64,000 nt of DNA from Sulfuriferula plumbiphila (GTDB lineage Bacteria > Pseudomonadota > Gammaproteobacteria > Burkholderiales > Sulfuriferulaceae), in assembly GCF_009938015.1 (NCBI RefSeq), contig NZ_AP021884.1:1413501-1477500 (forward strand), read 5' to 3'. Below are positions 1 to 64,000 of the stretch, piece after piece. The notes beneath the pieces were generated by a model, which did not search any database, was not told where the DNA came from, and saw only the letters and a list, made by a program, of their open reading frames with translations. Made by a program: the position numbers and the translations under genes. Positions within the stretch are counted from its first letter, which is position 1. Every line of letters starts with the position of its first letter.

Positions 1-863
1 GCTCGTGGATCAGCTGTGGCAATGAGTCGCTGCGCAGCGCGCGCTATGCCTTTCGCCGCCACTTCTTCCAGCATGCCGGGTTCCGTTATGTGGTGAGTAA
101 TGCGCCTGCCAGCACGCCGAATGTGTTCTATGAGAGCGACAAGCAGCTCTCCGAATACGCCGAATTCCACTATGGCGATGAATATTACGGTGTGCCCAAT
201 TTTCCCACGACGCTGGCGCAGATCGCCATCCGTGCAATGGGTGACAAACCTGCCCGCACGGCGCTTGATCTGGGCTGCGCGACCGGGCGTGCCACGTTCG
301 AGCTGGCACGGCATTTTGAGCATGTCACCGGGGTGGATTTTTCGGCGCGTTTTATCCATCTCGGCGTGCAGTTGGCCGAGCAGGGCAGCATGCGCTACAC
401 CCTGGTGGACGAAGGCGAACTGCTATCGTACAAAACCCGGCGCCTCGCTGACCTGGGGCTGGCCGGATTGCGCGGCAAAGTGGCGTTTCTGCAGGGTGAT
501 GCGTGCAATCTCAACCCCATCCTCAGCGGTTTTGATTTCATCCTTGCCGCCAACCTGATTGACCGCCTGTACAGCCCGGCCAAATTCCTCGCCAGCGTGC
601 ATGAGCGCCTCAACCTGGGCGGGGTCCTCATGCTGACCTCGCCCTACACCTGGCTGGAACAGCACACCCGGCGCGCGGATTGGGTGGGCGGCTACAAAAA
701 AGACGGCGAGAATTTCACCACCCTGGACGGCCTGCAAGCCCTGCTGGGCAAGCATTTCCGCCTGCTGCAAACGCCCCAGGATGTGCCTTTCGTGATCCGC
801 GAAACGCGTCGCAAATTCCAGCATACCCTGGCTGAAGTCACCCTGTGGGAACGCATAGGGTGA
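1..863 (+). CDS. ovoA: OvoA, 5-histidylcysteine sulfoxide synthase / methyltransferase, C-terminal part
   Basis: The frame is open from base 3 to the stop at 863 with no start, so this is the last ~286 residues of a longer protein. OvoA joins cysteine to the histidine ring with O2 and a non-haem iron centre, and its C-terminal methyltransferase later N-methylates 5-thiohistidine to ovothiol A. The first ~28 residues (ARYAFRRHFFQHAGFRYV) look like the end of the FGE-sulfatase-type catalytic domain. The rest is a Rossmann SAM methyltransferase with the glycine-rich motif LDLGCATGRATFELA near residue 90 of the visible part. The next gene overlaps its stop and encodes the PLP lyase expected as the partner enzyme. 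A stand-alone methyltransferase is unlikely because the upstream sequence is in frame and domain-like. Confidence 0.85.
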   Translation, partial: SWISCGNESLRSARYAFRRHFFQHAGFRYVVSNAPASTPNVFYESDKQLSEYAEFHYGDEYYGVPNFPTTLAQIAIRAMGDKPARTALDLGCATGRATFELARHFEHVTGVDFSARFIHLGVQLAEQGSMRYTLVDEGELLSYKTRRLADLGLAGLRGKVAFLQGDACNLNPILSGFDFILAANLIDRLYSPAKFLASVHERLNLGGVLMLTSPYTWLEQHTRRADWVGGYKKDGENFTTLDGLQALLGKHFRLLQTPQDVPFVIRETRRKFQHTLAEVTLWERIG

Positions 864-2032
864 GTTTCGACTTCGACCAGACCATCCCGCGCGAAGGCAC
901 CGCCAGCGTCAAACACGATGGTCGCACTGCGTATTTCGGCACGGCAGACGTGACCCCGTTGTGGGTGGCGGATATGGATTTCGCCGCCCCCCCGGCAGTC
1001 ACCGCAGCGCTGGTCGCGCGCGCCGCGCATCCGATCTATGGCTATACGCGCTATCCGGACAGTCTCTACGACGCGCTGATCGCCTGGATGCAGCAGCGCC
1101 ATGGCTGGTCAGTCAAGCGCGAATGGATAATCATGTGCCCCGGCGTGGTGCCGTCGCTGCACGCTGCGGTAATGGCCTTTGCCCGGGCGGGAGAGGGCGT
1201 CATCGTGCAGCCGCCGGTGTATTTCCCGTTTTTTTCCGCGGTGACCAGCAGTGCACGACGCCTCATTGAAAATCCCCTGCGCCTGACTGATGGCCGTTAC
1301 CAGATCGACTTCGGGCACCTCGAGCACTGTGCTGCCAGCGGCGCCAAACTCCTGCTGCTATGCTCGCCGCACAATCCGGTGGGGCGGGTGTGGCAGCACG
1401 ACGAACTTGTCGAGATATTGCGCATCGCGCGCCGGCACAAGCTGGTGGTGCTATCCGATGAAATTCACGCCGATCTTGTCTATCCCGGCCAGCACCACAC
1501 CGTGCTGGCCACCCTGGCGGACGAGGCCGACAGCCTGATCACCGCCGTTGCGCCCAGCAAGAGCTTCAATATTCCCGGTCTCGGGCTGTCCTGCCTCATC
1601 ATCCCCGACCCGGAACTGCGCGCCGCGACCGGCGAAGTGTTCGCCAGCCAGCATGTCAGCGCCAGCAACCCGTTCAGCATCGTCGCATTTGAAGCTGCCT
1701 ATCGTGACGGCGGCGCCTGGCTCGATGCGCTGATGGCCTATCTGCAGGGAACGCGCGATTTTGTACTCTACTATGCGCGCCAGCATCTACCCGGCATCCG
1801 GCCGATTGCGCCCGAGGGCACTTATCTTGTCTGGCTAGACTGCCGCGACATGCAGCTGAGTGACCCGGCGCTGCGTGATTTTTTTATTCACCAAGCCGGG
1901 CTGGGCATGAACCCGGGCACTGTTTTCGGCACGGGTGGCAGCGGTTTCATGCGCCTGAATCTGGCCTCGCCACGGCACATTATTGCTGCCGCACTGGCAC
2001 GCGTCAGCCAGGCATGCGGCTTTTCCGGATAA
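860..2032 (+). CDS. ovoB: OvoB-like PLP-dependent C-S lyase (MalY/PatB fold)
   Basis: A fold-type I PLP enzyme of 390 residues. It has the family N-terminus SFDFDQTIPREGTASVKHDG, the SPHNPVGRVW loop, the DEIHADLVYPG segment and the PLP lysine in APSKSFNIPGL. By sequence alone it would be called a MalY/PatB cystathionine beta-lyase-like aminotransferase. Position argues for OvoB, which cleaves the OvoA product 5-histidylcysteine sulfoxide to 5-thiohistidine. I chose GTG at 860, which overlaps the ovoA stop (GTGA), because translation then begins exactly at the conserved family N-terminus. An in-frame GTG at 845 would add five residues. The overlap suggests translational coupling. Confidence 0.8.
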   Translation: MSFDFDQTIPREGTASVKHDGRTAYFGTADVTPLWVADMDFAAPPAVTAALVARAAHPIYGYTRYPDSLYDALIAWMQQRHGWSVKREWIIMCPGVVPSLHAAVMAFARAGEGVIVQPPVYFPFFSAVTSSARRLIENPLRLTDGRYQIDFGHLEHCAASGAKLLLLCSPHNPVGRVWQHDELVEILRIARRHKLVVLSDEIHADLVYPGQHHTVLATLADEADSLITAVAPSKSFNIPGLGLSCLIIPDPELRAATGEVFASQHVSASNPFSIVAFEAAYRDGGAWLDALMAYLQGTRDFVLYYARQHLPGIRPIAPEGTYLVWLDCRDMQLSDPALRDFFIHQAGLGMNPGTVFGTGGSGFMRLNLASPRHIIAAALARVSQACGFSG

Positions 2033-2209
2033 GCTTTTCAAACAAATTCGCTACACTGGTATTCTGCATACTATTGTTGACCTGCGCGATGGGTAAACCG
2101 CACAAATCACAATGCGCTACGACAGTACTCGCAGCGGTGCCCTTTCGTGCAAAGCACGCGACTAAGGTAGAGTAATGCACATAATTAATTGCGCTGTGAG
2201 GAGAATGAA

Positions 2210-2707
2210 ATGAAACGTCTGTTACTGGGCATGCTGTTTGTCGTCATGTGTCTCGCTGCGCCCGCTTTTGCCGATCCGCCCGATCACTATCCGTTCGTTT
2301 CCTACGGCGATGGTTTACGCCTCGCCAAACAGCAGAACAGGCCGGTATTCCTGTATTTCGGCCGCTACGGATGCGGCTGGTGCGCGAAGACCAACAAGGA
2401 AAGCTTTTCCGATCCCGACATCCACCGCCTGTATACCGAACACTACGTATTGGTCTACGTCGATGCGGAAAGCGGCAAGCGCCTCAAATTGCCTAGCGGG
2501 GAACGAATCACGGAAGCGGAGCTGGGTGCCCGCTTCAACGCCTTCGCCACGCCCTTGTTCGTATTCCTGGACCCGCAAGGCAAACAGATCGTCAAAATTC
2601 CCGGCTACAAAACCGTTCAGGATTTCAAGGATTTCGACCGCTATGTGAACGGGGGCTACTACAAGACCCAGACGCTGCTGCAGTTCCTGGGCAGGAAATC
2701 TTCATGA
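2210..2707 (+). CDS. Exported thioredoxin-fold protein
   Basis: A 165-residue protein with a cleavable signal peptide (KRLLLGMLFVVMCLAAPAFA) and a thioredoxin fold. The active-site segment is GRYGCGWCAKT, a CxxC motif (CGWC) near residue 58, and the cis-proline region is FATPLFVFLDPQG. It is probably a periplasmic thiol-disulfide protein, of the general type seen next to sulfur oxidation or cytochrome maturation genes. The ATG at 2210 is preferred over a TTG 21 bases upstream because GAGGAG (2198-2203) sits at the right distance. Its stop overlaps the next gene (ATGA at 2704), so the two are probably co-translated. The substrate is unknown. Confidence 0.75.
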   Translation: MKRLLLGMLFVVMCLAAPAFADPPDHYPFVSYGDGLRLAKQQNRPVFLYFGRYGCGWCAKTNKESFSDPDIHRLYTEHYVLVYVDAESGKRLKLPSGERITEAELGARFNAFATPLFVFLDPQGKQIVKIPGYKTVQDFKDFDRYVNGGYYKTQTLLQFLGRKSS

Positions 2708-3942
2708 TACGTGCTCTGGCGGTTGCGATTTTTATTTTCCCTGCAACGGTATCGGCGGCGCCGTGGCAGTTCGATCAACCCATCGACGTCACGCCGGTTC
2801 ATGGTGCAAAAGTGTTTCACCATGTGGAGGCCGCAGGCCGCAAGAGTATTGCCGTTTCCGGGGCTTCCGTCGCGGTGGTGTGGGAAGACAACCGGGACGG
2901 TGTGTCACGCTGCTACGTGGCGGTGAAACGATCCGCAGAAAGCGGATTTGAGGCGGATCGGCCGGTGAGTGGCGGTAAGGAGGCGTTCGAACCCAGTATC
3001 GTCTCGCTGCACGATGGCCGTTTCGCGGTGGCGTGGGAACAGGATGGTGGTGTCTGGAGCCGGGTTGTGAGCGCCACACAGATGGGGCTGCCCCTCAAGC
3101 TGGCCGGCCCCGGCAGCAGCGCGGCGAGCGCCGGGTTTTCTCCCCGGGCCGGACTATGGATCGCCTGGTCGCAGCAGGATGGGCACTATGCCGGTATTCA
3201 TGCCGAAAAGCTTGGCTACGCCCCTGCTGCCGACAGGCTGGCGCCGGGTATGGCCGTATCGGTGGATGGCGCGCCGTTGTCGGGGGATCAGCTCTACCCC
3301 AGCGTCGCAGCCCTGCAAACGGGCGGGGTAGTGATTGCCTGGGAAGATCGCCGCAGGGGGCATACGACCATCATGTACAGCCATGCCGGGACGGGCGGGA
3401 AATTCGTTGCGGCCACACAGATGAACGAAACCCGGCGTGACGCGCGCAATGCTGCAGTTGGTCCGGGCACCGGTGCCATGCGGGTCGCGCTGGCCGCCGA
3501 GGCAGGCAACAGTGTCGCAGCCGTGTGGTCCGATAAGCGGGATTTTCTGTCCGGTTACGATGTATACGCGGCGTTTAGCAGCGACGGCGGAGCGCATTTC
3601 GGCGCCAACCAGATGGTCCAGGACGGCTTTGGGGACAACACGCCGCAATGGCACCCGGCGATTGCCAGCGACCGCCGGGGCAAGCTTGCGGTGGTATGGG
3701 ACGACAATCGCGACGGCAGCCCCGATATCTGGCTTGCCTGGCCGACCGCCTCGGGATGGAGTGATAATGTCAATGTGCCCGGGGCAGCGGGTGCGGGTGT
3801 CCAGTCCGACCCTTCCATCGCCATGGATAGCCAGGGCAACCTGCACCTGGTCTGGCTGGAAAAGCAGGCGGCGGACGGACCGACCCGGCTGCGCTACGAA
3901 ATGGGACGAGCTGTTGCGGACAGGCTTAATACGCAGAAGTGA
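2704..3942 (+). CDS. Exported beta-propeller-like (sialidase/BNR-type) protein
   Basis: A 412-residue protein with a signal peptide (cleavage likely after TVSAA). It contains repeated motifs of the type VVWEDNRDG (about residues 59, 207 and 335), spaced like blades of a sialidase/BNR propeller: AVVWEDNRDG, VIAWEDRRRG, AAVWSDKRDF, AVVWDDNRDG, LVWLEKQ. No catalytic signature for a true sialidase was recognised, so a binding or scaffold role in the periplasm is as likely as hydrolysis. It overlaps the thioredoxin-like gene by four bases, which suggests that the two products act together, for example with the redox protein maintaining the propeller protein. This functional link is inference. Confidence 0.6.
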   Translation: MIRALAVAIFIFPATVSAAPWQFDQPIDVTPVHGAKVFHHVEAAGRKSIAVSGASVAVVWEDNRDGVSRCYVAVKRSAESGFEADRPVSGGKEAFEPSIVSLHDGRFAVAWEQDGGVWSRVVSATQMGLPLKLAGPGSSAASAGFSPRAGLWIAWSQQDGHYAGIHAEKLGYAPAADRLAPGMAVSVDGAPLSGDQLYPSVAALQTGGVVIAWEDRRRGHTTIMYSHAGTGGKFVAATQMNETRRDARNAAVGPGTGAMRVALAAEAGNSVAAVWSDKRDFLSGYDVYAAFSSDGGAHFGANQMVQDGFGDNTPQWHPAIASDRRGKLAVVWDDNRDGSPDIWLAWPTASGWSDNVNVPGAAGAGVQSDPSIAMDSQGNLHLVWLEKQAADGPTRLRYEMGRAVADRLNTQK

Positions 3943-4001
3943 GTGCGGGTAGTGGAGGCGTTACAGTCTGGTTTGGGGACTAAAAAGCATGGCGGTGTCC
4001 C

Positions 4002-4562
4002 TTATTCGGCGGGCGCGTGGCGTTTGGGCTGCCAGCACACATCCGCCAGTCCGGCATGGCGGTTGAGTACGCGGCACAGGATGAACAGCAGATCGGACAG
4101 GCGGTTCAGGTATTGCACCGCCAGCGGCGATACCGGTTCATTGCGCGCCAGCGTCACTACACGGCGCTCGGCACGGCGGCACACGGTGCGCGCCACGTGG
4201 CACAGGGAAGCCGCGCGGGAGCCGGCCGGCAGGATGAATTCCTCAAGCGGCGGCAGGGCGGCGTTGTGGCGGGCTATGGCGGCATCCAGTGCGGCGAGGT
4301 GGTCCTCGGTGATGGTGGTATAGCCAGGGATGGAAAGCTCGCCGCCCAGGTCAAACAGACCGTGTTGCACCTCGCTGAGCAAATCACCGACAGCAGCGGG
4401 CAGATTCTCGGCCAGCACCACGCCGATCTGGCTGTTGAGTTCGTCCACGTCGCCCAGCGCTTCCACACGGGCAGCATCCTTGGACGTGCGAGAGCCGTCA
4501 CCCAGGCCGGTGCTGCCGTCATCACCGGTGCGGGTGGTGATTTTGGAGAGGCGGTATCCCAT
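4002..4562 (-). CDS. pduO: PduO-type cob(I)alamin adenosyltransferase
   Basis: A 186-residue protein of the PduO/MMAB type. It transfers adenosyl from ATP to cob(I)alamin (or a corrinoid precursor) to make coenzyme B12 in the cytoplasm. The N-terminal ATP-binding motif TRTGDDGSTGLGDGSR is near residues 10-25. The later helices carry the family segments ALGDVDELNSQIG, EEFILPAGS and RAERRVV near residue 135. Length and motif order match the family. It stands alone, between the propeller gene (tail to tail) and the divergent cytochrome genes. No corrinoid riboswitch was recognised in the 230 bases upstream. Confidence 0.88.
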   Translation of the reverse strand: MGYRLSKITTRTGDDGSTGLGDGSRTSKDAARVEALGDVDELNSQIGVVLAENLPAAVGDLLSEVQHGLFDLGGELSIPGYTTITEDHLAALDAAIARHNAALPPLEEFILPAGSRAASLCHVARTVCRRAERRVVTLARNEPVSPLAVQYLNRLSDLLFILCRVLNRHAGLADVCWQPKRHAPAE

Positions 4563-4792
4563 GTTTTCTCGGTCCGGTTGTGATGAGTGTGCGCCATGCT
4601 ACCGTTATGCGGATACGGGCGTCCAGCATGCAATTAACGTGATGTTGCCAGGCTGTCCCAGTGTGCATACAATGGCTTGGCTAAAAAAGCAAGACTAAGG
4701 TGTCCGCAGAGGCGTCATAAAATTAAAGCGGCCGAATATTACGAAGTCTGTATAGGCAGTCGCAGTTCACATCCATCAAGAGTGAGGAGAGC

Positions 4793-5113
4793 ATGAAAAC
4801 AAGTCTGTTATTCAGCCTGGTTGCGCTGAGCGTGTGTCTGGCACCCGTCGCCCATGCCGCCGGTGACCCGGTTGCCGGCAAAAACAAGAACTCCATGTGT
4901 ATCGGCTGCCACGGCATTGCCGGCTGGCGTACCGCTTATCCGACGGTATACAGCGTGCCGTATCTGGGTGGCCAACACGCCGACTACATCGTCGCCGCGC
5001 TCAAGGAATATAAAAGCGGAGAGCGCAGCTTCCCCACCATGCGGGCGATTGCGGCGAGCCTGTCGGACCAGGATATGGAAGATCTGGCCGCGTATTACTC
5101 AGAAGGCAAATAA
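4793..5113 (+). CDS. Small periplasmic cytochrome c (class I, c553/c4-like)
   Basis: A 106-residue protein with a signal peptide ending at AHA|AGDP. It has one haem c site, CIGCH, near residue 37, and a C-terminal methionine in TMRAIAASLSDQD that probably supplies the distal ligand. The conserved LGGQHADYIVAALKEYKSGERS segment marks it as a c553/c4-type soluble electron carrier in the periplasm. A good ribosome site (GAGGAG) precedes the ATG. It lies 20 bases before a second cytochrome with the same architecture. The pair looks like two separate halves of a dihaem cytochrome c4. The donor and acceptor are not evident from the window. Confidence 0.8.
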   Translation: MKTSLLFSLVALSVCLAPVAHAAGDPVAGKNKNSMCIGCHGIAGWRTAYPTVYSVPYLGGQHADYIVAALKEYKSGERSFPTMRAIAASLSDQDMEDLAAYYSEGK

Positions 5114-5133
5114 ACAAAAGAGAGGATGACACA

Positions 5134-5460
5134 ATGAAGCATCTGGCAATTTTGGCGCTGCTGGGTATGGTGGCGAGCGCACAGGCGTGGGCGGTACCGG
5201 ACGGAAATGCCGCGCAGGGCAAGGCGAAATCGGCAACCTGCGCGGCCTGCCACGGCGCGGATGGCAACAGTCAGGCGGCGATGTTTCCGCGCCTGGCGGG
5301 ACAGCATCCGGATTACCTGTACCAGGCGTTGACCGAATACAAATCCGGCGAGCGCAAAAACGCCATCATGTCCGGGCAGGTGACCAACCTGTCGGAACAG
5401 GACATGGCGGATCTGGCTGCGTATTTCGGCAGCCAGAAGGGGCTGACCCTGAAGCGGTGA
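5134..5460 (+). CDS. Small periplasmic cytochrome c (class I, c553/c4-like)
   Basis: A 108-residue protein with a signal peptide (ASAQAWA|VPDG) and one haem site, CAACH, near residue 32. The FPRLAGQHPDYLYQALTEYK segment is typical of c4/c553 cytochromes, and the probable distal methionine is in AIMSGQVTNLS. It shares the domain plan of the preceding cytochrome and the same EYKSGER motif, so the two probably arose by duplication and are co-transcribed. An AAAGAGAGGA ribosome site precedes the start. A weak hairpin with a T-run follows. Confidence 0.8.
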   Translation: MKHLAILALLGMVASAQAWAVPDGNAAQGKAKSATCAACHGADGNSQAAMFPRLAGQHPDYLYQALTEYKSGERKNAIMSGQVTNLSEQDMADLAAYFGSQKGLTLKR

Positions 5461-5510
5461 AGCGGTTTTCTGCGGAATAAAAATGACGGTACTTGTTCCA
5501 CCGCTTTTTT
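5452..5510 (+). terminator. Possible terminator after the cytochrome pair
   Basis: AAGCGGTG at the end of the cytochrome gene can pair with CACCGCTT at 5499-5506, followed by a run of T. The loop is long (~39 bases), so this is a weak candidate. It could also act on the converging minus-strand gene. Confidence 0.3.
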
Positions 5511-5940
5511 ATTGGCCCTGCTTTTTATCCAGACAGGCAAGGTAAATCAGCGGATCAAACGCAGTGCCGTGACGTTGTGCCTGCCAGATCATTTCGGCCA
5601 GGCAGTCCATGATTTCATGCTGCGCGTGCATTGCGTCGCCGGTTTTTTCCAGGAGTGCCTGGTAGTGCGCGCGGATGCCGGGGGGCTGGTCGATGCTCAT
5701 CTGCTCGGCGATGGCAAGGTGCATGGACAGATGCAGGAACGGGTTGGTTGCGCCGAATTCGGGCGGATAGTCGCGTTCCAGATAGCGCTCGGGTTGATCG
5801 AGCAGGGCGTGGTATTCCGGGTGCGCCAGCAGGGTGTCCAGCACGGTTGCTTCCAGCCCCTCCAGAGGTTGCTGTGCGCGGTATTTGCGCCAGGTATCAA
5901 AAAGAAAGCGGCGCGCGTCGTCGCGGCTGGGGTTAAACAT
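5509..5940 (-). CDS. DUF1841 family protein
   Basis: A 143-residue cytoplasmic protein without signal or membrane segment. It matches DUF1841, a proteobacterial family of unknown function, by its start MFNPSRDDARRFLFDTW, the segments YPPEFGATNPFLHLSMHLAI and HEIMDCLAEMIWQAQR, and its length. I chose the ATG at 5940 because it begins exactly at the family N-terminus; longer in-frame versions add an unrelated tail. The start overlaps the end of the upstream FIST gene (ATGTTTAA), which implies translational coupling. Its function is unknown. Confidence 0.8.
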   Translation of the reverse strand: MFNPSRDDARRFLFDTWRKYRAQQPLEGLEATVLDTLLAHPEYHALLDQPERYLERDYPPEFGATNPFLHLSMHLAIAEQMSIDQPPGIRAHYQALLEKTGDAMHAQHEIMDCLAEMIWQAQRHGTAFDPLIYLACLDKKQGQ

Positions 5941-7024
5941 GGTCGGTAAATAATCCGAGTACGGTGGAATATTGCAGCAGTTGATTGGCGGAATTGAGCC
6001 AGCCGATTTCGCCATTGCCGTAGAAGCCAATCAGCGGCATGTCCGGATAACGTGCGGTGAGCAGTTGCAAATCGCGATCCGTGCCGCCATAGAACGCCGG
6101 ACCACGCCCCATCGAGGAAAACAGCAGGCCGAATTGGGGCGTGGCCGCCAGCAGTTGCTCGGTGCGATCCAGGGTGACGCGCATATTGCGCTCGGCGGCC
6201 AGCGGCTGGCGCAGTGCCCAGAACAGCTTGTCGCCTTCATTGAGGCGCGCGGACAAAGTCACCGAGCGGTCGTCCGGGTTGGTGGCAATCACCTGTACCA
6301 GACGGTAGCGGCCTTCAAAAAATGCGCTGGACGGTTCGCCAAAGGTGACTGCCGCCATGATGAGGTGCAGCGGGATGTGGTCGAGTTCGCGTACTTCCAG
6401 CGGCAGTTCGCGTGCCAGCAGGTTGAGTGCCGACTGACGCCCCAGGCTGAGCAGATCAAAGCCGTCGACCTGGGTGACCTCGGTCGGCGCGGTCAGCGCA
6501 CGGATGCCCTGCGATACGCCCATCACCCCGCGCACGCCCTGGATGGTCATCTCGCAGCGTCCGCTGGCGCTGACCTTGCCGCCGCGCCATACCTTGTACG
6601 GACCGCGTCCGGTCGCGTCGCCCGACACGGCGCCGAGGCGCTGGCCCGGTGCGCCGATCCAGTTGGTATCAATCGCATTGGGCGCGGTGAGGGCGAGTAT
6701 CAGGTCGTCGTGCGCGGGCGTATGTACCGCGCTCAAACTCAGCGCGCCGCCAAACACCATGGCCGCCGCCGCGGGTGAATCCAGCACCCAGTCATGCTCG
6801 GTAAATATACCCGCTGCGCTGCACCCGACAATCTGCATGCACTGGCTCTGGCGCGAGGCGGCAAGCAGCGCAGGCTGCGGGTCATGGGCGAAATCGGCAG
6901 ACAAAAACAGCAGCACGCTATTGGCGTGGCTGATGCCGGCACGCTGCATGGCCTGTGCCACCGCCTGGGTGGCGAGGTCGGAGGCGGGGGTGCTGCCGAT
7001 GGCGAGGCCGGTGGCGACGGTCAT
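5933..7024 (-). CDS. FIST-domain sensory protein
   Basis: A 363-residue soluble protein built from a FIST N-terminal domain (about residues 25-210, with VLLFLSADFAH and VGCSAAGIF) and a FIST C-terminal domain (about 215-350, ending in the GFYGNGEIG motif). FIST domains are thought to bind small ligands such as amino acids in signal transduction; here the protein has no attached kinase, cyclase or methyl-accepting domain. The ATG at 7024 is used because the in-frame extension upstream is translated from the end of nth. It overlaps the DUF1841 start and begins one base after the nth stop, so nth, this gene and DUF1841 probably form one operon. Confidence 0.78.
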   Translation of the reverse strand: MTVATGLAIGSTPASDLATQAVAQAMQRAGISHANSVLLFLSADFAHDPQPALLAASRQSQCMQIVGCSAAGIFTEHDWVLDSPAAAAMVFGGALSLSAVHTPAHDDLILALTAPNAIDTNWIGAPGQRLGAVSGDATGRGPYKVWRGGKVSASGRCEMTIQGVRGVMGVSQGIRALTAPTEVTQVDGFDLLSLGRQSALNLLARELPLEVRELDHIPLHLIMAAVTFGEPSSAFFEGRYRLVQVIATNPDDRSVTLSARLNEGDKLFWALRQPLAAERNMRVTLDRTEQLLAATPQFGLLFSSMGRGPAFYGGTDRDLQLLTARYPDMPLIGFYGNGEIGWLNSANQLLQYSTVLGLFTDHV

Positions 7025-7025
7025 G

Positions 7026-7661
7026 TCAGCCCGCCGTTTTCTGCGGATATTCGCACAGGTCGGCAATCAGGCAATGCGGGCAATCGGGTTTGCGTGCCTT
7101 GCAGGTATAACGGCCATGCAAAATCAGCCAGTGGTGGGCGTCCTGCAGGTATTCGCGCGGAATGTTTTTCATCAATCTGTGCTCCACCTCGAGCACGGTT
7201 TTGCCGGGGGCCAGCGGAATCCGGTTGGCCACGCGGAAAATATGCGTATCCACTGCCATGACCGCTTCGCCAAACGCGGTATTGAGTATCACGTTGGCGG
7301 TCTTGCGCCCCACGCCGGGCAGGGCTTCGAGCGCTGCACGGGTGGCGGGCACTTCACCGTTGTGCCGGGCAAGCAGAATCTGGCAGGTTTTGATCAGGTG
7401 TCTGGCCTTGCTCTTGTACAAGCCGATGCGCTGCACGTATTTTTCCAGCCCGGCCTGGCCCAGCGCAAGCAGCGCAGCGGGGGTGTTGGCGTGCGGGAAG
7501 AGTGCGCGCGTGGCGAGGTTGACGCTCTTGTCGGTGGCTTGCGCCGACAGCACCACTGCCACCAGCAGTTCGAACGGGGTGGTGTATTCCAGCTCGGTGG
7601 CGGGGTGGGGGTTGGCCGTCGCGAAGCGTGCAAAAATTTCGCGGCGTTTGGCTGCGTTCAT
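7026..7661 (-). CDS. nth: Endonuclease III
   Basis: A DNA glycosylase/AP lyase of 211 residues, the usual length, that removes oxidised pyrimidines in base excision repair. The helix-hairpin-helix LPGVGRKTANVILNTAFG (near residue 113) contains the catalytic lysine, and VDTHIFRV holds the catalytic aspartate. The C-terminal [4Fe-4S] ligands show the canonical spacing C-x6-C-x2-C-x5-C (CKARKPDCPHCLIADLC). The ATG at 7661 gives the standard N-terminus MNAAKRREIFARF. In many gammaproteobacteria nth follows the rnf genes, but here the rnf operon lies about 46 kb away. Confidence 0.95.
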   Translation of the reverse strand: MNAAKRREIFARFATANPHPATELEYTTPFELLVAVVLSAQATDKSVNLATRALFPHANTPAALLALGQAGLEKYVQRIGLYKSKARHLIKTCQILLARHNGEVPATRAALEALPGVGRKTANVILNTAFGEAVMAVDTHIFRVANRIPLAPGKTVLEVEHRLMKNIPREYLQDAHHWLILHGRYTCKARKPDCPHCLIADLCEYPQKTAG

Positions 7662-7680
7662 CCGGCGCTGCCGGAACGCA

Positions 7681-8097
7681 TCAGGTGTGACGGAACCAGC
7701 CGAGTTCCGGCTGCGGCGGGCGCGGTGTTGCCTTGGCTTCTTGTTCCAGCGCGTGCAGCATGTGATGATGGTCTTCGTCGAGCTTGTGCATCTGCTCGTC
7801 GGACAGCTTGGGGAAAATCGTGCCCTTGATGAATCCGCCCAGGTCAATCAGTGCAGTGGTCCAGGCGCCCTGGCGCAGGTGGAAGTCCACGTGCGAATGC
7901 TGGCCAAACGGATAGTGAGTGAACTCCATCCCTTTGACGGCCTTGAGGTCGGCGTCAGCCATGACAAAATTCTTCGCCCAGTCATACCACCACTTGTAAT
8001 ATTTTTCCTGCATGGCAGGATTGAAATGATAGCGCTCGTAAAAACCGAACACGCTGACGCGATTGGTATTGCCGCTGAAAGGGAAATGTCCGGACAT
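7681..8097 (-). CDS. Conserved-looking protein of unknown function, 138 residues
   Basis: A 138-residue cytoplasmic protein with no signal peptide or membrane helix and no family I can name. It is rich in aromatic residues and histidine: FYERYHFNPAMQEKYYKWWY near residue 20, GQHSHVDFHLRQG and LDEDHHHMLHAL. The histidine-rich helix could bind a metal, but this is speculation. It is encoded 20 bases upstream of nth on the same strand and may be the first gene of that operon. The start is the first ATG of the frame, just inside the divergent intergenic region shared with the SseB-domain gene. Confidence 0.6.
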   Translation of the reverse strand: MSGHFPFSGNTNRVSVFGFYERYHFNPAMQEKYYKWWYDWAKNFVMADADLKAVKGMEFTHYPFGQHSHVDFHLRQGAWTTALIDLGGFIKGTIFPKLSDEQMHKLDEDHHHMLHALEQEAKATPRPPQPELGWFRHT

Positions 8098-8228
8098 GCC
8101 TGGTTCCTCTGAATCAAATAATCAATGAAGACCGCCATTCTAAGAAAAATCCGTGCGTCATGCCAGTCGGGATACGCCCGGGTGCTGAATTGCGCTACAC
8201 TTCTACGCTCACTTTCCGAGCTAGTCCG

Positions 8229-8651
8229 ATGAATCAAGACACTTTTGAACCCAAAAACGAATTGGAGAAACAGCTTCAGTGTGCCCTGGATGGAAGCGTT
8301 TCGGGAGATGATTTCATGCGTTACCTGATGGATGCGCAAGTATTCATGCCGGTCGAAGACGAAGCGAACCAGATCAAGGGCTTTCAGCGTAGCACGCGCG
8401 CCCAGCCATTGGTGCTGGAGGACGAAACCGGCACCCGGGTGCTGGTGCTGTTCACCAGCCCGGAGCGCGCCAAGGCGTTCGTCGAAAACCATCCCGGCTA
8501 CGGCGGCGGCCTGCTCACCGAATTTGCCTGGGTGCTGCGCAAAATGGGCGCGCCTGCCGGTATCGCACTGAATCCGGGACTGGATGCGGGTTTCGATCTG
8601 GAGCCGGAAATGGTCGCGGATTTGATGGCGAGCCTGCCCCCGGAGGCATGA
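8229..8651 (+). CDS. SseB N-terminal-domain protein
   Basis: A 140-residue soluble protein similar to the SseB N-terminal domain: FMRYLMDAQVFMPVED, PLVLEDETGTRVLVLFTSPE and GIALNPGLDAGFDLEPE. SseB-type domains occur in enhanced-serine-sensitivity proteins and as stand-alone proteins of uncertain role. The ATG at 8229 precedes a hydrophilic N-terminus (MNQDTFEPKNELEKQLQCAL) that fits the family better than the in-frame extension. Its stop overlaps the next start (ATGA), which suggests co-translation with the unknown protein that follows. Confidence 0.7.
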   Translation: MNQDTFEPKNELEKQLQCALDGSVSGDDFMRYLMDAQVFMPVEDEANQIKGFQRSTRAQPLVLEDETGTRVLVLFTSPERAKAFVENHPGYGGGLLTEFAWVLRKMGAPAGIALNPGLDAGFDLEPEMVADLMASLPPEA

Positions 8652-9190
8652 TGGGCACACGCCAAGTGGGGGAAGTGTACTCGCCTGATCATACCAGCTA
8701 CCCGGAAGCAACCCAGTATTGCTACCGCGCTGGCGTGCATGATCTGGTGCTGTTCTGGACCCATCCCACCCCCGCCGAGGTGAGCGGATTCCGCACCCAG
8801 CCGGTGGAATTTGCCTTGTATGTGCAGCAGCCTGTGCTGTTTTTGTTGTATCGCATAGAAGGCGTGTGCGAGTGGTCGGACGTGGCCTATAACGTTCACC
8901 AGTTGCGCCCCGACGAGCAGGCGGTGCCAGCCAATCCGCCCGGCGACCGCGCGCGCGTGCAAATGACCCTGGTGGACGCCAGCAACGGTATTATCCAGGC
9001 CAAGCGTGTGGTGGGCATGGGGCCGGCCATGACCCAGGCGCTGCGTCATACGCTGCACGAGCAGACCCGGTTGCCGTACTCGCGCTTTGATTACGAGGCG
9101 CTGGTGCAGCAAGCCTACGCGCGTTACCCCGATAGTGATGCCATGCTCAAGGATGCATGGCTGTCGGAAGCCGCCGAAAGCGAGAATTAA
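8648..9190 (+). CDS. Protein of unknown function, 180 residues
   Basis: A 180-residue soluble protein with a mixed alpha/beta look. Recognisable stretches are HDLVLFWTHPTPAEVSGF, VLFLLYRIEGVCEWSDVAYN and RFDYEALVQQAYARYPDSD, but I cannot assign a family. It overlaps the SseB-domain gene by four bases and ends two bases before the flavoprotein gene, so the three probably form an operon. An alternative ATG three bases downstream is equally possible. Confidence 0.6.
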   Translation: MMGTRQVGEVYSPDHTSYPEATQYCYRAGVHDLVLFWTHPTPAEVSGFRTQPVEFALYVQQPVLFLLYRIEGVCEWSDVAYNVHQLRPDEQAVPANPPGDRARVQMTLVDASNGIIQAKRVVGMGPAMTQALRHTLHEQTRLPYSRFDYEALVQQAYARYPDSDAMLKDAWLSEAAESEN

Positions 9191-9191
9191 T

Positions 9192-10574
9192 ATGCTCCCC
9201 ACGGCTGCCCTGGCGGATTTCAACGCAGCCCTGTCTGCCGAACGCGTGTTCACCGACGCTGCGACCCTGGCGCTGTACAGCCACGATGAAACCCCCCGAT
9301 CCTGCCTGCCCGATGCGGTATTGTTTCCCGCCAGTCATGAACACGTTGTCGCACTGATGCGCGTGGCGCTGGCACGGCATATCCCGCTGGTGGCGCGCGG
9401 TGCGGGCTCAGGCAATGTGGGTGGTGCACTGCCTGCCCCGGGCAGTGCGGTGGTGAGTTTCGAGTGCATGGACGCCATCCTTGAATTCAACCCCGCCGAC
9501 CGGTACATGGTGGTGCAGCCGGGCGTGGTGACGGCAGACATCGAACTTGCCGCGCGCGCACATGGCCTGTTTTATCCACCCGACCCAGGCAGTTCACCCT
9601 ACTGCCAAATCGGCGGCAATCTGGCGATGAATGCAGCCGGACCGCGCGCAGTGAAATACGGCGTGACGCGCGACTATGTGCTGGGGCTGCGTGCCGTGGC
9701 CGGCAGCGGCGCCGAACTGCGTACCGGCTGCCGTACCACCAAGGGGGTGACCGGCTATGATCTCACGCGCCTGCTGGTGGGCTCGGAAGGCACGCTGGGG
9801 CTGATTACCGAAGCCACTCTCAAGCTGTTGCCCGCGCCCGAAGCCCGCGCCACCCTGCGCGTGTGCTATGCCACCAATCTGGACGCCTGCAAGGCGGTGG
9901 CCAGGGTGATGAATCAGGCTGTGGTGCCGTGTGCGCTGGAGTTCATGGATCAGCGTTCCCTTGGGGCGATCCAGGCGGCGGGCGCGGCAGCCGACTTGCC
10001 CGCCGGTACCGAGGCGCTGCTGATGGTGGAAGCCGACGGTGCTGCTACTGATCTGCCGCGCCAGATCAGCGCACTGAAAGCCGCGTTGCACGGCGACGGC
10101 GTGCTCGAACTGGCGGAAGCCGGCAATGCCGCAGACGTCGCACAGCTGTGGCAGGCACGCAGGTCACTGTCGCACGCCGTCAAGCGCATCGCACCGTTAA
10201 AGATCAATGAGGACGTGGTGGTGCCGGTATCGCGCCTGGCCGAGCTGGTAGGCCATATTGATCAGCTGGGCGAACGCCTTGCATTGCCCATCGTCAGCTT
10301 TGGTCATGCCGGCAACGGCAACCTGCATGTCAATATCATGGTGAATCCGGCCGACCCACAACAGATGAGGAATGCCAGGCAGGCTTTGCAACAGCTGTTT
10401 GCCAAAGTACTGGAGTTGGGTGGCACGCTGTCCGGCGAGCATGGTATCGGTAGCGAAAAACGCGATTACGTCAGCATGGAGATTGATGCGGGCAGCCTGG
10501 AAATGATGCGTTTAATCAAGGCGCAATTCGATCCGCAGGGGCTGCTCAACCCCGGCAAGCTGTTGCCGCAGTGA
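9192..10574 (+). CDS. GlcD-like FAD-binding oxidoreductase (D-2-hydroxyacid dehydrogenase type)
   Basis: A 460-residue flavoprotein of the vanillyl-alcohol-oxidase/GlcD class. The N-terminal PCMH-type FAD domain (about residues 35-215) contains the ARGAGSGNVGGALP, PPDPGSSPYCQIGGNLAMNA and GYDLTRLLVGSEGTLGLITE motifs. The C-terminal domain has the FAD-oxidase signatures HAGNGNLHVNI and GTLSGEHGIGSEK. It probably oxidises glycolate, D-lactate or a related 2-hydroxyacid and passes electrons to a membrane or cytochrome acceptor. No glcE or glcF gene follows, so the partner and exact substrate are open. ATG 9192 gives the family N-terminus; a longer frame starting in the previous gene is unsupported. 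Confidence 0.82.
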   Translation: MLPTAALADFNAALSAERVFTDAATLALYSHDETPRSCLPDAVLFPASHEHVVALMRVALARHIPLVARGAGSGNVGGALPAPGSAVVSFECMDAILEFNPADRYMVVQPGVVTADIELAARAHGLFYPPDPGSSPYCQIGGNLAMNAAGPRAVKYGVTRDYVLGLRAVAGSGAELRTGCRTTKGVTGYDLTRLLVGSEGTLGLITEATLKLLPAPEARATLRVCYATNLDACKAVARVMNQAVVPCALEFMDQRSLGAIQAAGAAADLPAGTEALLMVEADGAATDLPRQISALKAALHGDGVLELAEAGNAADVAQLWQARRSLSHAVKRIAPLKINEDVVVPVSRLAELVGHIDQLGERLALPIVSFGHAGNGNLHVNIMVNPADPQQMRNARQALQQLFAKVLELGGTLSGEHGIGSEKRDYVSMEIDAGSLEMMRLIKAQFDPQGLLNPGKLLPQ

Positions 10575-10593
10575 AAATTGTTGCGGCAAAGTG

Positions 10594-10622
10594 TTTACAA
10601 GGTTGCCATAGCTCCATATAAT
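10594..10622 (+). promoter_or_regulatory. Sigma-70-type promoter of the tRNA cluster
   Basis: TTTACA (10594-10599) and TATAAT (10617-10622) are separated by exactly 17 bases and lie 11 bases upstream of tRNA-Ala. This is a near-consensus housekeeping promoter, as expected for stable RNA genes. Confidence 0.8.
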
Positions 10623-10633
10623 GCGCGTCTTTC

Positions 10634-10709
<76 letters not shown>

Positions 10710-10725
10710 GAAAGGTGGGAGCCGA

Positions 10726-10905
10726 ATGCACAAAGTTGGCATAGTGACAGTCTGGGCAGGTATTCTGATGAGCCTGCTTGGGTTGATTTTCGGCGCCATT
10801 GATTTGGTTGAATATGGCGAGCCCAGTATCTGGATCGCCATGGTACCCGCAGGGTTCGCCTTGTTGCTGCTGGGTACGGTGGTAACGCAGTTTTCCACGA
10901 AATAG
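10726..10905 (+). CDS. Small two-helix membrane protein between tRNA genes
   Basis: A 59-residue protein with two predicted membrane segments (VGIVTVWAGILMSLLGLIFGAI and IWIAMVPAGFALLLLGTVV) joined by a short acidic turn. It has no recognised family. The start ATG at 10726 is preceded by AAGGTGGGA, a good ribosome site. The gene sits wholly between tRNA-Ala and tRNA-Glu, with 16 and 28 bases on either side and no terminator before it. It should therefore be transcribed with the tRNAs from the strong promoter upstream. Confidence 0.6.
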   Translation: MHKVGIVTVWAGILMSLLGLIFGAIDLVEYGEPSIWIAMVPAGFALLLLGTVVTQFSTK

Positions 10906-10933
10906 GAAACTGCGCGCGTCGAGTTGTACACAG

Positions 10934-11009
10934 GTCCCCATCGTCTAGAGGCCTAGGACACCGCCCTTTCACGGCGATAACACGAGTTCGAATCTCGTTG
11001 GGGACGCCA
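10934..11009 (+). tRNA. tRNA-Glu (anticodon TTC)
   Basis: A 76-base tRNA with encoded CCA. The acceptor stem is GTCCCCA/TGGGGAC, the anticodon loop is CTTTCAC and the T-loop is GTTCGAAT. The first anticodon-stem pair appears to be a C-A mismatch (CCGCC/GGCGA). Confidence 0.95.
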
Positions 11010-11015
11010 GTCTTG

Positions 11016-11048
11016 ACGGGCTGCAGCGATGCAGCCCGTTTGTTTTCC
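11016..11048 (+). terminator. Intrinsic terminator after tRNA-Glu
   Basis: A perfect 10-base stem, ACGGGCTGCA/TGCAGCCCGT, with a GCGA tetraloop and a T-rich tail. It lies seven bases after the tRNA-Glu CCA. Confidence 0.8.
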
Positions 11049-11070
11049 GGTGCTGTGCCATCGGGAAATT

Positions 11071-11147
11071 GGAGTGGTAGTTCAGTTGGTTAGAATACCG
11101 GCCTGTCACGCCGGGGGTCGCGGGTTCGAGTCCCGTCCACTCCGCCA
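11071..11147 (+). tRNA. tRNA-Asp (anticodon GTC)
   Basis: A 77-base tRNA with encoded CCA. The acceptor stem GGAGTGG pairs with CCACTCC, the anticodon stem-loop is CCGGC-CTGTCAC-GCCGG, and the T-loop is GGTTCGAGTC. It lies behind the tRNA-Glu terminator, so it depends on readthrough or on a promoter I could not identify. Confidence 0.95.
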
Positions 11148-11152
11148 ACCAT

Positions 11153-11198
11153 CAGAAAACCGCAACATCACGCTGTGATGTTGCGGTTTTCTGTTTTT
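11153..11198 (+). terminator. Strong intrinsic terminator after tRNA-Asp
   Basis: A perfect 19-base inverted repeat (11153-11171 with 11175-11193), loop GCT, followed by five T. The A-rich left side means it could also terminate pgi transcription arriving from the other strand. Confidence 0.9.
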
Positions 11199-11209
11199 CC
11201 GGCGGGTGT

Positions 11210-12859
11210 TCATGAATCCGCGCGTAACGCCTTGCAGGTGTTGATCAGGCCGTTGGTCGAGCTGTCGTGTCCACTGGCTTTGCCGGGGTTGACCAGCCCC
11301 TGCTCGATGGCGCCTGCCAGTTGCTTGCCCAGTTCCACCCCCCACTGGTCAAACGAGTTCACATCCCAGATCATGCCCTGCACGAATACCTTGTGTTCAT
11401 ACAGGGCGATGAGTGCGCCCAGGGTATGCGGGTCAAGCTTGCGGTAAAGCAGGGTGTTGCTGGGGCGGTTGCCGGGAAACACCTTGTGTGGCAGCAGCAT
11501 CCTGATTTCAGCGCTGCCCAGGTTGGCGGCAGTCAGCTCCGCGCGTACCTCGGCGCGGGTTTTCCCCAGCATCAATGCCTTGCTCTGGGCAAAACAGTTG
11601 GACAGCAGCACTTGATGCTGCTGATTGATGGGATTGTGCGACTCGGCAGCCGCCAGGAAGTCCGCCGGAATCAGCCGGGTGCCCTGGTGGATGAGCTGGT
11701 AGAACGCGTGCTGGCCGTTGGTGCCGGGCTCGCCCCAGATAATCGCACCGGTGGCGTAATGTACGGGTTTGCCCGTGCGCGTGACGCTTTTGCCGTTGCT
11801 TTCCATATCGAGTTGCTGGAGATAGGCGGGAAAGCGCGCCAGATACTGGTCGTAAGGCAGCACCACCTGGCTTTGCGCATCCCAGAAGTTGTTGTACCAG
11901 ATACCCAGCAGCGCCATGATCACCGGCATGTTTTGCGCCAGCGGCGCAGTGCGGAAGTGCTGGTCCATGGCGAATGCGCCGTCGAGCAGCGCGGCAAAGT
12001 TGTCCATGCCGACCATCAGTGCAACCGACAGCCCCACCGCGGACCATACCGAGTAGCGTCCGCCCACCCAGTCCCAGAAAGCGAACATGTGGGTCGTATC
12101 GATGCCAAAGGCGCGTACTTTTTCGGTATGCGTCGAGACTGCGACGAAGTGCCGGGCGACGGCTGCTTCGTCTTTCAGCGCGGTGACCAGCCAGCGTCTT
12201 GCCAGCTGCGCGTTGAGCAGGGTTTCCGGAGTGCCGAAAGATTTCGAGACGACGATAAACAGCGTGGTTTCCGGATCCAGGCGGCGCAGGGTTTCACTGA
12301 TATGGGTGGGATCCACATTAGAGACGAAATGCGGCGTGAGGCCCTTTTGCCAGTACGGCGTGAGTGCCTGGGTTACCATTACCGGGCCCAGATCGGAGCC
12401 GCCGATGCCGATATTGACGATGTCGGTGATGCGTTTGCCGGTATGGCCGCGCCATTTACCGCTACGCACCGCCTGGGTGAATCTTTTCATGCGCGCCAGC
12501 ACTTGGCGCACATCCGGCATGACATCCTTCCCCTCCACAAAAACCGGCTGTTCCGAGCGGTTGCGCAGTGCGGTGTGGAGTACCGCACGATGCTCGGTGA
12601 GGTTGATTGCGACGCCGCTGAACATGGCCTCAATGGCCGTCTGCAGCTGGCTGGTGCGCGCCAGCTTGACCAGTGATTTCATGGTATCCGGCGTGATGCG
12701 GTTTTTCGAGTAATCCAGCAGGATGCCGGCAGCGCTCATTGAAAACCGCTCGAAACGTTTTTTATCCTCGGCAAACAGGTCGCGCATGGCGGTTTTGGCC
12801 AGGGCTTTGCGCTGCGCTTTCAGCGCCTGCCAGGCGGGGGAGAGAGTAGGGTCTGACAT
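11210..12859 (-). CDS. pgi: Glucose-6-phosphate isomerase
   Basis: Interconverts glucose-6-phosphate and fructose-6-phosphate in the cytoplasm. The 549-residue length is typical. Family signatures are [12 protein letters not shown] and [16 protein letters not shown]; the catalytic glutamate is in GEPGTNGQH, the histidine in IHQGT, and the lysine near the C-terminus in GVELGKQ. I placed the start at the ATG at 12859, which gives [13 protein letters not shown]; the longer in-frame extension reaches into intergenic DNA. It lies 32 bases downstream of glgB on the same strand, so glycogen branching and hexose-phosphate entry are probably co-expressed. Confidence 0.96.
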
Positions 12860-12891
12860 GGTTGTATGGTAGCGGCTCCAGTCCAGTTGAA

Positions 12892-15096
12892 TTATTGTCC
12901 GTTGGGCACAAGGATAATGCCGGCCAATGGTGGTACGGTCAGGGTAAGTGATGCCGGATATCCCATCCATGGTGCGGCGTCGGTCAGCACGCCGGCACCG
13001 TTGCCAGCGTTGCTGCCACCGTAGTATGTCGAATCACTGTTAAAGATTTCTGAATATGAACCTGTCTGAGGCAGGCCAATTCGATAATTGGTGCGCAGCA
13101 CCGGGGTAAAGTTCAACACCACTACAACATGAGAGCCGTCGCAGGCGTAGCGCACGTAGCTCAATATGGATTGTTCGGCATCATGGCAATCAATCCAGGC
13201 GAAGCCGTCCGCCGAGAAGTCCAGCTGGTGCAATGCCGGGATGCCACGGTAGAGCTGGTTGAGGTCATGCACCAGCTTGTGGACGCCCTCGTGCCAGCGG
13301 TTCTGCAGCAGACTCCAGTCCAGTTCCCAGCCCGGATTCCACTCGCGCCCCTGGGCAAATTCGTTACCCATGAAGTTGAGTTTCTTGCCCGGCGTGGTCA
13401 TCTGGTAGGCAAATAGCAGGCGCAGGTTGGCGAACTGCTGCCAGGTGTCGCCCGGCATTTTGCCGATCAGCGAGCCTTTGCCGTGTACCACTTCATCGTG
13501 TGAAAACGGCAGCATGAAGTTTTCGGTATACGCATAAAGCTGGCCAAAGGTAAGCAGGTCGTGGTGATATTTGCGGTGCACCGGGTCGTGGCGGATATAG
13601 GTCAGGGTATCGTTCATCCAGCCCATGTTCCACTTCATCGAGAACCCCAGCCCACCCAGATACACCGGCCGTGACACCATCGGCCACGAGGTGGATTCCT
13701 CAGCCAGTGTCAGTGCGCCGGGGAAGGCATCGTGCACCAGGATGTTGAGCTCGCGCAGGAATTCGATGGCATCCAGGTTTTCGCGCCCGCCGAACCGGTT
13801 GGGCAGCCATTCGCCTGCTTCGCGTGAATAGTCGAGATAGAGCATCGACGCCACCGCATCAACGCGCAGACCGTCGAAGTGGAACTCGGCCAGCCAGTAG
13901 TGCGCGCTGGAGAGCAGGAAGCTTTTCACTTCGTTGCGGCCGTAATTGAAAATATAGGTGCCCCAGTCCTGGTGGAAGCCCATGCGCGGATCTTCGTGTT
14001 CGTACAGGGCGGTCCCATCAAAGCGCGCCAGCGCAAACCCGTCCTGCGGGAAATGCGCGGGCACCCAGTCCAGCAACACGCCCAGTCCGGCCTGGTGGCA
14101 GGTGTCAATGAAGTGGCGCAGGTCGTCCGCACTGCCGAACCGGCTGGTGGGCGCAAAGTAGCCGGTGGCCTGATAGCCCCAGGATTCGTCCAGAGGATGC
14201 TCGTTGACCGGCATCAGCTCGATATGGGTGTAGCCCATTTCAAGGACGTAGGGTACAAGATGTCCGGCCAGTTCGCGATAGGTGTAAAAGCGTCCGTCCG
14301 GGTGGCGCCGCCACGAGCCGGCATGGATCTCGTAGACGTTCATCGGTGCATGCAGCCAGTTGCGGTTGGCGCGCGTGGCCAGCCAGGCAGCGTCATTCCA
14401 GGTGTGGCTGGAGACCGGTGCCACGCGCGAGGCGGTGCCGGGGCGCAGTTCGGAAAACTGTGCGTAAGGGTCGCTTTTTAACAGCAGCTGACCGCTGTGG
14501 CGGTTGTGTATCTCATATTTGTAATGTGCACCTGCCATGATGTCGGGGATGAACAGCTCCCACACACCGGAGTCGCCATGCGCGCACATCGGGTGCCTGC
14601 GCCCGTCCCAGTGGTTGAAGTCACCCACTACCGAAACCCGGTCGGCATTGGGCGCCCACAGCGCAAAGCGCACGCCGTCCACGCCATCCACACGGTATGG
14701 CTGGCTGCCCAGCATTTGGTAGGCCTGGTGCAGGCGGCCTTCATTGAACAGGTACAAATCGTGCTCTGTGAGTTGGGGAGAGAAGGCATAAGGGTCGTGA
14801 CCCACGACCTCAGCGCTGGGATAAGTGCGGCGGATGCGATAAGGATGAACGGGAGGCACCGCTCCACGCCATTCGAACACCCCGCGTGCATCCACCCGCT
14901 GCAACGCAGTCTCGGCACCATTCGCGAGCAGGGTCATGGACACGGCGTAAGGATCGTAAATGCGGATCAGCCACCCGGCATCGAGTTGGTGCAATCCGAG
15001 CAGTTCGCACGGATTGTGTGCACGCCCGCCGGCAAGTGCGTCAAATTCGGGAAGGGTATTGGCGGCTGGCTTGGGTGCGCTTGATTTGGCTGTCAT
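12892..15096 (-). CDS. glgB: 1,4-alpha-glucan branching enzyme, GH13
   Basis: A 734-residue GlgB that forms alpha-1,6 branches in glycogen. It has an N-terminal CBM48-type region ([20 protein letters not shown] near residue 140) and a GH13 barrel with HFPQDGFAL, the catalytic aspartate in [18 protein letters not shown], the general acid in LAEESTSWP and the [13 protein letters not shown] segment. The C-terminal all-beta domain ends in [11 protein letters not shown]. It is divergent from glgC across a 97-base region, which must hold promoters for both, and is followed by pgi. Confidence 0.96.
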
Positions 15097-15193
15097 GGGC
15101 TGGCCTGTATCGGCGTTTATTGGTGTGGGCTATTATAGCTACGAGGATATCGCAGCTATTCAATAAATTTGTAAAGCAAAAAAGGAGCCTGTC

Positions 15194-16474
15194 TTGCAAA
15201 AAGATTTTCCGCGCTTCGTCAGCCTCCTCACCAAGAATACCGTCGCGCTGATTCTTGCCGGTGGCCGCGGTTCCCGACTCAAACAATTAACTGACTGGCG
15301 CGCCAAGCCCGCCGTGCCGTTTGGCGGCAAGTTCCGCATCATCGATTTTCCGCTCTCCAATTGCCTCAATTCCGGTATCCGTCGCGTGGGCGTGCTGACG
15401 CAGTACAAGGCGCACTCGATGATCAAGCATATCCAGCGCGGCTGGGGGTTCTTGCGCGGCGAGTTCAACGAGTTCATTGAACTGTTGCCTGCGCAGCAGC
15501 GCGTTTCCGAGCTGGACTGGTACAAGGGTACCGCAGATGCGGTGTTCCAGAACATGGATATTGTGCGTAATTACGAACCCGATTATGTGCTGATACTGGC
15601 GGGCGATCACATCTACAAAATGGACTACGGCGAAATGCTGGCATGCCACGTGCGCCACGAGGCCGACATGACGGTGGCGTGTATCGAGGTGCCGATTGAA
15701 GACGCGCGCGCGTTTGGCGTGATGACCGTGGACGCCGATGAGCGCGTGGTGGGTTTTGCCGAAAAGCCGGATAACCCCAGCACCCTGCCCGGCAACCCGG
15801 AGCGCGTGCTGGTGTCCATGGGCGTGTATGTGTTCAACGCCCGCTTCCTCTACGAACAGCTGATTCGCGACGCGGATGATCCCGCTTCCGAACACGATTT
15901 CGGCAAAAACATCATTCCGCACCTGATCGATCGCTACCGCGTCTACGCGCACAGCTTCAAGGACAGTTGCATCGGCAGCCTGCCGGGCAGCGAGCCCTAC
16001 TGGCGCGATGTGGGTACGGTGGATGCCTATTGGGCGGCCAATCTGGATCTGGCCAACATCACGCCGGAACTCAATCTGTACGACAGGCAATGGCCGATCT
16101 GGACCCACCAGGAACAGCTTCCCCCCGCCAAATTCGTGTTCGATGATGAAGAGCGGCGTGGCGTGGCGCTCGAAAGTATGGTATCGGGTGGCTGTCTTAT
16201 CAGCGGCGCCACGGTGCGCCGCTCGGTGTTGTTTTCCAATGTCCAGGTCCACAGTTTCGCCACGGTGGAAGACGCCGTGGTGCTGCCCAACGTCGACATT
16301 GGCCGACATGCCTGCCTGCGCCGCTGCGTGATCGACAAGGACTGCAAGATACCCGAGCGCCTGGTGGTGGGGGTGGACCGCAAGGAGGACGAACGGCGTT
16401 TTTATGTGACCGAAAACGGCATTACCCTGATTACGCCCGGCATGCTCGGCCAGCATCCGCACCATATCCGTTAG
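15194..16474 (+). CDS. glgC: Glucose-1-phosphate adenylyltransferase
   Basis: Makes ADP-glucose from glucose-1-phosphate and ATP, the committed step of glycogen synthesis. It has 426 residues. The nucleotide-binding loop [15 protein letters not shown] is near residue 20, followed by [33 protein letters not shown], the GFAEKPDNP substrate loop, and a C-terminal left-handed beta-helix. The start is TTG at 15194, chosen because AAAGGAG (15181-15187) is correctly placed and no other start fits. No glgA (glycogen synthase) is in the window. Two GH57 genes follow in the same direction. Confidence 0.95.
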
Positions 16475-16508
16475 GATCAATTTTAAAATGGCGATTTAAC
16501 GGATTTTT
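16466..16508 (+). terminator. Possible attenuator/terminator between glgC and the first GH57 gene
   Basis: ATCCGTTA at the end of glgC pairs with TAACGGAT (16497-16504), followed by T5. The 23-base loop contains the palindrome ATTTTAAAAT. It may reduce readthrough into the next gene. Confidence 0.4.
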
Positions 16509-16520
16509 CAAGGTTTACTT

Positions 16521-18227
16521 ATGCCCACACGCTGTCTTGATCTCATCCTGTGCTGGCATTTTCACCAGCCAGACTACCGCGACTATGCCAGCGGCGAATA
16601 CCGCCTGCCCTGGACTTATCTGCACGCCATCAAGGATTACAGCGACATGGCTGCGCATCTGGAGGCGCATCCGCAGATGCACGTAACATGCAATTTCGTG
16701 CCGGTACTGCTTGACCAGCTGGAAGATTACACCAGCCAGTTCAAGGCGAACAAACCGCGCGACCCGTTACTGGCCTTGCTGATAGAACCCGAGCTGGAAC
16801 ACATAGCGCAAGTGCAGCGCGACCTGATTCTGGAATACTGCTTTCGCTGCAATCATGTCACCATGGTGCGGCCTTATCCAGCCTACCACCAGCTGGCTGA
16901 GCTGTTCCAGCTGGCAGAGAGGCAGGGGCGCGACGCTTTGAATTATCTTTCCGGGCAATACCTCTCCGACCTGGTGACCTGGTACCACCTCGTCTGGACA
17001 GGCGAGACCGTGCGCCACCAGTATCCGTGGTTGCTGGATCTGATGAAAAAAGGCAGGGGTTTTACCCTGGCAGACCGGCGCAGCGTGTACCAGCTGATCG
17101 GCGAAGTGACTATCGACCTGATTCCGCGCTACCGCAAGCTTGCCGCCTCCGGCCAGATAGAAATCTCCAGTACGCCACACTATCACCCGATTGCCCCGGT
17201 GTTGATGGATTTTGCTGCGGCACGCGAAGCCTGGCCGCAGTGCGAATTGCCTGTCGAGGCGGCTTATCCCGGTGGTGCGGCGCGCGTGCGGCGGCACCTG
17301 GATTCTGCGCTTGCCACCCACCAACAGCGCTTTGGTGCGGCAGCGCAGGGCATCTGGCCGGCCGAAGGCGGTATCTCGACGGCGCTGGTTGGCATGTTCG
17401 ATGAAGCCGGGATGGCATGGAGCGCGAGTGGCGAGGCAGTGCTGGCCAATAGCCTGCATGCTGCCGTGGTGCCTGATGCCGACCAGCGCCAGCTGCGTTA
17501 TCGTCCCTATCGCGTGGCCGGGCACAAGACGCTGTGTTTCTTTCGTGACGACCGGCTGTCCGACATGATCGGTTTTGAATATGCCAAGTGGCACGCCAAT
17601 GATGCCGTCAAACATTTTGTCGCCGAGCTGGAAACCATTCTGCATCAGGCTCCGGAGCACGAAACCCCGGTGGTGAGCGTGATTCTCGATGGCGAGAACG
17701 CCTGGGAATACTATCCCTATAACGGCTATTTCTTCCTCGACGAACTGTACGCCGCGCTGGAAAATCACCCCGGCATTCATACCCACAGCTTCGCCAGCTA
17801 CTTGGCGGAGCGCGCCAAGCACCCGCATGCCGCGCAAGTTGGCGAGTTGCCACGTCTGGTAGCGGGTAGCTGGGTTTACGGTACGTTTTCGACCTGGATT
17901 GGCGTGCCGGAAAAAAACCGTGCCTGGGATCTGCTGGCGCGTGCCAAGCAGCAGTATGATCTGGTCATGGCCACTGACACGCTGAGCGCGGCAGAAAAGA
18001 CTGCCGCAGAAGCGCAACTGTGCGATTGCGAGAGCTCGGACTGGTTCTGGTGGTTTGGCGGCTCCAACCCGCGCCATAGCGTGGAGAGCTTTGACCGCCT
18101 GTATCGGGCCAACCTGGTTCAGCTCTACCACCTCCTCAAACTGCCCGTGCCGGATGCATTGAGTATTCCCATCAGCCACGGCGGCAGCGAAGCCGAGGCG
18201 GGCGGCACCATGCGCCGGGCATCCTGA
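16521..18227 (+). CDS. GH57 family glycoside hydrolase (amylase-like)
   Basis: A 568-residue cytoplasmic GH57 enzyme. The family start LILCWHFHQPDYRDY holds the HxHQP motif, the probable catalytic glutamate is in GIWPAEGGIS near residue 280, and the aspartate is in VSVILDGENAWEYY near residue 395. GH57 enzymes act on alpha-glucans as amylases, pullulanases, branching enzymes or glucanotransferases. The gene lies 46 bases after glgC and 50 before a second GH57 gene, so a role in trimming or remodelling glycogen is likely. The precise activity cannot be read from the sequence. Confidence 0.85.
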   Translation: MPTRCLDLILCWHFHQPDYRDYASGEYRLPWTYLHAIKDYSDMAAHLEAHPQMHVTCNFVPVLLDQLEDYTSQFKANKPRDPLLALLIEPELEHIAQVQRDLILEYCFRCNHVTMVRPYPAYHQLAELFQLAERQGRDALNYLSGQYLSDLVTWYHLVWTGETVRHQYPWLLDLMKKGRGFTLADRRSVYQLIGEVTIDLIPRYRKLAASGQIEISSTPHYHPIAPVLMDFAAAREAWPQCELPVEAAYPGGAARVRRHLDSALATHQQRFGAAAQGIWPAEGGISTALVGMFDEAGMAWSASGEAVLANSLHAAVVPDADQRQLRYRPYRVAGHKTLCFFRDDRLSDMIGFEYAKWHANDAVKHFVAELETILHQAPEHETPVVSVILDGENAWEYYPYNGYFFLDELYAALENHPGIHTHSFASYLAERAKHPHAAQVGELPRLVAGSWVYGTFSTWIGVPEKNRAWDLLARAKQQYDLVMATDTLSAAEKTAAEAQLCDCESSDWFWWFGGSNPRHSVESFDRLYRANLVQLYHLLKLPVPDALSIPISHGGSEAEAGGTMRRAS

Positions 18228-18277
18228 TCCAGACAGGGGGGCCCCATTTTGATTAAAGACGCCGGACACGCTTATAA

Positions 18278-20290
18278 ATGAAGCCTACCATTTCCCTGCT
18301 TTTTGGCGTCCACGCCCACCAGCCAGTGGGCAACTTTACTGAAGTGCTCGATGACGCTCAGCGGCGCTGTTACGGGCCGTTTATCCGCACCCTGTACCGT
18401 TATCCGCGGTTCCGTTTTGCCGCGCATTTTTCCGGCTGGCTGCTCGATTATCTGCTGCGCGTTTACCCGGAGGACATGGCGTTGCTCAAACAAATGGTAG
18501 CGCGCGGCCAATTGGAAATGGTCGGCGCCGGCGACACCGAACCGGTACTGGCAGCAATCCCCTACCGCGACCGCATGAGCCAGCTCAATGCCTTGTCCGA
18601 GCGCCTCCATGCCGCCTTTGGCCAGCGCCCGCAAGGCGCCTGGCTCACCGAGCGGGTGTGGGAAGCGACCGTGGTGCCGGCGCTGGCTGATGCCGGTATT
18701 GGCTATGTCACCGTGGACGACTATCACTTCCTGTGTGCCGGACAGGACGCGGACAAACTCAACGGCTTTTTTACTACCGAGGAAGATGGCCGTCGCCTGG
18801 ATCTTTATCCCATTTCCGAGGCCTTGCGTTATCGGCTGCCGTTTGCTCCGGCGCACGAGGCGGTGGCCCATATCGAATCGCTGGCCAAAACCGGCGAGGC
18901 AGCGGCGATTTATTTTGATGACATTGAAAAATTCGGTATCTGGCCGGAAACCTACGCCTGGGTATTTGAAAAAGGCTGGCTCACCCAGTTCATCGAAGGC
19001 GTGCTGGCCTCACAGATCATCCGCACCGAAACCTTCAGCGCGCATCATGCGCGCGCCAAGACTCACGGCGTCGTATATTTACCCACCACGTCCTATATTG
19101 AAATGAACGAATGGACGCTGCCCGCGCATGTCGCTGCGCGCTATGATGGCTTGATTGCTGCGAGCAAGGCGAGCGGACGTTTTGAATCCGAAAAAGCTTT
19201 TCTGCGCGGCGGTATCTGGAAAAATTTTTTCTCCGTGTACCCCGAATCCAACTGGATGCACAAGCGCATGTTAAGCCTGTCGCAACGTCTCCAGACGCTG
19301 CCAGCGGAGCAGGCAAGCGAGCGCATGCGCGTGCTGCTGCATGAAGCCCAGGCCAACGATGCCTACTGGCACGGTCTGTTCGGCGGCCTGTACCTGCCGC
19401 ATCTGCGCCGCGCCGTGTACAACGCCATCGTCGAGCTAGAAGGACTGCTGGACAGCACAATACCGCGCCCGGCCGTGTTGCGCGCAGACACGGATATGGA
19501 CGGCAATGATGAGATTTTCCTTCACAACAGTGCCCTGCAGGCGGTGGTGCGGCTGGACGGCAGCGCCAGCGTGATCGAACTGGATGCCTACCGCCTGCGG
19601 CACAACTTTGGCGATACCCTGCGCCGCCAGCCGGAGCATTATCACCACAAAACTCTGGTCAATGACCCCGGCGCAGCGCATCACGGCGATGGCATCAACT
19701 CAGCACACGACCGCATCAGTTTCAAACACATTGTGACGCAGGACGACCTGACCTACGATGCGGCGGGACGCACGCTATTCAGGGACACGCTGCATGATGT
19801 CGATGAGGGTGCAATCGCGCTGGATTATGTGCTGCGGGCAAGTACCGAAGACAAGCTGAGTTTTGTTGCCCAGACCCGTGCCGGTGCACTGCACAAGCAT
19901 ATTGCCATGCTGGACGGACAGCTTAAGGTGACTTACCAATTCCCTAAAAAACTGCACGGCCAGTTCATCACCGAAATCAATCTGGCCATGCCCAGTTGCG
20001 ATGGTCCGGCGGGGCGTTTCGTGCTTCAGGGCGAGATTCCCGGGGGATTTGGCCAGCCGCTGACAGTGGAAGTACTGGATCAAATCAGTGTGGAAGACGC
20101 TGTGCTGGGCGGCAGTTTGTCGCTCGATGTGAGCCCGCCAGCCAGGTTTGCTGCGCAGCCCCTGTTTACGGTATCGCAATCCGAAGCCGGATTTGAGAAA
20201 ATCATGCAGGCAGTGACCCTGCAACTGGACTGGCAGCTGCCAACAGTCGAAAATCAGCTGGAGCTCAGCCTGCTAATCTCACCTGCTTGA
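18278..20290 (+). CDS. GH57 4-alpha-glucanotransferase / alpha-amylase (Thermococcus type)
   Basis: A 670-residue GH57 protein resembling the thermococcal 4-alpha-glucanotransferase. The N-terminal barrel begins LLFGVHAHQPVGNF, the nucleophile glutamate is in GAWLTERVWE near residue 125, and the acid/base aspartate is in AIYFDDIEKFGIWPE near residue 215. Domains of the DUF1925 and DUF1926 type follow (about residues 300-400 and 410-665). It would disproportionate maltodextrins by moving glucan segments. Its place after glgC and the other GH57 gene suggests that it replaces the usual MalQ/GlgX route in glycogen turnover. Confidence 0.85.
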   Translation: MKPTISLLFGVHAHQPVGNFTEVLDDAQRRCYGPFIRTLYRYPRFRFAAHFSGWLLDYLLRVYPEDMALLKQMVARGQLEMVGAGDTEPVLAAIPYRDRMSQLNALSERLHAAFGQRPQGAWLTERVWEATVVPALADAGIGYVTVDDYHFLCAGQDADKLNGFFTTEEDGRRLDLYPISEALRYRLPFAPAHEAVAHIESLAKTGEAAAIYFDDIEKFGIWPETYAWVFEKGWLTQFIEGVLASQIIRTETFSAHHARAKTHGVVYLPTTSYIEMNEWTLPAHVAARYDGLIAASKASGRFESEKAFLRGGIWKNFFSVYPESNWMHKRMLSLSQRLQTLPAEQASERMRVLLHEAQANDAYWHGLFGGLYLPHLRRAVYNAIVELEGLLDSTIPRPAVLRADTDMDGNDEIFLHNSALQAVVRLDGSASVIELDAYRLRHNFGDTLRRQPEHYHHKTLVNDPGAAHHGDGINSAHDRISFKHIVTQDDLTYDAAGRTLFRDTLHDVDEGAIALDYVLRASTEDKLSFVAQTRAGALHKHIAMLDGQLKVTYQFPKKLHGQFITEINLAMPSCDGPAGRFVLQGEIPGGFGQPLTVEVLDQISVEDAVLGGSLSLDVSPPARFAAQPLFTVSQSEAGFEKIMQAVTLQLDWQLPTVENQLELSLLISPA

Positions 20291-20313
20291 TCGCTATCTA
20301 ACCGGAGCCGTTA

Positions 20314-20805
20314 ATGCTTAAAAAAACCGTGGCAAACAACAAGGTGGTGTATCTCACCTACAGCATCATTGACCAGAATGGTGCGGTATTCGAACAGTAC
20401 GATGTGCCTATCGGCTACGTTCACGGCGCCAATAGCGGCCTGTTCGAGAAAATCGAGGCCACGCTGGCGGGGCATGAGGAAGGTGAGCGGGTGGAGGTGA
20501 TTCTCACGCCCGGTGACGGCTTTGGACAACATCAGCCTGAGCTCACCTTTACCGACAGCATCGACAATGTGCCGCCCCAGTTTCGCCACGTAGGCGCGTC
20601 CGTGAGCTTTGAAAACGACGCAGGCGAGAGCAAGGAATTTCGCGTGACCAAAATCGAAGACGGCAAGCTCACCGTGGATGGAAACCACCCGCTGGCCGGA
20701 CAGACCGTGCGCTTCATTGTCAATATCGTGGATATACGCGATGCGACTGCAGAAGAAATTGCCAACGGCAGGCCGGAAGATGCCGGCGCGCCAAGGCTGC
20801 ACTGA
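20314..20805 (+). CDS. slyD: SlyD-type FKBP peptidyl-prolyl isomerase
   Basis: A 163-residue FKBP protein of the SlyD class, a cytoplasmic prolyl isomerase and chaperone. The FKBP part contains YVHGANSGLFEKIEATLAGH and the insert-in-flap domain runs from about residue 70 to 120 (TPGDGFGQHQPELTFTDSID). The histidine- and cysteine-rich tail of E. coli SlyD is absent, so nickel delivery is less likely. It begins 23 bases after the GH57 gene and is followed by a terminator. Confidence 0.88.
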   Translation: MLKKTVANNKVVYLTYSIIDQNGAVFEQYDVPIGYVHGANSGLFEKIEATLAGHEEGERVEVILTPGDGFGQHQPELTFTDSIDNVPPQFRHVGASVSFENDAGESKEFRVTKIEDGKLTVDGNHPLAGQTVRFIVNIVDIRDATAEEIANGRPEDAGAPRLH

Positions 20806-20833
20806 GTACTCCAATGCCCCCGCAGTCAATAAA

Positions 20834-20864
20834 AAAGCCCCCGGATTCGAGGGCTTTGTGTTTT
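20834..20864 (+). terminator. Terminator between slyD and the converging gene
   Basis: AAAGCCC pairs with GGGCTTT (20851-20857) around CCGGATTCGA, followed by a T-rich tail. A-rich bases on the left side make it plausible in both directions between two converging genes. Confidence 0.75.
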
Positions 20865-20875
20865 AACGCAGTGTT

Positions 20876-21400
20876 TTATTTGGGGCAGCTGGCGGTGTCG
20901 GAGGGTACCTTTCCAACCAGCATCAGGAAGCTGCCGAACGGCCCCATCACGCCCATGGCTTCCAGCTTGGGGCCAGAAAATTCGAGGCGGCCAAACATCA
21001 TGGCCTTCATCGGGCCGTATTCACCGGCACCCATTTCTTTCCAGCGTTCGGTTGTTGCATGCATGAGGTAATCCACGCTGGAGTCGAGTTTTGCAGTTTC
21101 CAGTTTGCCACCGTAAATGCACATGGCCTTGTCGCCTTTATCGGCAATGCGCATTTCCACATGGGGGCTGTTTTCGCAGTCGGTGCGGTACATCTGGATG
21201 ACCTTGTAGCCGTGACCGTGGTCATTCTTAATCCACTTGCCGGCCAGGCCGCTGGTCAGGTTGGCATCCTTGTTCCAGGCTTCACAGGCCTGGGCGGCCC
21301 ATTCAGCCGACATCATCACCGTTGCCGCGTGTACCTGACCAGCAAGCATGGCCAAACCGAAACCGGACAGGGCAACGAGTTGTTTCAATCCTGCATGCAT
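20876..21400 (-). CDS. Exported SCP2 sterol-binding-like protein
   Basis: A 174-residue protein with a signal peptide (cleaved near GQVHA|ATV). The mature part resembles the SCP2 lipid-binding fold: an N-terminal helix (EWAAQACEAWNKD), a central sheet, and the typical end AGEYGPMKAMMFGRLEFSG followed by a hydrophobic helix. SCP2-like proteins bind lipids in a hydrophobic tunnel; a periplasmic lipid or quinone carrier role is inference. Four cysteines in the mature part could form disulfides. It lies alone between slyD and tal. Confidence 0.6.
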   Translation of the reverse strand: MHAGLKQLVALSGFGLAMLAGQVHAATVMMSAEWAAQACEAWNKDANLTSGLAGKWIKNDHGHGYKVIQMYRTDCENSPHVEMRIADKGDKAMCIYGGKLETAKLDSSVDYLMHATTERWKEMGAGEYGPMKAMMFGRLEFSGPKLEAMGVMGPFGSFLMLVGKVPSDTASCPK

Positions 21401-21671
21401 GTGTGTCTCCTTAAATTTATGTATGAATATTGGAATGGTGATTCGGGGTTGTTGTTACCAGCTGCCACCGAAGGCAAAAACTTACCCGCTTCAATCGGGC
21501 CTGTCAAACTTGACTTCGCGCCTGTCCGCAGGCTATCAATGCGGCAATTTGGCGTGCCTCAGGCGCTATGCTTGCGTAGCCAACACGCCGCCCCTGGCGC
21601 TGACCGGACTCGAACAAAAGAGGCGCTGCCAGTAATTTGAATCAGTCATGCGAATTCGTGAGCTATCCCGA

Positions 21672-22748
21672 TCAGCTGGACGCAAGTGCCTTGTCATAGG
21701 AGTCGGCAAACAGCTTCAACCCGTCCGCCTGCAAGGTGTCACCCACGGCATTCAGATCGATGCCAAGATTTTCCAGCGCGACATAATCGGCCTCGGCAGC
21801 GGCGATTGCGTCATTCAATGTCAGTTCGGCATGGCCGTGATCGCGAAACGCCGCCAGAGTGGCGTCGGGTACGGTGTTGATGGTTTCCGTGCCGATCAGC
21901 GCCTCCAGATATTTCACATCGGAATAGGCAGGATTTTTGGTACCGGTGCTCGCCCACAGCAGGTATTGCGGGCGCGCGCCCGCGCGCGCCAGATCTGCAA
22001 ACATCACGCCATGAAAAATATCCTGATAGCGCTGATAGGCGAGTTTGGCGGTAATCAGCGCCGCGCGCCCGGTCAGCGTTTGCGCAGCATCGGTATCGAT
22101 GCTGGCGAGGCGTTGATCCACCAGGGTATCCACCCGCGACAGGAACAGGCTGGCAACGGCTTTGACGCTGCGCAGAGCGCCGCCCTGTGCCTGGCGCTGC
22201 TTGAGTCCGCGAATGTAGGCCTCGAACACACGCACTGTCTGGCGGAGCGAAAACAGCAGGGTGATGTTGATGCTGACGCCCGCGGCAGTGAGTTGTTCAA
22301 ATGCGGCTAATCCCGCCGCCGTACCCGGTATCTTGATCAGCAGGTTGGGACGGTTCACGGCGGCACGCAGGCGTTGTGCAGCGGCAATCGTGGCGTCGCT
22401 GTCGTGCGCCAGATGCGGTGAGACTTCCAGACTGACATAACCGTCGTCGCCTTGACAGCGCTGATAGGTGGGCAGCAACAGATCGCACGCTGCCTGGATG
22501 TCGGGAATGACCAGTGCCTCGTAGCGCTTTTCTGCATCCGCCTGACTGGCTTTGAGACGTGCCAGATCGTCGTGGTAGTAAGGGCTTTCGGCGAGTGCCT
22601 TCTGGAAAATGCTGGGGTTGGAGGTAACCCCGGAAATGCCGTCATTTTCGATGAGTTGTTGCAGCCCGCCTTCGCGCAGCAAGGTACGCGAAAGATTGTC
22701 GAGCCAGATTGACTGGCCTAGCTGGTTGAGTTTGCGCAGTGGGCTCAT
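21672..22748 (-). CDS. tal: Transaldolase
   Basis: A cytoplasmic pentose-phosphate enzyme that moves a dihydroxyacetone unit between sugar phosphates. It has 358 residues, matching the longer TalB-like bacterial type. The family motif GVTSNPSIFQKAL is near residue 42 and the Schiff-base lysine is in NLLIKIPGTAAGL near residue 140. The ATG at 22748 is preferred over an in-frame TTG at 22763 because TTTGGAGAA lies just ahead of it. Together with pgi and pgl in the window it covers part of the hexose/pentose phosphate network. Confidence 0.95.
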   Translation of the reverse strand: MSPLRKLNQLGQSIWLDNLSRTLLREGGLQQLIENDGISGVTSNPSIFQKALAESPYYHDDLARLKASQADAEKRYEALVIPDIQAACDLLLPTYQRCQGDDGYVSLEVSPHLAHDSDATIAAAQRLRAAVNRPNLLIKIPGTAAGLAAFEQLTAAGVSINITLLFSLRQTVRVFEAYIRGLKQRQAQGGALRSVKAVASLFLSRVDTLVDQRLASIDTDAAQTLTGRAALITAKLAYQRYQDIFHGVMFADLARAGARPQYLLWASTGTKNPAYSDVKYLEALIGTETINTVPDATLAAFRDHGHAELTLNDAIAAAEADYVALENLGIDLNAVGDTLQADGLKLFADSYDKALASS

Positions 22749-22805
22749 TGCTGAATTCTCCAAAGAATGGGGGATACCCGTTTACCTTAATATAGCCGGT
22801 TGTGT

Positions 22806-23495
22806 TTACTCCGCCGTGACAGTTGCGGGTTTGGCAGCCGGCTGTATGGATTGTTCCACCAGACGGATGCGTGCCTGGATAGCGGCGAGTGTAGCGGCGT
22901 CGCCTCCCTGCTTTTCCTGCAAGCCCAGATAGGTCAGCAGCGGACGCCGCCAGCCCTGCATTGAGGCGGTATCCACGGCGGCCTGCAACGTGGCGGCATC
23001 GAATTGGCCCCGCTTGACCATGATCCCGCTGGCGATGAGGCGTGAAACCGGGTCGTCAATCGCCGCGATGCTGCGATTGATATCGGCCTGGGGCCGGCTG
23101 GCTGCCCCCACCAGCCCGGCGTATTGCAGAGGGAGCAGTTTGGTTTCCATGCCTTGCCAGTCACCGCTGATAAAACGTGCATAAGCGCTATCGGCAGGCG
23201 TGGTGCGGAGGGCAGCGAGTTTGCTGTAGCCGGTGCACGGCGCAAAATCGAGTGCAGCGATGCGCAGTCCGCAGCGCACCAGTTCGATATGCCCGACCGC
23301 CGCCACGTCACCGGTTGCGGCCACGGCGGCACGCGCCCGGGCAAAGCTGGTGGCGGCGAGCTTCACATCGCCTGCGAGGTAGTGTTGCGTATAGCGTTCG
23401 ACTGCAGCTTTCGCCTGGTACTGCCAGTCGGGTGCAGACTGGCCTGCGCAGGCGCTGAGCAACAGGCTCAAAATCAGGATGAAGATGATCTTCAT
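22806..23495 (-). CDS. Lipoprotein of the MCE operon, unknown function
   Basis: A 229-residue protein with a lipobox (LSLLLSAC near residue 16), so it is probably anchored in the outer or inner membrane facing the periplasm. The mature part is nearly all helical and alanine-rich, with a TPR-like look (AAVERYTQHYLAGDVKLAAT). No family could be assigned. Its start overlaps the stop of the MCE protein gene (ATGA at 23492-23495), which ties it to the transport operon, where an outer-membrane or bridging partner would be expected. Confidence 0.65.
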   Translation of the reverse strand: MKIIFILILSLLLSACAGQSAPDWQYQAKAAVERYTQHYLAGDVKLAATSFARARAAVAATGDVAAVGHIELVRCGLRIAALDFAPCTGYSKLAALRTTPADSAYARFISGDWQGMETKLLPLQYAGLVGAASRPQADINRSIAAIDDPVSRLIASGIMVKRGQFDAATLQAAVDTASMQGWRRPLLTYLGLQEKQGGDAATLAAIQARIRLVEQSIQPAAKPATVTAE

Positions 23496-24442
23496 GGCAG
23501 CTTGACCTTGCCGGGTTCGGAGGAGGGCAGGATGCGGTTGATTTTGGTGATGAGCTGATTGGCCTTGCTCACCGCCTCGTCCACTTGCCCGCGCAGTTGT
23601 CCAAGGTCATCGGTGCCGTCCTTGAGATTGGCGGTCAGACCGTTGACGTTGGCCAGGATTGCGTCCAGTTTGTTCAGGCTCACGCGCAGGTCGCCCAGCA
23701 TGGCCTGAATTTGCGCCAGCGACTGGTCTGCCTTGTCGGCCATACCCCCCCGGGAAAATGCCCAGTGATCCATTTTTTGCGACAGGGCGTCGAGGTTGGC
23801 GGTCAGCTTGCGCGCATTGTTCAGTGCATCCATCAGCACCTGTGCATTCCGCTCGCTACCCAATAGTCCCTGGGCCATACCGTATTTGCCGGACATCCGG
23901 GTGGTAACGGTTTTGACGTTGACCAGCGCGGCATCGATTTCGCCATTCTTGCGCGTGATGTAAGCCACGTTTTTGCTCACCCCGGCCAGCTGATCGAGGA
24001 TGCCATTGACCTTGGCTGCCAGTGCCGGCACGTCCACCGCCGCACTGCCCATATCCAGCGGTACTGCGGCGCCATTGGCCAACGCCGGGCTACTCAAGTC
24101 GGTTAAATCCACGCGTATCCTGGCTGCGCCAACCAGTGGTCTTTCCACGGCAAACCGGCTGTTGCGGCGCAACCAGCGCCTCTCGCGGCCAGGCACGCTG
24201 ATTGTGATATGGACCAGGCCCTGATCGGTGAGCGCGACATTCGCCACCTGGCCTATGGCAATGCCGCGAAAGGTAAGCGGCGTGCCCACGCCGATACCTT
24301 CGGCGCTGGACGCGGCCAGGGTGTAATGCCAAGTACGTTCGAAATAACCGCGTGCGTAGAGCAGATAAACGAAAAATGTCGTAGTGACCAACACAGCGCT
24401 GATGACAAATAGTCCGACCTTGAATTGCATGGATTTATTCAT
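23492..24442 (-). CDS. MlaD-family MCE protein
   Basis: A 316-residue protein with one N-terminal membrane helix (FKVGLFVISAVLVTTTFFVY) and a single MCE domain with the hallmark GIGVGTPLTFRGIAIGQV near residues 45-65. A long helical tail with repeated NxLxxNLxxLxxK patterns (about residues 160-310) could form a coiled coil or needle across the periplasm. MCE proteins carry lipids between membranes with an MlaE permease and an MlaF ATPase. The start ATG at 24442 removes an unrelated in-frame extension. It overlaps the ATPase-like gene by eight bases. Confidence 0.85.
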   Translation of the reverse strand: MNKSMQFKVGLFVISAVLVTTTFFVYLLYARGYFERTWHYTLAASSAEGIGVGTPLTFRGIAIGQVANVALTDQGLVHITISVPGRERRWLRRNSRFAVERPLVGAARIRVDLTDLSSPALANGAAVPLDMGSAAVDVPALAAKVNGILDQLAGVSKNVAYITRKNGEIDAALVNVKTVTTRMSGKYGMAQGLLGSERNAQVLMDALNNARKLTANLDALSQKMDHWAFSRGGMADKADQSLAQIQAMLGDLRVSLNKLDAILANVNGLTANLKDGTDDLGQLRGQVDEAVSKANQLITKINRILPSSEPGKVKLP

Positions 24443-24965
24443 GGTGGGTTTCCATTTGAGGCATGGTTCCGTACAAGGCCTGATTCCAGGTATAGTCAAG
24501 TATCCGGTGCGCCGGGTATACGTCCGCCAGGCGCGCCAGCAAGGTGCCAAGCGCGTCCGGGTAGGGTACATCCGCAAGCAGCAGTGCCGGGCGGTCAATT
24601 ACCAGCAGCGGGCGCCGTAGCTGAATTGCGCGCGCCAGTTTCACCGCAAAGCGCTGGGTGGGCGTGAGGTCTTCATCGCGCTTCATGGCGATATCGCCAT
24701 GCCCGCAGCTATCGAGCAGGCGCTGTGCCCGCGCGCTGGCCTGGGTCCATGACATGGCCTGGTGAAACTGTTCGACCAGCGCAATGTTTTCCAGCGCAGT
24801 CAGGTTCACCCGCAACGGCAGCTCCGGCGACACCAGTGCGCAGGCGTCGCCCTGATCACCCAGTAGCGCCGCCAGGCGAATACGCCGTGCGGCCTCATCT
24901 GCGCACCAATCTATATGTATTTGAAAGCTAATGATGCAACCTCGATCAGAACAATGGCAAAAAAC
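24435..24965 (-). CDS. Degenerate ABC ATPase-like subunit of the MCE operon
   Basis: An open frame of up to 176 residues that aligns with the second half of MlaF-type ATPases but lacks every catalytic element. No Walker A occurs, and there is no room for one because the permease gene ends at 24911. The Q-loop position reads ALVSPE, the LSGG signature reads LTPTQ, Walker B reads LLVIDRP (no catalytic glutamate), and the H-loop position reads RILDYTW. The helical segment VKLARAIQLRRPLLVID is still recognisable. The start is uncertain. GTG at 24965 is the only ordinary codon before the conserved part; an ATT at 24932 behind GAGG is also possible. The intact frame suggests it is a functional pseudo-ATPase rather than debris. 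Confidence 0.6.
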   Translation of the reverse strand, partial: VFCHCSDRGCIISFQIHIDWCADEAARRIRLAALLGDQGDACALVSPELPLRVNLTALENIALVEQFHQAMSWTQASARAQRLLDSCGHGDIAMKRDEDLTPTQRFAVKLARAIQLRRPLLVIDRPALLLADVPYPDALGTLLARLADVYPAHRILDYTWNQALYGTMPQMETHHE

Positions 24966-25705
24966 ACCCGCATCATGCCCTTGAGTACGGCCACCGGCAC
25001 CAGGAACAGCCGCCGGGGAATTTCCAGCCCGGTTTTCAGCGGGATCAATGTCACGCACAGCCCGAACAGGGTGGTTTTGAGCACCAGCCAAAACATCAGC
25101 GGAAACGCCAAAAGCTGGCCGATGGCGCGCGCGTAAGCCGGGAAATTCACCGGGTGCAGGCCATAAATCACGAAAAACGCCACCCCCAGTGCCGTCAGTC
25201 CCGACAGGCCTGTCAGCGCGAGTACCGAGAGCACCCCACCCACCACGCGCGGCATGAATTCATAACGGATGGGGTCGATGCGCGCGTGCTCGAATGCCGC
25301 CAGCTCGTTGTTGACGTGCATCAGCGCGATTTCGGTGTTGATCGCCGCCCCCGAGCGCAGGGCCACAAACAGCACCGATAAAAACGGCAGCAACTCCATC
25401 ACCAGGAAACCCACAATCAGCCCCGGCACGTATTCCGACAAACCAAAATTGCGCGCCACCGTCACCATGATCCGGATAATCACCGCGCTGATGACCAGCG
25501 AATAGGCAATAAATATGGGCAGCGCCTGCACCGCCGTAAAATAAATCTGCTTGGTGATAATCCAGCGCGTGGCGCTGTCGTAAGTGCGCGGGTTGAGCAC
25601 CACTACCAGCAAGCGCCAGCCAAAATTTGCCAGCGCAGTGGCCGAGCGCAGGCGTGTAATCACGGCATTGCCGATGGTTTCGATCCAGGTGACCAGCATG
25701 TTCAT
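24911..25705 (-). CDS. MlaE-family ABC permease
   Basis: A 264-residue integral membrane protein of the MlaE/YrbE type, with about five to six helices. It has typical segments ALPIFIAYSLVISAVII, GLIVGFLVMELLPFLSVLFV, the cytoplasmic coupling region NELAAFEHARIDPIRYEFMP (an ExxALexxgIDP-like motif) and GLTALGVAFFVIYG. It would form the inner-membrane lipid channel with the MCE protein. The ATG at 25705 is used; a TTG two codons further out is less likely. It is first of four overlapping genes on the minus strand. Confidence 0.85.
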   Translation of the reverse strand: MNMLVTWIETIGNAVITRLRSATALANFGWRLLVVVLNPRTYDSATRWIITKQIYFTAVQALPIFIAYSLVISAVIIRIMVTVARNFGLSEYVPGLIVGFLVMELLPFLSVLFVALRSGAAINTEIALMHVNNELAAFEHARIDPIRYEFMPRVVGGVLSVLALTGLSGLTALGVAFFVIYGLHPVNFPAYARAIGQLLAFPLMFWLVLKTTLFGLCVTLIPLKTGLEIPRRLFLVPVAVLKGMMRVFFAIVLIEVASLAFKYI

Positions 25706-25740
25706 TGTCAAAAAAGCTTATCGGGCAGGACAAGTATGTG

Positions 25741-25768
25741 TTGCAAGGTTACCATGCGCAAGTACACT
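25741..25768 (+). promoter_or_regulatory. Candidate promoter of the SH3/M48/cyclase operon
   Basis: TTGCAA (25741-25746) and TACACT (25763-25768) are 16 bases apart and lie 36 bases before the start codon. The match to consensus is moderate. Confidence 0.35.
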
Positions 25769-25803
25769 GGTATGAGGTTAGAATGGTCTACCAAAAGGAG
25801 ATC

Positions 25804-26355
25804 ATGAAGATGAAAATCAGACGGGCAAAATGGTTATTGCTGGTGAGTGTGCTATGCACCTCGCTGGCAGCCGCGGCATCGGGTGGCGTGCTGATCAAGG
25901 ACGAAACCCTGTATGCCAAACCCGCAGCGCGCAGCGCGTCGGTTGGCAGGGTGGTGCGCGGCACCCCGGTAACGGTGGTGGCACGCCAGGGCGGCTGGCT
26001 GGAAGTGACAAGTGGCCGTACGCGCGGCTGGGTGCGCATGTTCTCGGTGCGCGGCAGCGTCGGTGGCGGCGGCAATACGGCGGCTGAACTGGCGGGTCTG
26101 GTGCAGGCGGGGCAGCGTCGGCCCGGTAATATTGTGGCCACGGCAGGTGTGCGCGGGCTCAACGAAGAAGACCTCAAGACTGCAAGATACAGCGAGCCTG
26201 GCATCCAGGATCTCGCGTCCTACTCGGTTTCTGCGGGAGCGGCGCGCCAGTTTGCCGGCAAAGCACGACTCAGTCGTCAAAACGTCGCCTATCTGCCCAA
26301 CCCGGCCGGATCTGGCGATGAAAACCGTAACAATGCCTGGGAGGTGCCGCAATGA
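25804..26355 (+). CDS. Exported SH3-domain protein
   Basis: A 183-residue protein with a signal peptide (WLLLVSVLCTSLAAAA) and one bacterial SH3 domain (about residues 28-85), with the pattern LYAKPAARSASVGRVVRGTPV and GWLEVTSGRTRGWVRMFSV. Such domains bind peptidoglycan or envelope proteins. The C-terminal ~95 residues are of low complexity and unassigned. ATG 25804 is preceded by AAAAGGAG at the right distance. The stop overlaps the M48 protease start (ATGA), so the two are translationally coupled and may form an envelope quality-control pair. Confidence 0.72.
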   Translation: MKMKIRRAKWLLLVSVLCTSLAAAASGGVLIKDETLYAKPAARSASVGRVVRGTPVTVVARQGGWLEVTSGRTRGWVRMFSVRGSVGGGGNTAAELAGLVQAGQRRPGNIVATAGVRGLNEEDLKTARYSEPGIQDLASYSVSAGAARQFAGKARLSRQNVAYLPNPAGSGDENRNNAWEVPQ

Positions 26356-27257
26356 AGAAATCCATTTTGATCATTGCGCTGGGCGCGGTATTTGCAAGCA
26401 GTGGTGCGTATGCGCTCAATCTGCAGGATATGTTGAAAGATGAGCTGCTCAAACAGATTGAGCCCAGGCAAGCTGAACCCCAGCAAACAGCCCCGAGTGA
26501 AACGGGCAACGCCCACGGCGCGCAGGACAATCCGGCCGCCACCGTTCTGGGTGCGTTCGCCAAGACCTCGACCGAAGACGAAATCCGCATCGGGCGCCAG
26601 ATTGCCGGTGATCTGCTGGGTGCGGCGCCGCTTGTGCCCGATGCCAGCCTGCAGCGCTATGTCAACCAGGTGGGGCGCTGGGTCGCGTTGCAGAGCGATC
26701 GTCCGGATCTGCCCTGGCATTTTGGCGTGATTGACACTACCGACATCAATGCGTTCGCCGCCCCCGGGGGCTACGTGTTTGTCACCCGGGGTTTGTATCA
26801 GAAGCTCAATAGCGAGGCTGAACTGGCCGGTGTGCTCGCGCATGAAATCAGCCATGTGGTGCACAAGGATCATCTCAAAATCCTGCAACAAACCAGGCTG
26901 CTCAACCTCGGTGCGCAATACCTTGGCAAACAGGCAAAGGGCCAGGATGCGGTACAGAAACTGATTGGTAGCGGTGCCGAAATCGTGGCGCGCGGACTCG
27001 ACAAGAATGCCGAGTTTGCCGCTGATCGCATGGGTGTGGTGCTTGCCGCACGCGCTGGTTACGATCCCTACGGCCTGCCCGCCGTGCTCGAAGAAATCGG
27101 TCACACTGCGCCGAACGACAGCCGCGTCGCGCTGTTGTTCAAGACACATCCGGCGCCGGCGGAACGCCTGTCCATGCTGGGGGAGGCGATTGGCACCCAC
27201 TTTGACAGCCTCGCCCCGGGGAAGGAGCTCAAAGATCGGTTCTACCGGATTCGTTAA
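26352..27257 (+). CDS. Exported M48-family zinc metalloprotease
   Basis: A 301-residue protein with a signal peptide ending near SGAYA|LNL. The zinc protease domain spans about residues 75-295: the metal motif HEISHVVH is near residue 167 and the third ligand is in EFAADRMGV near residue 226. The PGGYVFVTRGLY segment is typical of the BepA/LoiP-like periplasmic M48 group. TPR repeats of BepA are absent. It likely degrades misfolded envelope proteins. It overlaps the SH3 gene and lies nine bases before the cyclase gene. Confidence 0.85.
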   Translation: MKKSILIIALGAVFASSGAYALNLQDMLKDELLKQIEPRQAEPQQTAPSETGNAHGAQDNPAATVLGAFAKTSTEDEIRIGRQIAGDLLGAAPLVPDASLQRYVNQVGRWVALQSDRPDLPWHFGVIDTTDINAFAAPGGYVFVTRGLYQKLNSEAELAGVLAHEISHVVHKDHLKILQQTRLLNLGAQYLGKQAKGQDAVQKLIGSGAEIVARGLDKNAEFAADRMGVVLAARAGYDPYGLPAVLEEIGHTAPNDSRVALLFKTHPAPAERLSMLGEAIGTHFDSLAPGKELKDRFYRIR

Positions 27258-27266
27258 TCATCCGGG

Positions 27267-29471
27267 ATGCAGCTCGCCAAGCTCAGGCGCACGTTACCGC
27301 GCACCATTGTTAGCCTGCTGATTACCCTGCTGCTGGTGCTGGCCAGCCAGGGCAGCGTGCGGCTCGGTTTGCTGGAGCGCCTCGAAGCGTGGGCCTACGA
27401 CGCGCGTCTCCTGCTCACCATGCCGCACACGGTTGACCCGCGTGTGGTGATTGTGAACATAGACGAAAAGAGCCTGAAGGAGGTCGGGCGCTGGCCATGG
27501 GGACGCGACAAGCTGGCTGAGCTGGTGCAGCGTCTGTTTGACCACTACAGCGTTGCCGCGGTGGGGTTCGACGTGGTGTTTGCCGAGCCCGATACCAGTT
27601 CCGGTCTGCCCGTGCTGGAAAAACTCGCCGCCACCCGGCTCAAGGGTAATCCGGATTTTGCAACAGCCCTTAAGAGTGCGCGGCCGTTGCTGGATTTCGA
27701 TGGCCAGTTTGCCGAGTCCCTGCGCACGGGGCCGGTGGTGCTGGGCTACTATTTCACGCCTTATCCCGGGACTTCGGGCGTGCTGCCGGAACCGGTATTT
27801 GCGTCTAGGGCGATGGCGGGGCAGGACGCAGACTTCATCAGCAATCGAGGTTATGGCGCCAACCTGCCAGCCTTGCAGGCAAACGCAGCGAGCGGCGGGT
27901 TTTTCAACATGCTGGCGGATTTCGACGGCGTGACCCGGCGCATGTCCCTGTTGCAGAAATACCAGGGCGCGGATTACGAAGCGCTGTCGCTCGCCACGCT
28001 GCGCACTGCATTTGGCGCGGCGCTGGGCTATCGGCGCGTAGCCGACGCGGGCCCGCATTACACCCATCTGGAGCTGGTCGCCGACGGCCTGCGCGTGCCC
28101 GTGGACAGCCAGGCTGCGGCGTATGTGCCGTATCGCGCTTATCCTGGCTACCGCTATTATTCCGCTGCCGACATACTGGCGCAGCGCATCCCGGCTGCCG
28201 AGCTGGAAAATGCCATCGTGCTGGTGGGCACCACCGCTCCCGGCCTGCTCGATCTGCGTGTTACCCCGGTGGCGCGCAGCTACCCCGGCGTGGAAATCCA
28301 CGCCAACCTGATTTCCGGCATCCTCGACGACACCATCCGCTATATCCCGGCCTACGCGCACGACCTGACCCTGGCGGTGCTGGGCGTACTTGGCGTGCTG
28401 CTGGCGCTGATACTGCCGCGCCTGACCCCGGTGCGCGGTGCGGCGTTGTCGCTGGCACTGGTTGCCCTTGTGGTGGCAGGCAATTACTGGGCGTGGCAGC
28501 ACAAGCTGGTATTTCCGCTGGCCACGCCGCTGCTGCTGATACTGGGCCTGATGCTGCTCAACATGGCCTGGGGCTTTTTTGCCGAAACACGCGCCAAGCG
28601 CCAGATCACCGGTCTGTTCGGACAATACGTGCCGCCCGAGCTGGTGGACGAGATGAGCCAGGATCCGTCGCGCTTCAACATGCGTTCCGAGAGCAAGGAG
28701 CTTTCCATTCTGTTCTCTGATGTGCGCGGCTTCACCACCCTTTCCGAGAGCCTTACCCCGCAGCAGCTATCCGACCTGCTCAATGAATTTTTGAGCGCCA
28801 TGACCCAGGTGATACACCACCGTCAGGGCACCATCGACAAATACATGGGCGACTGTATCATGGCGTTCTGGGGAGCGCCCATGGACAATCCCAACCACGC
28901 TCGTGACGCGGTGCTGGCCGGGATGGAAATGCAGGTCGCGCTCACCGGGCTTAACAAAACCTTCGTCGCCAAGGGCTGGCCGGAGCTGCATGTGGGCGTC
29001 GGTATCAATACCGGCCGGGTCAGCGTGGGCAACATGGGCTCCCGGTTCCGCATGGCTTACACGGTGATGGGCGACGCGGTAAACCTCGCTTCGCGCCTGG
29101 AAGGCATCACCAAGTTTTATGCGGCGCCGGTGGCGGTGGGCGAGGGTACGCGCGCTGCGCTGCCGGACATGGTATTCATCGAGCTTGATTTGGTACGCGT
29201 CAAAGGTAAAGAGCAGCCCGTCGCCATCTTCCAGCCGCTGGGGCTGCAAGGCGAGGTGGACGCCGCCACGCTTGCCGCAGCACAGCGCTTCGCCGGCGCG
29301 CTGGCCGCGTACCGCGCCCAGCGCTGGGACGAGGCCGAGGTCCTGTTGAATGCGCTGCACAGCGAGAACCCTTCGAAGCTCTACGCGCTTTATCTCGAAC
29401 GCCTCGCTCACCTGCGCGACAATCCGCCCGGCGCGGATTGGGACGGCGTGTGGATCTACGAATCGAAATGA
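27267..29471 (+). CDS. CHASE2-domain adenylate cyclase (class III)
   Basis: A 734-residue sensor. An N-terminal membrane helix is followed by a periplasmic CHASE2 domain (about residues 45-345), three helices (about 360-435), the linker FGQYVPPELVDEM and a class III cyclase domain (about 465-650). Catalytic residues are present: metal aspartates in LFSDVRGF and KYMGDCIMAF, the adenine lysine in DKYMGD, and the asparagine/arginine pair in GDAVNLASRLE. The threonine in AYTVMGD fits adenylate rather than guanylate cyclases. It should make cAMP in response to an unknown periplasmic signal. It is followed by a gene for a cAMP-degrading enzyme. Confidence 0.9.
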   Translation: MQLAKLRRTLPRTIVSLLITLLLVLASQGSVRLGLLERLEAWAYDARLLLTMPHTVDPRVVIVNIDEKSLKEVGRWPWGRDKLAELVQRLFDHYSVAAVGFDVVFAEPDTSSGLPVLEKLAATRLKGNPDFATALKSARPLLDFDGQFAESLRTGPVVLGYYFTPYPGTSGVLPEPVFASRAMAGQDADFISNRGYGANLPALQANAASGGFFNMLADFDGVTRRMSLLQKYQGADYEALSLATLRTAFGAALGYRRVADAGPHYTHLELVADGLRVPVDSQAAAYVPYRAYPGYRYYSAADILAQRIPAAELENAIVLVGTTAPGLLDLRVTPVARSYPGVEIHANLISGILDDTIRYIPAYAHDLTLAVLGVLGVLLALILPRLTPVRGAALSLALVALVVAGNYWAWQHKLVFPLATPLLLILGLMLLNMAWGFFAETRAKRQITGLFGQYVPPELVDEMSQDPSRFNMRSESKELSILFSDVRGFTTLSESLTPQQLSDLLNEFLSAMTQVIHHRQGTIDKYMGDCIMAFWGAPMDNPNHARDAVLAGMEMQVALTGLNKTFVAKGWPELHVGVGINTGRVSVGNMGSRFRMAYTVMGDAVNLASRLEGITKFYAAPVAVGEGTRAALPDMVFIELDLVRVKGKEQPVAIFQPLGLQGEVDAATLAAAQRFAGALAAYRAQRWDEAEVLLNALHSENPSKLYALYLERLAHLRDNPPGADWDGVWIYESK

Positions 29472-29484
29472 AAGACAGGATACG

Positions 29485-30249
29485 TTGAAAGTCACCATCC
29501 TCGGTTGCAGCGGCGGCATCGGCGGCGGCAGGCACACCACCGCGCTGCTGGTGGACGACGACATTCTGATCGACGCCGGCAGTGGCGCGACTAAGCTTTC
29601 ATTGGAACAGCTCGCCGCGATTGATCATGTATTCATCACCCATACTCATCTTGACCACATTCTGGCATTGCCGCTGATGCTCGACTCGGTGGGGGCGATG
29701 CGCGACCGCCCGGTGACGGTGTACGCCATTGATAGCGTGATCGAAATCCTGCGCCAGGATATCTTCAACTGGCGCATCTGGCCGGATTTCACCGAGGTGC
29801 CGGAGGAACGGCCCTACTTGCGCTACCAGGCGATCGAAGTCTATGAGCCAATTCGATTAGGCAAGCGCAGCATCACCGCGCTGCCTGCCAGCCATACCGT
29901 TCCGGCGGTCGGCTACCAGCTCGACAGCGGCGCGGCCAGCCTGGTGTTCAGCGGTGACACGGGCCCCAACCCGGCGCTATGGGATTGGCTCAACCATATC
30001 GAAAACCTGCGTGTTGTGATTGTCGAAACAGCCTTTCCGCAGGACGAGCACGGCATTGCGGAGGCATCCAAACATCTTTCCCCCAAGTTGCTGGCAGTTG
30101 AACTGGCGCAACTCAAGCGGTCTGCGGAAGTCTATATCACCCATCTCAAACCCGGGCGCGAACAGACCATCATGGAAGAAATCGCCCAGCACGCCAGCAA
30201 TGACCATCAGCCCCGCGTGCTTGAAGAAGGACGCGTCTTCTGGCTGTAA
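29485..30249 (+). CDS. Class II 3',5'-cyclic-nucleotide phosphodiesterase
   Basis: A 254-residue metallo-beta-lactamase-fold protein of the class II cAMP phosphodiesterase type. The metal site is THTHLDH near residue 55, with further ligands in SHTVPAVGY, FSGDTGPNP and YITHLKPG. ETAFPQDEHGIAEASKHLSP is characteristic of the class. It is placed 13 bases after the cyclase gene, so the same transcript would encode synthesis and breakdown of the messenger. The start is TTG at 29485 behind ACAGGA; an in-frame extension into the cyclase gene is unsupported. A general hydrolase role cannot be excluded. Confidence 0.82.
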   Translation: MKVTILGCSGGIGGGRHTTALLVDDDILIDAGSGATKLSLEQLAAIDHVFITHTHLDHILALPLMLDSVGAMRDRPVTVYAIDSVIEILRQDIFNWRIWPDFTEVPEERPYLRYQAIEVYEPIRLGKRSITALPASHTVPAVGYQLDSGAASLVFSGDTGPNPALWDWLNHIENLRVVIVETAFPQDEHGIAEASKHLSPKLLAVELAQLKRSAEVYITHLKPGREQTIMEEIAQHASNDHQPRVLEEGRVFWL

Positions 30250-30307
30250 TCCAATGCGGGTAAATTGTTTCTTGTGGTTGTCAAGCAGGTGTTTTACCAT
30301 TTAGACC

Positions 30308-30712
30308 ATGTCTCGTTCGTGGAATAATTTCATACTGGTATTGCTGCTCGCGCTGCTGCAAGGCATTGCGCCGCTGCTGCACGCCCACGTACTCGAGTTT
30401 TCCATGCCTCACAAGATACACATCGATGGGCTGGAATTGGACTTGCCGCATAGTCAGCCTGACGCAGGTGTACATCAGCTCAAGTTGCATGTAGATGATT
30501 CGACTGCCATTGGCATGGAGAGCACTGGCAAGAACGATCGGGAAGAGAGGGTCGTTAATGCACCCATATTGGGGACTGTTGCAGCGGTCCTCACTTTGCC
30601 ACGGGCCACCGCACCTCCATTACCTGCGTTCCTGACAGCAAGTACGTCCCCACCCTCCGGTTTTTATTTTCTCCCTCCCGCCCACGCGCCGCCCGGCGCA
30701 AATCCCCGCTGA
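30308..30712 (+). CDS. Exported protein of unknown function upstream of metal efflux genes
   Basis: A 134-residue protein with a signal peptide or N-terminal helix (FILVLLLALLQGIAPLLHA). The mature part has scattered histidines (HAHVLEFSMPHKIHIDG, LPHSQPDAGVHQLKLHVDD) and a proline-rich tail (PPSGFYFLPPAHAPPGANP). It is not a family I can name. Its size, signal and position immediately before an RND metal-efflux operon recall the small CzcI-like or DUF2946-like periplasmic proteins found there, so a metal-binding accessory role is possible. Confidence 0.5.
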   Translation: MSRSWNNFILVLLLALLQGIAPLLHAHVLEFSMPHKIHIDGLELDLPHSQPDAGVHQLKLHVDDSTAIGMESTGKNDREERVVNAPILGTVAAVLTLPRATAPPLPAFLTASTSPPSGFYFLPPAHAPPGANPR

Positions 30713-30804
30713 CCTGATTCAGGGCGTTTTCGCTCTGCATGCTTGTATTCACGATTGATTTGACGCGCCTGTGCGTGTCGTATTGCCTCATCCAAGGATA
30801 AAAC

Positions 30805-31899
30805 ATGAAACTCCAATATTGGGCGGCCACCCTGTGCCTGGCGTCCGCGCTGACGGCGCACGCTACGAACGATATCGTTATGAGTGCGGTGCAACTACAA
30901 ACCCTGGGTATCAAAACAGTGCCTGTCAGCATCGCAGCCAACACACGGGGCGTACCTTATCCGGCCACGGTAAGCGTACCTGCCGGACAGATGCGGGTGG
31001 TGGCCGCGCCCATGATGGGACTGGTCAGCAGCGTACTGGTTGCCAGCAACGACACCGTCAAGGCCGGTCAGCCTCTGGTACGACTCGCCAGCCCCGGTCT
31101 TGCCGAAGCGCAGCGCAATCTGGTGCGGGCTGCCGTCCAGGCACAGCTGGCCCGGCAAAATATGAATCGCGACGACCAGTTGCTGGCCGACGGCATTATT
31201 TCTGCTGCGCGCCATCAGGCGACCCGTGCGGCTTATCTGGGCGCCAACGCCATGTTGGTCGAACAGCGTCAGTCCCTGCGTATGCTGGGTGTGCCGGACA
31301 GTTTGGTTCGGCAGATGGAAGCCGGACGCGCAATATCTGCTGAAATAACTTTGCCGGCGCCGATTTCCGGTGTGGTTCTGGAGGTGACCGCTACCCCTGG
31401 TCAGCGTGTCGACTCCGCCACAGCGCTGTTCAAGGTGGCGAAACTCGACCCGCTCTGGCTGGAGATCAGCGTCCCCGCCAAGGATGCCGCCGCCATTCAG
31501 CCAGGTGAGGTGGTCACGCTCAGCGGCAGAAATGTCAGGGGCCGAGTGCTGTCGGTGGCACGCGCTGCGTCCATGAGCCAGACCGTGAGCGTGCGCGCCG
31601 AAGTGCGCGGTGATCTAAATGGACTGATGGCGGGCCAGATGGTAGAGGCGCGCGTTGCGCAGGCCACAGCGAGCGGCTGGCAAGTTCCGGCAGCAGCGGT
31701 AGCACTGCAGCAGGGTAAATCCTTTGTGTTCGTGCGGCGTATCCGGGGCTTCACCCCGGTACCGGTCAAACTGCTGGGACAAAGCGGCGATACAGCACGA
31801 GTGGAGGGCGCACTAAAGAGCGGTGAACAAGTCGCGGTGCAGGGTATCGCGCAGATTAAAGCTGTGTGGATGGGACTAGGCGGGGAAGGCGGAGAATGA
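30805..31899 (+). CDS. RND efflux membrane fusion protein (CzcB/CusB family)
   Basis: A 364-residue periplasmic adaptor with a signal peptide (LASALTAHA). The order is a barrel-sandwich hybrid (AAPMMGLVSSVLVASNDTVKAGQPL), a helical hairpin (about residues 90-165), the second lipoyl half (PAPISGVVLEVTATPGQRV near 180), a beta-barrel and a membrane-proximal domain. It links the inner-membrane pump to the outer-membrane factor. No clear CusB-type methionine cluster is seen. It ends one base before the pump gene, and all genes to 36.55 kb run in one operon. Confidence 0.88.
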   Translation: MKLQYWAATLCLASALTAHATNDIVMSAVQLQTLGIKTVPVSIAANTRGVPYPATVSVPAGQMRVVAAPMMGLVSSVLVASNDTVKAGQPLVRLASPGLAEAQRNLVRAAVQAQLARQNMNRDDQLLADGIISAARHQATRAAYLGANAMLVEQRQSLRMLGVPDSLVRQMEAGRAISAEITLPAPISGVVLEVTATPGQRVDSATALFKVAKLDPLWLEISVPAKDAAAIQPGEVVTLSGRNVRGRVLSVARAASMSQTVSVRAEVRGDLNGLMAGQMVEARVAQATASGWQVPAAAVALQQGKSFVFVRRIRGFTPVPVKLLGQSGDTARVEGALKSGEQVAVQGIAQIKAVWMGLGGEGGE

Positions 31900-31900
31900 G

Positions 31901-34900
31901 ATGCTAAACAGACTCGTCGAATTTTCGCTTACCCAGCGCCTGCTGGTCGCGGTGCTCACGCTGCTGTTGATCGGTGCGGGTGCCATGGCGTTCAAGGACC
32001 TGCCGATCGACGCCTTTCCCGATGTCTCCACGACCCAGGTGAAGTTGATCATGAAAGCACCCGGGATGACGCCGGAGGAGGTGGAGGCGCGGATTGTCGC
32101 GCCCATCGAAACGGAAATGCTGGGCATTCCCAAACAGCACATGTTGCGTTCCATTTCCAAGTACGCGCTGGCGGATATAACCATTGATTTCGAGGATGGC
32201 ACCGACATTTACTGGGCGCGCCAACAGGTGGCGGAGCGCCTTGGCAACGCCCAGGTCAGTCTGCCAGCCGGGACTTCGGGCGGTCTGGCGCCGATCACTA
32301 CGCCGCTGGGCGAGATGTACATGTTCACTGTGGAAGGCGGCAAGCTCTCGCTCGCCGCGCGTCGCTCGTTACTCGATTGGGTGATACGCCCGCAGTTGCG
32401 TACCCTGCCCGGCGTGGCCGACGTCAATACGCTGGGCGGTCTGGTGCGCACTTTCGAGGTGGCGCCGGACAACGTCCAGCTCGCCGCGCGCGGCGTGCGT
32501 CTGTCCGATCTGCAGCAGGCGCTGGAAATGAACAACCGCAACGACGGCGCAGGGCGCCTGAGGTCCGGGGAGGAAGTGCTGGTGGTGCGGGTGGAAGGTG
32601 CCATCAAGACTCTGGATGATGTGCGCAACATTGTTGTCACAAACCGCGACGGTATCCCGGTGCGCGTGGGCGATGTCGCCAATGTGCGTATCGGCAGCCT
32701 GACGCGTTATGGTGCCGTGACCAAGGACGGCAAGGATGAAGCGGCGGAAGGCCTGGTGCTGGGACTGCGCGGCGCCAACGCACGCCAGGTCGTGCAGGGG
32801 GTGCGCGCCAAGCTGGCCGAGATCGAAAAAACCCTGCCAGCCGGCGTCAAAATCCGGGTGTTTTACGACCGCGGCAGCCTGGTGGAACGCGCCATCTCCA
32901 CGGTTTCCGATGCGCTCACCGAAGCCATCGTGCTGGTGGTGATCCTGCTGGTGCTGTTCCTGGGTAACCTCAGGGCCGCCGTTGTGGTGGCCATGGTGCT
33001 GCCACTGTCGGCGCTGGCCACTTTTATTCTCATGCGGCAGTTCGGCATGTCGGCCAACCTGATGAGCCTGGGTGGGCTGGCCATCGCCATCGGCATGTTG
33101 GTGGACGCCGCCGTGGTGGTGGTGGAAAACATCGTCACCCATCTGGCGCATGACAACAGTGCGACCAGGCTGCCCAAGCTGCACGTGATCTATCGCGCGG
33201 TGCGCGAAGTGGTGACGCCGGTAGCTTCGGGTATTTTCATCATCATCATCGTATTTTTCCCTTTACTCACCCTGCAGGGCCTGGAAGGCAAGCTGTTTGT
33301 GCCGGTGGCACTGACCATCGTGTTTGCCCTGTCCGCCTCGCTGTTGCTGTCGCTCACCGTGATCCCGGTGCTGGCGTCCTGGCTGCTCAGGCAGGGTGCC
33401 CACAAGGATCCCTGGCTGGTGCGTAAAGCCATGGCGTTGTACCGGCCGAGTCTGGACTGGTCGCTGGCCCATGCCAAAATCGTCATTGGCGTGGCGCTTG
33501 TCGCACTGCTGGCTACGGCCGGGGTATACACGCTGATCGGCAAGACCTTCATGCCGGTGATGGACGAGGGCGACCTCATTCTGCAGTTGCAAAAACTGCC
33601 TTCCATCAGCCTGGAACAGACGGTGGACACCGATCTGCGCGTGGAACGGGCGATTATGGCGCATGTCCCGGAAGTGAAAGGAATCGTTGCGCGCTCCGGT
33701 TCGGACGAACTGGGTCTTGATCCGATGGGGCTTAACGAGACCGACACCTTTCTGGTGCTGAAACCGCGCGATCAATGGCGCAAACCGGACAAGGAGTGGC
33801 TTACCGACCAACTGCGCCAAGTCATGCAGGATTTTCCCGGCATCAACATCGCTTTCACCCAGCCGATTGAAATGCGCGTGTCGGAAATGCTTACCGGTGT
33901 GCGCGGCGACCTGGCGGTGAAGATTTTCGGTTCCGATCTGGCCACTCTAAACCGCCTGGCGGGCGAGGTGGCCGGTGTGCTGAAAACCATTCCTGGCGCC
34001 CAGGACGTGATGACGACGAAGAATGAAGGCGTGCAATTCCTGCAAATCGGGGTGGATCGTCTGGCTGCCGGGCGTTTCGGCCTCAATGCCGATGACGTGC
34101 AGAACGACCTGCGCATCCAGCTTGAAGGCAGGGCGCTGGGCGTGGTGCTGGAGGGTGTGCGACGCACGCCGCTGGTGTTGCGCGGTGCGGAGGATGTGCG
34201 CGCCTCGCCGGCACTGTTCGAGGCGCTGCGGTTGACCTTGCCGGATGGTCGCAGCATCCCCCTGAGCGAGGTGGCGCACCTTCGCCACACCGATGGGCCG
34301 GTCAAGGTGGAGCGGGAAAATGCCGCCCGCTACGTGGTGGTGCAGACCAATGTGCGCGGCCGCGACCTGGTGGGTTTTGTAGACGAAGCCAAACAGGCGG
34401 TGGCCGCCAAGGTCAGGCTGCCCGGCGGCTACACCACGGTGTGGGGCGGCCAGTTCGAGAATCAGCAGCGCGCTGCCAGGCGGCTGGGTATCGTCGTGCC
34501 GGTGGCGCTGGGGATGATTTTCCTGCTGCTGTTCGCCACCTTCCGTTCGGTGCGGCAGGCGCTGCTAGTGCTGACCAACGTGCCGTTCGCGTTGATCGGC
34601 GGGGTGTTCGCGCTGTGGCTTTCCGGGCAATACCTATCGGTACCGGCGTCGGTGGGCTTCATCGCGCTGCTGGGTATCGCGGTGTTGAACGGCGTGGTGC
34701 TGGTGACCTATTTCAACCAGTTGCTCAGTGAGGGCATGGCGCTCAATCAAGTGGTGGTGGAGGGCGCACGGCGCCGTCTGCGCCCGGTGCTGATGACTGC
34801 CATGATCGCCGCCTTCGGCCTGGTGCCCCTGTTGTTCGCCAGCGGGCCCGGGTCGGAAATCCAGAAGCCGCTTGCCATCGTGGTAATCGGCGGCCTGGTT

Positions 34901-34981
34901 ACTTCCACGCTGCTCACCCTGGTGCTGCTGCCCATCCTTTATCGGCGCTTTGGCGTTGCGCGCACGGAGACACTCATATGA
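31901..34981 (+). CDS. Heavy-metal efflux RND pump (CzcA/CusA family)
   Basis: A 1026-residue inner-membrane proton antiporter of the HME-RND type with 12 helices and two large periplasmic loops. It starts MLNRLVEFSLTQRLLVAVLT and carries the family segments DAFPDVSTTQVKL, WVIRPQLRTLPGVADVNTLGG and GIAVLNGVVLVTYFNQL. The fourth helix reads AIAIGMLVDAAVVVVEN, unlike the DFGxxVDGAV motif usual in zinc/cobalt/cadmium pumps, so substrate assignment from CzcA would be unsafe. Neighbours supply the adaptor and outer-membrane factor; a DUF3240 gene overlaps its stop. Confidence 0.9.
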   Translation: MLNRLVEFSLTQRLLVAVLTLLLIGAGAMAFKDLPIDAFPDVSTTQVKLIMKAPGMTPEEVEARIVAPIETEMLGIPKQHMLRSISKYALADITIDFEDGTDIYWARQQVAERLGNAQVSLPAGTSGGLAPITTPLGEMYMFTVEGGKLSLAARRSLLDWVIRPQLRTLPGVADVNTLGGLVRTFEVAPDNVQLAARGVRLSDLQQALEMNNRNDGAGRLRSGEEVLVVRVEGAIKTLDDVRNIVVTNRDGIPVRVGDVANVRIGSLTRYGAVTKDGKDEAAEGLVLGLRGANARQVVQGVRAKLAEIEKTLPAGVKIRVFYDRGSLVERAISTVSDALTEAIVLVVILLVLFLGNLRAAVVVAMVLPLSALATFILMRQFGMSANLMSLGGLAIAIGMLVDAAVVVVENIVTHLAHDNSATRLPKLHVIYRAVREVVTPVASGIFIIIIVFFPLLTLQGLEGKLFVPVALTIVFALSASLLLSLTVIPVLASWLLRQGAHKDPWLVRKAMALYRPSLDWSLAHAKIVIGVALVALLATAGVYTLIGKTFMPVMDEGDLILQLQKLPSISLEQTVDTDLRVERAIMAHVPEVKGIVARSGSDELGLDPMGLNETDTFLVLKPRDQWRKPDKEWLTDQLRQVMQDFPGINIAFTQPIEMRVSEMLTGVRGDLAVKIFGSDLATLNRLAGEVAGVLKTIPGAQDVMTTKNEGVQFLQIGVDRLAAGRFGLNADDVQNDLRIQLEGRALGVVLEGVRRTPLVLRGAEDVRASPALFEALRLTLPDGRSIPLSEVAHLRHTDGPVKVERENAARYVVVQTNVRGRDLVGFVDEAKQAVAAKVRLPGGYTTVWGGQFENQQRAARRLGIVVPVALGMIFLLLFATFRSVRQALLVLTNVPFALIGGVFALWLSGQYLSVPASVGFIALLGIAVLNGVVLVTYFNQLLSEGMALNQVVVEGARRRLRPVLMTAMIAAFGLVPLLFASGPGSEIQKPLAIVVIGGLVTSTLLTLVLLPILYRRFGVARTETLI

Positions 34982-35292
34982 GCGATATTAACCATACGCA
35001 ACTCACCCTGATCCTGCCCATGGCGCTGGAAGAAGCGGTGCTCGATACCCTGCTGGAGCACCCCGAATGGGTAAGCGGTTTTACCAGCATGGAAGTCAGC
35101 GGTCATGGCCAGTCCCAGACCTGTGACACGGCGGCTGAAAAAGTGCGCGGCCGCGCCCGGCGTGTCCGCATTGATACGGTGATGCAGCATGCCGACGCTG
35201 TGCAGCTGCTGGCGCTGTTGAAATCCATCTGGCCGCATCCGGAAGTGGCTTACTGGATGACGGATGTGCAAGAATTCGGGAGATTTGTATGA
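34978..35292 (+). CDS. DUF3240 family protein in the efflux operon
   Basis: A 104-residue cytoplasmic protein similar to DUF3240, a small PII-like alpha/beta family often encoded in heavy-metal RND operons. Recognisable stretches are LTLILPMALEEAVLDTLLEH, GFTSMEVSGHGQ and VAYWMTDVQEFGRF. The start overlaps the pump stop (ATGA) and its own stop overlaps the outer-membrane factor start, so it is translated as part of the pump operon. A regulatory role on the pump is possible but unproven. Confidence 0.75.
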   Translation: MSDINHTQLTLILPMALEEAVLDTLLEHPEWVSGFTSMEVSGHGQSQTCDTAAEKVRGRARRVRIDTVMQHADAVQLLALLKSIWPHPEVAYWMTDVQEFGRFV

Positions 35293-36554
35293 AACGTTGT
35301 TTACTGGTCGTGCTGATTGTGGTGCTACCCCTTCCCGCCGTGGCGCAAACCTATCAGAATTACCCCGATCTGCCGCCAATGTCCGAGGTGAAAAAAGCGC
35401 TGGAAAATACCCCCATGGTGCGCGCCGCTCGCACCAGAATTGGCGTAGCGTCAGCCGACCGTGATCGCTTGCGTGCCGGCAGCTACGAAACCAGCGTGCG
35501 CGTCGATACCATGCAACGTCGGGTGAATGTTTTCTCAGGACAGTTTTTCGAATGGAGCGTGGGGCTCGAACGTAGCCTGCGCCTGCCCGTGAAATCCCGC
35601 ATTGATGGCGAATTGGGCGATCAAGGCATACAGCAGGCGCGCGTGGTTTACGGTGATGCGTTGCATGAATCAGGGCGCATGTTGCTCAAGTCCTGGTTTG
35701 TCTGGCTACGTGAATTCAACCAGGAAAAACAGTGGCATACCCAGGTCGGGCTGTTGCGCGAGCAGCTCGCCGTGGTGGAAAAACGCATCAAGGCGGGAGA
35801 CGCTGCCCGGCTGGAACAACTGCAGGCCCAGGCGGCGCTGTCCCAGGCCGAGGCGCAGCTTGCCCAGGCACATCTGCGCGCCAGCATTGCTGCGAATGAG
35901 TTAACTCAGCGCTACCCCACGATTGCGCTGCCTGCGGTGCCGATGCTGCCGGAACCGGTGCCGGTTAGCCAGGGTCTTGGTTACTGGCAGCAACTCGTGC
36001 TGGCGGACAATCATGAGCTGTCCCTGGCGCGAGGCGAGACACAACGTAGCCGCCTGCTGCTGGCGCGCAGTGAGGCCGACCGATTGCCGGATCCTGCCGT
36101 CGGCCTGCGTTACGGTTCGGAACGCGGCGGGGAAGAGCGGCTGATCGGCGTGAATGTGATGATTCCGCTGCCCGGTGCAGGGCGTGCTGCAAGCCAGGCG
36201 AGCGCACTGGCGAGCAGCGAAGTGGCGGCGCAGCGTGAAGCCGGCGTGCTGACCAAAGTCAAGACAGAAACCGCGAGTAGCTGGATTACTGCGCAGTCGG
36301 CGTATCAGGCATGGCAGGCGGCAGAGCAAGCGGCAACCGCCATGCGCAGTAACGCTGATCTGCTTGCCCGTGCCTACCGCCTGGGCGAGAGTGGCCTATC
36401 CGACGTGCTTACCGCCCGCCGCCAGATGCAGGAGGCCCAGCTCGCTGCCGTCAGCGCCCGTCTGGACGCAGCCGAAGCCCGCTACCGGCTGCTGCTGGAT
36501 ACACACACATTGTGGCCGATAGATACGGATGGTCCCGCGCCGCTTCAGCACTGA
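35289..36554 (+). CDS. TolC-family outer-membrane efflux protein (CzcC-like)
   Basis: A 421-residue outer-membrane factor with a signal peptide (VVLPLPAVAQ). It has two long helical repeats with heptad patterns (about residues 35-210 and 235-410; for example EQLQAQAALSQAEAQLAQAH and the matching AEAARYRLLLDTH end). It would form the exit duct for the RND pump encoded upstream. The predicted lengths match CzcC proteins. Its stop is two bases before a decayed copy of the mutS 3' end, the left border of the copper island. Confidence 0.85.
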   Translation: MKRCLLVVLIVVLPLPAVAQTYQNYPDLPPMSEVKKALENTPMVRAARTRIGVASADRDRLRAGSYETSVRVDTMQRRVNVFSGQFFEWSVGLERSLRLPVKSRIDGELGDQGIQQARVVYGDALHESGRMLLKSWFVWLREFNQEKQWHTQVGLLREQLAVVEKRIKAGDAARLEQLQAQAALSQAEAQLAQAHLRASIAANELTQRYPTIALPAVPMLPEPVPVSQGLGYWQQLVLADNHELSLARGETQRSRLLLARSEADRLPDPAVGLRYGSERGGEERLIGVNVMIPLPGAGRAASQASALASSEVAAQREAGVLTKVKTETASSWITAQSAYQAWQAAEQAATAMRSNADLLARAYRLGESGLSDVLTARRQMQEAQLAAVSARLDAAEARYRLLLDTHTLWPIDTDGPAPLQH

Positions 36555-36556
36555 CG

Positions 36557-36735
36557 GAGATTACTCAGCCGGCAGGCTTTTCAGTTGATAGAGCGCCTCC
36601 AGCGCTGCCTTCGGACTGAGGCTGTCCGGTTCAATCGTGGCCAGATGTTCCAGTACGGGGTGAGGCGTGGCTTCCTGGCCAGGCGCGCTGAATAAATCCG
36701 CTTGCAGGTCTGCGCGTGGCACCTTGCTCCAGCGT
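36557..36735 (-). pseudogene. Decayed duplicate of the mutS 3' end
   Basis: On the minus strand this stretch encodes the last ~58 residues of a second MutS ending [21 protein letters not shown], the same 21-residue end as the intact gene at 43.57 kb. The first ~78 bases differ from the intact copy at only three positions; the middle is diverged; the last ~24 bases match again. A two-base deletion after the codons for LTLEQGATR shifts the frame, so it is not functional. It is in direct orientation with the intact copy (43565-43745), so the two flank the copper genes as repeats. Confidence 0.85.
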
Positions 36736-36936
36736 GAGGTCTGCTGTCAATCATGGAGAGTCCAACGAGTTGGCAGCGAGTGGTTTTTGCATAGTATCGC
36801 TGTGTAAACGCTGCCGGTGACAGGTAGTCCAGCATTCGAATCGCCCCTTGCGGCTGTGACGAAACGTCGGACTCCACGAAACTCAGCTTGCCTCAGACGT
36901 GATCGTGGGTTTAATCAAAGAGGTTCTGAGTGCGCT
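36736..36936. other. Non-coding stretch at the left edge of the copper island
   Basis: About 200 bases between the mutS remnant and the end of the sensor kinase gene. I see no gene, repeat or RNA structure in it, and mutS similarity stops at about 36735. Confidence 0.5.
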
Positions 36937-38361
36937 TTATCCCCTTGGAACCGTCGATGGTGTTGCCGTATTGGGCAATGTGATCTGAAACTGCGTCCTG
37001 CCGTTAGTGGAAATTGCCGTGACGGTCCCGCCATGCGCATCGACGATGGCTTTGACGATGGCAAGCCCCAGTCCGGCGCCATCGCCTTGACGGTAGCGCG
37101 AAGAATCGACGCGGTAAAAACGATCAAACAATCGCGGGAGGTGTTGCGGCGGAATCTCTTTTCCGGGATTGTCAACAACGACACGGGTTCCGTCTGTGCA
37201 TGTCTCCAACCTCACTTGCACCGCTTGATCGGAGGGTGTGTGACGGATGGCGTTCGAAAGAAGGTTACTCAATGCCCGGCGCAACATCAGCCGATCGCCT
37301 GGTACATTAGCTGGCGCACCTTTCAGCGCGAGTGCGACGCCGCGCTCTTCTGCCCATGCCTCAAAGTAGTCGAAGAGCGTCCGTACCTCCGCAGCCAGGT
37401 CTACATTGGCCAGGCTTGGCTTCAACAGACCGTTGTCGGCCTGGGCCAGAAACAGCATGTCGCCGATCATCTGGGCCATGCGTTCATATTCTTCGAGGTT
37501 AGAGTAGAGAATCTCGCGGTATTCGTCGATGCTCCGCGCGCTGGAAAGGGCGACCTGCGTTTGCGTCATCAGGTTGGTCACCGGCGTGCGCAGTTCGTGT
37601 GCGATATCGGCGGAAAAATTCGAGAGCCGGTGAAACGCATCCTCCAGCCGGCCGAGCATGTTGTTGAATGACGTAGCAAGCTCGGTGAGTTCGATCGGCA
37701 CCGTCTCGGGGGACAGACGAACGTGTAGTTGGTCTGAAGTTATTCTTTGGACTTGGGCGGTGATCCGGCGCAGCGGCGCGTGACCGTGATGCACGGCGAG
37801 CCAAACCGCGACGATCGTGAGCGCTATGGCGCCCAGTGCCATGATCCACAATGTGCGGCGAAAGTCCGTCAGGTAGTGCAGGTGAAAATCGATCGCCGTG
37901 GCAAGCACCACGAGGAATGGCTGCTTTGCCGAACTCGCGTTCGGCCCCATGCGCAAGATGATTCCGCGTAAGGTTCGTGGCGGGTCTTGCCAGACGCGCA
38001 ATGCGTCGGTCTCGATGCGTGGCGCCGGCGGAATTGACCGGGCGATCGCCGTCAGGTCGGGGCCAGGGCTGGAAAACAGTGTTTGACCATCGGCACCGGC
38101 GACGTAAAGGAACATTCCATGATGTCCTGCCAGCGAGGCGGCGAGGCTGCGTTGTAACACCTCGATATCACCGTCGGATGATGCGGCGGCAAGCGACTGC
38201 TGTACCGCCTGCGCAAGAGCCCTGAGTTCTCCGGCGTCCTGTTCGGCGAAGTGATTCTCGACCGAACGCCCGATAACCCAACCGAAGGCGAGCAGCACCA
38301 GCGTGATCGCTATACCGATGAATCCCGTCAGACGCAGCGCGAGCGAGGCGGGCCGGCGCAT
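36937..38361 (-). CDS. cusS: Heavy-metal (copper) sensor histidine kinase, CusS/CopS type
   Basis: A 474-residue inner-membrane kinase. Two helices (about residues 10-30 and 170-190) bracket a periplasmic sensor domain. A HAMP segment ([15 protein letters not shown]) follows, then the H-box [16 protein letters not shown] near residue 260, and the ATPase boxes [21 protein letters not shown] and [18 protein letters not shown]. The long N-terminal in-frame extension lies inside the regulator gene, so ATG 38361 is used, eight bases after the regulator stop. It would phosphorylate the adjacent regulator when periplasmic copper or silver rises. Confidence 0.88.
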
Positions 38362-38369
38362 TTTGCGGC

Positions 38370-39053
38370 TCAGGACGCGTCCGGCACATCCAGCATGTAG
38401 CCCATGCCGCGTACCGTGTGGATGAGTTTGGGCTCGAACTCTTTGTCGATCTTCGCCCGCAGGCGACGGATGGCCACGTCGATAATGTTGGTGTCGCTGT
38501 CGAAGTTCATGTCCCATACCTGGGAGGCGATGAGCGTGCGCGGTAGCACCTCGCCCTGACGGCGCACCAGGAGTTCAAGCAGGGCGAACTCCTTGGTGGT
38601 CAGGTGGATACGCCTGCCAGCGCGCATCACGCAGTGGCGCACTACGTCAAACTCGAGATCCGCCACCTGGAGCTGATCCATCGATGCGGGAGTGTTACCC
38701 CGGCGCAGCAGGGTGCGTACCCGTGCCAGCAACTCCGCGAACGCAAAGGGTTTGACGAGGTAATCGTCTGCGCCGAGTTCCAGCCCCTTGACGCGATCAT
38801 CCACGCTGTCGCGTGCGGTCAAAAACAGAACGGGCATACGCTTGCCGGCCTCGCGCAGCGACTTCACGATGCGCCAGCCATCGACGTCCGGCAGCATGAC
38901 GTCCAGAACGATCAAATCGTAGGGCTCGGTCATGACGAGGTGGTGGCCATCCAGCCCGTTGCGTGCCAGATCGACCACGAAGCCAGCTTCCGTCAGCCCT
39001 TGCCGCAGATATTCACCCGTTTTGGTTTCGTCTTCGACGACGAGAAGTTTCAT
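38370..39053 (-). CDS. cusR: Copper-responsive response regulator, CusR/CopR type (OmpR family)
   Basis: A 227-residue two-domain regulator. The receiver has acidic residues in [12 protein letters not shown], the phospho-accepting aspartate in [14 protein letters not shown] near residue 51 and the conserved lysine in [11 protein letters not shown] winged-helix domain follows (about residues 125-222, [20 protein letters not shown] and [12 protein letters not shown]). It begins at ATG 39053; a TTG two codons upstream is less likely. It is divergent from copA, with a 7-7-7 inverted repeat in between that may be its binding site. Confidence 0.9.
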
Positions 39054-39174
39054 GTGCAATCCCTACCCGTTCTGGCCTGGAGCCGGTGCCAGGCGCGGCT
39101 CCTGATTGGATACCGAATATGCCGCATGGGGTTATTGCTGATCAGGATACTCGCGGGAGTCTGTCAAGAAAGTG

Positions 39175-39195
39175 ACGATTTGATTATAAAATCGT
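39175..39195. promoter_or_regulatory. Palindrome upstream of copA, candidate regulator-binding site
   Basis: ACGATTT (39175-39181), spacer GATTATA, AAATCGT (39189-39195): a perfect 7-base inverted repeat in the 271-base region between cusR and copA. The AT-rich centre could overlap a -10 element. It is a candidate operator for the adjacent response regulator; a match to a known box was not established. Confidence 0.5.
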
Positions 39196-39324
39196 AATGG
39201 ATCGGTCATGCTTGGGACGGTAGCACGCTGATATTATTTGCCCCTGTACTAATAAGTTCAACGGCCATGGGCATTGCAGGCAGCCCAGGCCAAACGCGAT
39301 TTTTTGCTTGGAGGACATGCCAAG

Positions 39325-41151
39325 ATGATGAAGCCTCATTCCCGATCCCGTTTGATTTTGCCGGACTTGCCGCGTCGACAATTCCTTCAGGGGCTTGCCG
39401 CAGGGGGGGTCATGCTGGGCCTGGGTCCATTGATCACTCCCGCCTGGGCACGAGAGGCCGATGGGACGGCCATCGGAACGGCCAAGGTGCTCACCGGCAC
39501 CGAATTTGACCTCACGATTGCGGAAACGCCGATCAATTTCACCGGCACGCCGCGCATGGCTACCTCCATCAACGGCTCCATTCCGGCGCCCACCTTGCGC
39601 TGGCGCGAGGGCGATACGGTGACCCTGCGGGTCACCAACCGGCTTGCCGAGGACACCTCCATTCACTGGCACGGCATTCTCCTGCCGTTCCAGATGGACG
39701 GCGTGCCTGGCATCAGCTTCAAAGGCATCCCGCCCGGGGAAACCTTTACCTACCGTTTCAAGGTCGTGCAGACCGGCACCTACTGGTACCACTCCCATTC
39801 CGGCATGCAGGAACAGACCGGCATGTACGGCGCCATCATCATTGACCCGGCCGACGCCGACCCGATCCGCGCCGATCGCGACTACGTGGTGCAGTTGTCC
39901 GACTGGACCGACGAAGACCCGGTGCGGGTATTCGATAAGCTCAAGATGCAAAGCGACTACTACAATTTCAACCAGCCCACGGCGGTCGATTTTTTTCGCG
40001 ACGTCGCCAACGAGGGTTTCAGTGCCGCTATCAGCAAGCGGAAGATGTGGAACCAGATGCGCATGAACCCGACCGATCTGGCCGACATCTCCGCTTACAC
40101 GTACACCTACCTGATGAACGGCACTACGCCGGCCGGCAACTGGACCGGGCTGTTCCGCCCGGGCGAGAAAGTACGACTGCGCTTCATCAACGGGGCCGCG
40201 ATGACGTTTTTCGATGTGCGCATCCCGGGGCTCAAGATGACGGTGATCCAGGCCGACGGCCAGAACATCGAGCCGGTCACGGTGGACGAAATCCGCATCG
40301 GCGTCGCCGAGACGTATGACGTGCTGGTCACGCCCGGGGACGAGGCCTACACGATCTTCGCCCAGTCGATGGATCGCACCGGCTTCTCTCGCGGCACCCT
40401 GGCGCCGCGCGCCGGCATGACGGCGGCGGTTCCCGCGCCGGATAAACCCGAACCGCTCACCATGGGGGATATGATGGGCGATATGGGCGGCGGGGCGGCT
40501 ATGGATCACGCCGGGATGGAGAGTATGGACCATGGCAGCATGGCCGGTATGGCCGGCATGAATCATGGTGGCATGGCCATGGATCATGGTGCGCACGCCA
40601 TGGGTGGCGGCATGGCGATGGGCGGACCGGTACGCGTGCGCCACGCGAAAAGCGAATACGGCCCGAGCACCGATATGCGCGTCGATACGCCGCGCACCAA
40701 CCTGGACGACCCGGGTATCGGCCTGCGCAACAATGGCCGCCGCGTGTTGACCTACGCCGATCTGCACACCATCGGCGGGCCGATCGACCCGCGGGGACCC
40801 GAGCGGGAGATCGAGTTGCATCTCACCGGCAACATGGAGCGCTATACCTGGTCGCTCGACGGCCTCGAGTTCGGCAAGTCCACGCCCGTGCATTTCCGCT
40901 ACGGCGAGCGGCTGCGCGTGATCCTGGTCAATGACACGATGATGACCCATCCCATGCACATGCACGGCATGTGGAGCGAGCTGGAAAGCCCGGACGGGCG
41001 CTTCCAGGTGCGCAAGCACGTCATCAACGTGCAGCCGGCGCAGCGCGTTACCTCCCTCGTCACCGCCGACGCCTTGGGCCGTTGGGCGTGGCATTGCCAC
41101 CTGTTCTTGCACATGCATGCGGGCATGTTCCGCGAAATAGTCGTGGCCTGA
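39325..41151 (+). CDS. copA: CopA multicopper oxidase, copper resistance
   Basis: A 608-residue periplasmic copper oxidase exported by the Tat route (LPRRQFLQGLAAGGVML near residue 12). Type 1, 2 and 3 copper ligands are present: SIHWHG, YWYHSHSG, THPMHMHG and WHCHLFLHMHAGM. A methionine- and histidine-rich linker (about residues 375-430, with repeated MDHG/MAGM units) probably binds extra Cu(I). It oxidises or sequesters copper in the periplasm. The start is ATG 39325, with GAGG just upstream; copB follows after 33 bases. Confidence 0.95.
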   Translation: MMKPHSRSRLILPDLPRRQFLQGLAAGGVMLGLGPLITPAWAREADGTAIGTAKVLTGTEFDLTIAETPINFTGTPRMATSINGSIPAPTLRWREGDTVTLRVTNRLAEDTSIHWHGILLPFQMDGVPGISFKGIPPGETFTYRFKVVQTGTYWYHSHSGMQEQTGMYGAIIIDPADADPIRADRDYVVQLSDWTDEDPVRVFDKLKMQSDYYNFNQPTAVDFFRDVANEGFSAAISKRKMWNQMRMNPTDLADISAYTYTYLMNGTTPAGNWTGLFRPGEKVRLRFINGAAMTFFDVRIPGLKMTVIQADGQNIEPVTVDEIRIGVAETYDVLVTPGDEAYTIFAQSMDRTGFSRGTLAPRAGMTAAVPAPDKPEPLTMGDMMGDMGGGAAMDHAGMESMDHGSMAGMAGMNHGGMAMDHGAHAMGGGMAMGGPVRVRHAKSEYGPSTDMRVDTPRTNLDDPGIGLRNNGRRVLTYADLHTIGGPIDPRGPEREIELHLTGNMERYTWSLDGLEFGKSTPVHFRYGERLRVILVNDTMMTHPMHMHGMWSELESPDGRFQVRKHVINVQPAQRVTSLVTADALGRWAWHCHLFLHMHAGMFREIVVA

Positions 41152-41184
41152 ATGCGGTGCTATCGAACAACGGAGAAAGCAAGA

Positions 41185-42177
41185 ATGATGAACAACCGAG
41201 TGAACAAGATTGCCGCCGCAGTGTTGGCGCTAAGCGTCTCTTCCGTCTGGGCGGAAGAGGCAACGTCCCCGGCAAAGACATCTGGGGAGCAGGAGGCAAT
41301 GCCGGGCATGGATCATGGCGCGATGGATCACGGTTCCATGCCGGGAATGAAGCAAGGCAGCAGATCCGGTACGACACAGGGTTCGGGAAAAGCCGGTGAC
41401 ATGAGCAACATGAATCACGGCGATGGCGGCATGGACTCCGGGTCCATGTCCATGCAGGGCGGCTCCGCCCCGCCCGACGCCCGCGACCCGCAGGCCTATT
41501 CGGGGGGCTACGACTTCGGCCCGATTCCGCGGCCACGGATGGGGGACGTGGATAAATTTGGCTCGCTTCTGATCGATCGGCTCGAAAGCGTGCGCACGCG
41601 CGACAACTCGTCCACTGTGTATGACCTGCAGGCCCGGTTCGGCCGGGACTACGACCGCGCGGTGCTCAAGGCCGAGGGCGATGTGGCCAGCGGCAAGCTG
41701 CAGGATGCCCGCACCGAATTGCTTTGGGGGCACGCGGTGGCCACGTTCTGGGACACGCAACTCGGCGTGCGCTACGACAGCGGCGTGGGGCCGGGACGCG
41801 GCTGGCTGGCCTTCGGCATCCAGGGGCTGGCACCCTACTGGTTCAATGTGGACGCCACCGCCTATGCGGGGGAGCAGGGGCGGAGCGCGTTCCGGTTCGC
41901 GGCGGAATACGAACTGCTGCTGACGCAGAAGCTCATCCTGCAGCCGCGCGTCGAGGCGAATTTCTACGGCAAGCGCGACGCCGCGCACGCGCTCGGCAGC
42001 GGCTTGTCCGATCTTGCCGCGGGTGTGCGCCTGCGCTATGAGATTCGGCGCGAGTTTGCCCCCTACATCGGCGTCGAACGGGCTGCCAAGTTCGGGGGGA
42101 CGGCGGATTATGCGCGGGCCGCCGGTGAAGACACCAAAGTAACGCGATTCGTCGCCGGGGTGCGTTTCTGGTACTGA
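41185..42177 (+). CDS. copB: CopB outer-membrane copper resistance protein
   Basis: A 330-residue protein with a signal peptide (VLALSVSSVWA|EE). A methionine/histidine-rich N-terminal stretch follows (PGMDHGAMDHGSMPGMKQG, about residues 40-100), then a beta-barrel CopB domain from about residue 120 that ends RFVAGVRFWY, with a C-terminal aromatic residue as in outer-membrane barrels. It works with CopA in PcoB/CopB-type copper resistance, although the transport mechanism is not fully settled. The start ATG 41185 gives a proper signal sequence. Confidence 0.92.
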   Translation: MMNNRVNKIAAAVLALSVSSVWAEEATSPAKTSGEQEAMPGMDHGAMDHGSMPGMKQGSRSGTTQGSGKAGDMSNMNHGDGGMDSGSMSMQGGSAPPDARDPQAYSGGYDFGPIPRPRMGDVDKFGSLLIDRLESVRTRDNSSTVYDLQARFGRDYDRAVLKAEGDVASGKLQDARTELLWGHAVATFWDTQLGVRYDSGVGPGRGWLAFGIQGLAPYWFNVDATAYAGEQGRSAFRFAAEYELLLTQKLILQPRVEANFYGKRDAAHALGSGLSDLAAGVRLRYEIRREFAPYIGVERAAKFGGTADYARAAGEDTKVTRFVAGVRFWY

Positions 42178-42260
42178 GCCTTCGGCGCTTCTCCGTACGT
42201 TTTGGGAGATGCGGGCTCAGTTTCAAGCAGGTTTTTCAACCCAACAAAGACGAGGTTTGT

Positions 42261-42785
42261 ATGAAAAAGTCACTTTCGATTCTGATTTTGTGGGTATTGC
42301 CCAGCCTGGCACTGGCAAGCGGTGAGCATGCTGGCGGTCATGACAAGCAGAGGGGTGGGCACGACATGTCGCAGATGTCCGGTATGGAAGGCATGTCCCG
42401 CGGTGGCCACGATGGCGCCATGGGGCAAGCCGGTGATCCAGCCAAGGTCAGCCGCACCATCGAGGTCACAATGGCTGACACCATGCGATTCACGCCGGAC
42501 GGGATCAAGGTCAAGGCGGGTGAAACTGTTCGCTTCTTCGTCAAGAACACCGGCAAGATACCTCACGAAATGGTGATCGGCTCCATGAACGATCTCAAGG
42601 AACACGCCGAGATGATGCGCAAGATGCCGGGCATGCAGCATGCCGAGCCCAACATGATCACGCTCGGCCCCGGGCAGCGCGGTAGTATCGTCTGGCAGTT
42701 CGACAAGCCAGGGACAGTGGACTTTGCCTGCCTGGTGCCCGGCCATATGGAAGCCGGCATGGTGGGGAAAATCGAAGTCGAATGA
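42261..42785 (+). CDS. Exported cupredoxin-like copper-binding protein
   Basis: A 174-residue protein with a signal peptide (LWVLPSLALA|SGE). A histidine/methionine-rich region (residues ~22-60, GGHDKQRGGHDMSQMSGMEG) precedes a plastocyanin-type cupredoxin domain. Copper ligands are the histidine in KIPHEMVIG and the cysteine, histidine and methionine in FACLVPGHMEAGM. It is a likely periplasmic copper carrier or buffer for the CopA/CopB system upstream. A GACGAGG ribosome site precedes the start. Confidence 0.88.
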   Translation: MKKSLSILILWVLPSLALASGEHAGGHDKQRGGHDMSQMSGMEGMSRGGHDGAMGQAGDPAKVSRTIEVTMADTMRFTPDGIKVKAGETVRFFVKNTGKIPHEMVIGSMNDLKEHAEMMRKMPGMQHAEPNMITLGPGQRGSIVWQFDKPGTVDFACLVPGHMEAGMVGKIEVE

Positions 42786-42922
42786 CCCGTCAGCCGATGG
42801 GTCGCCATGGCCGTTACACGCTCTTCGGGGCCACGAGCGTTGAAACCGGTAGCCGATCACCACTTAAGTGCCGCCTGCAACGTCTTTGCTCGCGGCGTGC
42901 GAATCGAATCCAGGAGAACGAC

Positions 42923-43360
42923 GTGAACACATCGATCCTCAAGATCCTTCTCATCGGCCTTATGGCGCCGGCGGCATGGGCGGCTTCAGGCACCCCGGTT
43001 GTGGAAGTCTACAAGAGTCCCACCTGCGGGTGCTGCAACCTGTGGGTGAAGCACCTAAAGGCCAACGGTTTCCAGGTCATTGCCCACGACACCAACAACG
43101 TGGTGGCGCACAAACAGCGGCTGGGTGTGCCACTCGGCATGGGTTCCTGCCACACCGCCGAGGTGGGTGGCTACCTGGTGGAAGGCCACGTACCGGCCAA
43201 GGATATCCGGCGCCTGCTCAAAGAGCAGCCTCATGCCCGGGGGCTGGTGGTACCTGCCATGCCCATGGGTTCGCCCGGCATGGAAGGTGATCGCAAGGAC
43301 GCGTTTGATGTGTTGCTGGTCAATCGCGATGGTTCGACCCGCACCTATGCCCGTTACTGA
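42923..43360 (+). CDS. DUF411 metal-binding protein
   Basis: A 145-residue exported protein (signal near LMAPAAWA|ASG) of the DUF411 family, which occurs in copper and other metal resistance clusters. The hallmark VEVYKSPTCGCCNLWVKHL contains a CxCC motif near residue 35. GMGSCHTAEVGGYLVEGHVP provides a further cysteine and histidine, and AMPMGSPGME ends the domain. The GTG at 42923 is used because AGGAGAA lies just upstream and the product then starts with a signal peptide. It probably binds Cu(I) or delivers it within the island. Confidence 0.85.
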   Translation: MNTSILKILLIGLMAPAAWAASGTPVVEVYKSPTCGCCNLWVKHLKANGFQVIAHDTNNVVAHKQRLGVPLGMGSCHTAEVGGYLVEGHVPAKDIRRLLKEQPHARGLVVPAMPMGSPGMEGDRKDAFDVLLVNRDGSTRTYARY

Positions 43361-43402
43361 TCCAATGTCGCGCGCTGCTATTACGTCTTGATGCGGACAG
43401 GC

Positions 43403-43476
43403 CCACGGCACAGCCGGGCTCAGCGGCGTCTTCGGAGGATGAAGGGCTGAGCGGACTCACTGGCGCGTTGCCGTGG
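43403..43476. repeat. Nested inverted repeats at the right edge of the copper island
   Basis: CCACGGCA (43403-43410) is complementary to TGCCGTGG (43469-43476), and inside it GCTCAGC (43418-43424) is complementary to GCTGAGC (43446-43452). The structure lies between the DUF411 gene and the intact mutS end. It has no T-run, so it is not a plain terminator. Confidence 0.45.
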
Positions 43477-43568
43477 CCCGGCCGGAAACGCCGGCAGCGG
43501 TGAACGCCCGGATGCAGGAGGCCGGGTGGCTGATAGATGCGGATGAAACTGGGCATGCGCTGCAGAGA

Positions 43569-46118
43569 TTACTCGGCCGGCAGGCTTTTCAGTTGATAGA
43601 GCGCCTCCAGCGCCGCCTTCGGACTGAGGCTGTCCGGGTCAAGTCCGGCAAGCAGCGTCAGCACCGGATGGCGTGCAGTTGCAACGCTGGGTGCGGCGAA
43701 CAGGTCGGGCTGCAGGTCGTTGCGCGTGGCACCTTGCTCCAGCGTCACCAGATGCCTGCGCGCGGCCTGGATGACGCTGCCCGGCACGCCTGCCAGCGCG
43801 GCCACCTGCAGGCCGTAGCTCTGGCTGGCCGGACCTTCTTTCACGCTGTGCAGAAACACAATCCGGTCCTTGTGTTCGACGGCTTCGACGTGCACGTTGG
43901 CGATCTGGCGCCATTCCAGCGGCAGCCGGGTGAGCTCGAAATAATGCGTGGCAAATAGCGTATACGCACGGATTTTTTCCGCCAGCTGGCGCGCCACCGC
44001 CCAGGCCAGCGCGAGGCCGTCAAAGGTGGAGGTGCCGCGTCCGATTTCGTCGAGCAGCACCAGGCTGTTGTCGGTCGCGTTGTGCAGGATATGCGCGGTC
44101 TCGGTCATTTCCACCATGAACGTGGAACGCCCGCCGGCCAGATCATCCGAACTGCCGATGCGGGTGAAAATCTGGTCTATCGGCCCGATGCGTGCGCGCT
44201 GCGCCGGCACAAAACTGCCGCAGCAGGCCAGCAGCGCGATCAACGCAGTCTGGCGCATGTAGGTGGATTTGCCGCCCATGTTGGGGCCGGTAATCAGCAG
44301 CATCTGGCGTGTGCGGGAGAGCAGCGTGTCGTTGGGGATGAAGTCGTCAATACGCGACTCCACCACCGGATGGCGTCCGCCGCAAATCTCGATCACCGCT
44401 TCATCGGTGAACTGCGGTACGCAGTAGCCCAGCGTCTGGGCGCGTTGCGCCAGGGCGCACAGCACGTCCAGGTCGGCCAGCGCGGCAGCCAGGGCTTGCA
44501 GTGCAGGCAGGCTGGGCAGCAGCGCCTGGAGCACACCTTCGTAGAGCAGTTTTTCCCGCGCCAGCGCGCGTTCCGAGGCCGACAGTGCCTTGTCCTCGAA
44601 GGCTTTCAGTTCCGGCGTGATATAGCGTTCGGCGTTTTTCAGCGTCTGGCGGCGCCGGTAATCGTCCGGCACCTTATCGGCCTGGGCGCGGCTCACTTCG
44701 ATGTAGAAGCCATGCACCCTGTTGTACTCGACCTTGAGATTGGCGATGCCGCTGCGTTCGCGTTCGCGCGCTTCGAGGGCCATGAGAAATTCGCCGCTGT
44801 TGGATTGCAGGCCGCGCAGTTCGTCCAGCTCGGCATCATAGCCGTCGGCAATCACGCCGCCCTCGCGGATGACACTGGCGGGCTCCGGGCGGATGGCGCG
44901 GGTGAGGAGATCGTGCGTTGCGTGCTGCGGCATACAGGCGCTGGCGGCAGCCGCCAGCAGCGGGTTGTCCCATTGCGCCAGCTGCGCGCAGATTTCCGGC
45001 AGCCAGGCCAGGGTGTCGCGCAGGCCGGACAGATCGCGCGGGCGCGCGCTGGACAGCGCGATGCGGCCAGCGATGCGTTCGACATCCACACAGCCTTGCA
45101 GCAGCCGGTGCAGCTTGTCGCGTGCGCCCGATTCATCCAGTAGCCGGCTGATCGCGTCCTGGCGCTGGCGCAGCACGTTACGGTCGCGCAGCGGATGATG
45201 CAGCCAGTGGCGCAGCCGGCGTGAGCCCATGCTGGTGGCACAGGTATCGAGCAGCGAGAGCAGGGTGGGGCTGGCCTCGCCGCGCAGGGTCTCGGAGATT
45301 TCCAGATTGCGCCGGGTGGCGGCATCCATCAGCACGAATTGGCTTTGGTGTTCGACCGTCAGCCCGCTGATATGCGGCAATAACCCGCGCTGGGTAGCCT
45401 GCGCGTATTGTAGCAACGCCCCGGCGGCGGCAATCGCCGCGGGCAGCTGCGCGCATCCGAACGCCAGCAGGTCATGCGTGCCGAATTGCCGGGTAAGCAG
45501 TTCAGTCGCGCGTTCACTGTCAAACTGCCAGGCGGGCAGGGCACGCAGCGCGGGATAAGCCGCCAGCGCCGCATGGGCAAAGCCTTCCGGCAGCAGCAGT
45601 TCGGCGGGGCGGATGCGCTCCAGTTCGGCGGCGAGCTGCGCAGCAGGGATTTCGGTCACGCGCAGGCTGCCGCTGGACAAATTCAGCCACGCCAGTCCCA
45701 GCGTGCCGCGCTCGGCACATAGTGACAGCAACAGGCTGTCGCGGTGGTCGTCGAGCAGCGCCGCATCGGTCAGGGTGCCGGGTGTGACTATCCGCGCCAC
45801 GCGGCGCTCCACCGGACCTTTGCTGGTCGCCGGGTCGCCCACCTGTTCGCAGATGGCGACCGACAGCCCCAGTTTCACCAGGCGCGCCAGATATTGCTCG
45901 GCAGCGTGGTAAGGCACCCCCGCCATTTTGATCGGCGTACCCGCCGACGCGCCGCGCGTGGTCAGGGTAATCCCCAGCAACTGTGCCGCACGCGCGGCGT
46001 CCTCATAAAACAGTTCGTAAAAATCCCCCATGCGGTAGAACAGCAGCATATCGGGGTGCTCGGCCTTGATGCGCAGGTATTGCTGCATCATCGGGGTGTG
46101 GGCAGCGGGTGCATTCAT
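43569..46118 (-). CDS. mutS: DNA mismatch repair protein MutS
   Basis: A mismatch-recognition ATPase of 849 residues, full length for the family. The N-terminal domain has the FYELF mismatch-wedge motif near residue 31 ([15 protein letters not shown]). The ATPase domain has Walker [14 protein letters not shown] near residue 610, [14 protein letters not shown], and [18 protein letters not shown]. The last 21 residues match those of the remnant at 36.56 kb, while the rest has no second copy in the window. Its 3' end forms the right border of the copper island. The next gene upstream (46.2 kb) is divergent. Confidence 0.97.
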
Positions 46119-46159
46119 GGCGCTATTTTACCGCGCGGGCGACCTGGTTTTGATAGTGA

Positions 46160-46188
46160 TTGCAACTTAATGCCACCTCGGCTAGTCT
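46160..46188 (+). promoter_or_regulatory. Candidate promoter of the Bax-inhibitor-1 gene
   Basis: TTGCAA (46160-46165) and TAGTCT (46183-46188) are 17 bases apart and lie 33 bases before the start codon, in the gap between the divergent mutS and BI-1 genes. Confidence 0.35.
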
Positions 46189-46220
46189 GTATCGGTGTGT
46201 ACTGATAAACGGAGGTAAGC

Positions 46221-46910
46221 ATGCAACCCGAACTGCAATTGAACAGCCAGTCCGCGCAACTGGCGCTGGCGCAGAACAAAGTCCTGCGCAACACTTACAT
46301 GATGCTGAGCCTGACCATGATCCCGACGGTGATCGGCGCATGGATGGGTTTGAGCCTGAATTTCGCCTTCATGGCACAGCATCCGGTCATCGCCATGATC
46401 GGCATGCTGGCAGTGATGTTTGGCCTGTTCTACGGCATCCAGGCGAATCGCAACAATAGCCTGGGCGTGATTCTGCTGCTGGGTGTGACGTTCCTGTTCG
46501 GGCTGATGCTGGGTCCGATTCTGCAGACGGCGCTGCACTTCCGTAACGGCGCGCAGCTGATCGGCATGGCGGCGGGCGGCACCGGTGTGATTTTCTTCAC
46601 GCTCGCCGGTATCGCCACGGTGACCAAGAAAGACTTCAGCTTCATGGGCAAGTTTCTGTTCATCGGTTTGGTGATGCTGGTGATTGCCTCGCTGGCCAAT
46701 GTTTTCTTCCAAGTGCCGGCAGCATCGCTGGCGATTTCGGCCATTGCCATCATGATTTTCTCGGGTTACATATTGTATGACGTGAGCCGGATCGTGAATG
46801 GCGGCGAGACCAACTACGTGATGGCGACGCTGGCGCTTTACCTGGATATTTATAACATCTTCGTCAATCTGCTGAACTTGCTGATGGCATTTTCCGGCAA
46901 CCGCGACTGA
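46221..46910 (+). CDS. Bax inhibitor-1 family membrane protein (YccA-like)
   Basis: A 229-residue inner-membrane protein with about seven helices, of the BI-1/YccA type. It is recognisable from LRNTYMMLSLTMIPTVIGAW and the C-terminal segments GYILYDVSRIVNGGETNYV and ALYLDIYNIFVNLLNLLM. YccA is known to modulate the FtsH protease. The ATG at 46221 follows a GGAGG ribosome site, and a strong terminator follows the gene. It stands alone between mutS and rlmD. Confidence 0.88.
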   Translation: MQPELQLNSQSAQLALAQNKVLRNTYMMLSLTMIPTVIGAWMGLSLNFAFMAQHPVIAMIGMLAVMFGLFYGIQANRNNSLGVILLLGVTFLFGLMLGPILQTALHFRNGAQLIGMAAGGTGVIFFTLAGIATVTKKDFSFMGKFLFIGLVMLVIASLANVFFQVPAASLAISAIAIMIFSGYILYDVSRIVNGGETNYVMATLALYLDIYNIFVNLLNLLMAFSGNRD

Positions 46911-46925
46911 CAGTCGCGGACCCGC

Positions 46926-46957
46926 AAAAAAGCGCACCTTGGTGCGCTTTTTTTTTT
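46926..46957 (+). terminator. Intrinsic terminator after the BI-1 gene
   Basis: AAAAAAGCGCAC and GTGCGCTTTTTT form a stem around CTTG, followed by further T. The A/T symmetry would also allow termination from the other strand. Confidence 0.9.
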
Positions 46958-46977
46958 GGACGAGAAAAGGCGGTTTA

Positions 46978-47072
46978 GCCACGGAAAACATGGAGGAAAT
47001 AATAAAGGCAAAAATCAAGCTCAGGTGTCTTAAATTTTGCCTTCTCGTTTCCCCGTGCTCTCCGTGACCCCC
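46978..47072. repeat. Dispersed palindromic intergenic repeat, copy 1
   Basis: AAGGCAAAA (47005-47013) is complementary to TTTTGCCTT (47035-47043), and CACGG/CCGTG boxes flank it. The core GTCTTAAATTTTGCCTT also occurs, with one change, near 63.54 kb. No coding capacity was found. Confidence 0.5.
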
Positions 47073-47100
47073 GTGCTTAGCATCGTTCTTAAGAATTATC

Positions 47101-48405
47101 TCAGCGCTCAAACACCGCGATCGATTCCACGTGTGCGGTATGCGGAAACATGTTGGCGATGCCCGCCGAACGCAACCGGTATCCCTTGGTGTGCACCAGG
47201 ATGGCGGCGTCGCGGGCCAGCGTGGCGGGACTGCACGAGACGTAAACGATGCGCCGGGGGGCGTCCAGCCCCAGGGATTTGACCAGCTCCACGGCGCCGT
47301 CGCGGGGCGGGTCGATCAGCATCTTGTCGAAGTGGCCGAGTGCGGCCAGATGTTCCGCACTGATTCCGAACAGATTTTCCACCCTGAATTCGGTGTTATG
47401 AATGGCGTTGCGTTCGGCGTTCTGGCGTGCGCGTGCGACCAGTTCCTTGCTGCCCTCGATGCCCACCACGTGTTTGGCACGACGCGCGATGGGCAGCGTG
47501 AAGTTGCCCAGACCACAGAACATGTCGACGATGCGCTCGCTGGGCTGCGGGTCGAGCAACTGCATGGCGCGCCGCATCAGGACCGGATTCACCGCTGTAT
47601 TGACCTGGGTGAACTCGCTCGGACGGAATGGCATCACCAGATTGAATTCAGGCAGCGTATAGGCCAGCTCCGGCGCGTCCAGCGGGTAGAACGGGATGAT
47701 GGTGTCCGGCCCCTTGGATTGCAGCCACCACTGGATATGGTGGGCGTCGGCGAAGCTGCGCAGCAGGGCTTGGTCGGCTTCGGCAAGCGGCGCCATGTGG
47801 CGGATGACCAGTACGTCCACGGTATCGGTGGCGGCCACCTCGATCTGCGGCAGACGGTCGCGAATCGTCAGTTGCATGATCAGCTCGCGCAGCCGCGGAA
47901 TGAGCGCAGAAATGCGCGGCGGCAGCACGTCACAACTGGTCATTTCGGCGACAAAGCTGCTTTTCCTTTCGTGAAATCCGACCAGCACGCCGCCTTTCTT
48001 TTCCACCATGCGTACCGACAGGCGCGCCCGGCTGCGGTAGCCCCAGGCCGGGCCGTGGATGGGCGACAGCATGGTTTCAGCCTTGACCTTGCCGATGTGG
48101 GCCAGGTTGTCTTCCAGTACGCGTTGCTTGGCGGCGATCTGCGCTGAGGGTTCCATGTGCTGCAGGCTGCAGCCGCCGCATACGCCGAAGTGCTTGCAGC
48201 GCGGCTGCACGCGCGCTGGGCTCGCGCGCAGGATGCGGGTGGCCTGCGCCATCTCGAAGGTGTCCTTTTTGCGGTACACCGAGTAGGCAACCGTCTCGCC
48301 GGTGAGCGCGCCGTCCACGAAAATGGCCTTGCCGTCGCGATGGGCGACGCCGCGGCCTTCATGGTTGAGGGATTCGATAACCAGGGTGGGTTGGGTGAGG
48401 TTCAT
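47101..48405 (-). CDS. rlmD: 23S rRNA (uracil-5)-methyltransferase RlmD
   Basis: A 434-residue SAM-dependent RNA methyltransferase of the RumA/RlmD type, which makes m5U1939 in 23S rRNA. The N-terminal TRAM domain is followed by the [4Fe-4S] cysteines in [16 protein letters not shown] and by ELIMQLT. The SAM fold has [15 protein letters not shown] near residue 290, the IDPPRDG motif near 365, and the catalytic cysteine in [12 protein letters not shown] near 390. The length and motif set match RlmD rather than TrmA. Confidence 0.95.
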
Positions 48406-48443
48406 CTGGATGTCTTGTCGTTAACGGAATTGTGAGTACCAAG

Positions 48444-49759
48444 TTACTGTTCGCCAGGTTCTGCCATTGCCTTTTGGTGGACACGCACCAGCACGATGCG
48501 CGGGCCACTCATTTTTTTGACCACCACATCGAAATGCTCGAATTCAATCTTGTCGCCTTCCTTGGGGAGATCGCCGAGTTTCCACATGATCAGGCCGCCG
48601 ACCGAATCCACCTGATCGTTGTCGATGTCTATGCCCAGCGCACGTTCGAGGGTGAATATCGGCAGGCTGCCCTTGCCGATCAGCGTGCCGTCATCGAGTT
48701 TTGTCCAGTCGTTGTGGCTGTGGCGGAATTCGTCGCGAATTTCGCCAACCAGCGCGCTCAACATATTGTCAAGTGTGATAAAGCCTAACGGCGGACTGTC
48801 TGTATGGCCGATCACTGCAAAGTGCGGTTCCCCTTTGCGAAAGCGGCGAAACAGCTCCAGCGCCGACATTTCGGGCGAGACCTGCTGAACCGGGCGAATA
48901 AACTTTTCCAGATCCTCGATACTGCCCTCTTTATGTTCAGCCAGGAACAGGTTTTTCAGATGAATGACGCCCTTGACCTTATCATTTTGATCCAGGTAAG
49001 GGTAACGGCTGAAACGGTGCCGGGTGATGAGTTCGAGGTTTCCCACCAGCGAATGATTGGCCGATAACGCAACGACTTCATTAAACGGACGCATCAGGTC
49101 GGTTACCTCCAGATCGCTGAAATCGAGGGTATGGGCGAGCACATTCCACTCGTCGCGCGTGAACTGCTCCGTGGCGCGCCCGCTTTTCAGGATCAACTTC
49201 AATTCATCGGCTGAATAATGGGCGTCATGGCCATGTGCATCGCCCAGCCCGGTGAGCTTTAATACCCGGTTTGCGCTGGTGTTGAGTACCCAGATCGCCG
49301 GATACATCAACCAGTAAAAACCGTACAGCGGTACCGCGGTCCATAGCGCCACTTTCTCGGTACGGCGGATGGCCATGGACTTGGGACCAGCTCGCCGACC
49401 ACGATATGGAGAAATGAGATGGTGAAAAATGCGAAGAAAAAGGCAATGCCGTGAATCAGCCTGGGGGACTTGACGCCAATAAAAGTCAGCAACGGCTGCA
49501 GCAGTTCGGCAAAGGCAGGTTCGCCGATCCAGCCTAAACCCAACGAGGCCAGGGTAATCCCGAGCTGGCAGGCAGACAGGTAAGCGTCAAGCTGGGCGTG
49601 AACCTTGGTGAGCATGCGTCCGCGTAACCCATATACCTTGGCGATCGTCTTCACGCGTGTGTGCCGCAGCTTGACCATGCCGAATTCGGCGGCCACGAAA
49701 AAACCATTCAGCGCAACCAGCAGCAGCGCAACAATGATCAAAAATAAGTTACTGTCCAT
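48444..49759 (-). pseudogene. CorC/HlyC-family protein (CNNM-CBS), interrupted by one frameshift
   Basis: The coding sequence starts at ATG 49759 and continues in a shifted frame to a stop at 48444. The first part (to ~49384) has the CNNM/DUF21 helices (LFLIIVALLLVALNGFFVAA, GITLASLGLGWIGEP). The second part carries two CBS domains and the CorC_HlyC domain (VDSVGGLIMWKLGDLPKEGD). The junction falls in the conserved VVGELVPKSMAIRRTEKV stretch: one base is missing near 49383-49385, within GTCCCAAG. Without the loss it would be an intact ~438-residue inner-membrane protein of the magnesium/cobalt transport-associated type. It may be a genuine frameshift or an assembly error at a short homopolymer. 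Confidence 0.85.
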
Positions 49760-49862
49760 AGCGGGAACGCAATTCGCCCCTATCCTTTGCGGTTGCGGAT
49801 GTGTGTTTTTTTGAAGTGCAATTGCGCGTGTGATTCGATTCGTCCGGTCTGGTCGATCCGGT

Positions 49863-50642
49863 TCAGCGGTGCGGCCACGCGCCCAGGTATTCGCGCCAGT
49901 GGGACGCGTCGTTTTGCCTGAGGCTTTCCCGCACCAGCGCGCATTCTTCGGTGTATTGGCTGGCGCTGAGCGCGCCGCGCATTTGCTGAAAGCGCAGGTA
50001 AACCAGATAAATGTTCACCGCATCGGTTTCGCAATAGTTGCGGATGTCCGTAATGTGCCCGGCCTGGTAAGCGTCCCACACCTGGCTGCCATCCATGCCC
50101 GGCTTGCCGGGGAAGCCGCACAGGCGGGCGAGATCATCCAGCGGCGCATGGGCGCGGGGCTGATACATGGCCAATACATCCATCAAGTCCAGGTGGCGGC
50201 GGTGATAACGGCTGAGGTAGCTGTTGTACCGGAATTCGCGCTGGTCTTCGCCCATGTCCCAGCAGCGTGGTGCTGCTACATGGTTGATGAGGCCGCGGTA
50301 ATGCAGTACCGGCAGGTCGAAACCGCCGCCATTCCAGGAGACAAGTTGCGGGGCGTATTTGTCCATAGCGTCGAAGAAACGCTGGATTAACTCGGCCTCG
50401 CTGTCCGCAATGTCACCCAGCGACCATACGCGGAACTGGTCACGCTCGCGTAATACGCAGGAAATGGCAACCACGCGCTGCAAGTGCAGCTGCAGGAAAT
50501 CCGAGCCGGTAGTCTGGCGGCGTTGCAGGAAGGCGATCTCCGCCAGTTGTTGCGGGGTGGCGCTGTCGCCTGTACGGTAAAGCGTGCGCAGGCCGTCGGT
50601 ATCGGGAACGGTTTCGATATCAAAAACAAGAATGGGGGGCAT
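49863..50642 (-). CDS. PolB-like 3'-5' exonuclease
   Basis: A 259-residue protein with an RNase H-like DnaQ/PolB exonuclease fold. The first acidic motif is VFDIETVPD at residue 5, then SWNGGGFDLPVLHYRGL near residue 120, HLDLMDVLAMY, and the last acidic motif in YCETDAVNIYLVYLRFQ near residue 205. No polymerase domain is attached. The start ATG 50642 places the exonuclease motif at the N-terminus, as in this family. It probably trims single-stranded DNA in repair, but the pathway is unknown. Confidence 0.8.
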   Translation of the reverse strand: MPPILVFDIETVPDTDGLRTLYRTGDSATPQQLAEIAFLQRRQTTGSDFLQLHLQRVVAISCVLRERDQFRVWSLGDIADSEAELIQRFFDAMDKYAPQLVSWNGGGFDLPVLHYRGLINHVAAPRCWDMGEDQREFRYNSYLSRYHRRHLDLMDVLAMYQPRAHAPLDDLARLCGFPGKPGMDGSQVWDAYQAGHITDIRNYCETDAVNIYLVYLRFQQMRGALSASQYTEECALVRESLRQNDASHWREYLGAWPHR

Positions 50643-50721
50643 GACAACGCGCCGTGAATCGGAAGACAGCATTTTACCCGATTACACGGCGCGCCCGGAC
50701 CACGCCGGCGGACTCCTGCAT

Positions 50722-52077
50722 TTACAGCGCGGCTTCTTCCGCGCTAATCAGTGCGTTGATGAGCGCGATATTCACGTCGATATAGGTCACCATGCACTGT
50801 GCCGAGCCGTTCGCGATGCGGGTTTCGTTGTTCTCTTCGCACGCCAGCGCCAGTTCCAGGAAGCCTGCGTGGGTGCCGCTGCCGCTAACCAGCGCCTGTT
50901 TGATCGCGCTGCCCAGGTTGAGGCTGGCGACGGCGTCCTGCATCGGCATGTTGAGCATTTCGCCCAGTACCGAGAACAAGCCCGTCAGGTAGAGTTCGTC
51001 GCCATTTACCGGTTGCAGGCTTTTGCCGGCCAGCGCCTGCATGAAACAGGCGCGGGTTAACGCGCGCTTCAATACAGCCTGGCCGGTGCTGCCGGATTTG
51101 CCGCTGACATGCAGCAGCAGGGTGAGCCAGCGGTACAGTGCGCCATGTCCCATCTGTTGCAGCACCTGGCTAATCGAGGTGACCTCGTGAACTACGCCGC
51201 AACCGGCGCTGTTGGCAAAGCGCAGCAGGCGGTAGCTGAGCACTGCGTCCATTTTCAGCAGGGCTTCCACCTCGGCCATGTCGGTGTGTGCCATGACCCG
51301 GTCGATGAGTTCGAGCACGCGCAGACGGTTCACTGGCACGTCAACGCCGGCCTTGCCCCCGGTCTGGGTGACGAATGCACCCTGAAACAGGTCAAACCCA
51401 AGCTGGCGCGATACTTCCAGGGTTTCTGCGTTGCGAATGTGTGCCGCGATGAGCTGACGTGCACCCATGGCGCGCAGGCTGCGCAGCATACTGTCGAGGT
51501 GGATTGCATCGTAGCGGCTTGCATCCACACGGACCGCCTGAGTCGCGGCAACCAGCGGCTGCAAGGCTTCGTCGCTGCCAGTCTCGTCCAGCACGACGCG
51601 GTAGCCACACTCGATAAGGTGTTTGATTCTTGGTAAAAGTGTCGGCACGTCGTCAACTTCTGCATGCACAGCGAACACGACATTCTGTTGCGGCAGGTAT
51701 TCTATTTCGGGCGACATCAGGGTGTCGGCCGAGACGCTGGCAAACAGGATCCTGGTTTTCAGGCTGCCTTCTTCAACCAGCGAATACAGGCCCGCCAGCA
51801 AGGTCTCGTCCTCTGCGTTGCGCAGTTCAGGCACGCATGGCTGGCCGTGGCTGTAAGCCAGTTTGATGCGCAACGTCAGTTCAGTCGCGCGGATTTGACC
51901 ATCACGGTCGTAAATCCCATGCTGCGCCAGCAAGCGCTCGCGGATTTCATCCTGGCGCGACGGAAGACCTTGTGTTTCCACCGCCAGTACATGGGTTGCC
52001 ACACCGTGCCAGTCGCTCGCCGCTGTGTTGACGACAAGGGCATTGTCGCAGGCATTTTGGATGATGTCGTTTCTCAT
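50722..52077 (-). CDS. Degenerate EAL plus HDOD signalling protein (YuxH-like)
   Basis: A 451-residue soluble protein. An N-terminal EAL-like region (about residues 60-225) has lost the EAL signature and metal ligands but keeps ECGYRVVLDET and LGFDLFQGAFVTQTG. A C-terminal HDOD domain (about 240-430) follows, with LKMDAVLSYRLLRFANSAGC and LYLTGLFSVLGEML. This combination is usually catalytically silent towards c-di-GMP and works in protein-protein signalling. The ATG at 52077 follows CCGGAGACC and removes an unrelated extension. It is divergent from pgl. Confidence 0.8.
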   Translation of the reverse strand: MRNDIIQNACDNALVVNTAASDWHGVATHVLAVETQGLPSRQDEIRERLLAQHGIYDRDGQIRATELTLRIKLAYSHGQPCVPELRNAEDETLLAGLYSLVEEGSLKTRILFASVSADTLMSPEIEYLPQQNVVFAVHAEVDDVPTLLPRIKHLIECGYRVVLDETGSDEALQPLVAATQAVRVDASRYDAIHLDSMLRSLRAMGARQLIAAHIRNAETLEVSRQLGFDLFQGAFVTQTGGKAGVDVPVNRLRVLELIDRVMAHTDMAEVEALLKMDAVLSYRLLRFANSAGCGVVHEVTSISQVLQQMGHGALYRWLTLLLHVSGKSGSTGQAVLKRALTRACFMQALAGKSLQPVNGDELYLTGLFSVLGEMLNMPMQDAVASLNLGSAIKQALVSGSGTHAGFLELALACEENNETRIANGSAQCMVTYIDVNIALINALISAEEAAL

Positions 52078-52207
52078 GATGGTCTCCGGCACTGGGTTAC
52101 GCCTGGATATAAGCAGCAAGCATGCCCACTTGCCAATGCCGCCATGCGGATGCTGTAGAAGCGCCCGCAAGGTAGGACTGACGCCGTGACTCGGTTAAAC
52201 TGCAAAC

Positions 52208-52930
52208 ATGAAATCATCCGAGCTGAATGTGGCTACCCGTTGGCATTTCGTCAACGCTGTCGAACAACTCGTCGAGGCTGCCCTCAACCGCATCCGCGCG
52301 GCGGCAGGGGAGGCACTGCGCACACGCAGCGCCTTCCATCTGGTGCTGGCCGGCGGCACCACGCCGCGTGCGCTCTACGCGCGCATGGCCGGGCTGGATA
52401 CCGACTGGCGTGGCTGGCACGTGTGGTTTGGCGATGAGCGCTGTCTGCCCGCCGATCACCCCGAGCGCAACAGTCGCATGGCGCAGGATGCGTGGCTGGC
52501 AGGCAGCGCGATTCCGGCCGCGCAGATCCACCCGATACCCGCCGAACTGGGCGCGTCTGGCGCCGCCCATGCCTACGCAAACACCTTGCACGATGTGGGG
52601 GAATTTGACCTGGTGCTGCTGGGACTGGGTGAGGATGGTCACACCGCCAGCCTGTTTCCCGGCCACGATTGGGGCACCTGTCCGGATAGCCCGGATGTGC
52701 TGGCGGTAACGGACGCACCCAAGCCGCCACCCGAACGCGTGAGCCTCAGCGCGCGCCGTCTGAGCCGCGCGCGCGCGGTGCTGTTTCTGGTGAGCGGTGC
52801 GGGCAAATGCGATGCAGTCGCGGCCTGGCGCCGGGGTGAGCCGATCCCGGCGGCGGCGATTCATCCGCTGGCGGGCGTGGATGTGTTGGCGGAGCGTATC
52901 TGTGTACGGCCGAATGGGGAGGATGCATGA
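52208..52930 (+). CDS. pgl: 6-phosphogluconolactonase
   Basis: A 240-residue DevB-type lactonase of the oxidative pentose phosphate pathway. The N-terminal FHLVLAGGTTPRALYARM, the active-site segment WFGDERCLPADHPERNSRM near residue 72, and LVLLGLGEDGHTASLFPGH near residue 135 are all conserved. No zwf or edd gene lies next to it. It is followed by decayed sequences and then the rnf locus on the opposite strand. Confidence 0.93.
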   Translation: MKSSELNVATRWHFVNAVEQLVEAALNRIRAAAGEALRTRSAFHLVLAGGTTPRALYARMAGLDTDWRGWHVWFGDERCLPADHPERNSRMAQDAWLAGSAIPAAQIHPIPAELGASGAAHAYANTLHDVGEFDLVLLGLGEDGHTASLFPGHDWGTCPDSPDVLAVTDAPKPPPERVSLSARRLSRARAVLFLVSGAGKCDAVAAWRRGEPIPAAAIHPLAGVDVLAERICVRPNGEDA

Positions 52931-53048
52931 ATCCGTTAAACCTAGAAACCGTAGTTGGACGCGCCCGATGGTGCGTAGCGATGTCACCCAAAAGGTGAAT
53001 GCGAACGAAGGCAGAACACTCAGTATTCATGCGGCTCTCATGAGGAAA
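52931..53048. other. No recognisable feature between pgl and the ATPase remnant
   Basis: About 120 bases with no gene, stem-loop or repeat that I can support. An open frame crossing it on the plus strand becomes recognisable only downstream. Confidence 0.4.
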
Positions 53049-53280
53049 ATGAGCGGTAAACTCAGAGCGGGCAGCGAGCCGGCGTTTCCCGTTGTGGCGC
53101 CAGATCACCTTGCGCTGGTGAGCGCTTCGGGCCTGTTGGTGTTCCGGCCCGTCTTCGACGCACTCACCGCGATGGGTTTTTACAACTTCAACCCGAAACT
53201 GATACGCGAACTACAAAAAGCGCAGGACGGGCGTCTGCTCAAACCAGCAGGCGAAAATATCGCAAGCGTTTACGCAAACA
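53049..53280 (+). pseudogene. Fragment of an AAA-type predicted ATPase
   Basis: The plus-strand frame encodes ~70 residues resembling the middle or late part of COG4637-like predicted ATPases: HLALVSASGLLVFRPVFDAL and FYNFNPKLIRELQKAQDG, then LKPAGENIASV. There is no Walker A or Walker B and no room for the remaining ~300 residues, so it is a remnant of a larger gene. The frame runs on into the rnfE remnant without meaning. Confidence 0.65.
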
Positions 53281-53342
53281 ATCAGCGGTACAAAAATGCC
53301 GGATACCGGATACTGCGGATGGACAAAGGCGTTTATGCCTTA
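53279..53342 (-). pseudogene. Fragment of a second rnfE copy
   Basis: About 63 bases resemble rnfE at 54054-54118, including two exact stretches around CAATCAGCGGTACAAAAATG and ATGGACAAAGGCGTT. On the minus strand it reads NAFVHPQYPVSGIFVPLI against NAFVHPLYLVLGIFVPLI in intact RnfE. It lies downstream of the rnf operon in the same orientation and overlaps the last codons of the 114-residue gene. Confidence 0.7.
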
Positions 53343-53684
53343 ATCGGTCAGCAGTGTTAGCACAGCTTCGGCCGTGGTTGGGTCGATTTCAATCTGCATG
53401 ACACAGTACTCATTATTTTCGTCGACGGGCGTGGGATCGTCTGCGCAACTGCAGCCGGCAATGATGCTGGTATAAAAAATACCGATTTTGGCGCGTATAT
53501 GGCCATCTTCTTCAGCAGTGCCGATGACGATCACATCGAGTCTGTTGTCCAGCGCATAGCTGCCAATGGTCAAGCCTTGCTGCAAGGGGAGCTGGCTGGC
53601 ATCGAGCTGTTCAATTTCACTTTTGAGGACGCGATTAAAGTCAGGCGTTCCCCATGCGCGTAATGAGTTGGCTAATTTGCTCAT
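53340..53684 (-). CDS. Small protein of unknown function at the end of the rnf operon
   Basis: A 114-residue soluble protein with no signal peptide. It contains IGSYALDNRLDVIVIGTAEE, AKIGIFYTSIIAGCSCADDP and a C-terminal helix. The CSC pair plus one later cysteine (YCVMQIEIDP) could bind a metal or cluster, but no known motif is matched. It begins inside the rnfE stop (TGATGA), so it should be co-translated with the Rnf complex. Its last codons overlap the rnfE-like remnant, so the 3' end may have been altered by recombination. Confidence 0.6.
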   Translation of the reverse strand: MSKLANSLRAWGTPDFNRVLKSEIEQLDASQLPLQQGLTIGSYALDNRLDVIVIGTAEEDGHIRAKIGIFYTSIIAGCSCADDPTPVDENNEYCVMQIEIDPTTAEAVLTLLTD

Positions 53685-54367
53685 CAATTCACTCCTTGTG
53701 CCAGCCCGGCTGGCAGGTGCTGTGCGGCGCGCCTTTGGCTGCGCAGATCCCACCAGTTGCGTAGCGCAATCAACAGACCCAGGCCGAAAAACGCGCCGGG
53801 CGGCAGGATGGCCAGCAAAAAGCCCTTGTAGTCCGGCACCACGTGGATGACGAAAGCCTGGGCTGCCGGGCCGAAAGCGAGATCCAGGCCGGCGAACAGG
53901 GTGCCCTTGCCCACCACCTCACGCAGCGCACCCAGCAAGGTGATGACCATCGTGAGGCCGATGCCCATCATCATGCCGTCGAGCATGGACGGCAGCACCG
54001 GGTTTTTGGCGGCGAAGCTATCCGTGCGCGCCAGCACGATGCAGTTGGTCACAATCAGCGGTACAAAAATGCCCAGCACCAGATACAGCGGATGGACAAA
54101 GGCGTTCATCGCCATGTCGATCACCGTCACCAGCGCGGCAATCACCAGGATGAATACCGGGATGCGGATTTCGTGGGATACCAGGTTGCGGATGGCGGAG
54201 ATCGAGCCGTTGCTGAAGGTCATCACCAGGGTGGTGGCCAGCCCCAGCCCGACGGCGTTGACCACCGAATTGCTGATGCCCAGCAGCGGACACAGTCCCA
54301 GCAGTTGTACGACGCCGGGATTCTGTTTCCACAGACCGTTGACGATGATATCGCGATATTGGCTCAT
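53684..54367 (-). CDS. rnfE: RnfE, Rnf complex membrane subunit
   Basis: A 227-residue inner-membrane protein with six predicted helices, homologous to RnfA/NqrD. The conserved start is NPGVVQLLGLCPLLGISNSV, followed by FVPLIVTNCIVLAR and the GKGTLFAG segment. The Rnf complex moves electrons between ferredoxin and NAD coupled to ion transport. It overlaps rnfG by four bases and the small 3' gene by three. A fragment of a second copy lies 340 bases downstream. Confidence 0.93.
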   Translation of the reverse strand: MSQYRDIIVNGLWKQNPGVVQLLGLCPLLGISNSVVNAVGLGLATTLVMTFSNGSISAIRNLVSHEIRIPVFILVIAALVTVIDMAMNAFVHPLYLVLGIFVPLIVTNCIVLARTDSFAAKNPVLPSMLDGMMMGIGLTMVITLLGALREVVGKGTLFAGLDLAFGPAAQAFVIHVVPDYKGFLLAILPPGAFFGLGLLIALRNWWDLRSQRRAAQHLPAGLAQGVN

Positions 54368-55020
54368 GGTTGGGCTCCGGGTGTGATTTCAGGGTGCGGT
54401 GCAGGAGCGTACAGTGCGCTGCGGTGCGCCGCTTCGTATTCCAGGGCATGGTGCACGGCTTTGACCACTGCGCGCGGGGTAATGGTGGCGCCGGCCATGT
54501 AGTCGAATTGGCCGCTGTCTTTTTTGACCTTCCAGCCGTCACTTGCCGGGTTATCCAGCGCCTTGCCGTCGAAAATGCGTATCCACGCGCTCTTGGCGAT
54601 ATCAATGTAATCGCCCAGTCCCGGCGTTTCCTTGTGGCTCACCACGCGCACGCCGGTAATCCGTCCATCTGCGCCGATACCTACCAGCATGTTGATATCG
54701 CCGCTGTAACCATCCGGCGCGGTGACCTCGAGCACCAGCGCCGCCGGCGCACCCGCTTTGCGTGCACGCCAGGCGTGGCTGGGGAGGGTGGTGCCCAGCA
54801 GCTTGTGCGGCGGCAGCAGCAGGGCATCGTGCAGCGGGTTGTTGTCATAGCTGCCGGGGACCAGCGTCTCGCTGATGAGCTTCAGGCGCGCTGCGTCCTC
54901 GTTGCGGGTAATGGCCGGGCGGGTAATGTCATAGGTATAGGCCAGCACGCCGGTGCCGACGATGGCGAAGCCCAGCAGGACCAGCGCGGCACGCGCCGCG
55001 GAACGTAATAACGGAGTCAT
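54364..55020 (-). CDS. rnfG: RnfG, FMN-binding subunit
   Basis: A 218-residue subunit with one N-terminal membrane helix (ALVLLGFAIVGTGVLAYTY) and a periplasmic FMN-binding domain. The flavin-attachment site reads MAGATITPRAVVKAVHHAL near residue 180, with the threonine expected to carry covalently bound FMN. YSGDINMLVGIGADGRITGV and HKETPGLGDYI are family motifs. The start at 55020 overlaps the rnfD stop (ATGA). Confidence 0.92.
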   Translation of the reverse strand: MTPLLRSAARAALVLLGFAIVGTGVLAYTYDITRPAITRNEDAARLKLISETLVPGSYDNNPLHDALLLPPHKLLGTTLPSHAWRARKAGAPAALVLEVTAPDGYSGDINMLVGIGADGRITGVRVVSHKETPGLGDYIDIAKSAWIRIFDGKALDNPASDGWKVKKDSGQFDYMAGATITPRAVVKAVHHALEYEAAHRSALYAPAPHPEITPGAQP

Positions 55021-56051
55021 TCTGCGGGCTCTTTTTGCTTGTGTCCGTACACTTTGGGTTGCGTGTAGGCGTCGATCAGCGGCACCATGATGTTCATCAG
55101 CAGCACGGCGAACGCGACGCCGTCCGGATAGCCGCCCAGGGTGCGGATCAGATAAGTGAGCATGCCGATGCCTGCGCCGAAAATCAGTTTGCCGCGCGGC
55201 GTGGTGGCACCCGATACCGGATCGGTGGCAATGAAAAATGCGCCGAGCATGGCGCCGCCGGTGGCGAGGTGAAACCACGGCGAGATATAGCGATCCGGGT
55301 CGGCTACATGAAACAGTCCACCGGTAATCCACAGCCCGGCGATAAAGGCCGCCGGAATATGCCAGGTAATGATGCGCGCCAGCCACAGGTACAGCCCGCC
55401 CAGCAGATACATCAGCACCACCACCTCGCCGCCGGTGCCGCCGATGCTGCCAAAAACGGGCAAACGGGTGATTTCGCGCACCGTGTGTTCCAGCTGCAAT
55501 TGCGTGCGCAGCGTATCCAGCGGTGTGGCGGAGCTGATCGCGTCGAGCTTCAAGCCATCCGGCAAGATCCCGGTAAAGATGTATTGCGCGGAGTCCAGAA
55601 GGCCCAGGTGCGCGCCCGCCAGCGACAGCGGCGACGGCCACTGCGTCATCTGCACCGGGAACGAAATAATCAGTACCGCATAGCCCACCATGGCCGGGTT
55701 GAACAGGTTATTGCCCAGCCCGCCATATAAATGCTTGGCCACCACAATGGCGAAAAACGTTCCCACCACAATCAGCCACCAGGGTGCGATCGGCGGCAGC
55801 GATAGCGCCAGCAGCCAGGCCGTGACCAGCGCACTGCCATCCATCAGGAACGGCCTGGCTGGCCAGCCGCGCAGACGCACCGCGCTGGTTTCCAGCACCA
55901 GCGCGGTGACGCTGGCGAGGGTCAGCGTTACCAGAATCGCCGGGCCGAATAGCCAGACGTAGACCGCAATGCCCGGCACCAGCGCCGCCAGCACCTTGAG
56001 CATGATGATGGAGACGCTGGATTTTTCCGCGATGTAGGGGGAGGAGAGCAT
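55017..56051 (-). CDS. rnfD: RnfD, FMN-binding membrane subunit
   Basis: A 344-residue membrane protein with nine or so helices. The covalent FMN site is LDAISSATPLDTLRTQ near residue 180. Further family segments are GGLGNNLFNPAMVGYAVLI and HLATGGAMLGAFFIATDPVS. It lies between rnfC (44 bases upstream) and rnfG (overlapping) in the conserved rnfABCDGE order. Confidence 0.93.
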   Translation of the reverse strand: MLSSPYIAEKSSVSIIMLKVLAALVPGIAVYVWLFGPAILVTLTLASVTALVLETSAVRLRGWPARPFLMDGSALVTAWLLALSLPPIAPWWLIVVGTFFAIVVAKHLYGGLGNNLFNPAMVGYAVLIISFPVQMTQWPSPLSLAGAHLGLLDSAQYIFTGILPDGLKLDAISSATPLDTLRTQLQLEHTVREITRLPVFGSIGGTGGEVVVLMYLLGGLYLWLARIITWHIPAAFIAGLWITGGLFHVADPDRYISPWFHLATGGAMLGAFFIATDPVSGATTPRGKLIFGAGIGMLTYLIRTLGGYPDGVAFAVLLMNIMVPLIDAYTQPKVYGHKQKEPAE

Positions 56052-56095
56052 GGTTTATTGGTCTGCCTGGATGGGAAATTGTGCGCGCAGCGGAT

Positions 56096-57745
56096 TCACT
56101 TCTCCACCGAATCCTGTGCCATTGCGCGGATTCTGGCGCGGCGCGCTTCGATTTCGGCGATCTCCTGCAATTGTTCCGCCGGCAGGTTGTCGATGTTGCG
56201 CGGGGTGATGCCCTCTTTTTTTGCTTTGGCGCGTTCTATCGCCGCCTGGATAGCGTCTTTCTTGGCAGCGCTGGCGCTGTCATCCGGGCTGTCGGCGGTG
56301 GCTCCGGTGAGCCTGGCGCTGGCTTTCTGGGCAAGTTTTGCGGCGCGTTCCTGTTTTTCGCGCTCGATACGCAACTGGCGGAATTCATGACGCTCGCGTG
56401 CCAGGTCGGCGGCTTTTTTGTCCTTTTCCTTGGCCCAGATTTCGCTCTTTGCGTAGCGGTAATATTGCACCAGCGGGATGTGGCTGGGGCAGACATACGT
56501 GCACACGCCGCATTCGATGCAGTCGAACAGATTGTATTCCTGCGTTTTGCCGAAATTTTTTGCACGTGCGAACCAGTACAGTTCCTGTGGTTGCAGATCC
56601 GCCGGGCACGCCTGCGCACAACGGGTACAGCGGATGCACGGCATGGCTGGCGGCGGTGGCGGAAACAGCGCGGGCGATTTGACCAGGATGCAGTTGGTGG
56701 CCTTGACCACCGGCACATCACTGCTGGCCAGATCGATGCCCATCATCGGCCCGCCCATCACGTAGCCGCTGGTGTCGTCCCGGGTTGCGCCGGTCAGTCG
56801 CACCAGTTCGGCTAGCGGGGTGCCGATCAGTACTTCGAAATTCTGCGGGCGGTGCACATTGCCGGTGACGGTGACAATGCGCGAAATCAGCGGCTCGCCA
56901 TGGTTGACCGCACGGTGCAATGAATACGCCGTGCCGACGTTGAAGGTGGCGACGCCGATGTCGGTGGAGCGTCCGCCGGAGGGGACTTCCTTGCCGGTCA
57001 GGGTTTTGATGAGCTGCTTGGCGCCACCGCCGGGGTAGAGGGTGGGCACCGCTACCACTTCCACTGCGAAATCGCACTGGCTGGCTGCCGCCCGCATCGC
57101 GGCGATGGCCTCGGGCTTGTTGTCCTCGATACCCACCAGCACTTCGTCACAGCGCAGCATGTGGCGCATGATGGCAGCGCCTGCAAGAATTTCGGCGGCG
57201 CGCTCGCGCATGATCATGTCGTCGCAGGTAATCCACGGCTCGCATTCGGCGCCGTTGAGAATGAGTGTGGGCACCTTTTGCGCGGCGCCGGGGTTGAGCT
57301 TGATAAAGCTGGGAAACACCGCACCGCCCAGCCCGGCGATGCCGAGCTCGCGCAATTGATTGCGCAGGTGGCTGGGGTCCATGTTGCGGTAATCCAGCGC
57401 GCCGTGCTCGATCCAGCGGTCGAGTCCGTCCGGTGCGATGGTGATGCACATATCGGCCAGTCCGGACGGGTGCGCCACGGCATGGCTGGCAATGGCGGTA
57501 ACCGTGCCCGAGGTAGGCGCGTGCACCGCCACCGACACGTAGCCCTCAGCCTGGCCGATCGTCTGGCCTTTCCATACCTGCTCGCCCACCGCCACCACAG
57601 GCTTGGCGGGGTGGCCGATGTGCTGGCGCAACGGCACGACCAGCACTTTGGGCAGCGGCGCAATCGCGATCGGGCGGCGCGTGGATGCGTGTTTGTGTTG
57701 CTCAGGGTGCACACCACCGTTGAATTCGTATAGTTGGCGGGTCAT
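56096..57745 (-). CDS. rnfC: RnfC, NADH-binding Fe-S subunit
   Basis: A 549-residue peripheral subunit. The N-terminal part starts FNGGVHPEQHKHASTRRP, and the Rossmann-type NADH/FMN region has ILNGAECEPWITCDDMIMRE near residue 140. Two [4Fe-4S] motifs follow: CIRCTRCAQACPADLQP near residue 370 and CIECGVCTYVCPSHIP near 408. The lysine/alanine-rich C-terminal tail is only moderately extended. The start at 57745 overlaps the rnfB stop (TAATG), giving translational coupling. Confidence 0.93.
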   Translation of the reverse strand: MTRQLYEFNGGVHPEQHKHASTRRPIAIAPLPKVLVVPLRQHIGHPAKPVVAVGEQVWKGQTIGQAEGYVSVAVHAPTSGTVTAIASHAVAHPSGLADMCITIAPDGLDRWIEHGALDYRNMDPSHLRNQLRELGIAGLGGAVFPSFIKLNPGAAQKVPTLILNGAECEPWITCDDMIMRERAAEILAGAAIMRHMLRCDEVLVGIEDNKPEAIAAMRAAASQCDFAVEVVAVPTLYPGGGAKQLIKTLTGKEVPSGGRSTDIGVATFNVGTAYSLHRAVNHGEPLISRIVTVTGNVHRPQNFEVLIGTPLAELVRLTGATRDDTSGYVMGGPMMGIDLASSDVPVVKATNCILVKSPALFPPPPPAMPCIRCTRCAQACPADLQPQELYWFARAKNFGKTQEYNLFDCIECGVCTYVCPSHIPLVQYYRYAKSEIWAKEKDKKAADLARERHEFRQLRIEREKQERAAKLAQKASARLTGATADSPDDSASAAKKDAIQAAIERAKAKKEGITPRNIDNLPAEQLQEIAEIEARRARIRAMAQDSVEK

Positions 57746-58293
57746 TACGCGACTTTCAGTTTGACCACGGGGTATTTCCATTTCCAGGTGGCGACGTCTT
57801 CCGCGATCGGCACCATGCTGATGCAATCCACCGGGCACGGCGCGACGCATAGTTCACAGCCGGTGCATTCCTGGGCGATGACGGTATGCATCTGTTTGGC
57901 CGCGCCGAGGATGGCGTCCACCGGGCAGGCCTGGATGCACAGCGTGCAGCCGATGCAGATGTTCTCGTCGATGACCGCCACCGATTTGGGCTTGGGCTCG
58001 CCATGTTCGGCGTTGAGCGGCCTGAATTCCACGCCCAGCAGTTCCGCCAGCTTGTGGATGCCGTCTTCGCCGCCGGGCGGGCACTGGTTGATGTCGGCGT
58101 CGCCATTGGCGATGGCCTGGGCATAGGGCTTGCAACCGGGAAAGCCGCACTGGCCGCACTGGGTTTGCGGCAGGATGGCGTCGATTTGCTCGACGATGGG
58201 GTCTTCCTGCACCTTGAAGCGCACCGCCGCAAATCCCAGCGCCGCGCCGAGAAATACAGCCAGACCGGACATCACCAGAATCGCAGACAGCAC
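57745..58293 (-). CDS. rnfB: RnfB, Fe-S electron-transfer subunit
   Basis: A 182-residue protein with an N-terminal membrane helix ([18 protein letters not shown]), the cluster motif [16 protein letters not shown] near residue 46, and two ferredoxin-type motifs, [13 protein letters not shown] and [15 protein letters not shown], near residues 113 and 143. It begins at GTG 58293, immediately after the rnfA stop. It probably takes electrons from or to ferredoxin. Confidence 0.93.
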
Positions 58294-58294
58294 C

Positions 58295-58876
58295 TTATTT
58301 CACCAAGCCGGCAAAGCCCATGAACGCCAGGCTCATCAGCCCCGCGGTAATCATCGCAATGCTGGTGCCGCGAAACGCAGCCGGGACGTCCGCGCCTTCC
58401 AGCCGCTCACGCAGCCCGGCGAACAGCACCAGCACCATGGAGAAACCGACCGCACCGCCAAAGCCGAAAAACAGCGACTGGATGAAATTATGCTGCGCCT
58501 GAACGTTGAGCAGCGGGATGCCCAGCACCGCGCAGTTGGTGGTAATCAGCGGCAGATAAATACCCAGCACGCGAAACAGTACCGGGCTGGTTTTGCGCAC
58601 AAACATCTCGGTGAAGCCGACAATGCCGGCAATCACCACGATAAACGACAGCGTGCGCAGATAGGCCAGATCGGTGCCCAGCAGGTACTGGTTGATCAGG
58701 TAGCTGGAGCCGGATGCCAGGGTGAGCACGAAGGTGGTGGCGGCACCCATGCCGATCGCGGTTTCCAGGCTCTTGGAAACGCCCATGAACGGACACAGGC
58801 CAAGGATTTTCGCCATGATGATGTTGTTGACGAAAACCGTGCCGATCAAAATCAGGATGTAGCTCTGGATATCCAT
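58295..58876 (-). CDS. rnfA: RnfA, Rnf complex membrane subunit
   Basis: A 193-residue six-helix membrane protein, related to RnfE. It is typical in [40 protein letters not shown] and [20 protein letters not shown]. First gene of the rnfABCDGE operon; the 165-base gap to ald upstream must contain its promoter, but no clear -35/-10 pair was recognised. Confidence 0.93.
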
Positions 58877-59041
58877 TTTTTCGCTTATTAGGCAATGAGT
58901 CAGCCATTATCCTTCCCGCAGCGACTGTATTCAAGCATGTGCAAGGTGTAAGCAGGACAAGTACAGGCAGATGCGCCCACATCCCGCCGGATTGGCGGCA
59001 AGCAGCTTACTGGCTTTCCCTGACTGGAGTCTGACAGCACC

Positions 59042-60142
59042 TTACAGGGTGTGGGGCGCCACGTAGGGGTGGCCGGTATCTTCCGCCACGGCTGGATGCG
59101 TGACCGCGCCCAGGTAAACATTCAATCCATCGAGAAATCCCTTGTCTGCAAGCAGCGCCGCCATGCCCTGGTTTGCCAGTTGCAAGGTGTAAGGCAGCAC
59201 CACGCTGGCAAGCGCCTGGGTAGCGGTGCGGGCACAGGCTGCCGGCATGTTGGTGACGCAGTAATGCACCACGCCTTCCTCAACGTAAGTGGGATGGGAA
59301 TGGCTGGTGGGGCGCGAGGTTTCCGCGCAGCCGCCCTGGTCAATGGAGACATCCACCAGCACCGATCCCGGACGCATGCCGGCCAGCATTTGCCGGGTAA
59401 TCAGCTTGGGGGCTTTTCTGCCGGGCAACAACACGGCGCCGATGACCAGGTCTGCCCCGGCCACCAGCTCGACCAGCGCGGCAGTGTCGGAATAGCGCGT
59501 CCTGAGCCGCCCCTGGTAGAGGTCGTCAAAATGGCGCAGCTTGTCCATGCTGCGGTCGAGCACGCTGACCTCCGCCCCCATGCCGGCGGCGACCCGCGCG
59601 GCGTTGGCGCCCACCATGCCGGCGCCGATGATGGTGACTTTGCCGGGTGCCACCCCTGCCACGCCGGGCAGCAATGTGCCATTGCCGCCGCTCGCCATGG
59701 TCAGCGCCTGCGCGCCCGCCTGCACCGCGATGCGCCCCGCCACTGCGGACATCGGGGCAAGCAGCGGCGTGCCGCTGGCGTCGGTGACGGTTTCGAAACC
59801 GATGCCGATGATTTTTCTGTCCAGCAGTTGCGCGGTCAGTTCGGGTGCGGCGGCCAGGTGCAGGTAGCTGAATACCATCTGTCCAGCGCGCAACAGGGGG
59901 ATTTCCGCAATTTGCGGCTCTTTTACCTTGACGACGAGCTGCGCTTCGTACACGGCTGCCGCGTCTTCCACAATGCGTGCGCCTGCGGCACGGTAGGCGT
60001 CGTCGGAAAAGCCGATGCGCGCAGCGGCGCCGGTTTGCACCCGAACCTGATGCCCAGCCGCCAGCAGCGCCGTTACGCTGTCAGGGGTGAGGGCGACGCG
60101 GTACTCATGGTCTTTGATTTCCCTGGGAATGCCGATCAGCAT
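59042..60142 (-). CDS. ald: Alanine dehydrogenase
   Basis: A 366-residue NAD-dependent enzyme interconverting alanine and pyruvate plus ammonia. It starts MLIGIPREIKDHEYRVALTP and contains VKVKEPQIAEIPLL, the substrate-site segment LLAPMSAVAGRIAVQAGA, and the Rossmann motif VTIIGAGMVGANAARVAAGM near residue 170. DVSIDQGGCAETSRPT and VHYCVTNMPAA complete the signature. It stands alone between rnfA and pbpC on the minus strand. Confidence 0.95.
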   Translation of the reverse strand: MLIGIPREIKDHEYRVALTPDSVTALLAAGHQVRVQTGAAARIGFSDDAYRAAGARIVEDAAAVYEAQLVVKVKEPQIAEIPLLRAGQMVFSYLHLAAAPELTAQLLDRKIIGIGFETVTDASGTPLLAPMSAVAGRIAVQAGAQALTMASGGNGTLLPGVAGVAPGKVTIIGAGMVGANAARVAAGMGAEVSVLDRSMDKLRHFDDLYQGRLRTRYSDTAALVELVAGADLVIGAVLLPGRKAPKLITRQMLAGMRPGSVLVDVSIDQGGCAETSRPTSHSHPTYVEEGVVHYCVTNMPAACARTATQALASVVLPYTLQLANQGMAALLADKGFLDGLNVYLGAVTHPAVAEDTGHPYVAPHTL

Positions 60143-60181
60143 GTTGATGTCCTCGCAACTAAAGTCGGGTTAGCATAACGC

Positions 60182-62320
60182 TTAAGGGGTGGTCTGTACT
60201 TGTACCATAAAAGACGCTGTATCCAGCGCGCGCCCCTGTTCATCGACGAGGCTGATCCGGTGCGCTCCCGGCTGGGGCGTATAGAGCAGGCTGCCGTCTG
60301 TCTGGAGCCATTGCGCTGGCGCAGGTTCGCCGTCCACCAGCCAGTTCCATTGCATGTGCAGGGGGCGGCTATAGAAGCGCATTTTTTGCCACGCGGCGGG
60401 TATATCCGCATCCAGCGTCAGCATAGTGCCATTGGCGGGGCCGATAATGCGCGGTAATCCTTTACCTTCAGCCAGGGTCACCACACTTTGCTCGGTGCCG
60501 GGCAGGAACAATTCACGGCGCGGCGGCTCCAGCGGCGGTTCGAAGCGCACCGTCTGGGCGATGACCCCGCTGGGCAGCGCCGGGGCACGGCTGGGTCGGG
60601 CTGTATTCAGCTTGCTGATCAGCGCCTGCCACACGGGTGCGGCGCCATTCACGTCGGAGACATCGCGCATCGGTTCGCCCGAGATATTGCCCACCCACAC
60701 GCCCACTGTGTATTTGTCCGAAAATCCTACACACCAGTTGTTGCGCATGTCCGGGCTGGTGCCGGTTTTAACGGCAGCAAAGCCGGATGTCGTCAGGGCA
60801 CTGTGCAGTCCGGCCTTCATTGCACGGGCATTATTGTCTGCCAGGATGTCGGTGACGATGGCAGCGACCGGTGCCGGCATAATCTGAGTCGCACCAGGTG
60901 CGCCGCCGACGTGGAAACTCAGCGGCTTGAGCACGCCGCCATTGGCCAGCACCCGATAAGCGTTGGTCAGGCCTGTCAGCGTGACTGCCGTCTCGCCTGG
61001 GGCGTAGCCGTAGCGTTGCGGCGGGCGATCACTGGGGGTGGCCAGCCCCAGTGCCTGCAGGCGCTCATAAAAAGCTGCCGGCGTGACCAGCGCCAGGGTT
61101 CGTACTGCAGGCACATGCAACGAAGAACCCAGCGCAGTGCGCAGGGTCACCCAGTTGCCGAGTTCGCGGTTATCGTCTTGCCACATACCTTGAGTTGATG
61201 AGGTTTGCAGCGCCGCCGAATCGTCCAGGAACGACGCCGCGCTAAGCAGGCGTTGCTCGATTGCCAGGCCGTATAAAAACGGCTGGAGGGTGGCGCCCGC
61301 CGGCTGCGCTGTGGCAGCCTCGTCCACCCTCTGCGGGCTGGACGCGCCGGCGCTGGAACCCACATAGGCACGCACTTCGCCGGTTTTGTTGTTGAGTACC
61401 ACCACGGCGCCGGCGTCGACATTGTTTGCCTTGAGTGCCGCGAGTCGGCTTTGCAGGGCTTGCAGCGCAAAGCGCTGCAAGCCGGCGTCCAAACTCACCT
61501 GCACCCGTTCGCCGGGGGTATGCAGAAACATGCGCGCGACGGCGGGTGCTAGTTGTTCGCCAAAATCGATATGCGGTCTGGCAACCAGGCTTTTGTATGC
61601 CAGAGCGGTGACTGTTGCGCACGACGGGCGTGGCACGGTAAGTTGCTGCGCCACGCCGCAGGCCCGTTCCGCCACGACCGCGGCTTTGGCATTCGGCCCG
61701 CGCAACAGTGCAGCGAGTATGCTTGCCTGCGCCTTGTTCAGGCGGGAAGGTTCCTGGCCAAACAAGCCTTGGGCGGCGGCGTTGATGCCCGACAGGTTTG
61801 CGCGGAAATTCACCTTGTTCAGGTAAGCGTCGAGTATCTGCGCCTTGCTCCAGGTTTTTTCCATACTGCGTGCTGCCTTGATTTGATCCCACTTCTGCGT
61901 GTAGGTGCGTCCGCCTGCGCGGCGATACAGCGCCGGGTCGAGCAGCCCCGCCAGTTGCATGGTGAGCGTGGAGGCACCGCGATGGGTGTCGTACACCAGG
62001 TTTTCCCAGGCGGCGCCGATAAAAGCGCGCCAGTCCACCCCCGAGTGTTGATAAAAACGTTTGTCCTCCGACACGATCAGCGCATGCCGCATTGCCGGCG
62101 ACAGTTCGCGCAGCGGCACCCACGGCAGGCGGCGCACCTTGGGATCGAGGTTCAGGGTGTCGAGCGGCGCGCCATTGCGATCGACCAGCCACGCTTCGGA
62201 AGGGCGATGCGCGGCCTCGACTTGCCGGAAACTGGGGAGGGTGTCGGAGAATGCGCTGCCCACGCTGTTCCAGGCAAGCAACAGCCAGAGAAGAAGATGT
62301 GCAAACGCTTTGTTGCTCAT
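60182..62320 (-). CDS. pbpC: Penicillin-binding protein 1C with altered transpeptidase site
   Basis: A 712-residue bifunctional-type PBP. After an N-terminal helix comes a GT51 domain (catalytic glutamate in VSEDKRFYQHSGVDWRAF near residue 85, RGASTLTMQLAGLLDP near 115). A transpeptidase domain (about 310-560) follows, then a BiPBP_C-like domain ending near RISLVDEQGRALD. The transpeptidase keeps KTGTS in FAAVKTGTSPDMRNNW. Where SxxK is expected it reads PAGATLQPFLYG, so serine is replaced by alanine and lysine by glutamine, and the SxN position reads SSLHVPAV. The protein should still polymerise glycan but probably cannot cross-link it. The yfhM partner gene is not adjacent. Confidence 0.9.
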   Translation of the reverse strand: MSNKAFAHLLLWLLLAWNSVGSAFSDTLPSFRQVEAAHRPSEAWLVDRNGAPLDTLNLDPKVRRLPWVPLRELSPAMRHALIVSEDKRFYQHSGVDWRAFIGAAWENLVYDTHRGASTLTMQLAGLLDPALYRRAGGRTYTQKWDQIKAARSMEKTWSKAQILDAYLNKVNFRANLSGINAAAQGLFGQEPSRLNKAQASILAALLRGPNAKAAVVAERACGVAQQLTVPRPSCATVTALAYKSLVARPHIDFGEQLAPAVARMFLHTPGERVQVSLDAGLQRFALQALQSRLAALKANNVDAGAVVVLNNKTGEVRAYVGSSAGASSPQRVDEAATAQPAGATLQPFLYGLAIEQRLLSAASFLDDSAALQTSSTQGMWQDDNRELGNWVTLRTALGSSLHVPAVRTLALVTPAAFYERLQALGLATPSDRPPQRYGYAPGETAVTLTGLTNAYRVLANGGVLKPLSFHVGGAPGATQIMPAPVAAIVTDILADNNARAMKAGLHSALTTSGFAAVKTGTSPDMRNNWCVGFSDKYTVGVWVGNISGEPMRDVSDVNGAAPVWQALISKLNTARPSRAPALPSGVIAQTVRFEPPLEPPRRELFLPGTEQSVVTLAEGKGLPRIIGPANGTMLTLDADIPAAWQKMRFYSRPLHMQWNWLVDGEPAPAQWLQTDGSLLYTPQPGAHRISLVDEQGRALDTASFMVQVQTTP

Positions 62321-62401
62321 GAGCGTGTCCTTGCCGCCTTCACTCCGACCTCACCATGCGTTTATTGTTCTTGGCTGTGCCGGAAATATCCGGCGGCATT
62401 T

Positions 62402-63424
62402 TCAGCGTATCGCGCCGCATAGTGCCTGCACGCATTCACTCACCAGCGCCGGACCGCGATAAATGAGTCCGCTATAGAGTTGTACCAGGCTGGCACCGGC
62501 AATGATTTTTTCACGGGCATCGGCTGCCGAGAGAATGCCGCCCACGCCGATAATGGGCACTTCGCCCGCCAGGGCGGTGGCCAGTTTGCTGATAACGCGG
62601 CTGGCGGCATCGCGCACCGGTGCGCCGGATAGCCCGCCTGCCTGGTTGCCGTGGGGCAGGTGTTCCACGCCGCGACGCGCCAGGGTGGTGTTGGTGGCGA
62701 TGACGCCGTCGAGGTGGTGCTCGCGCAGCAGTCGGGCGATCTCGGCTATCTGCGCATCGTCCAGGTCAGGGGCGATTTTTACCGCCAGCGGCACGTGGCG
62801 GCCATGCTGCTCAGCCAGTCGGGTCTGCCCGGCTTTCAGCTTGCCTAACAGATCGGACAGTGCCGCGCCGGATTGCAGGTCGCGCAGATTTTTGGTGTTG
62901 GGCGATGAGATGTTCACCGCGACATAGCTGGCATGCGGGTACACCGCTTGCAAACAGCTCAGATAATCGTCAGCGGCGCGTGCTATCGGCGTGTCGAAAT
63001 TCTTGCCGATGTTGATACCGAGCACGCCGCGGAATTTTGCGGCGCGTACGTTGGCGGTGAGTGCATCCACACCGTCATTGTTAAAGCCCATGCGGTTGAT
63101 GATGGCCTGGGCTTGCGGCAGCCGGAACAGACGCGGTTTGGGGTTGCCCGGCTGCGGGCGCGGGGTGACCGTACCGATTTCGATGAAGCCGAAACCGAGC
63201 GCGGCGAATGCGTCGATATAGGCGCCGTTCTTGTCCAGTCCGGCGGCCAGACCCACCGCATTGGGGAAGGTGATACCCATGCAGGCGACCGGTTTTCCAC
63301 TCGCATGCGGCGCAATCAGCCGCGATAAACCGAGGCGGTATGCGGCCTGCAGCGAAGACAGGGTGAGGTGATGGGCAGTCTCGGCGTCGAGCCGGAACAG
63401 CAGGGGGCGGAGTAGGGTATACAT
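62402..63424 (-). CDS. pyrD: Quinone-dependent dihydroorotate dehydrogenase
   Basis: A 340-residue class 2 enzyme of pyrimidine synthesis that passes electrons to membrane quinone. It begins [20 protein letters not shown], the membrane-associating N-terminus of the class. The FMN barrel has [19 protein letters not shown] near residue 55, [12 protein letters not shown] near 110, and the catalytic serine in [15 protein letters not shown] near 175. The C-terminal [14 protein letters not shown] is typical. It is on the minus strand, 81 bases upstream of pbpC. Confidence 0.95.
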
Positions 63425-63479
63425 GCGGGCATTTTAACCCGGCGTCCGCTTCATTCCCATTTCAACCTGAAACGGCCAA

Positions 63480-63570
63480 TTTCACCACCGGTCACGGAGG
63501 GAGGGATGAAGGCAAAAGGCAAAAGGCAAACCCGGGAAAGCGTCTTGAATTTTGCCTTTTGCCTTAATTG
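63480..63570. repeat. Dispersed palindromic intergenic repeat, copy 2
   Basis: A perfect 16-base inverted repeat, AAGGCAAAAGGCAAAA (63509-63524) with TTTTGCCTTTTGCCTT (63550-63565). The left arm sits in a short direct repeat of AAGGCAA units. The core GTCTTGAATTTTGCCTT recurs at ~47.03 kb with one change. It lies between pyrD and merR. Confidence 0.6.
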
Positions 63571-63575
63571 TTTTC

Positions 63576-63977
63576 TCAACTCTCCAGCAACGAGGCGATT
63601 AAGGGGCAGCACACGTTGCCCTTCTGGGTTGCGCACTCGGTAACCAGCGTTTGCAGGGTTTGTTCGATACCACGCAGGCCCTCCAGCCGTTTTCTTACAT
63701 CGGCCAGTTTTTCGGCCGCTATGACGCGCGCTTCGGTGCAGTGGGCGCCATCCTCCAGCTTGAGCAGCGCGCCTACCTCTTCCAGTGAAAAGCCAAGATG
63801 TTGTGCGCGCTTGATGAATTTGATGCGCGTCACATCCATATCGCTGTAGCGGCGGATGCCGCCGAGCGGTTTGGCAGGCTCGGCCAGCAGCCCGCGGCGC
63901 TGATAGTAGCGGATCGTTTCCAGATTGACGCCCGCTTGGCGGGCGAGCACTCCGATCGTCATGTCCTGCCTGCGCAT
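63576..63977 (-). CDS. merR: MerR-type mercury-responsive regulator
   Basis: A 133-residue MerR-family activator. The N-terminal winged helix starts TIGVLARQAGVNLETIRYYQ and contains GGIRRYSDMDVTRIKFIKRA. The dimerisation helix follows. Three cysteines match the Hg(II) ligands of MerR: HCTEA (near residue 79), ECATQKGNVCCPL (two positions near 114 and 123). The start ATG 63977 follows GGAAGGAAACC. Any divergent mer genes would lie beyond the right edge. Regulation of another thiophilic metal is possible. Confidence 0.85.
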   Translation of the reverse strand: MRRQDMTIGVLARQAGVNLETIRYYQRRGLLAEPAKPLGGIRRYSDMDVTRIKFIKRAQHLGFSLEEVGALLKLEDGAHCTEARVIAAEKLADVRKRLEGLRGIEQTLQTLVTECATQKGNVCCPLIASLLES

Positions 63978-64000
63978 GGTTTCCTTCCGATTTAAACCTA

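Follow-up and report, generated by a model that had tools for sequence, protein, structure and literature searches.

The window, by which we mean the whole 64,000-nucleotide stretch of Sulfuriferula plumbiphila DNA that was analysed, contains an operon that combines an MlaE-type permease, an MCE protein and a lipoprotein with a truncated ABC nucleotide-binding domain (NBD) devoid of catalytic motifs, here termed psi. We put the probability at about 0.6 that an MlaE/MCE lipid bridge has given up cognate ATP hydrolysis and that psi has become a structural clamp; the docking of psi, the clamp, the bridge and the independence of ATP are what we infer from the comparisons below.

The four genes overlap and, according to the open reading frames of the window, follow each other in the order permease, psi, MCE protein and lipoprotein (Table 1). 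The preliminary description had placed all of them correctly, as confirmed by the Pfam scores for MlaE and MlaD, and the psi frame is open and overlaps both neighbours as it had claimed, by 22 nt on the permease side, counted from the ATT, and by 8 nt on the side of the MCE gene. Its length of 176 residues for psi had to be revised: such a protein would start at 24965 with a GTT codon, while the shared start candidate, the ATT at 24932, gives 165 residues. The MCE protein has a single MCE domain close to the N-terminus and a long C-terminal part. The lipoprotein was predicted to be all-helical, and no structure neighbours with E ≤ 0.001 were found for it in the PDB. Pfam matches to MlaC or STAS (MlaB) were absent from the four-gene run; flanking frames were judged by eye.

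Table 1. Features of the psi operon; positions are those of the window.
Feature	Position	Strand	Evidence
MlaE-type permease, 264 aa	24911..25705	-	Pfam PF02405, 134 bits (cut-off 22.5); coupling-helix conservation compared with psi-less relatives
Pseudo-ATPase psi, 165 aa from ATT, truncated NBD without catalytic motifs	24435..24932	-	61 distinct loci; AlphaFold; Foldseek
Inferred non-canonical start ATT (AUU) of psi, 19 nt ahead of the permease stop	24930..24932	-	Conserved position
GAGGT, Shine-Dalgarno-like, upstream of the psi ATT	24939..24943	-	Present in 43/43 ATT loci of the main set
MCE protein, 316 aa	23492..24442	-	Pfam PF02470 (MlaD), 39.2 bits (cut-off 25.1); family alignments
Lipoprotein, 229 aa, lipobox LLSAC (by eye)	22806..23495	-	No Pfam family

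In psi of the window Walker A is absent, LTPTQ replaces the LSGG signature, LLVIDRP replaces the hhhhDEP of Walker B, and LDYTWN lacks the H-loop histidine. The loss extends to the 57 aligned members of the family, none of which has Walker A (GxxxxGK[ST]), LSGG or an hhhDE Walker B; the column of the catalytic glutamate, the general base, is arginine in 57/57. The H-loop histidine column, mapped by eye, is occupied by tyrosine (46/57) or phenylalanine (11/57), and a histidine three columns later was seen in four sequences. For these counts exact duplicates had been removed, and L180, L181 and L191 were not among the 57. Psi of L102, missed by the motif pattern, was read along with the comparison of permeases with and without psi. 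An ATPase-like gene stripped of its catalytic motifs had thus been described correctly, and the full-length active ATPases that might have turned up as homologues were not encountered among the 57.

Window psi scored 15.4 bits against Pfam ABC_tran (PF00005), which is under the 25-bit cut-off, and 15 of the 57 members matched this family at E ≤ 0.1. A profile of the psi family matched ABC ATPase chains of the PDB with E-values down to 6e-9. The AlphaFold model of psi had a pLDDT of 91.3 and a pTM of 0.87, and the 50 Foldseek matches listed for it were ABC NBDs including E. coli MlaF (E 6e-8 to 8e-6, probability 1.00, TM(query) 0.55-0.68). From the profiles and the confident model we concluded that psi is derived from an ABC NBD.

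Using a search profile built from only 36 permeases we found the permease in 65 of 399 genomes of the order; psi is present in 32 of these 65 and absent from 33, and all psi genomes fall among those with the permease. Psi was located at 41 named loci and at 61 distinct loci overall, that of the window included, nearly always with four-gene synteny. The homologue search beside MlaE genes, as the preliminary description had suggested, therefore yielded 60 further psi loci, degenerate throughout the 57 aligned members, and because of these loci chance is excluded as the source of psi. Among the 30 closest pairs (dS 0.09-0.43) the dN/dS of psi ranged from 0.08 to 0.50. These pairs share loci, many of them being drawn from six sequences of the Thiobacillus group, and are not independent of each other; the comparison of the window with S. 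multivorans gave 0.24. All values are below 1, none of them near the ratio of 1 expected had psi escaped selection, and selection thus keeps psi. Together with the 60 further loci they led us to reject a sequencing error or a pseudogene. A gene in decay is what the loss of every catalytic motif could suggest, but with frames open in 61 loci of several families, dN/dS below 1, invariant columns and a conserved start signal this is scarcely credible.

Of 58 psi loci, 45 share an ATT at a fixed distance of 19 nt ahead of the permease stop (43/54 in the main set and 2/4 additional ones), and the remaining 13 have an ATG at -5 to +25. The spacing from GAGG to ATT is 7 nt, and GAGGT at the same time provides the Glu-Val codons of the permease. 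Nine ATT loci lack any ATG, GTG or TTG from the preceding stop up to codon 15 past the ATT, and in six relatives a stop codon occurs four codons before it. Psi thus probably starts at AUU within the permease gene in most lineages, as far as sequence comparison can tell. The codon that overlaps the permease stop cannot be the start at all loci, for it is CTG in 23, ATA in 7, GTG in 6, CTA in 4, GTA in 2 and ATG in 1 of 43. Many ATT loci would permit a start far upstream inside the permease gene, frequently at 41-53 codons and in the window at a GTG 42 codons upstream of the ATT, but such a start is impossible in the six stop-bearing loci. At L094 and L099 the permease no longer precedes psi and the ATT is nevertheless kept, which is weak support for AUU because in-frame alternatives exist upstream (at L094 a GTG three codons up; at L099 a TTG at 18 codons and an ATG at 54 codons).

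Because of the nine loci without ATG, GTG or TTG a programmed -1 frameshift from permease into psi was considered as well. Inspection by eye revealed no slippery heptamer, and an ATG takes the place of the ATT in 13 of the 58 loci, which makes a start codon the better fit and a frameshift less likely.

The 33 genomes without psi carry the genes for permease, MCE protein and lipoprotein consecutively with no ATPase gene between them. A psi match was not found at these loci; relative to the permease stop, the MCE frame offers its first start codon at -5 to +94 nt. At one of the 33, L156, the gene immediately upstream of the permease encodes an intact ABC ATPase of a different type. A quick tree search, with two long canonical branches as the root, placed the psi-less loci in one clade nested inside the psi-bearing lineage (SH-aLRT 87); on this tree psi was lost once.

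The window permease retains the coupling-helix segment LRSGAAINTEIALMHVNNELAAFEHARIDPIRYEFMPR. In this segment the information content was 3.35 bits for permeases with psi vs 2.34 bits for those without, while the remainder of the protein was nearly equal with 2.71 vs 2.74 bits (the alignments omit the short L038 permease). Of 267 circular shifts, 7 attained a difference of this size, or 4 with a stricter cut. Psi-less permeases are more diverse overall, with a mean identity of 0.43 compared with 0.52, and they have kept Pro156 in 33/33 and Arg157 in 25/33; two other divergent segments of the permease were chosen post hoc, from the profile. The contrast in the coupling segment is thus suggestive, not overwhelming. 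Because conservation of the coupling helix is kept with psi and lost without it, psi probably sits at the NBD site of the permease.

An ancestor of exactly this system with an intact ATPase was not found in MCE-profile searches of 274 genomes of the class and 299 of the phylum, two overlapping samples. These searches yielded a single psi system outside the order (G992). Nine relatives from another class are half-degenerate, with Walker A kept and LSGG and the catalytic glutamate gone; because only the MCE protein is a close match they may represent a parallel case. We do not claim that the lipoprotein is homologous to the TPR lipoprotein found in these systems, since the hhalign alignment covers just 26 columns at the signal peptide. 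The fifth phylum match of the MCE-profile searches, G589, is located on a short contig that yielded the MCE match only. Of 88 phylum genomes with matches, judged by score, G000 and G059 alone attain the level of true psi and all others reach at most 52 bits.

We envisage that permease, MCE protein and envelope lipoprotein probably form a trans-envelope lipid bridge with a retired ABC motor. The ATPase subunit would have been reduced to a psi of about 150-190 residues that keeps the part from Q-loop to D-loop and has lost the preceding ATP-binding part. Translated in most lineages from the putative AUU inside the permease gene, psi may dock at the coupling helices on the cytoplasmic face of the permease as a structural clamp or gate, not as a motor. 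Lipid movement would not depend on cognate ATP hydrolysis and might be driven by gradients, affinity or removal at the far end. One clade has lost psi, after which the contact surface of the permease would have drifted. Operation without ATP hydrolysis, one of two options in the preliminary description, is accordingly favoured on comparative evidence, and the absence of catalytic motifs suggests ATP-independent transport.

The other option was an ATPase from elsewhere that drives the permease, with psi as an adaptor, a place-holder or half of a mixed dimer. Three MlaE and three MCE proteins are encoded in the genome of S. plumbiphila, against just two MlaF-class ATPases. Both of these are intact and could act in trans, and the coupling-helix motif kept by permeases with psi is compatible with this; yet each adjoins an MlaE gene of its own, and an orphan MlaF was not found in the genome. 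From the geometry of ABC dimers, a dimer of MlaF and psi would not contain any complete ATP site because psi lacks both Walker A and the signature. Moreover, loss of coupling-helix conservation in psi-less permeases is unexpected if an ATPase bound there. There is a precedent for an ATPase in trans in mycobacterial MceG, which works with both Mce1 and Mce4 (PMC9947336), but on balance the proposal is weakened and we consider it unlikely.

Even less probable is a regulatory role, in which psi would block the NBD site, compete with MlaF for MlaE-type permeases and so tune a different ATP-driven Mla system. The retained part of the NBD would suit such a role, and AUU translation would hold the level of psi low. 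On the other hand, psi is confined to genomes with this permease (32/32) and almost always adjacent to it, and the divergence of the permease contact surface after psi loss points to a partnership with this very protein. The many invariant residues of the psi alignment indicate that it does something specific, and an unconventional active ATPase or a nucleotide sensor relying on other residues might be imagined; with the P-loop absent and the general base replaced by arginine in 57/57 this is very improbable.

Degenerate NBDs are known from heterodimeric ABC transporters, where damaged motifs are retained and the domain is paired with an active NBD. Psi differs in that it has no ATP-binding part and no active partner in the operon. 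The other close comparisons are with MCE systems. E. coli MlaFEDB contains an MCE protein and a permease of the MlaE family whose cytoplasmic coupling helix lies between TM2 and TM3 (PMC7790496), and it shares permease family, MCE protein and ABC-type organisation with the window operon. MlaF, however, is an active ATPase in which Walker A, LSGG and the catalytic residue, Glu170, are all present (PMC7784689), whereas the window operon has no catalytically competent MlaF and neither MlaB nor MlaC. The Mla-Pqi chimera Mpc of Hyphomicrobiales, proposed to span the periplasm, consists of permease, ATPase, long MCE protein and lipoprotein (PMC12436622), the same four-gene make-up as here. In contrast to the window operon, the ABC transporter of Mpc including the ATPase MpcF is described as well conserved, the lipoprotein resembles PqiC and the permease carries a STAS domain (PMC12436622); a PqiC-type domain (DUF330) was detected in 0/48 members of our lipoprotein family at E 0.1 in Pfam, and the window operon gave no Pfam match to STAS. 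Pqi and Let are MCE systems with an inner-membrane protein without ATPase domain (PMC12436622), but they use PqiA or LetA and proteins with multiple MCE domains, while the window permease matches MlaE only in Pfam. Among the literature matches listed on MCE systems and degenerate ABC domains, a scope outside which most subscription papers and bioRxiv fall, we saw no account of such a system; within this literature the suggestion of an undescribed class of MCE system is a fair one.

The AUU start of psi is of separate interest, as it appears to be fixed across several families. According to PMC5472188, experiments have characterised only a handful of non-canonical start codons, and among genes with an ATT start is infC, which encodes IF3 (PMC5472188). 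IF3 regulates this gene of its own; psi has no relation to infC and has its ATT inside an overlapping gene.

The energy need of MCE bridges is unsettled, Mla having an ATPase and Pqi and Let inner-membrane proteins without one (PMC12436622), and in vitro transfer has been reported both to proceed independently of ATP and to be suppressed by hydrolysis (PMC10212509). More tentatively, at somewhat less than even odds, an ABC lineage quit ATP hydrolysis and became an ATP-independent MlaE/MCE conduit with the steps preserved, namely Walker A only, a pseudo-NBD clamp and no NBD; the AUU-translated psi would be kept across several families and its dose may answer to IF3. If true, an ABC-type permease has, unusually, been retained without its motor. 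The occurrence of the same permease with a truncated pseudo-NBD or without an NBD gene makes the question of energy directly testable in environmental bacteria.

In the complete 3.45 Mb genome of S. plumbiphila (window positions 1413501-1477500) a permease, the ATPase-like gene psi, an MCE protein and a lipoprotein are encoded by four genes overlapping one another. The divergent genes adjoining the permease, named by eye, were matched in 29 of 48 stretches with psi versus none of 33 psi-less stretches, a count in which the flanks of the 48 were often cut and some stretches share one genome.

Features of the MCE operon and its surroundings in the window
Feature	Position	Strand	Pfam score (cut-off)
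MlaE-type permease	25705-24911	-	134 bits (22.5), passed
ATPase-like gene psi	end at 24435	-	15.4 bits (25), below
Conserved ATT (AUU), candidate start of psi	24930-24932	-	
MCE protein	24442-23492	-	39.2 bits (25.1), passed
Lipoprotein	23495-22806	-	no convincing match
SH3-domain protein and M48 metallopeptidase	25705-27257	+	

Psi is a conserved family. An initial search yielded strong homologues in 8 of 17 genomes of the genus and 3 of 43 others of the order, a profile search of 399 genomes of the order detected psi in 32, and scanning named genomes turned up 41 loci, including Sulfuriferula, Thiobacillus, Hydrogenophilus, Parasulfuritortus and Gallionellaceae. The homologue search thus bore out the preliminary description of an MCE operon with a motif-less ATPase-like subunit: there are 61 distinct psi loci, the window's own counted (57 proteins aligned after removal of duplicates, plus L102, L180, L181 and L191), flanked by permease, MCE protein and lipoprotein. 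Among the exceptions the permease is not adjacent to psi in L094, L098 and L099, and no lipoprotein match was found at the psi loci L063, its duplicate L095, and L093. In L046 the MCE gene is split in two pieces (4133-5083), which could be an assembly error of this metagenome-assembled genome. In genome G328, the source of L099, CusCBA-like RND efflux genes (by eye; L182:2177-8028) separate permease and psi, and in genomes G213 and G143 the two lie on different contigs.

The fold of psi is that of an ABC nucleotide-binding domain (NBD). The 57-row profile matched ABC ATPase chains of the PDB (best E 6e-9), and a confident AlphaFold model (pLDDT 91.3, pTM 0.87) retrieved ABC domains with Foldseek, including E. 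coli MlaF (6xgy_A, E 1.3e-6). The two MlaF of the own genome aligned from about the Q-loop to the D-loop with 10-12 bits; in 398 genomes of the phylum the profile also hit many proteins, scoring no more than 52 bits, that resemble ordinary ABC ATPases as judged collectively by frame length. In the textbook nomenclature of ABC motifs, Walker A and LSGG are absent in 57 of 57 proteins, the column of the catalytic Glu is Arg in all 57, and that of the H-loop His (mapped by eye) holds Tyr or Phe, and four proteins have a His three columns further on. By any motif tested, psi does not qualify as a functioning ABC ATPase. Columns elsewhere are invariant (PLR, NL, RF, RP, W), which argues for a non-catalytic function.

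Psi is under selection, as had been presumed from its open frame. Its dN/dS was below 1. Computed without the first 15 codons, it was 0.08-0.50 in the 30 closest pairs (dS 0.09-0.43), higher than that of the permease in most of these and mixed relative to the MCE gene. The window versus S. multivorans gave 0.24 (dN 0.205, dS 0.868). Over 549 pairs the median was 0.44 and the maximum 0.82, pairs beyond the closest 30 being nearer saturation.

An unexpected feature is the candidate AUU start codon of psi inside the permease gene, conserved in sequence. At most loci the reading frame of psi is -1 relative to that of the permease. Of the 58 loci where the permease precedes psi, 45 (43 of 54, plus L180 and L181) have an ATT exactly 19 nt ahead of the permease stop; the other 13 have ATG at -5 to +25 (11, plus L102 and L191), and none lacks both. 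All 43 ATT loci among the 54 carry GAGGT upstream. The permease codons spanning ATT are TCA in 42 of 43 and TTA or TTG in 43 of 43, against 3.3% of Ser codons and 12% of Leu codons in these genes, a bias among related sequences that carries no formal probability. ATT was kept even in L180 and L181, where the permease has Leu in place of Ser. Nine of all 47 ATT loci, including S. multivorans, offer no ATG, GTG or TTG anywhere between the stop upstream and the 15th codon after ATT, and in six of the 47 a stop codon lies four codons before ATT. Open GTG or ATG codons occur farther upstream in many of the remaining loci, including that of the window; L094 and L099, with no permease upstream, kept ATT and also contain upstream start codons. 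A precedent is infC of E. coli with an ATT start repressed by IF3 (PMC5472188); among the matches listed in full-text literature on AUU starts none concerned such a gene.

An ATPase gene is missing from half of the systems. A permease profile matched 65 of 399 genomes of the order (E 1e-35 or better), among them all 32 with psi. At the loci of the other 33, permease, MCE protein and lipoprotein were all matched; the MCE frame has its first start codon between -5 and +94 nt relative to the permease stop, and psi was not detected at E 1e-3. Two MlaF queries (E 1e-6) against 40 fetched stretches detected an ABC ATPase in two: an exporter-like one (by eye) in the psi locus L184, and in the psi-less L156 an intact nitrate/taurine-type ATPase (by eye) directly upstream of the permease on the same strand. 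L156 is an exception that cannot be explained away.

In a permease tree (94 rows, rooted on both canonical MlaE encoded in the own genome; long root branches, quick search) the 33 psi-less loci formed one clade (SH-aLRT 87), nested inside psi-carrying lineages, with the psi-carrying L049 as sister (joint support 96); the earliest branch was a psi-carrying genome from another order (G992). One change of state suffices to explain the psi-less loci.

The permease itself differs between the groups. In E. coli, MlaF is contacted by a coupling helix on the cytoplasmic side of MlaE, located between TM2 and TM3 (PMC7790496 and PMC7784689). After removal of redundancy (31 permeases with and 32 without psi) this segment held 3.35 versus 2.34 bits per column, the remainder, from which another two segments were excluded, 2.71 versus 2.74. 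Of 267 circular shifts, 7 reached this difference, and 4 did so with a stricter cut. All 58 permeases with psi have Glu129, Leu132, Met133 and Glu138, which occur in 16, 19, 13 and 10 of the 33 without psi; the latter, more diverse overall (mean identity 0.43 versus 0.52), retain Pro156 in 33 and Arg157 in 25. The excluded segments, picked after the profile was seen, showed the same loss (3.41 to 1.90 and 3.59 to 2.34 bits) and, assuming the E. coli topology, would face the cytoplasm. Such a loss would be expected if psi fills the NBD site and the site is empty after loss of psi.

The nearest MCE relatives in another class (nine genomes; L202-L205, L209, L212-L215) carry a full-length MlaF-like ATPase between permease and MCE protein; in the four loci where the region beyond was read, a TPR lipoprotein comes next. 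Their motifs, read by eye and in four also by pattern, comprise a retained Walker A (e.g. GPAKSGKT, GADGSGKS), Glu or Asp for the Q-loop Gln, LTIE-like sequences for LSGG and Asn, once His, for the catalytic Glu; no H-loop His was seen in the nine. This ATPase looks like an intermediate. The systems may represent parallel decay, because their kinship is clear for the MCE protein only (88-101 bits versus 13-36 for the remaining MCE proteins of the own genome; permeases 55-71 versus 56-78, NBD 12-21 versus 11-12).

As to a power source, the permease may use a MlaF-class ATPase encoded elsewhere in trans, and the gene content of the own genome is compatible with this. It encodes three MlaE and three MCE proteins. 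Its MlaF-class ATPases number two, each adjacent to a permease of its own, and the ABC ATPase ranked after them has E 2e-31; the orphan MlaF considered in the preliminary description was looked for in this genome and none was found. A motor-less conduit is conceivable because lipid transfer from MlaD to MlaC was reported to be ATP-independent, hydrolysis also being reported to suppress transfer (PMC10212509). Among the matches listed in full-text literature on MCE systems, degenerate ABC domains and ATP-independence, no such system was described.

We favor the view that what was once an ABC-type lipid transporter has apparently become a motor-less conduit, with psi, the remnant of the motor, as a putative clamp, and that one lineage may later have dropped this remnant as well. 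The system would work like an MCE bridge. Because permease and MCE protein are ordinary members of their families, it would be a variant of MCE systems and not a new kind.
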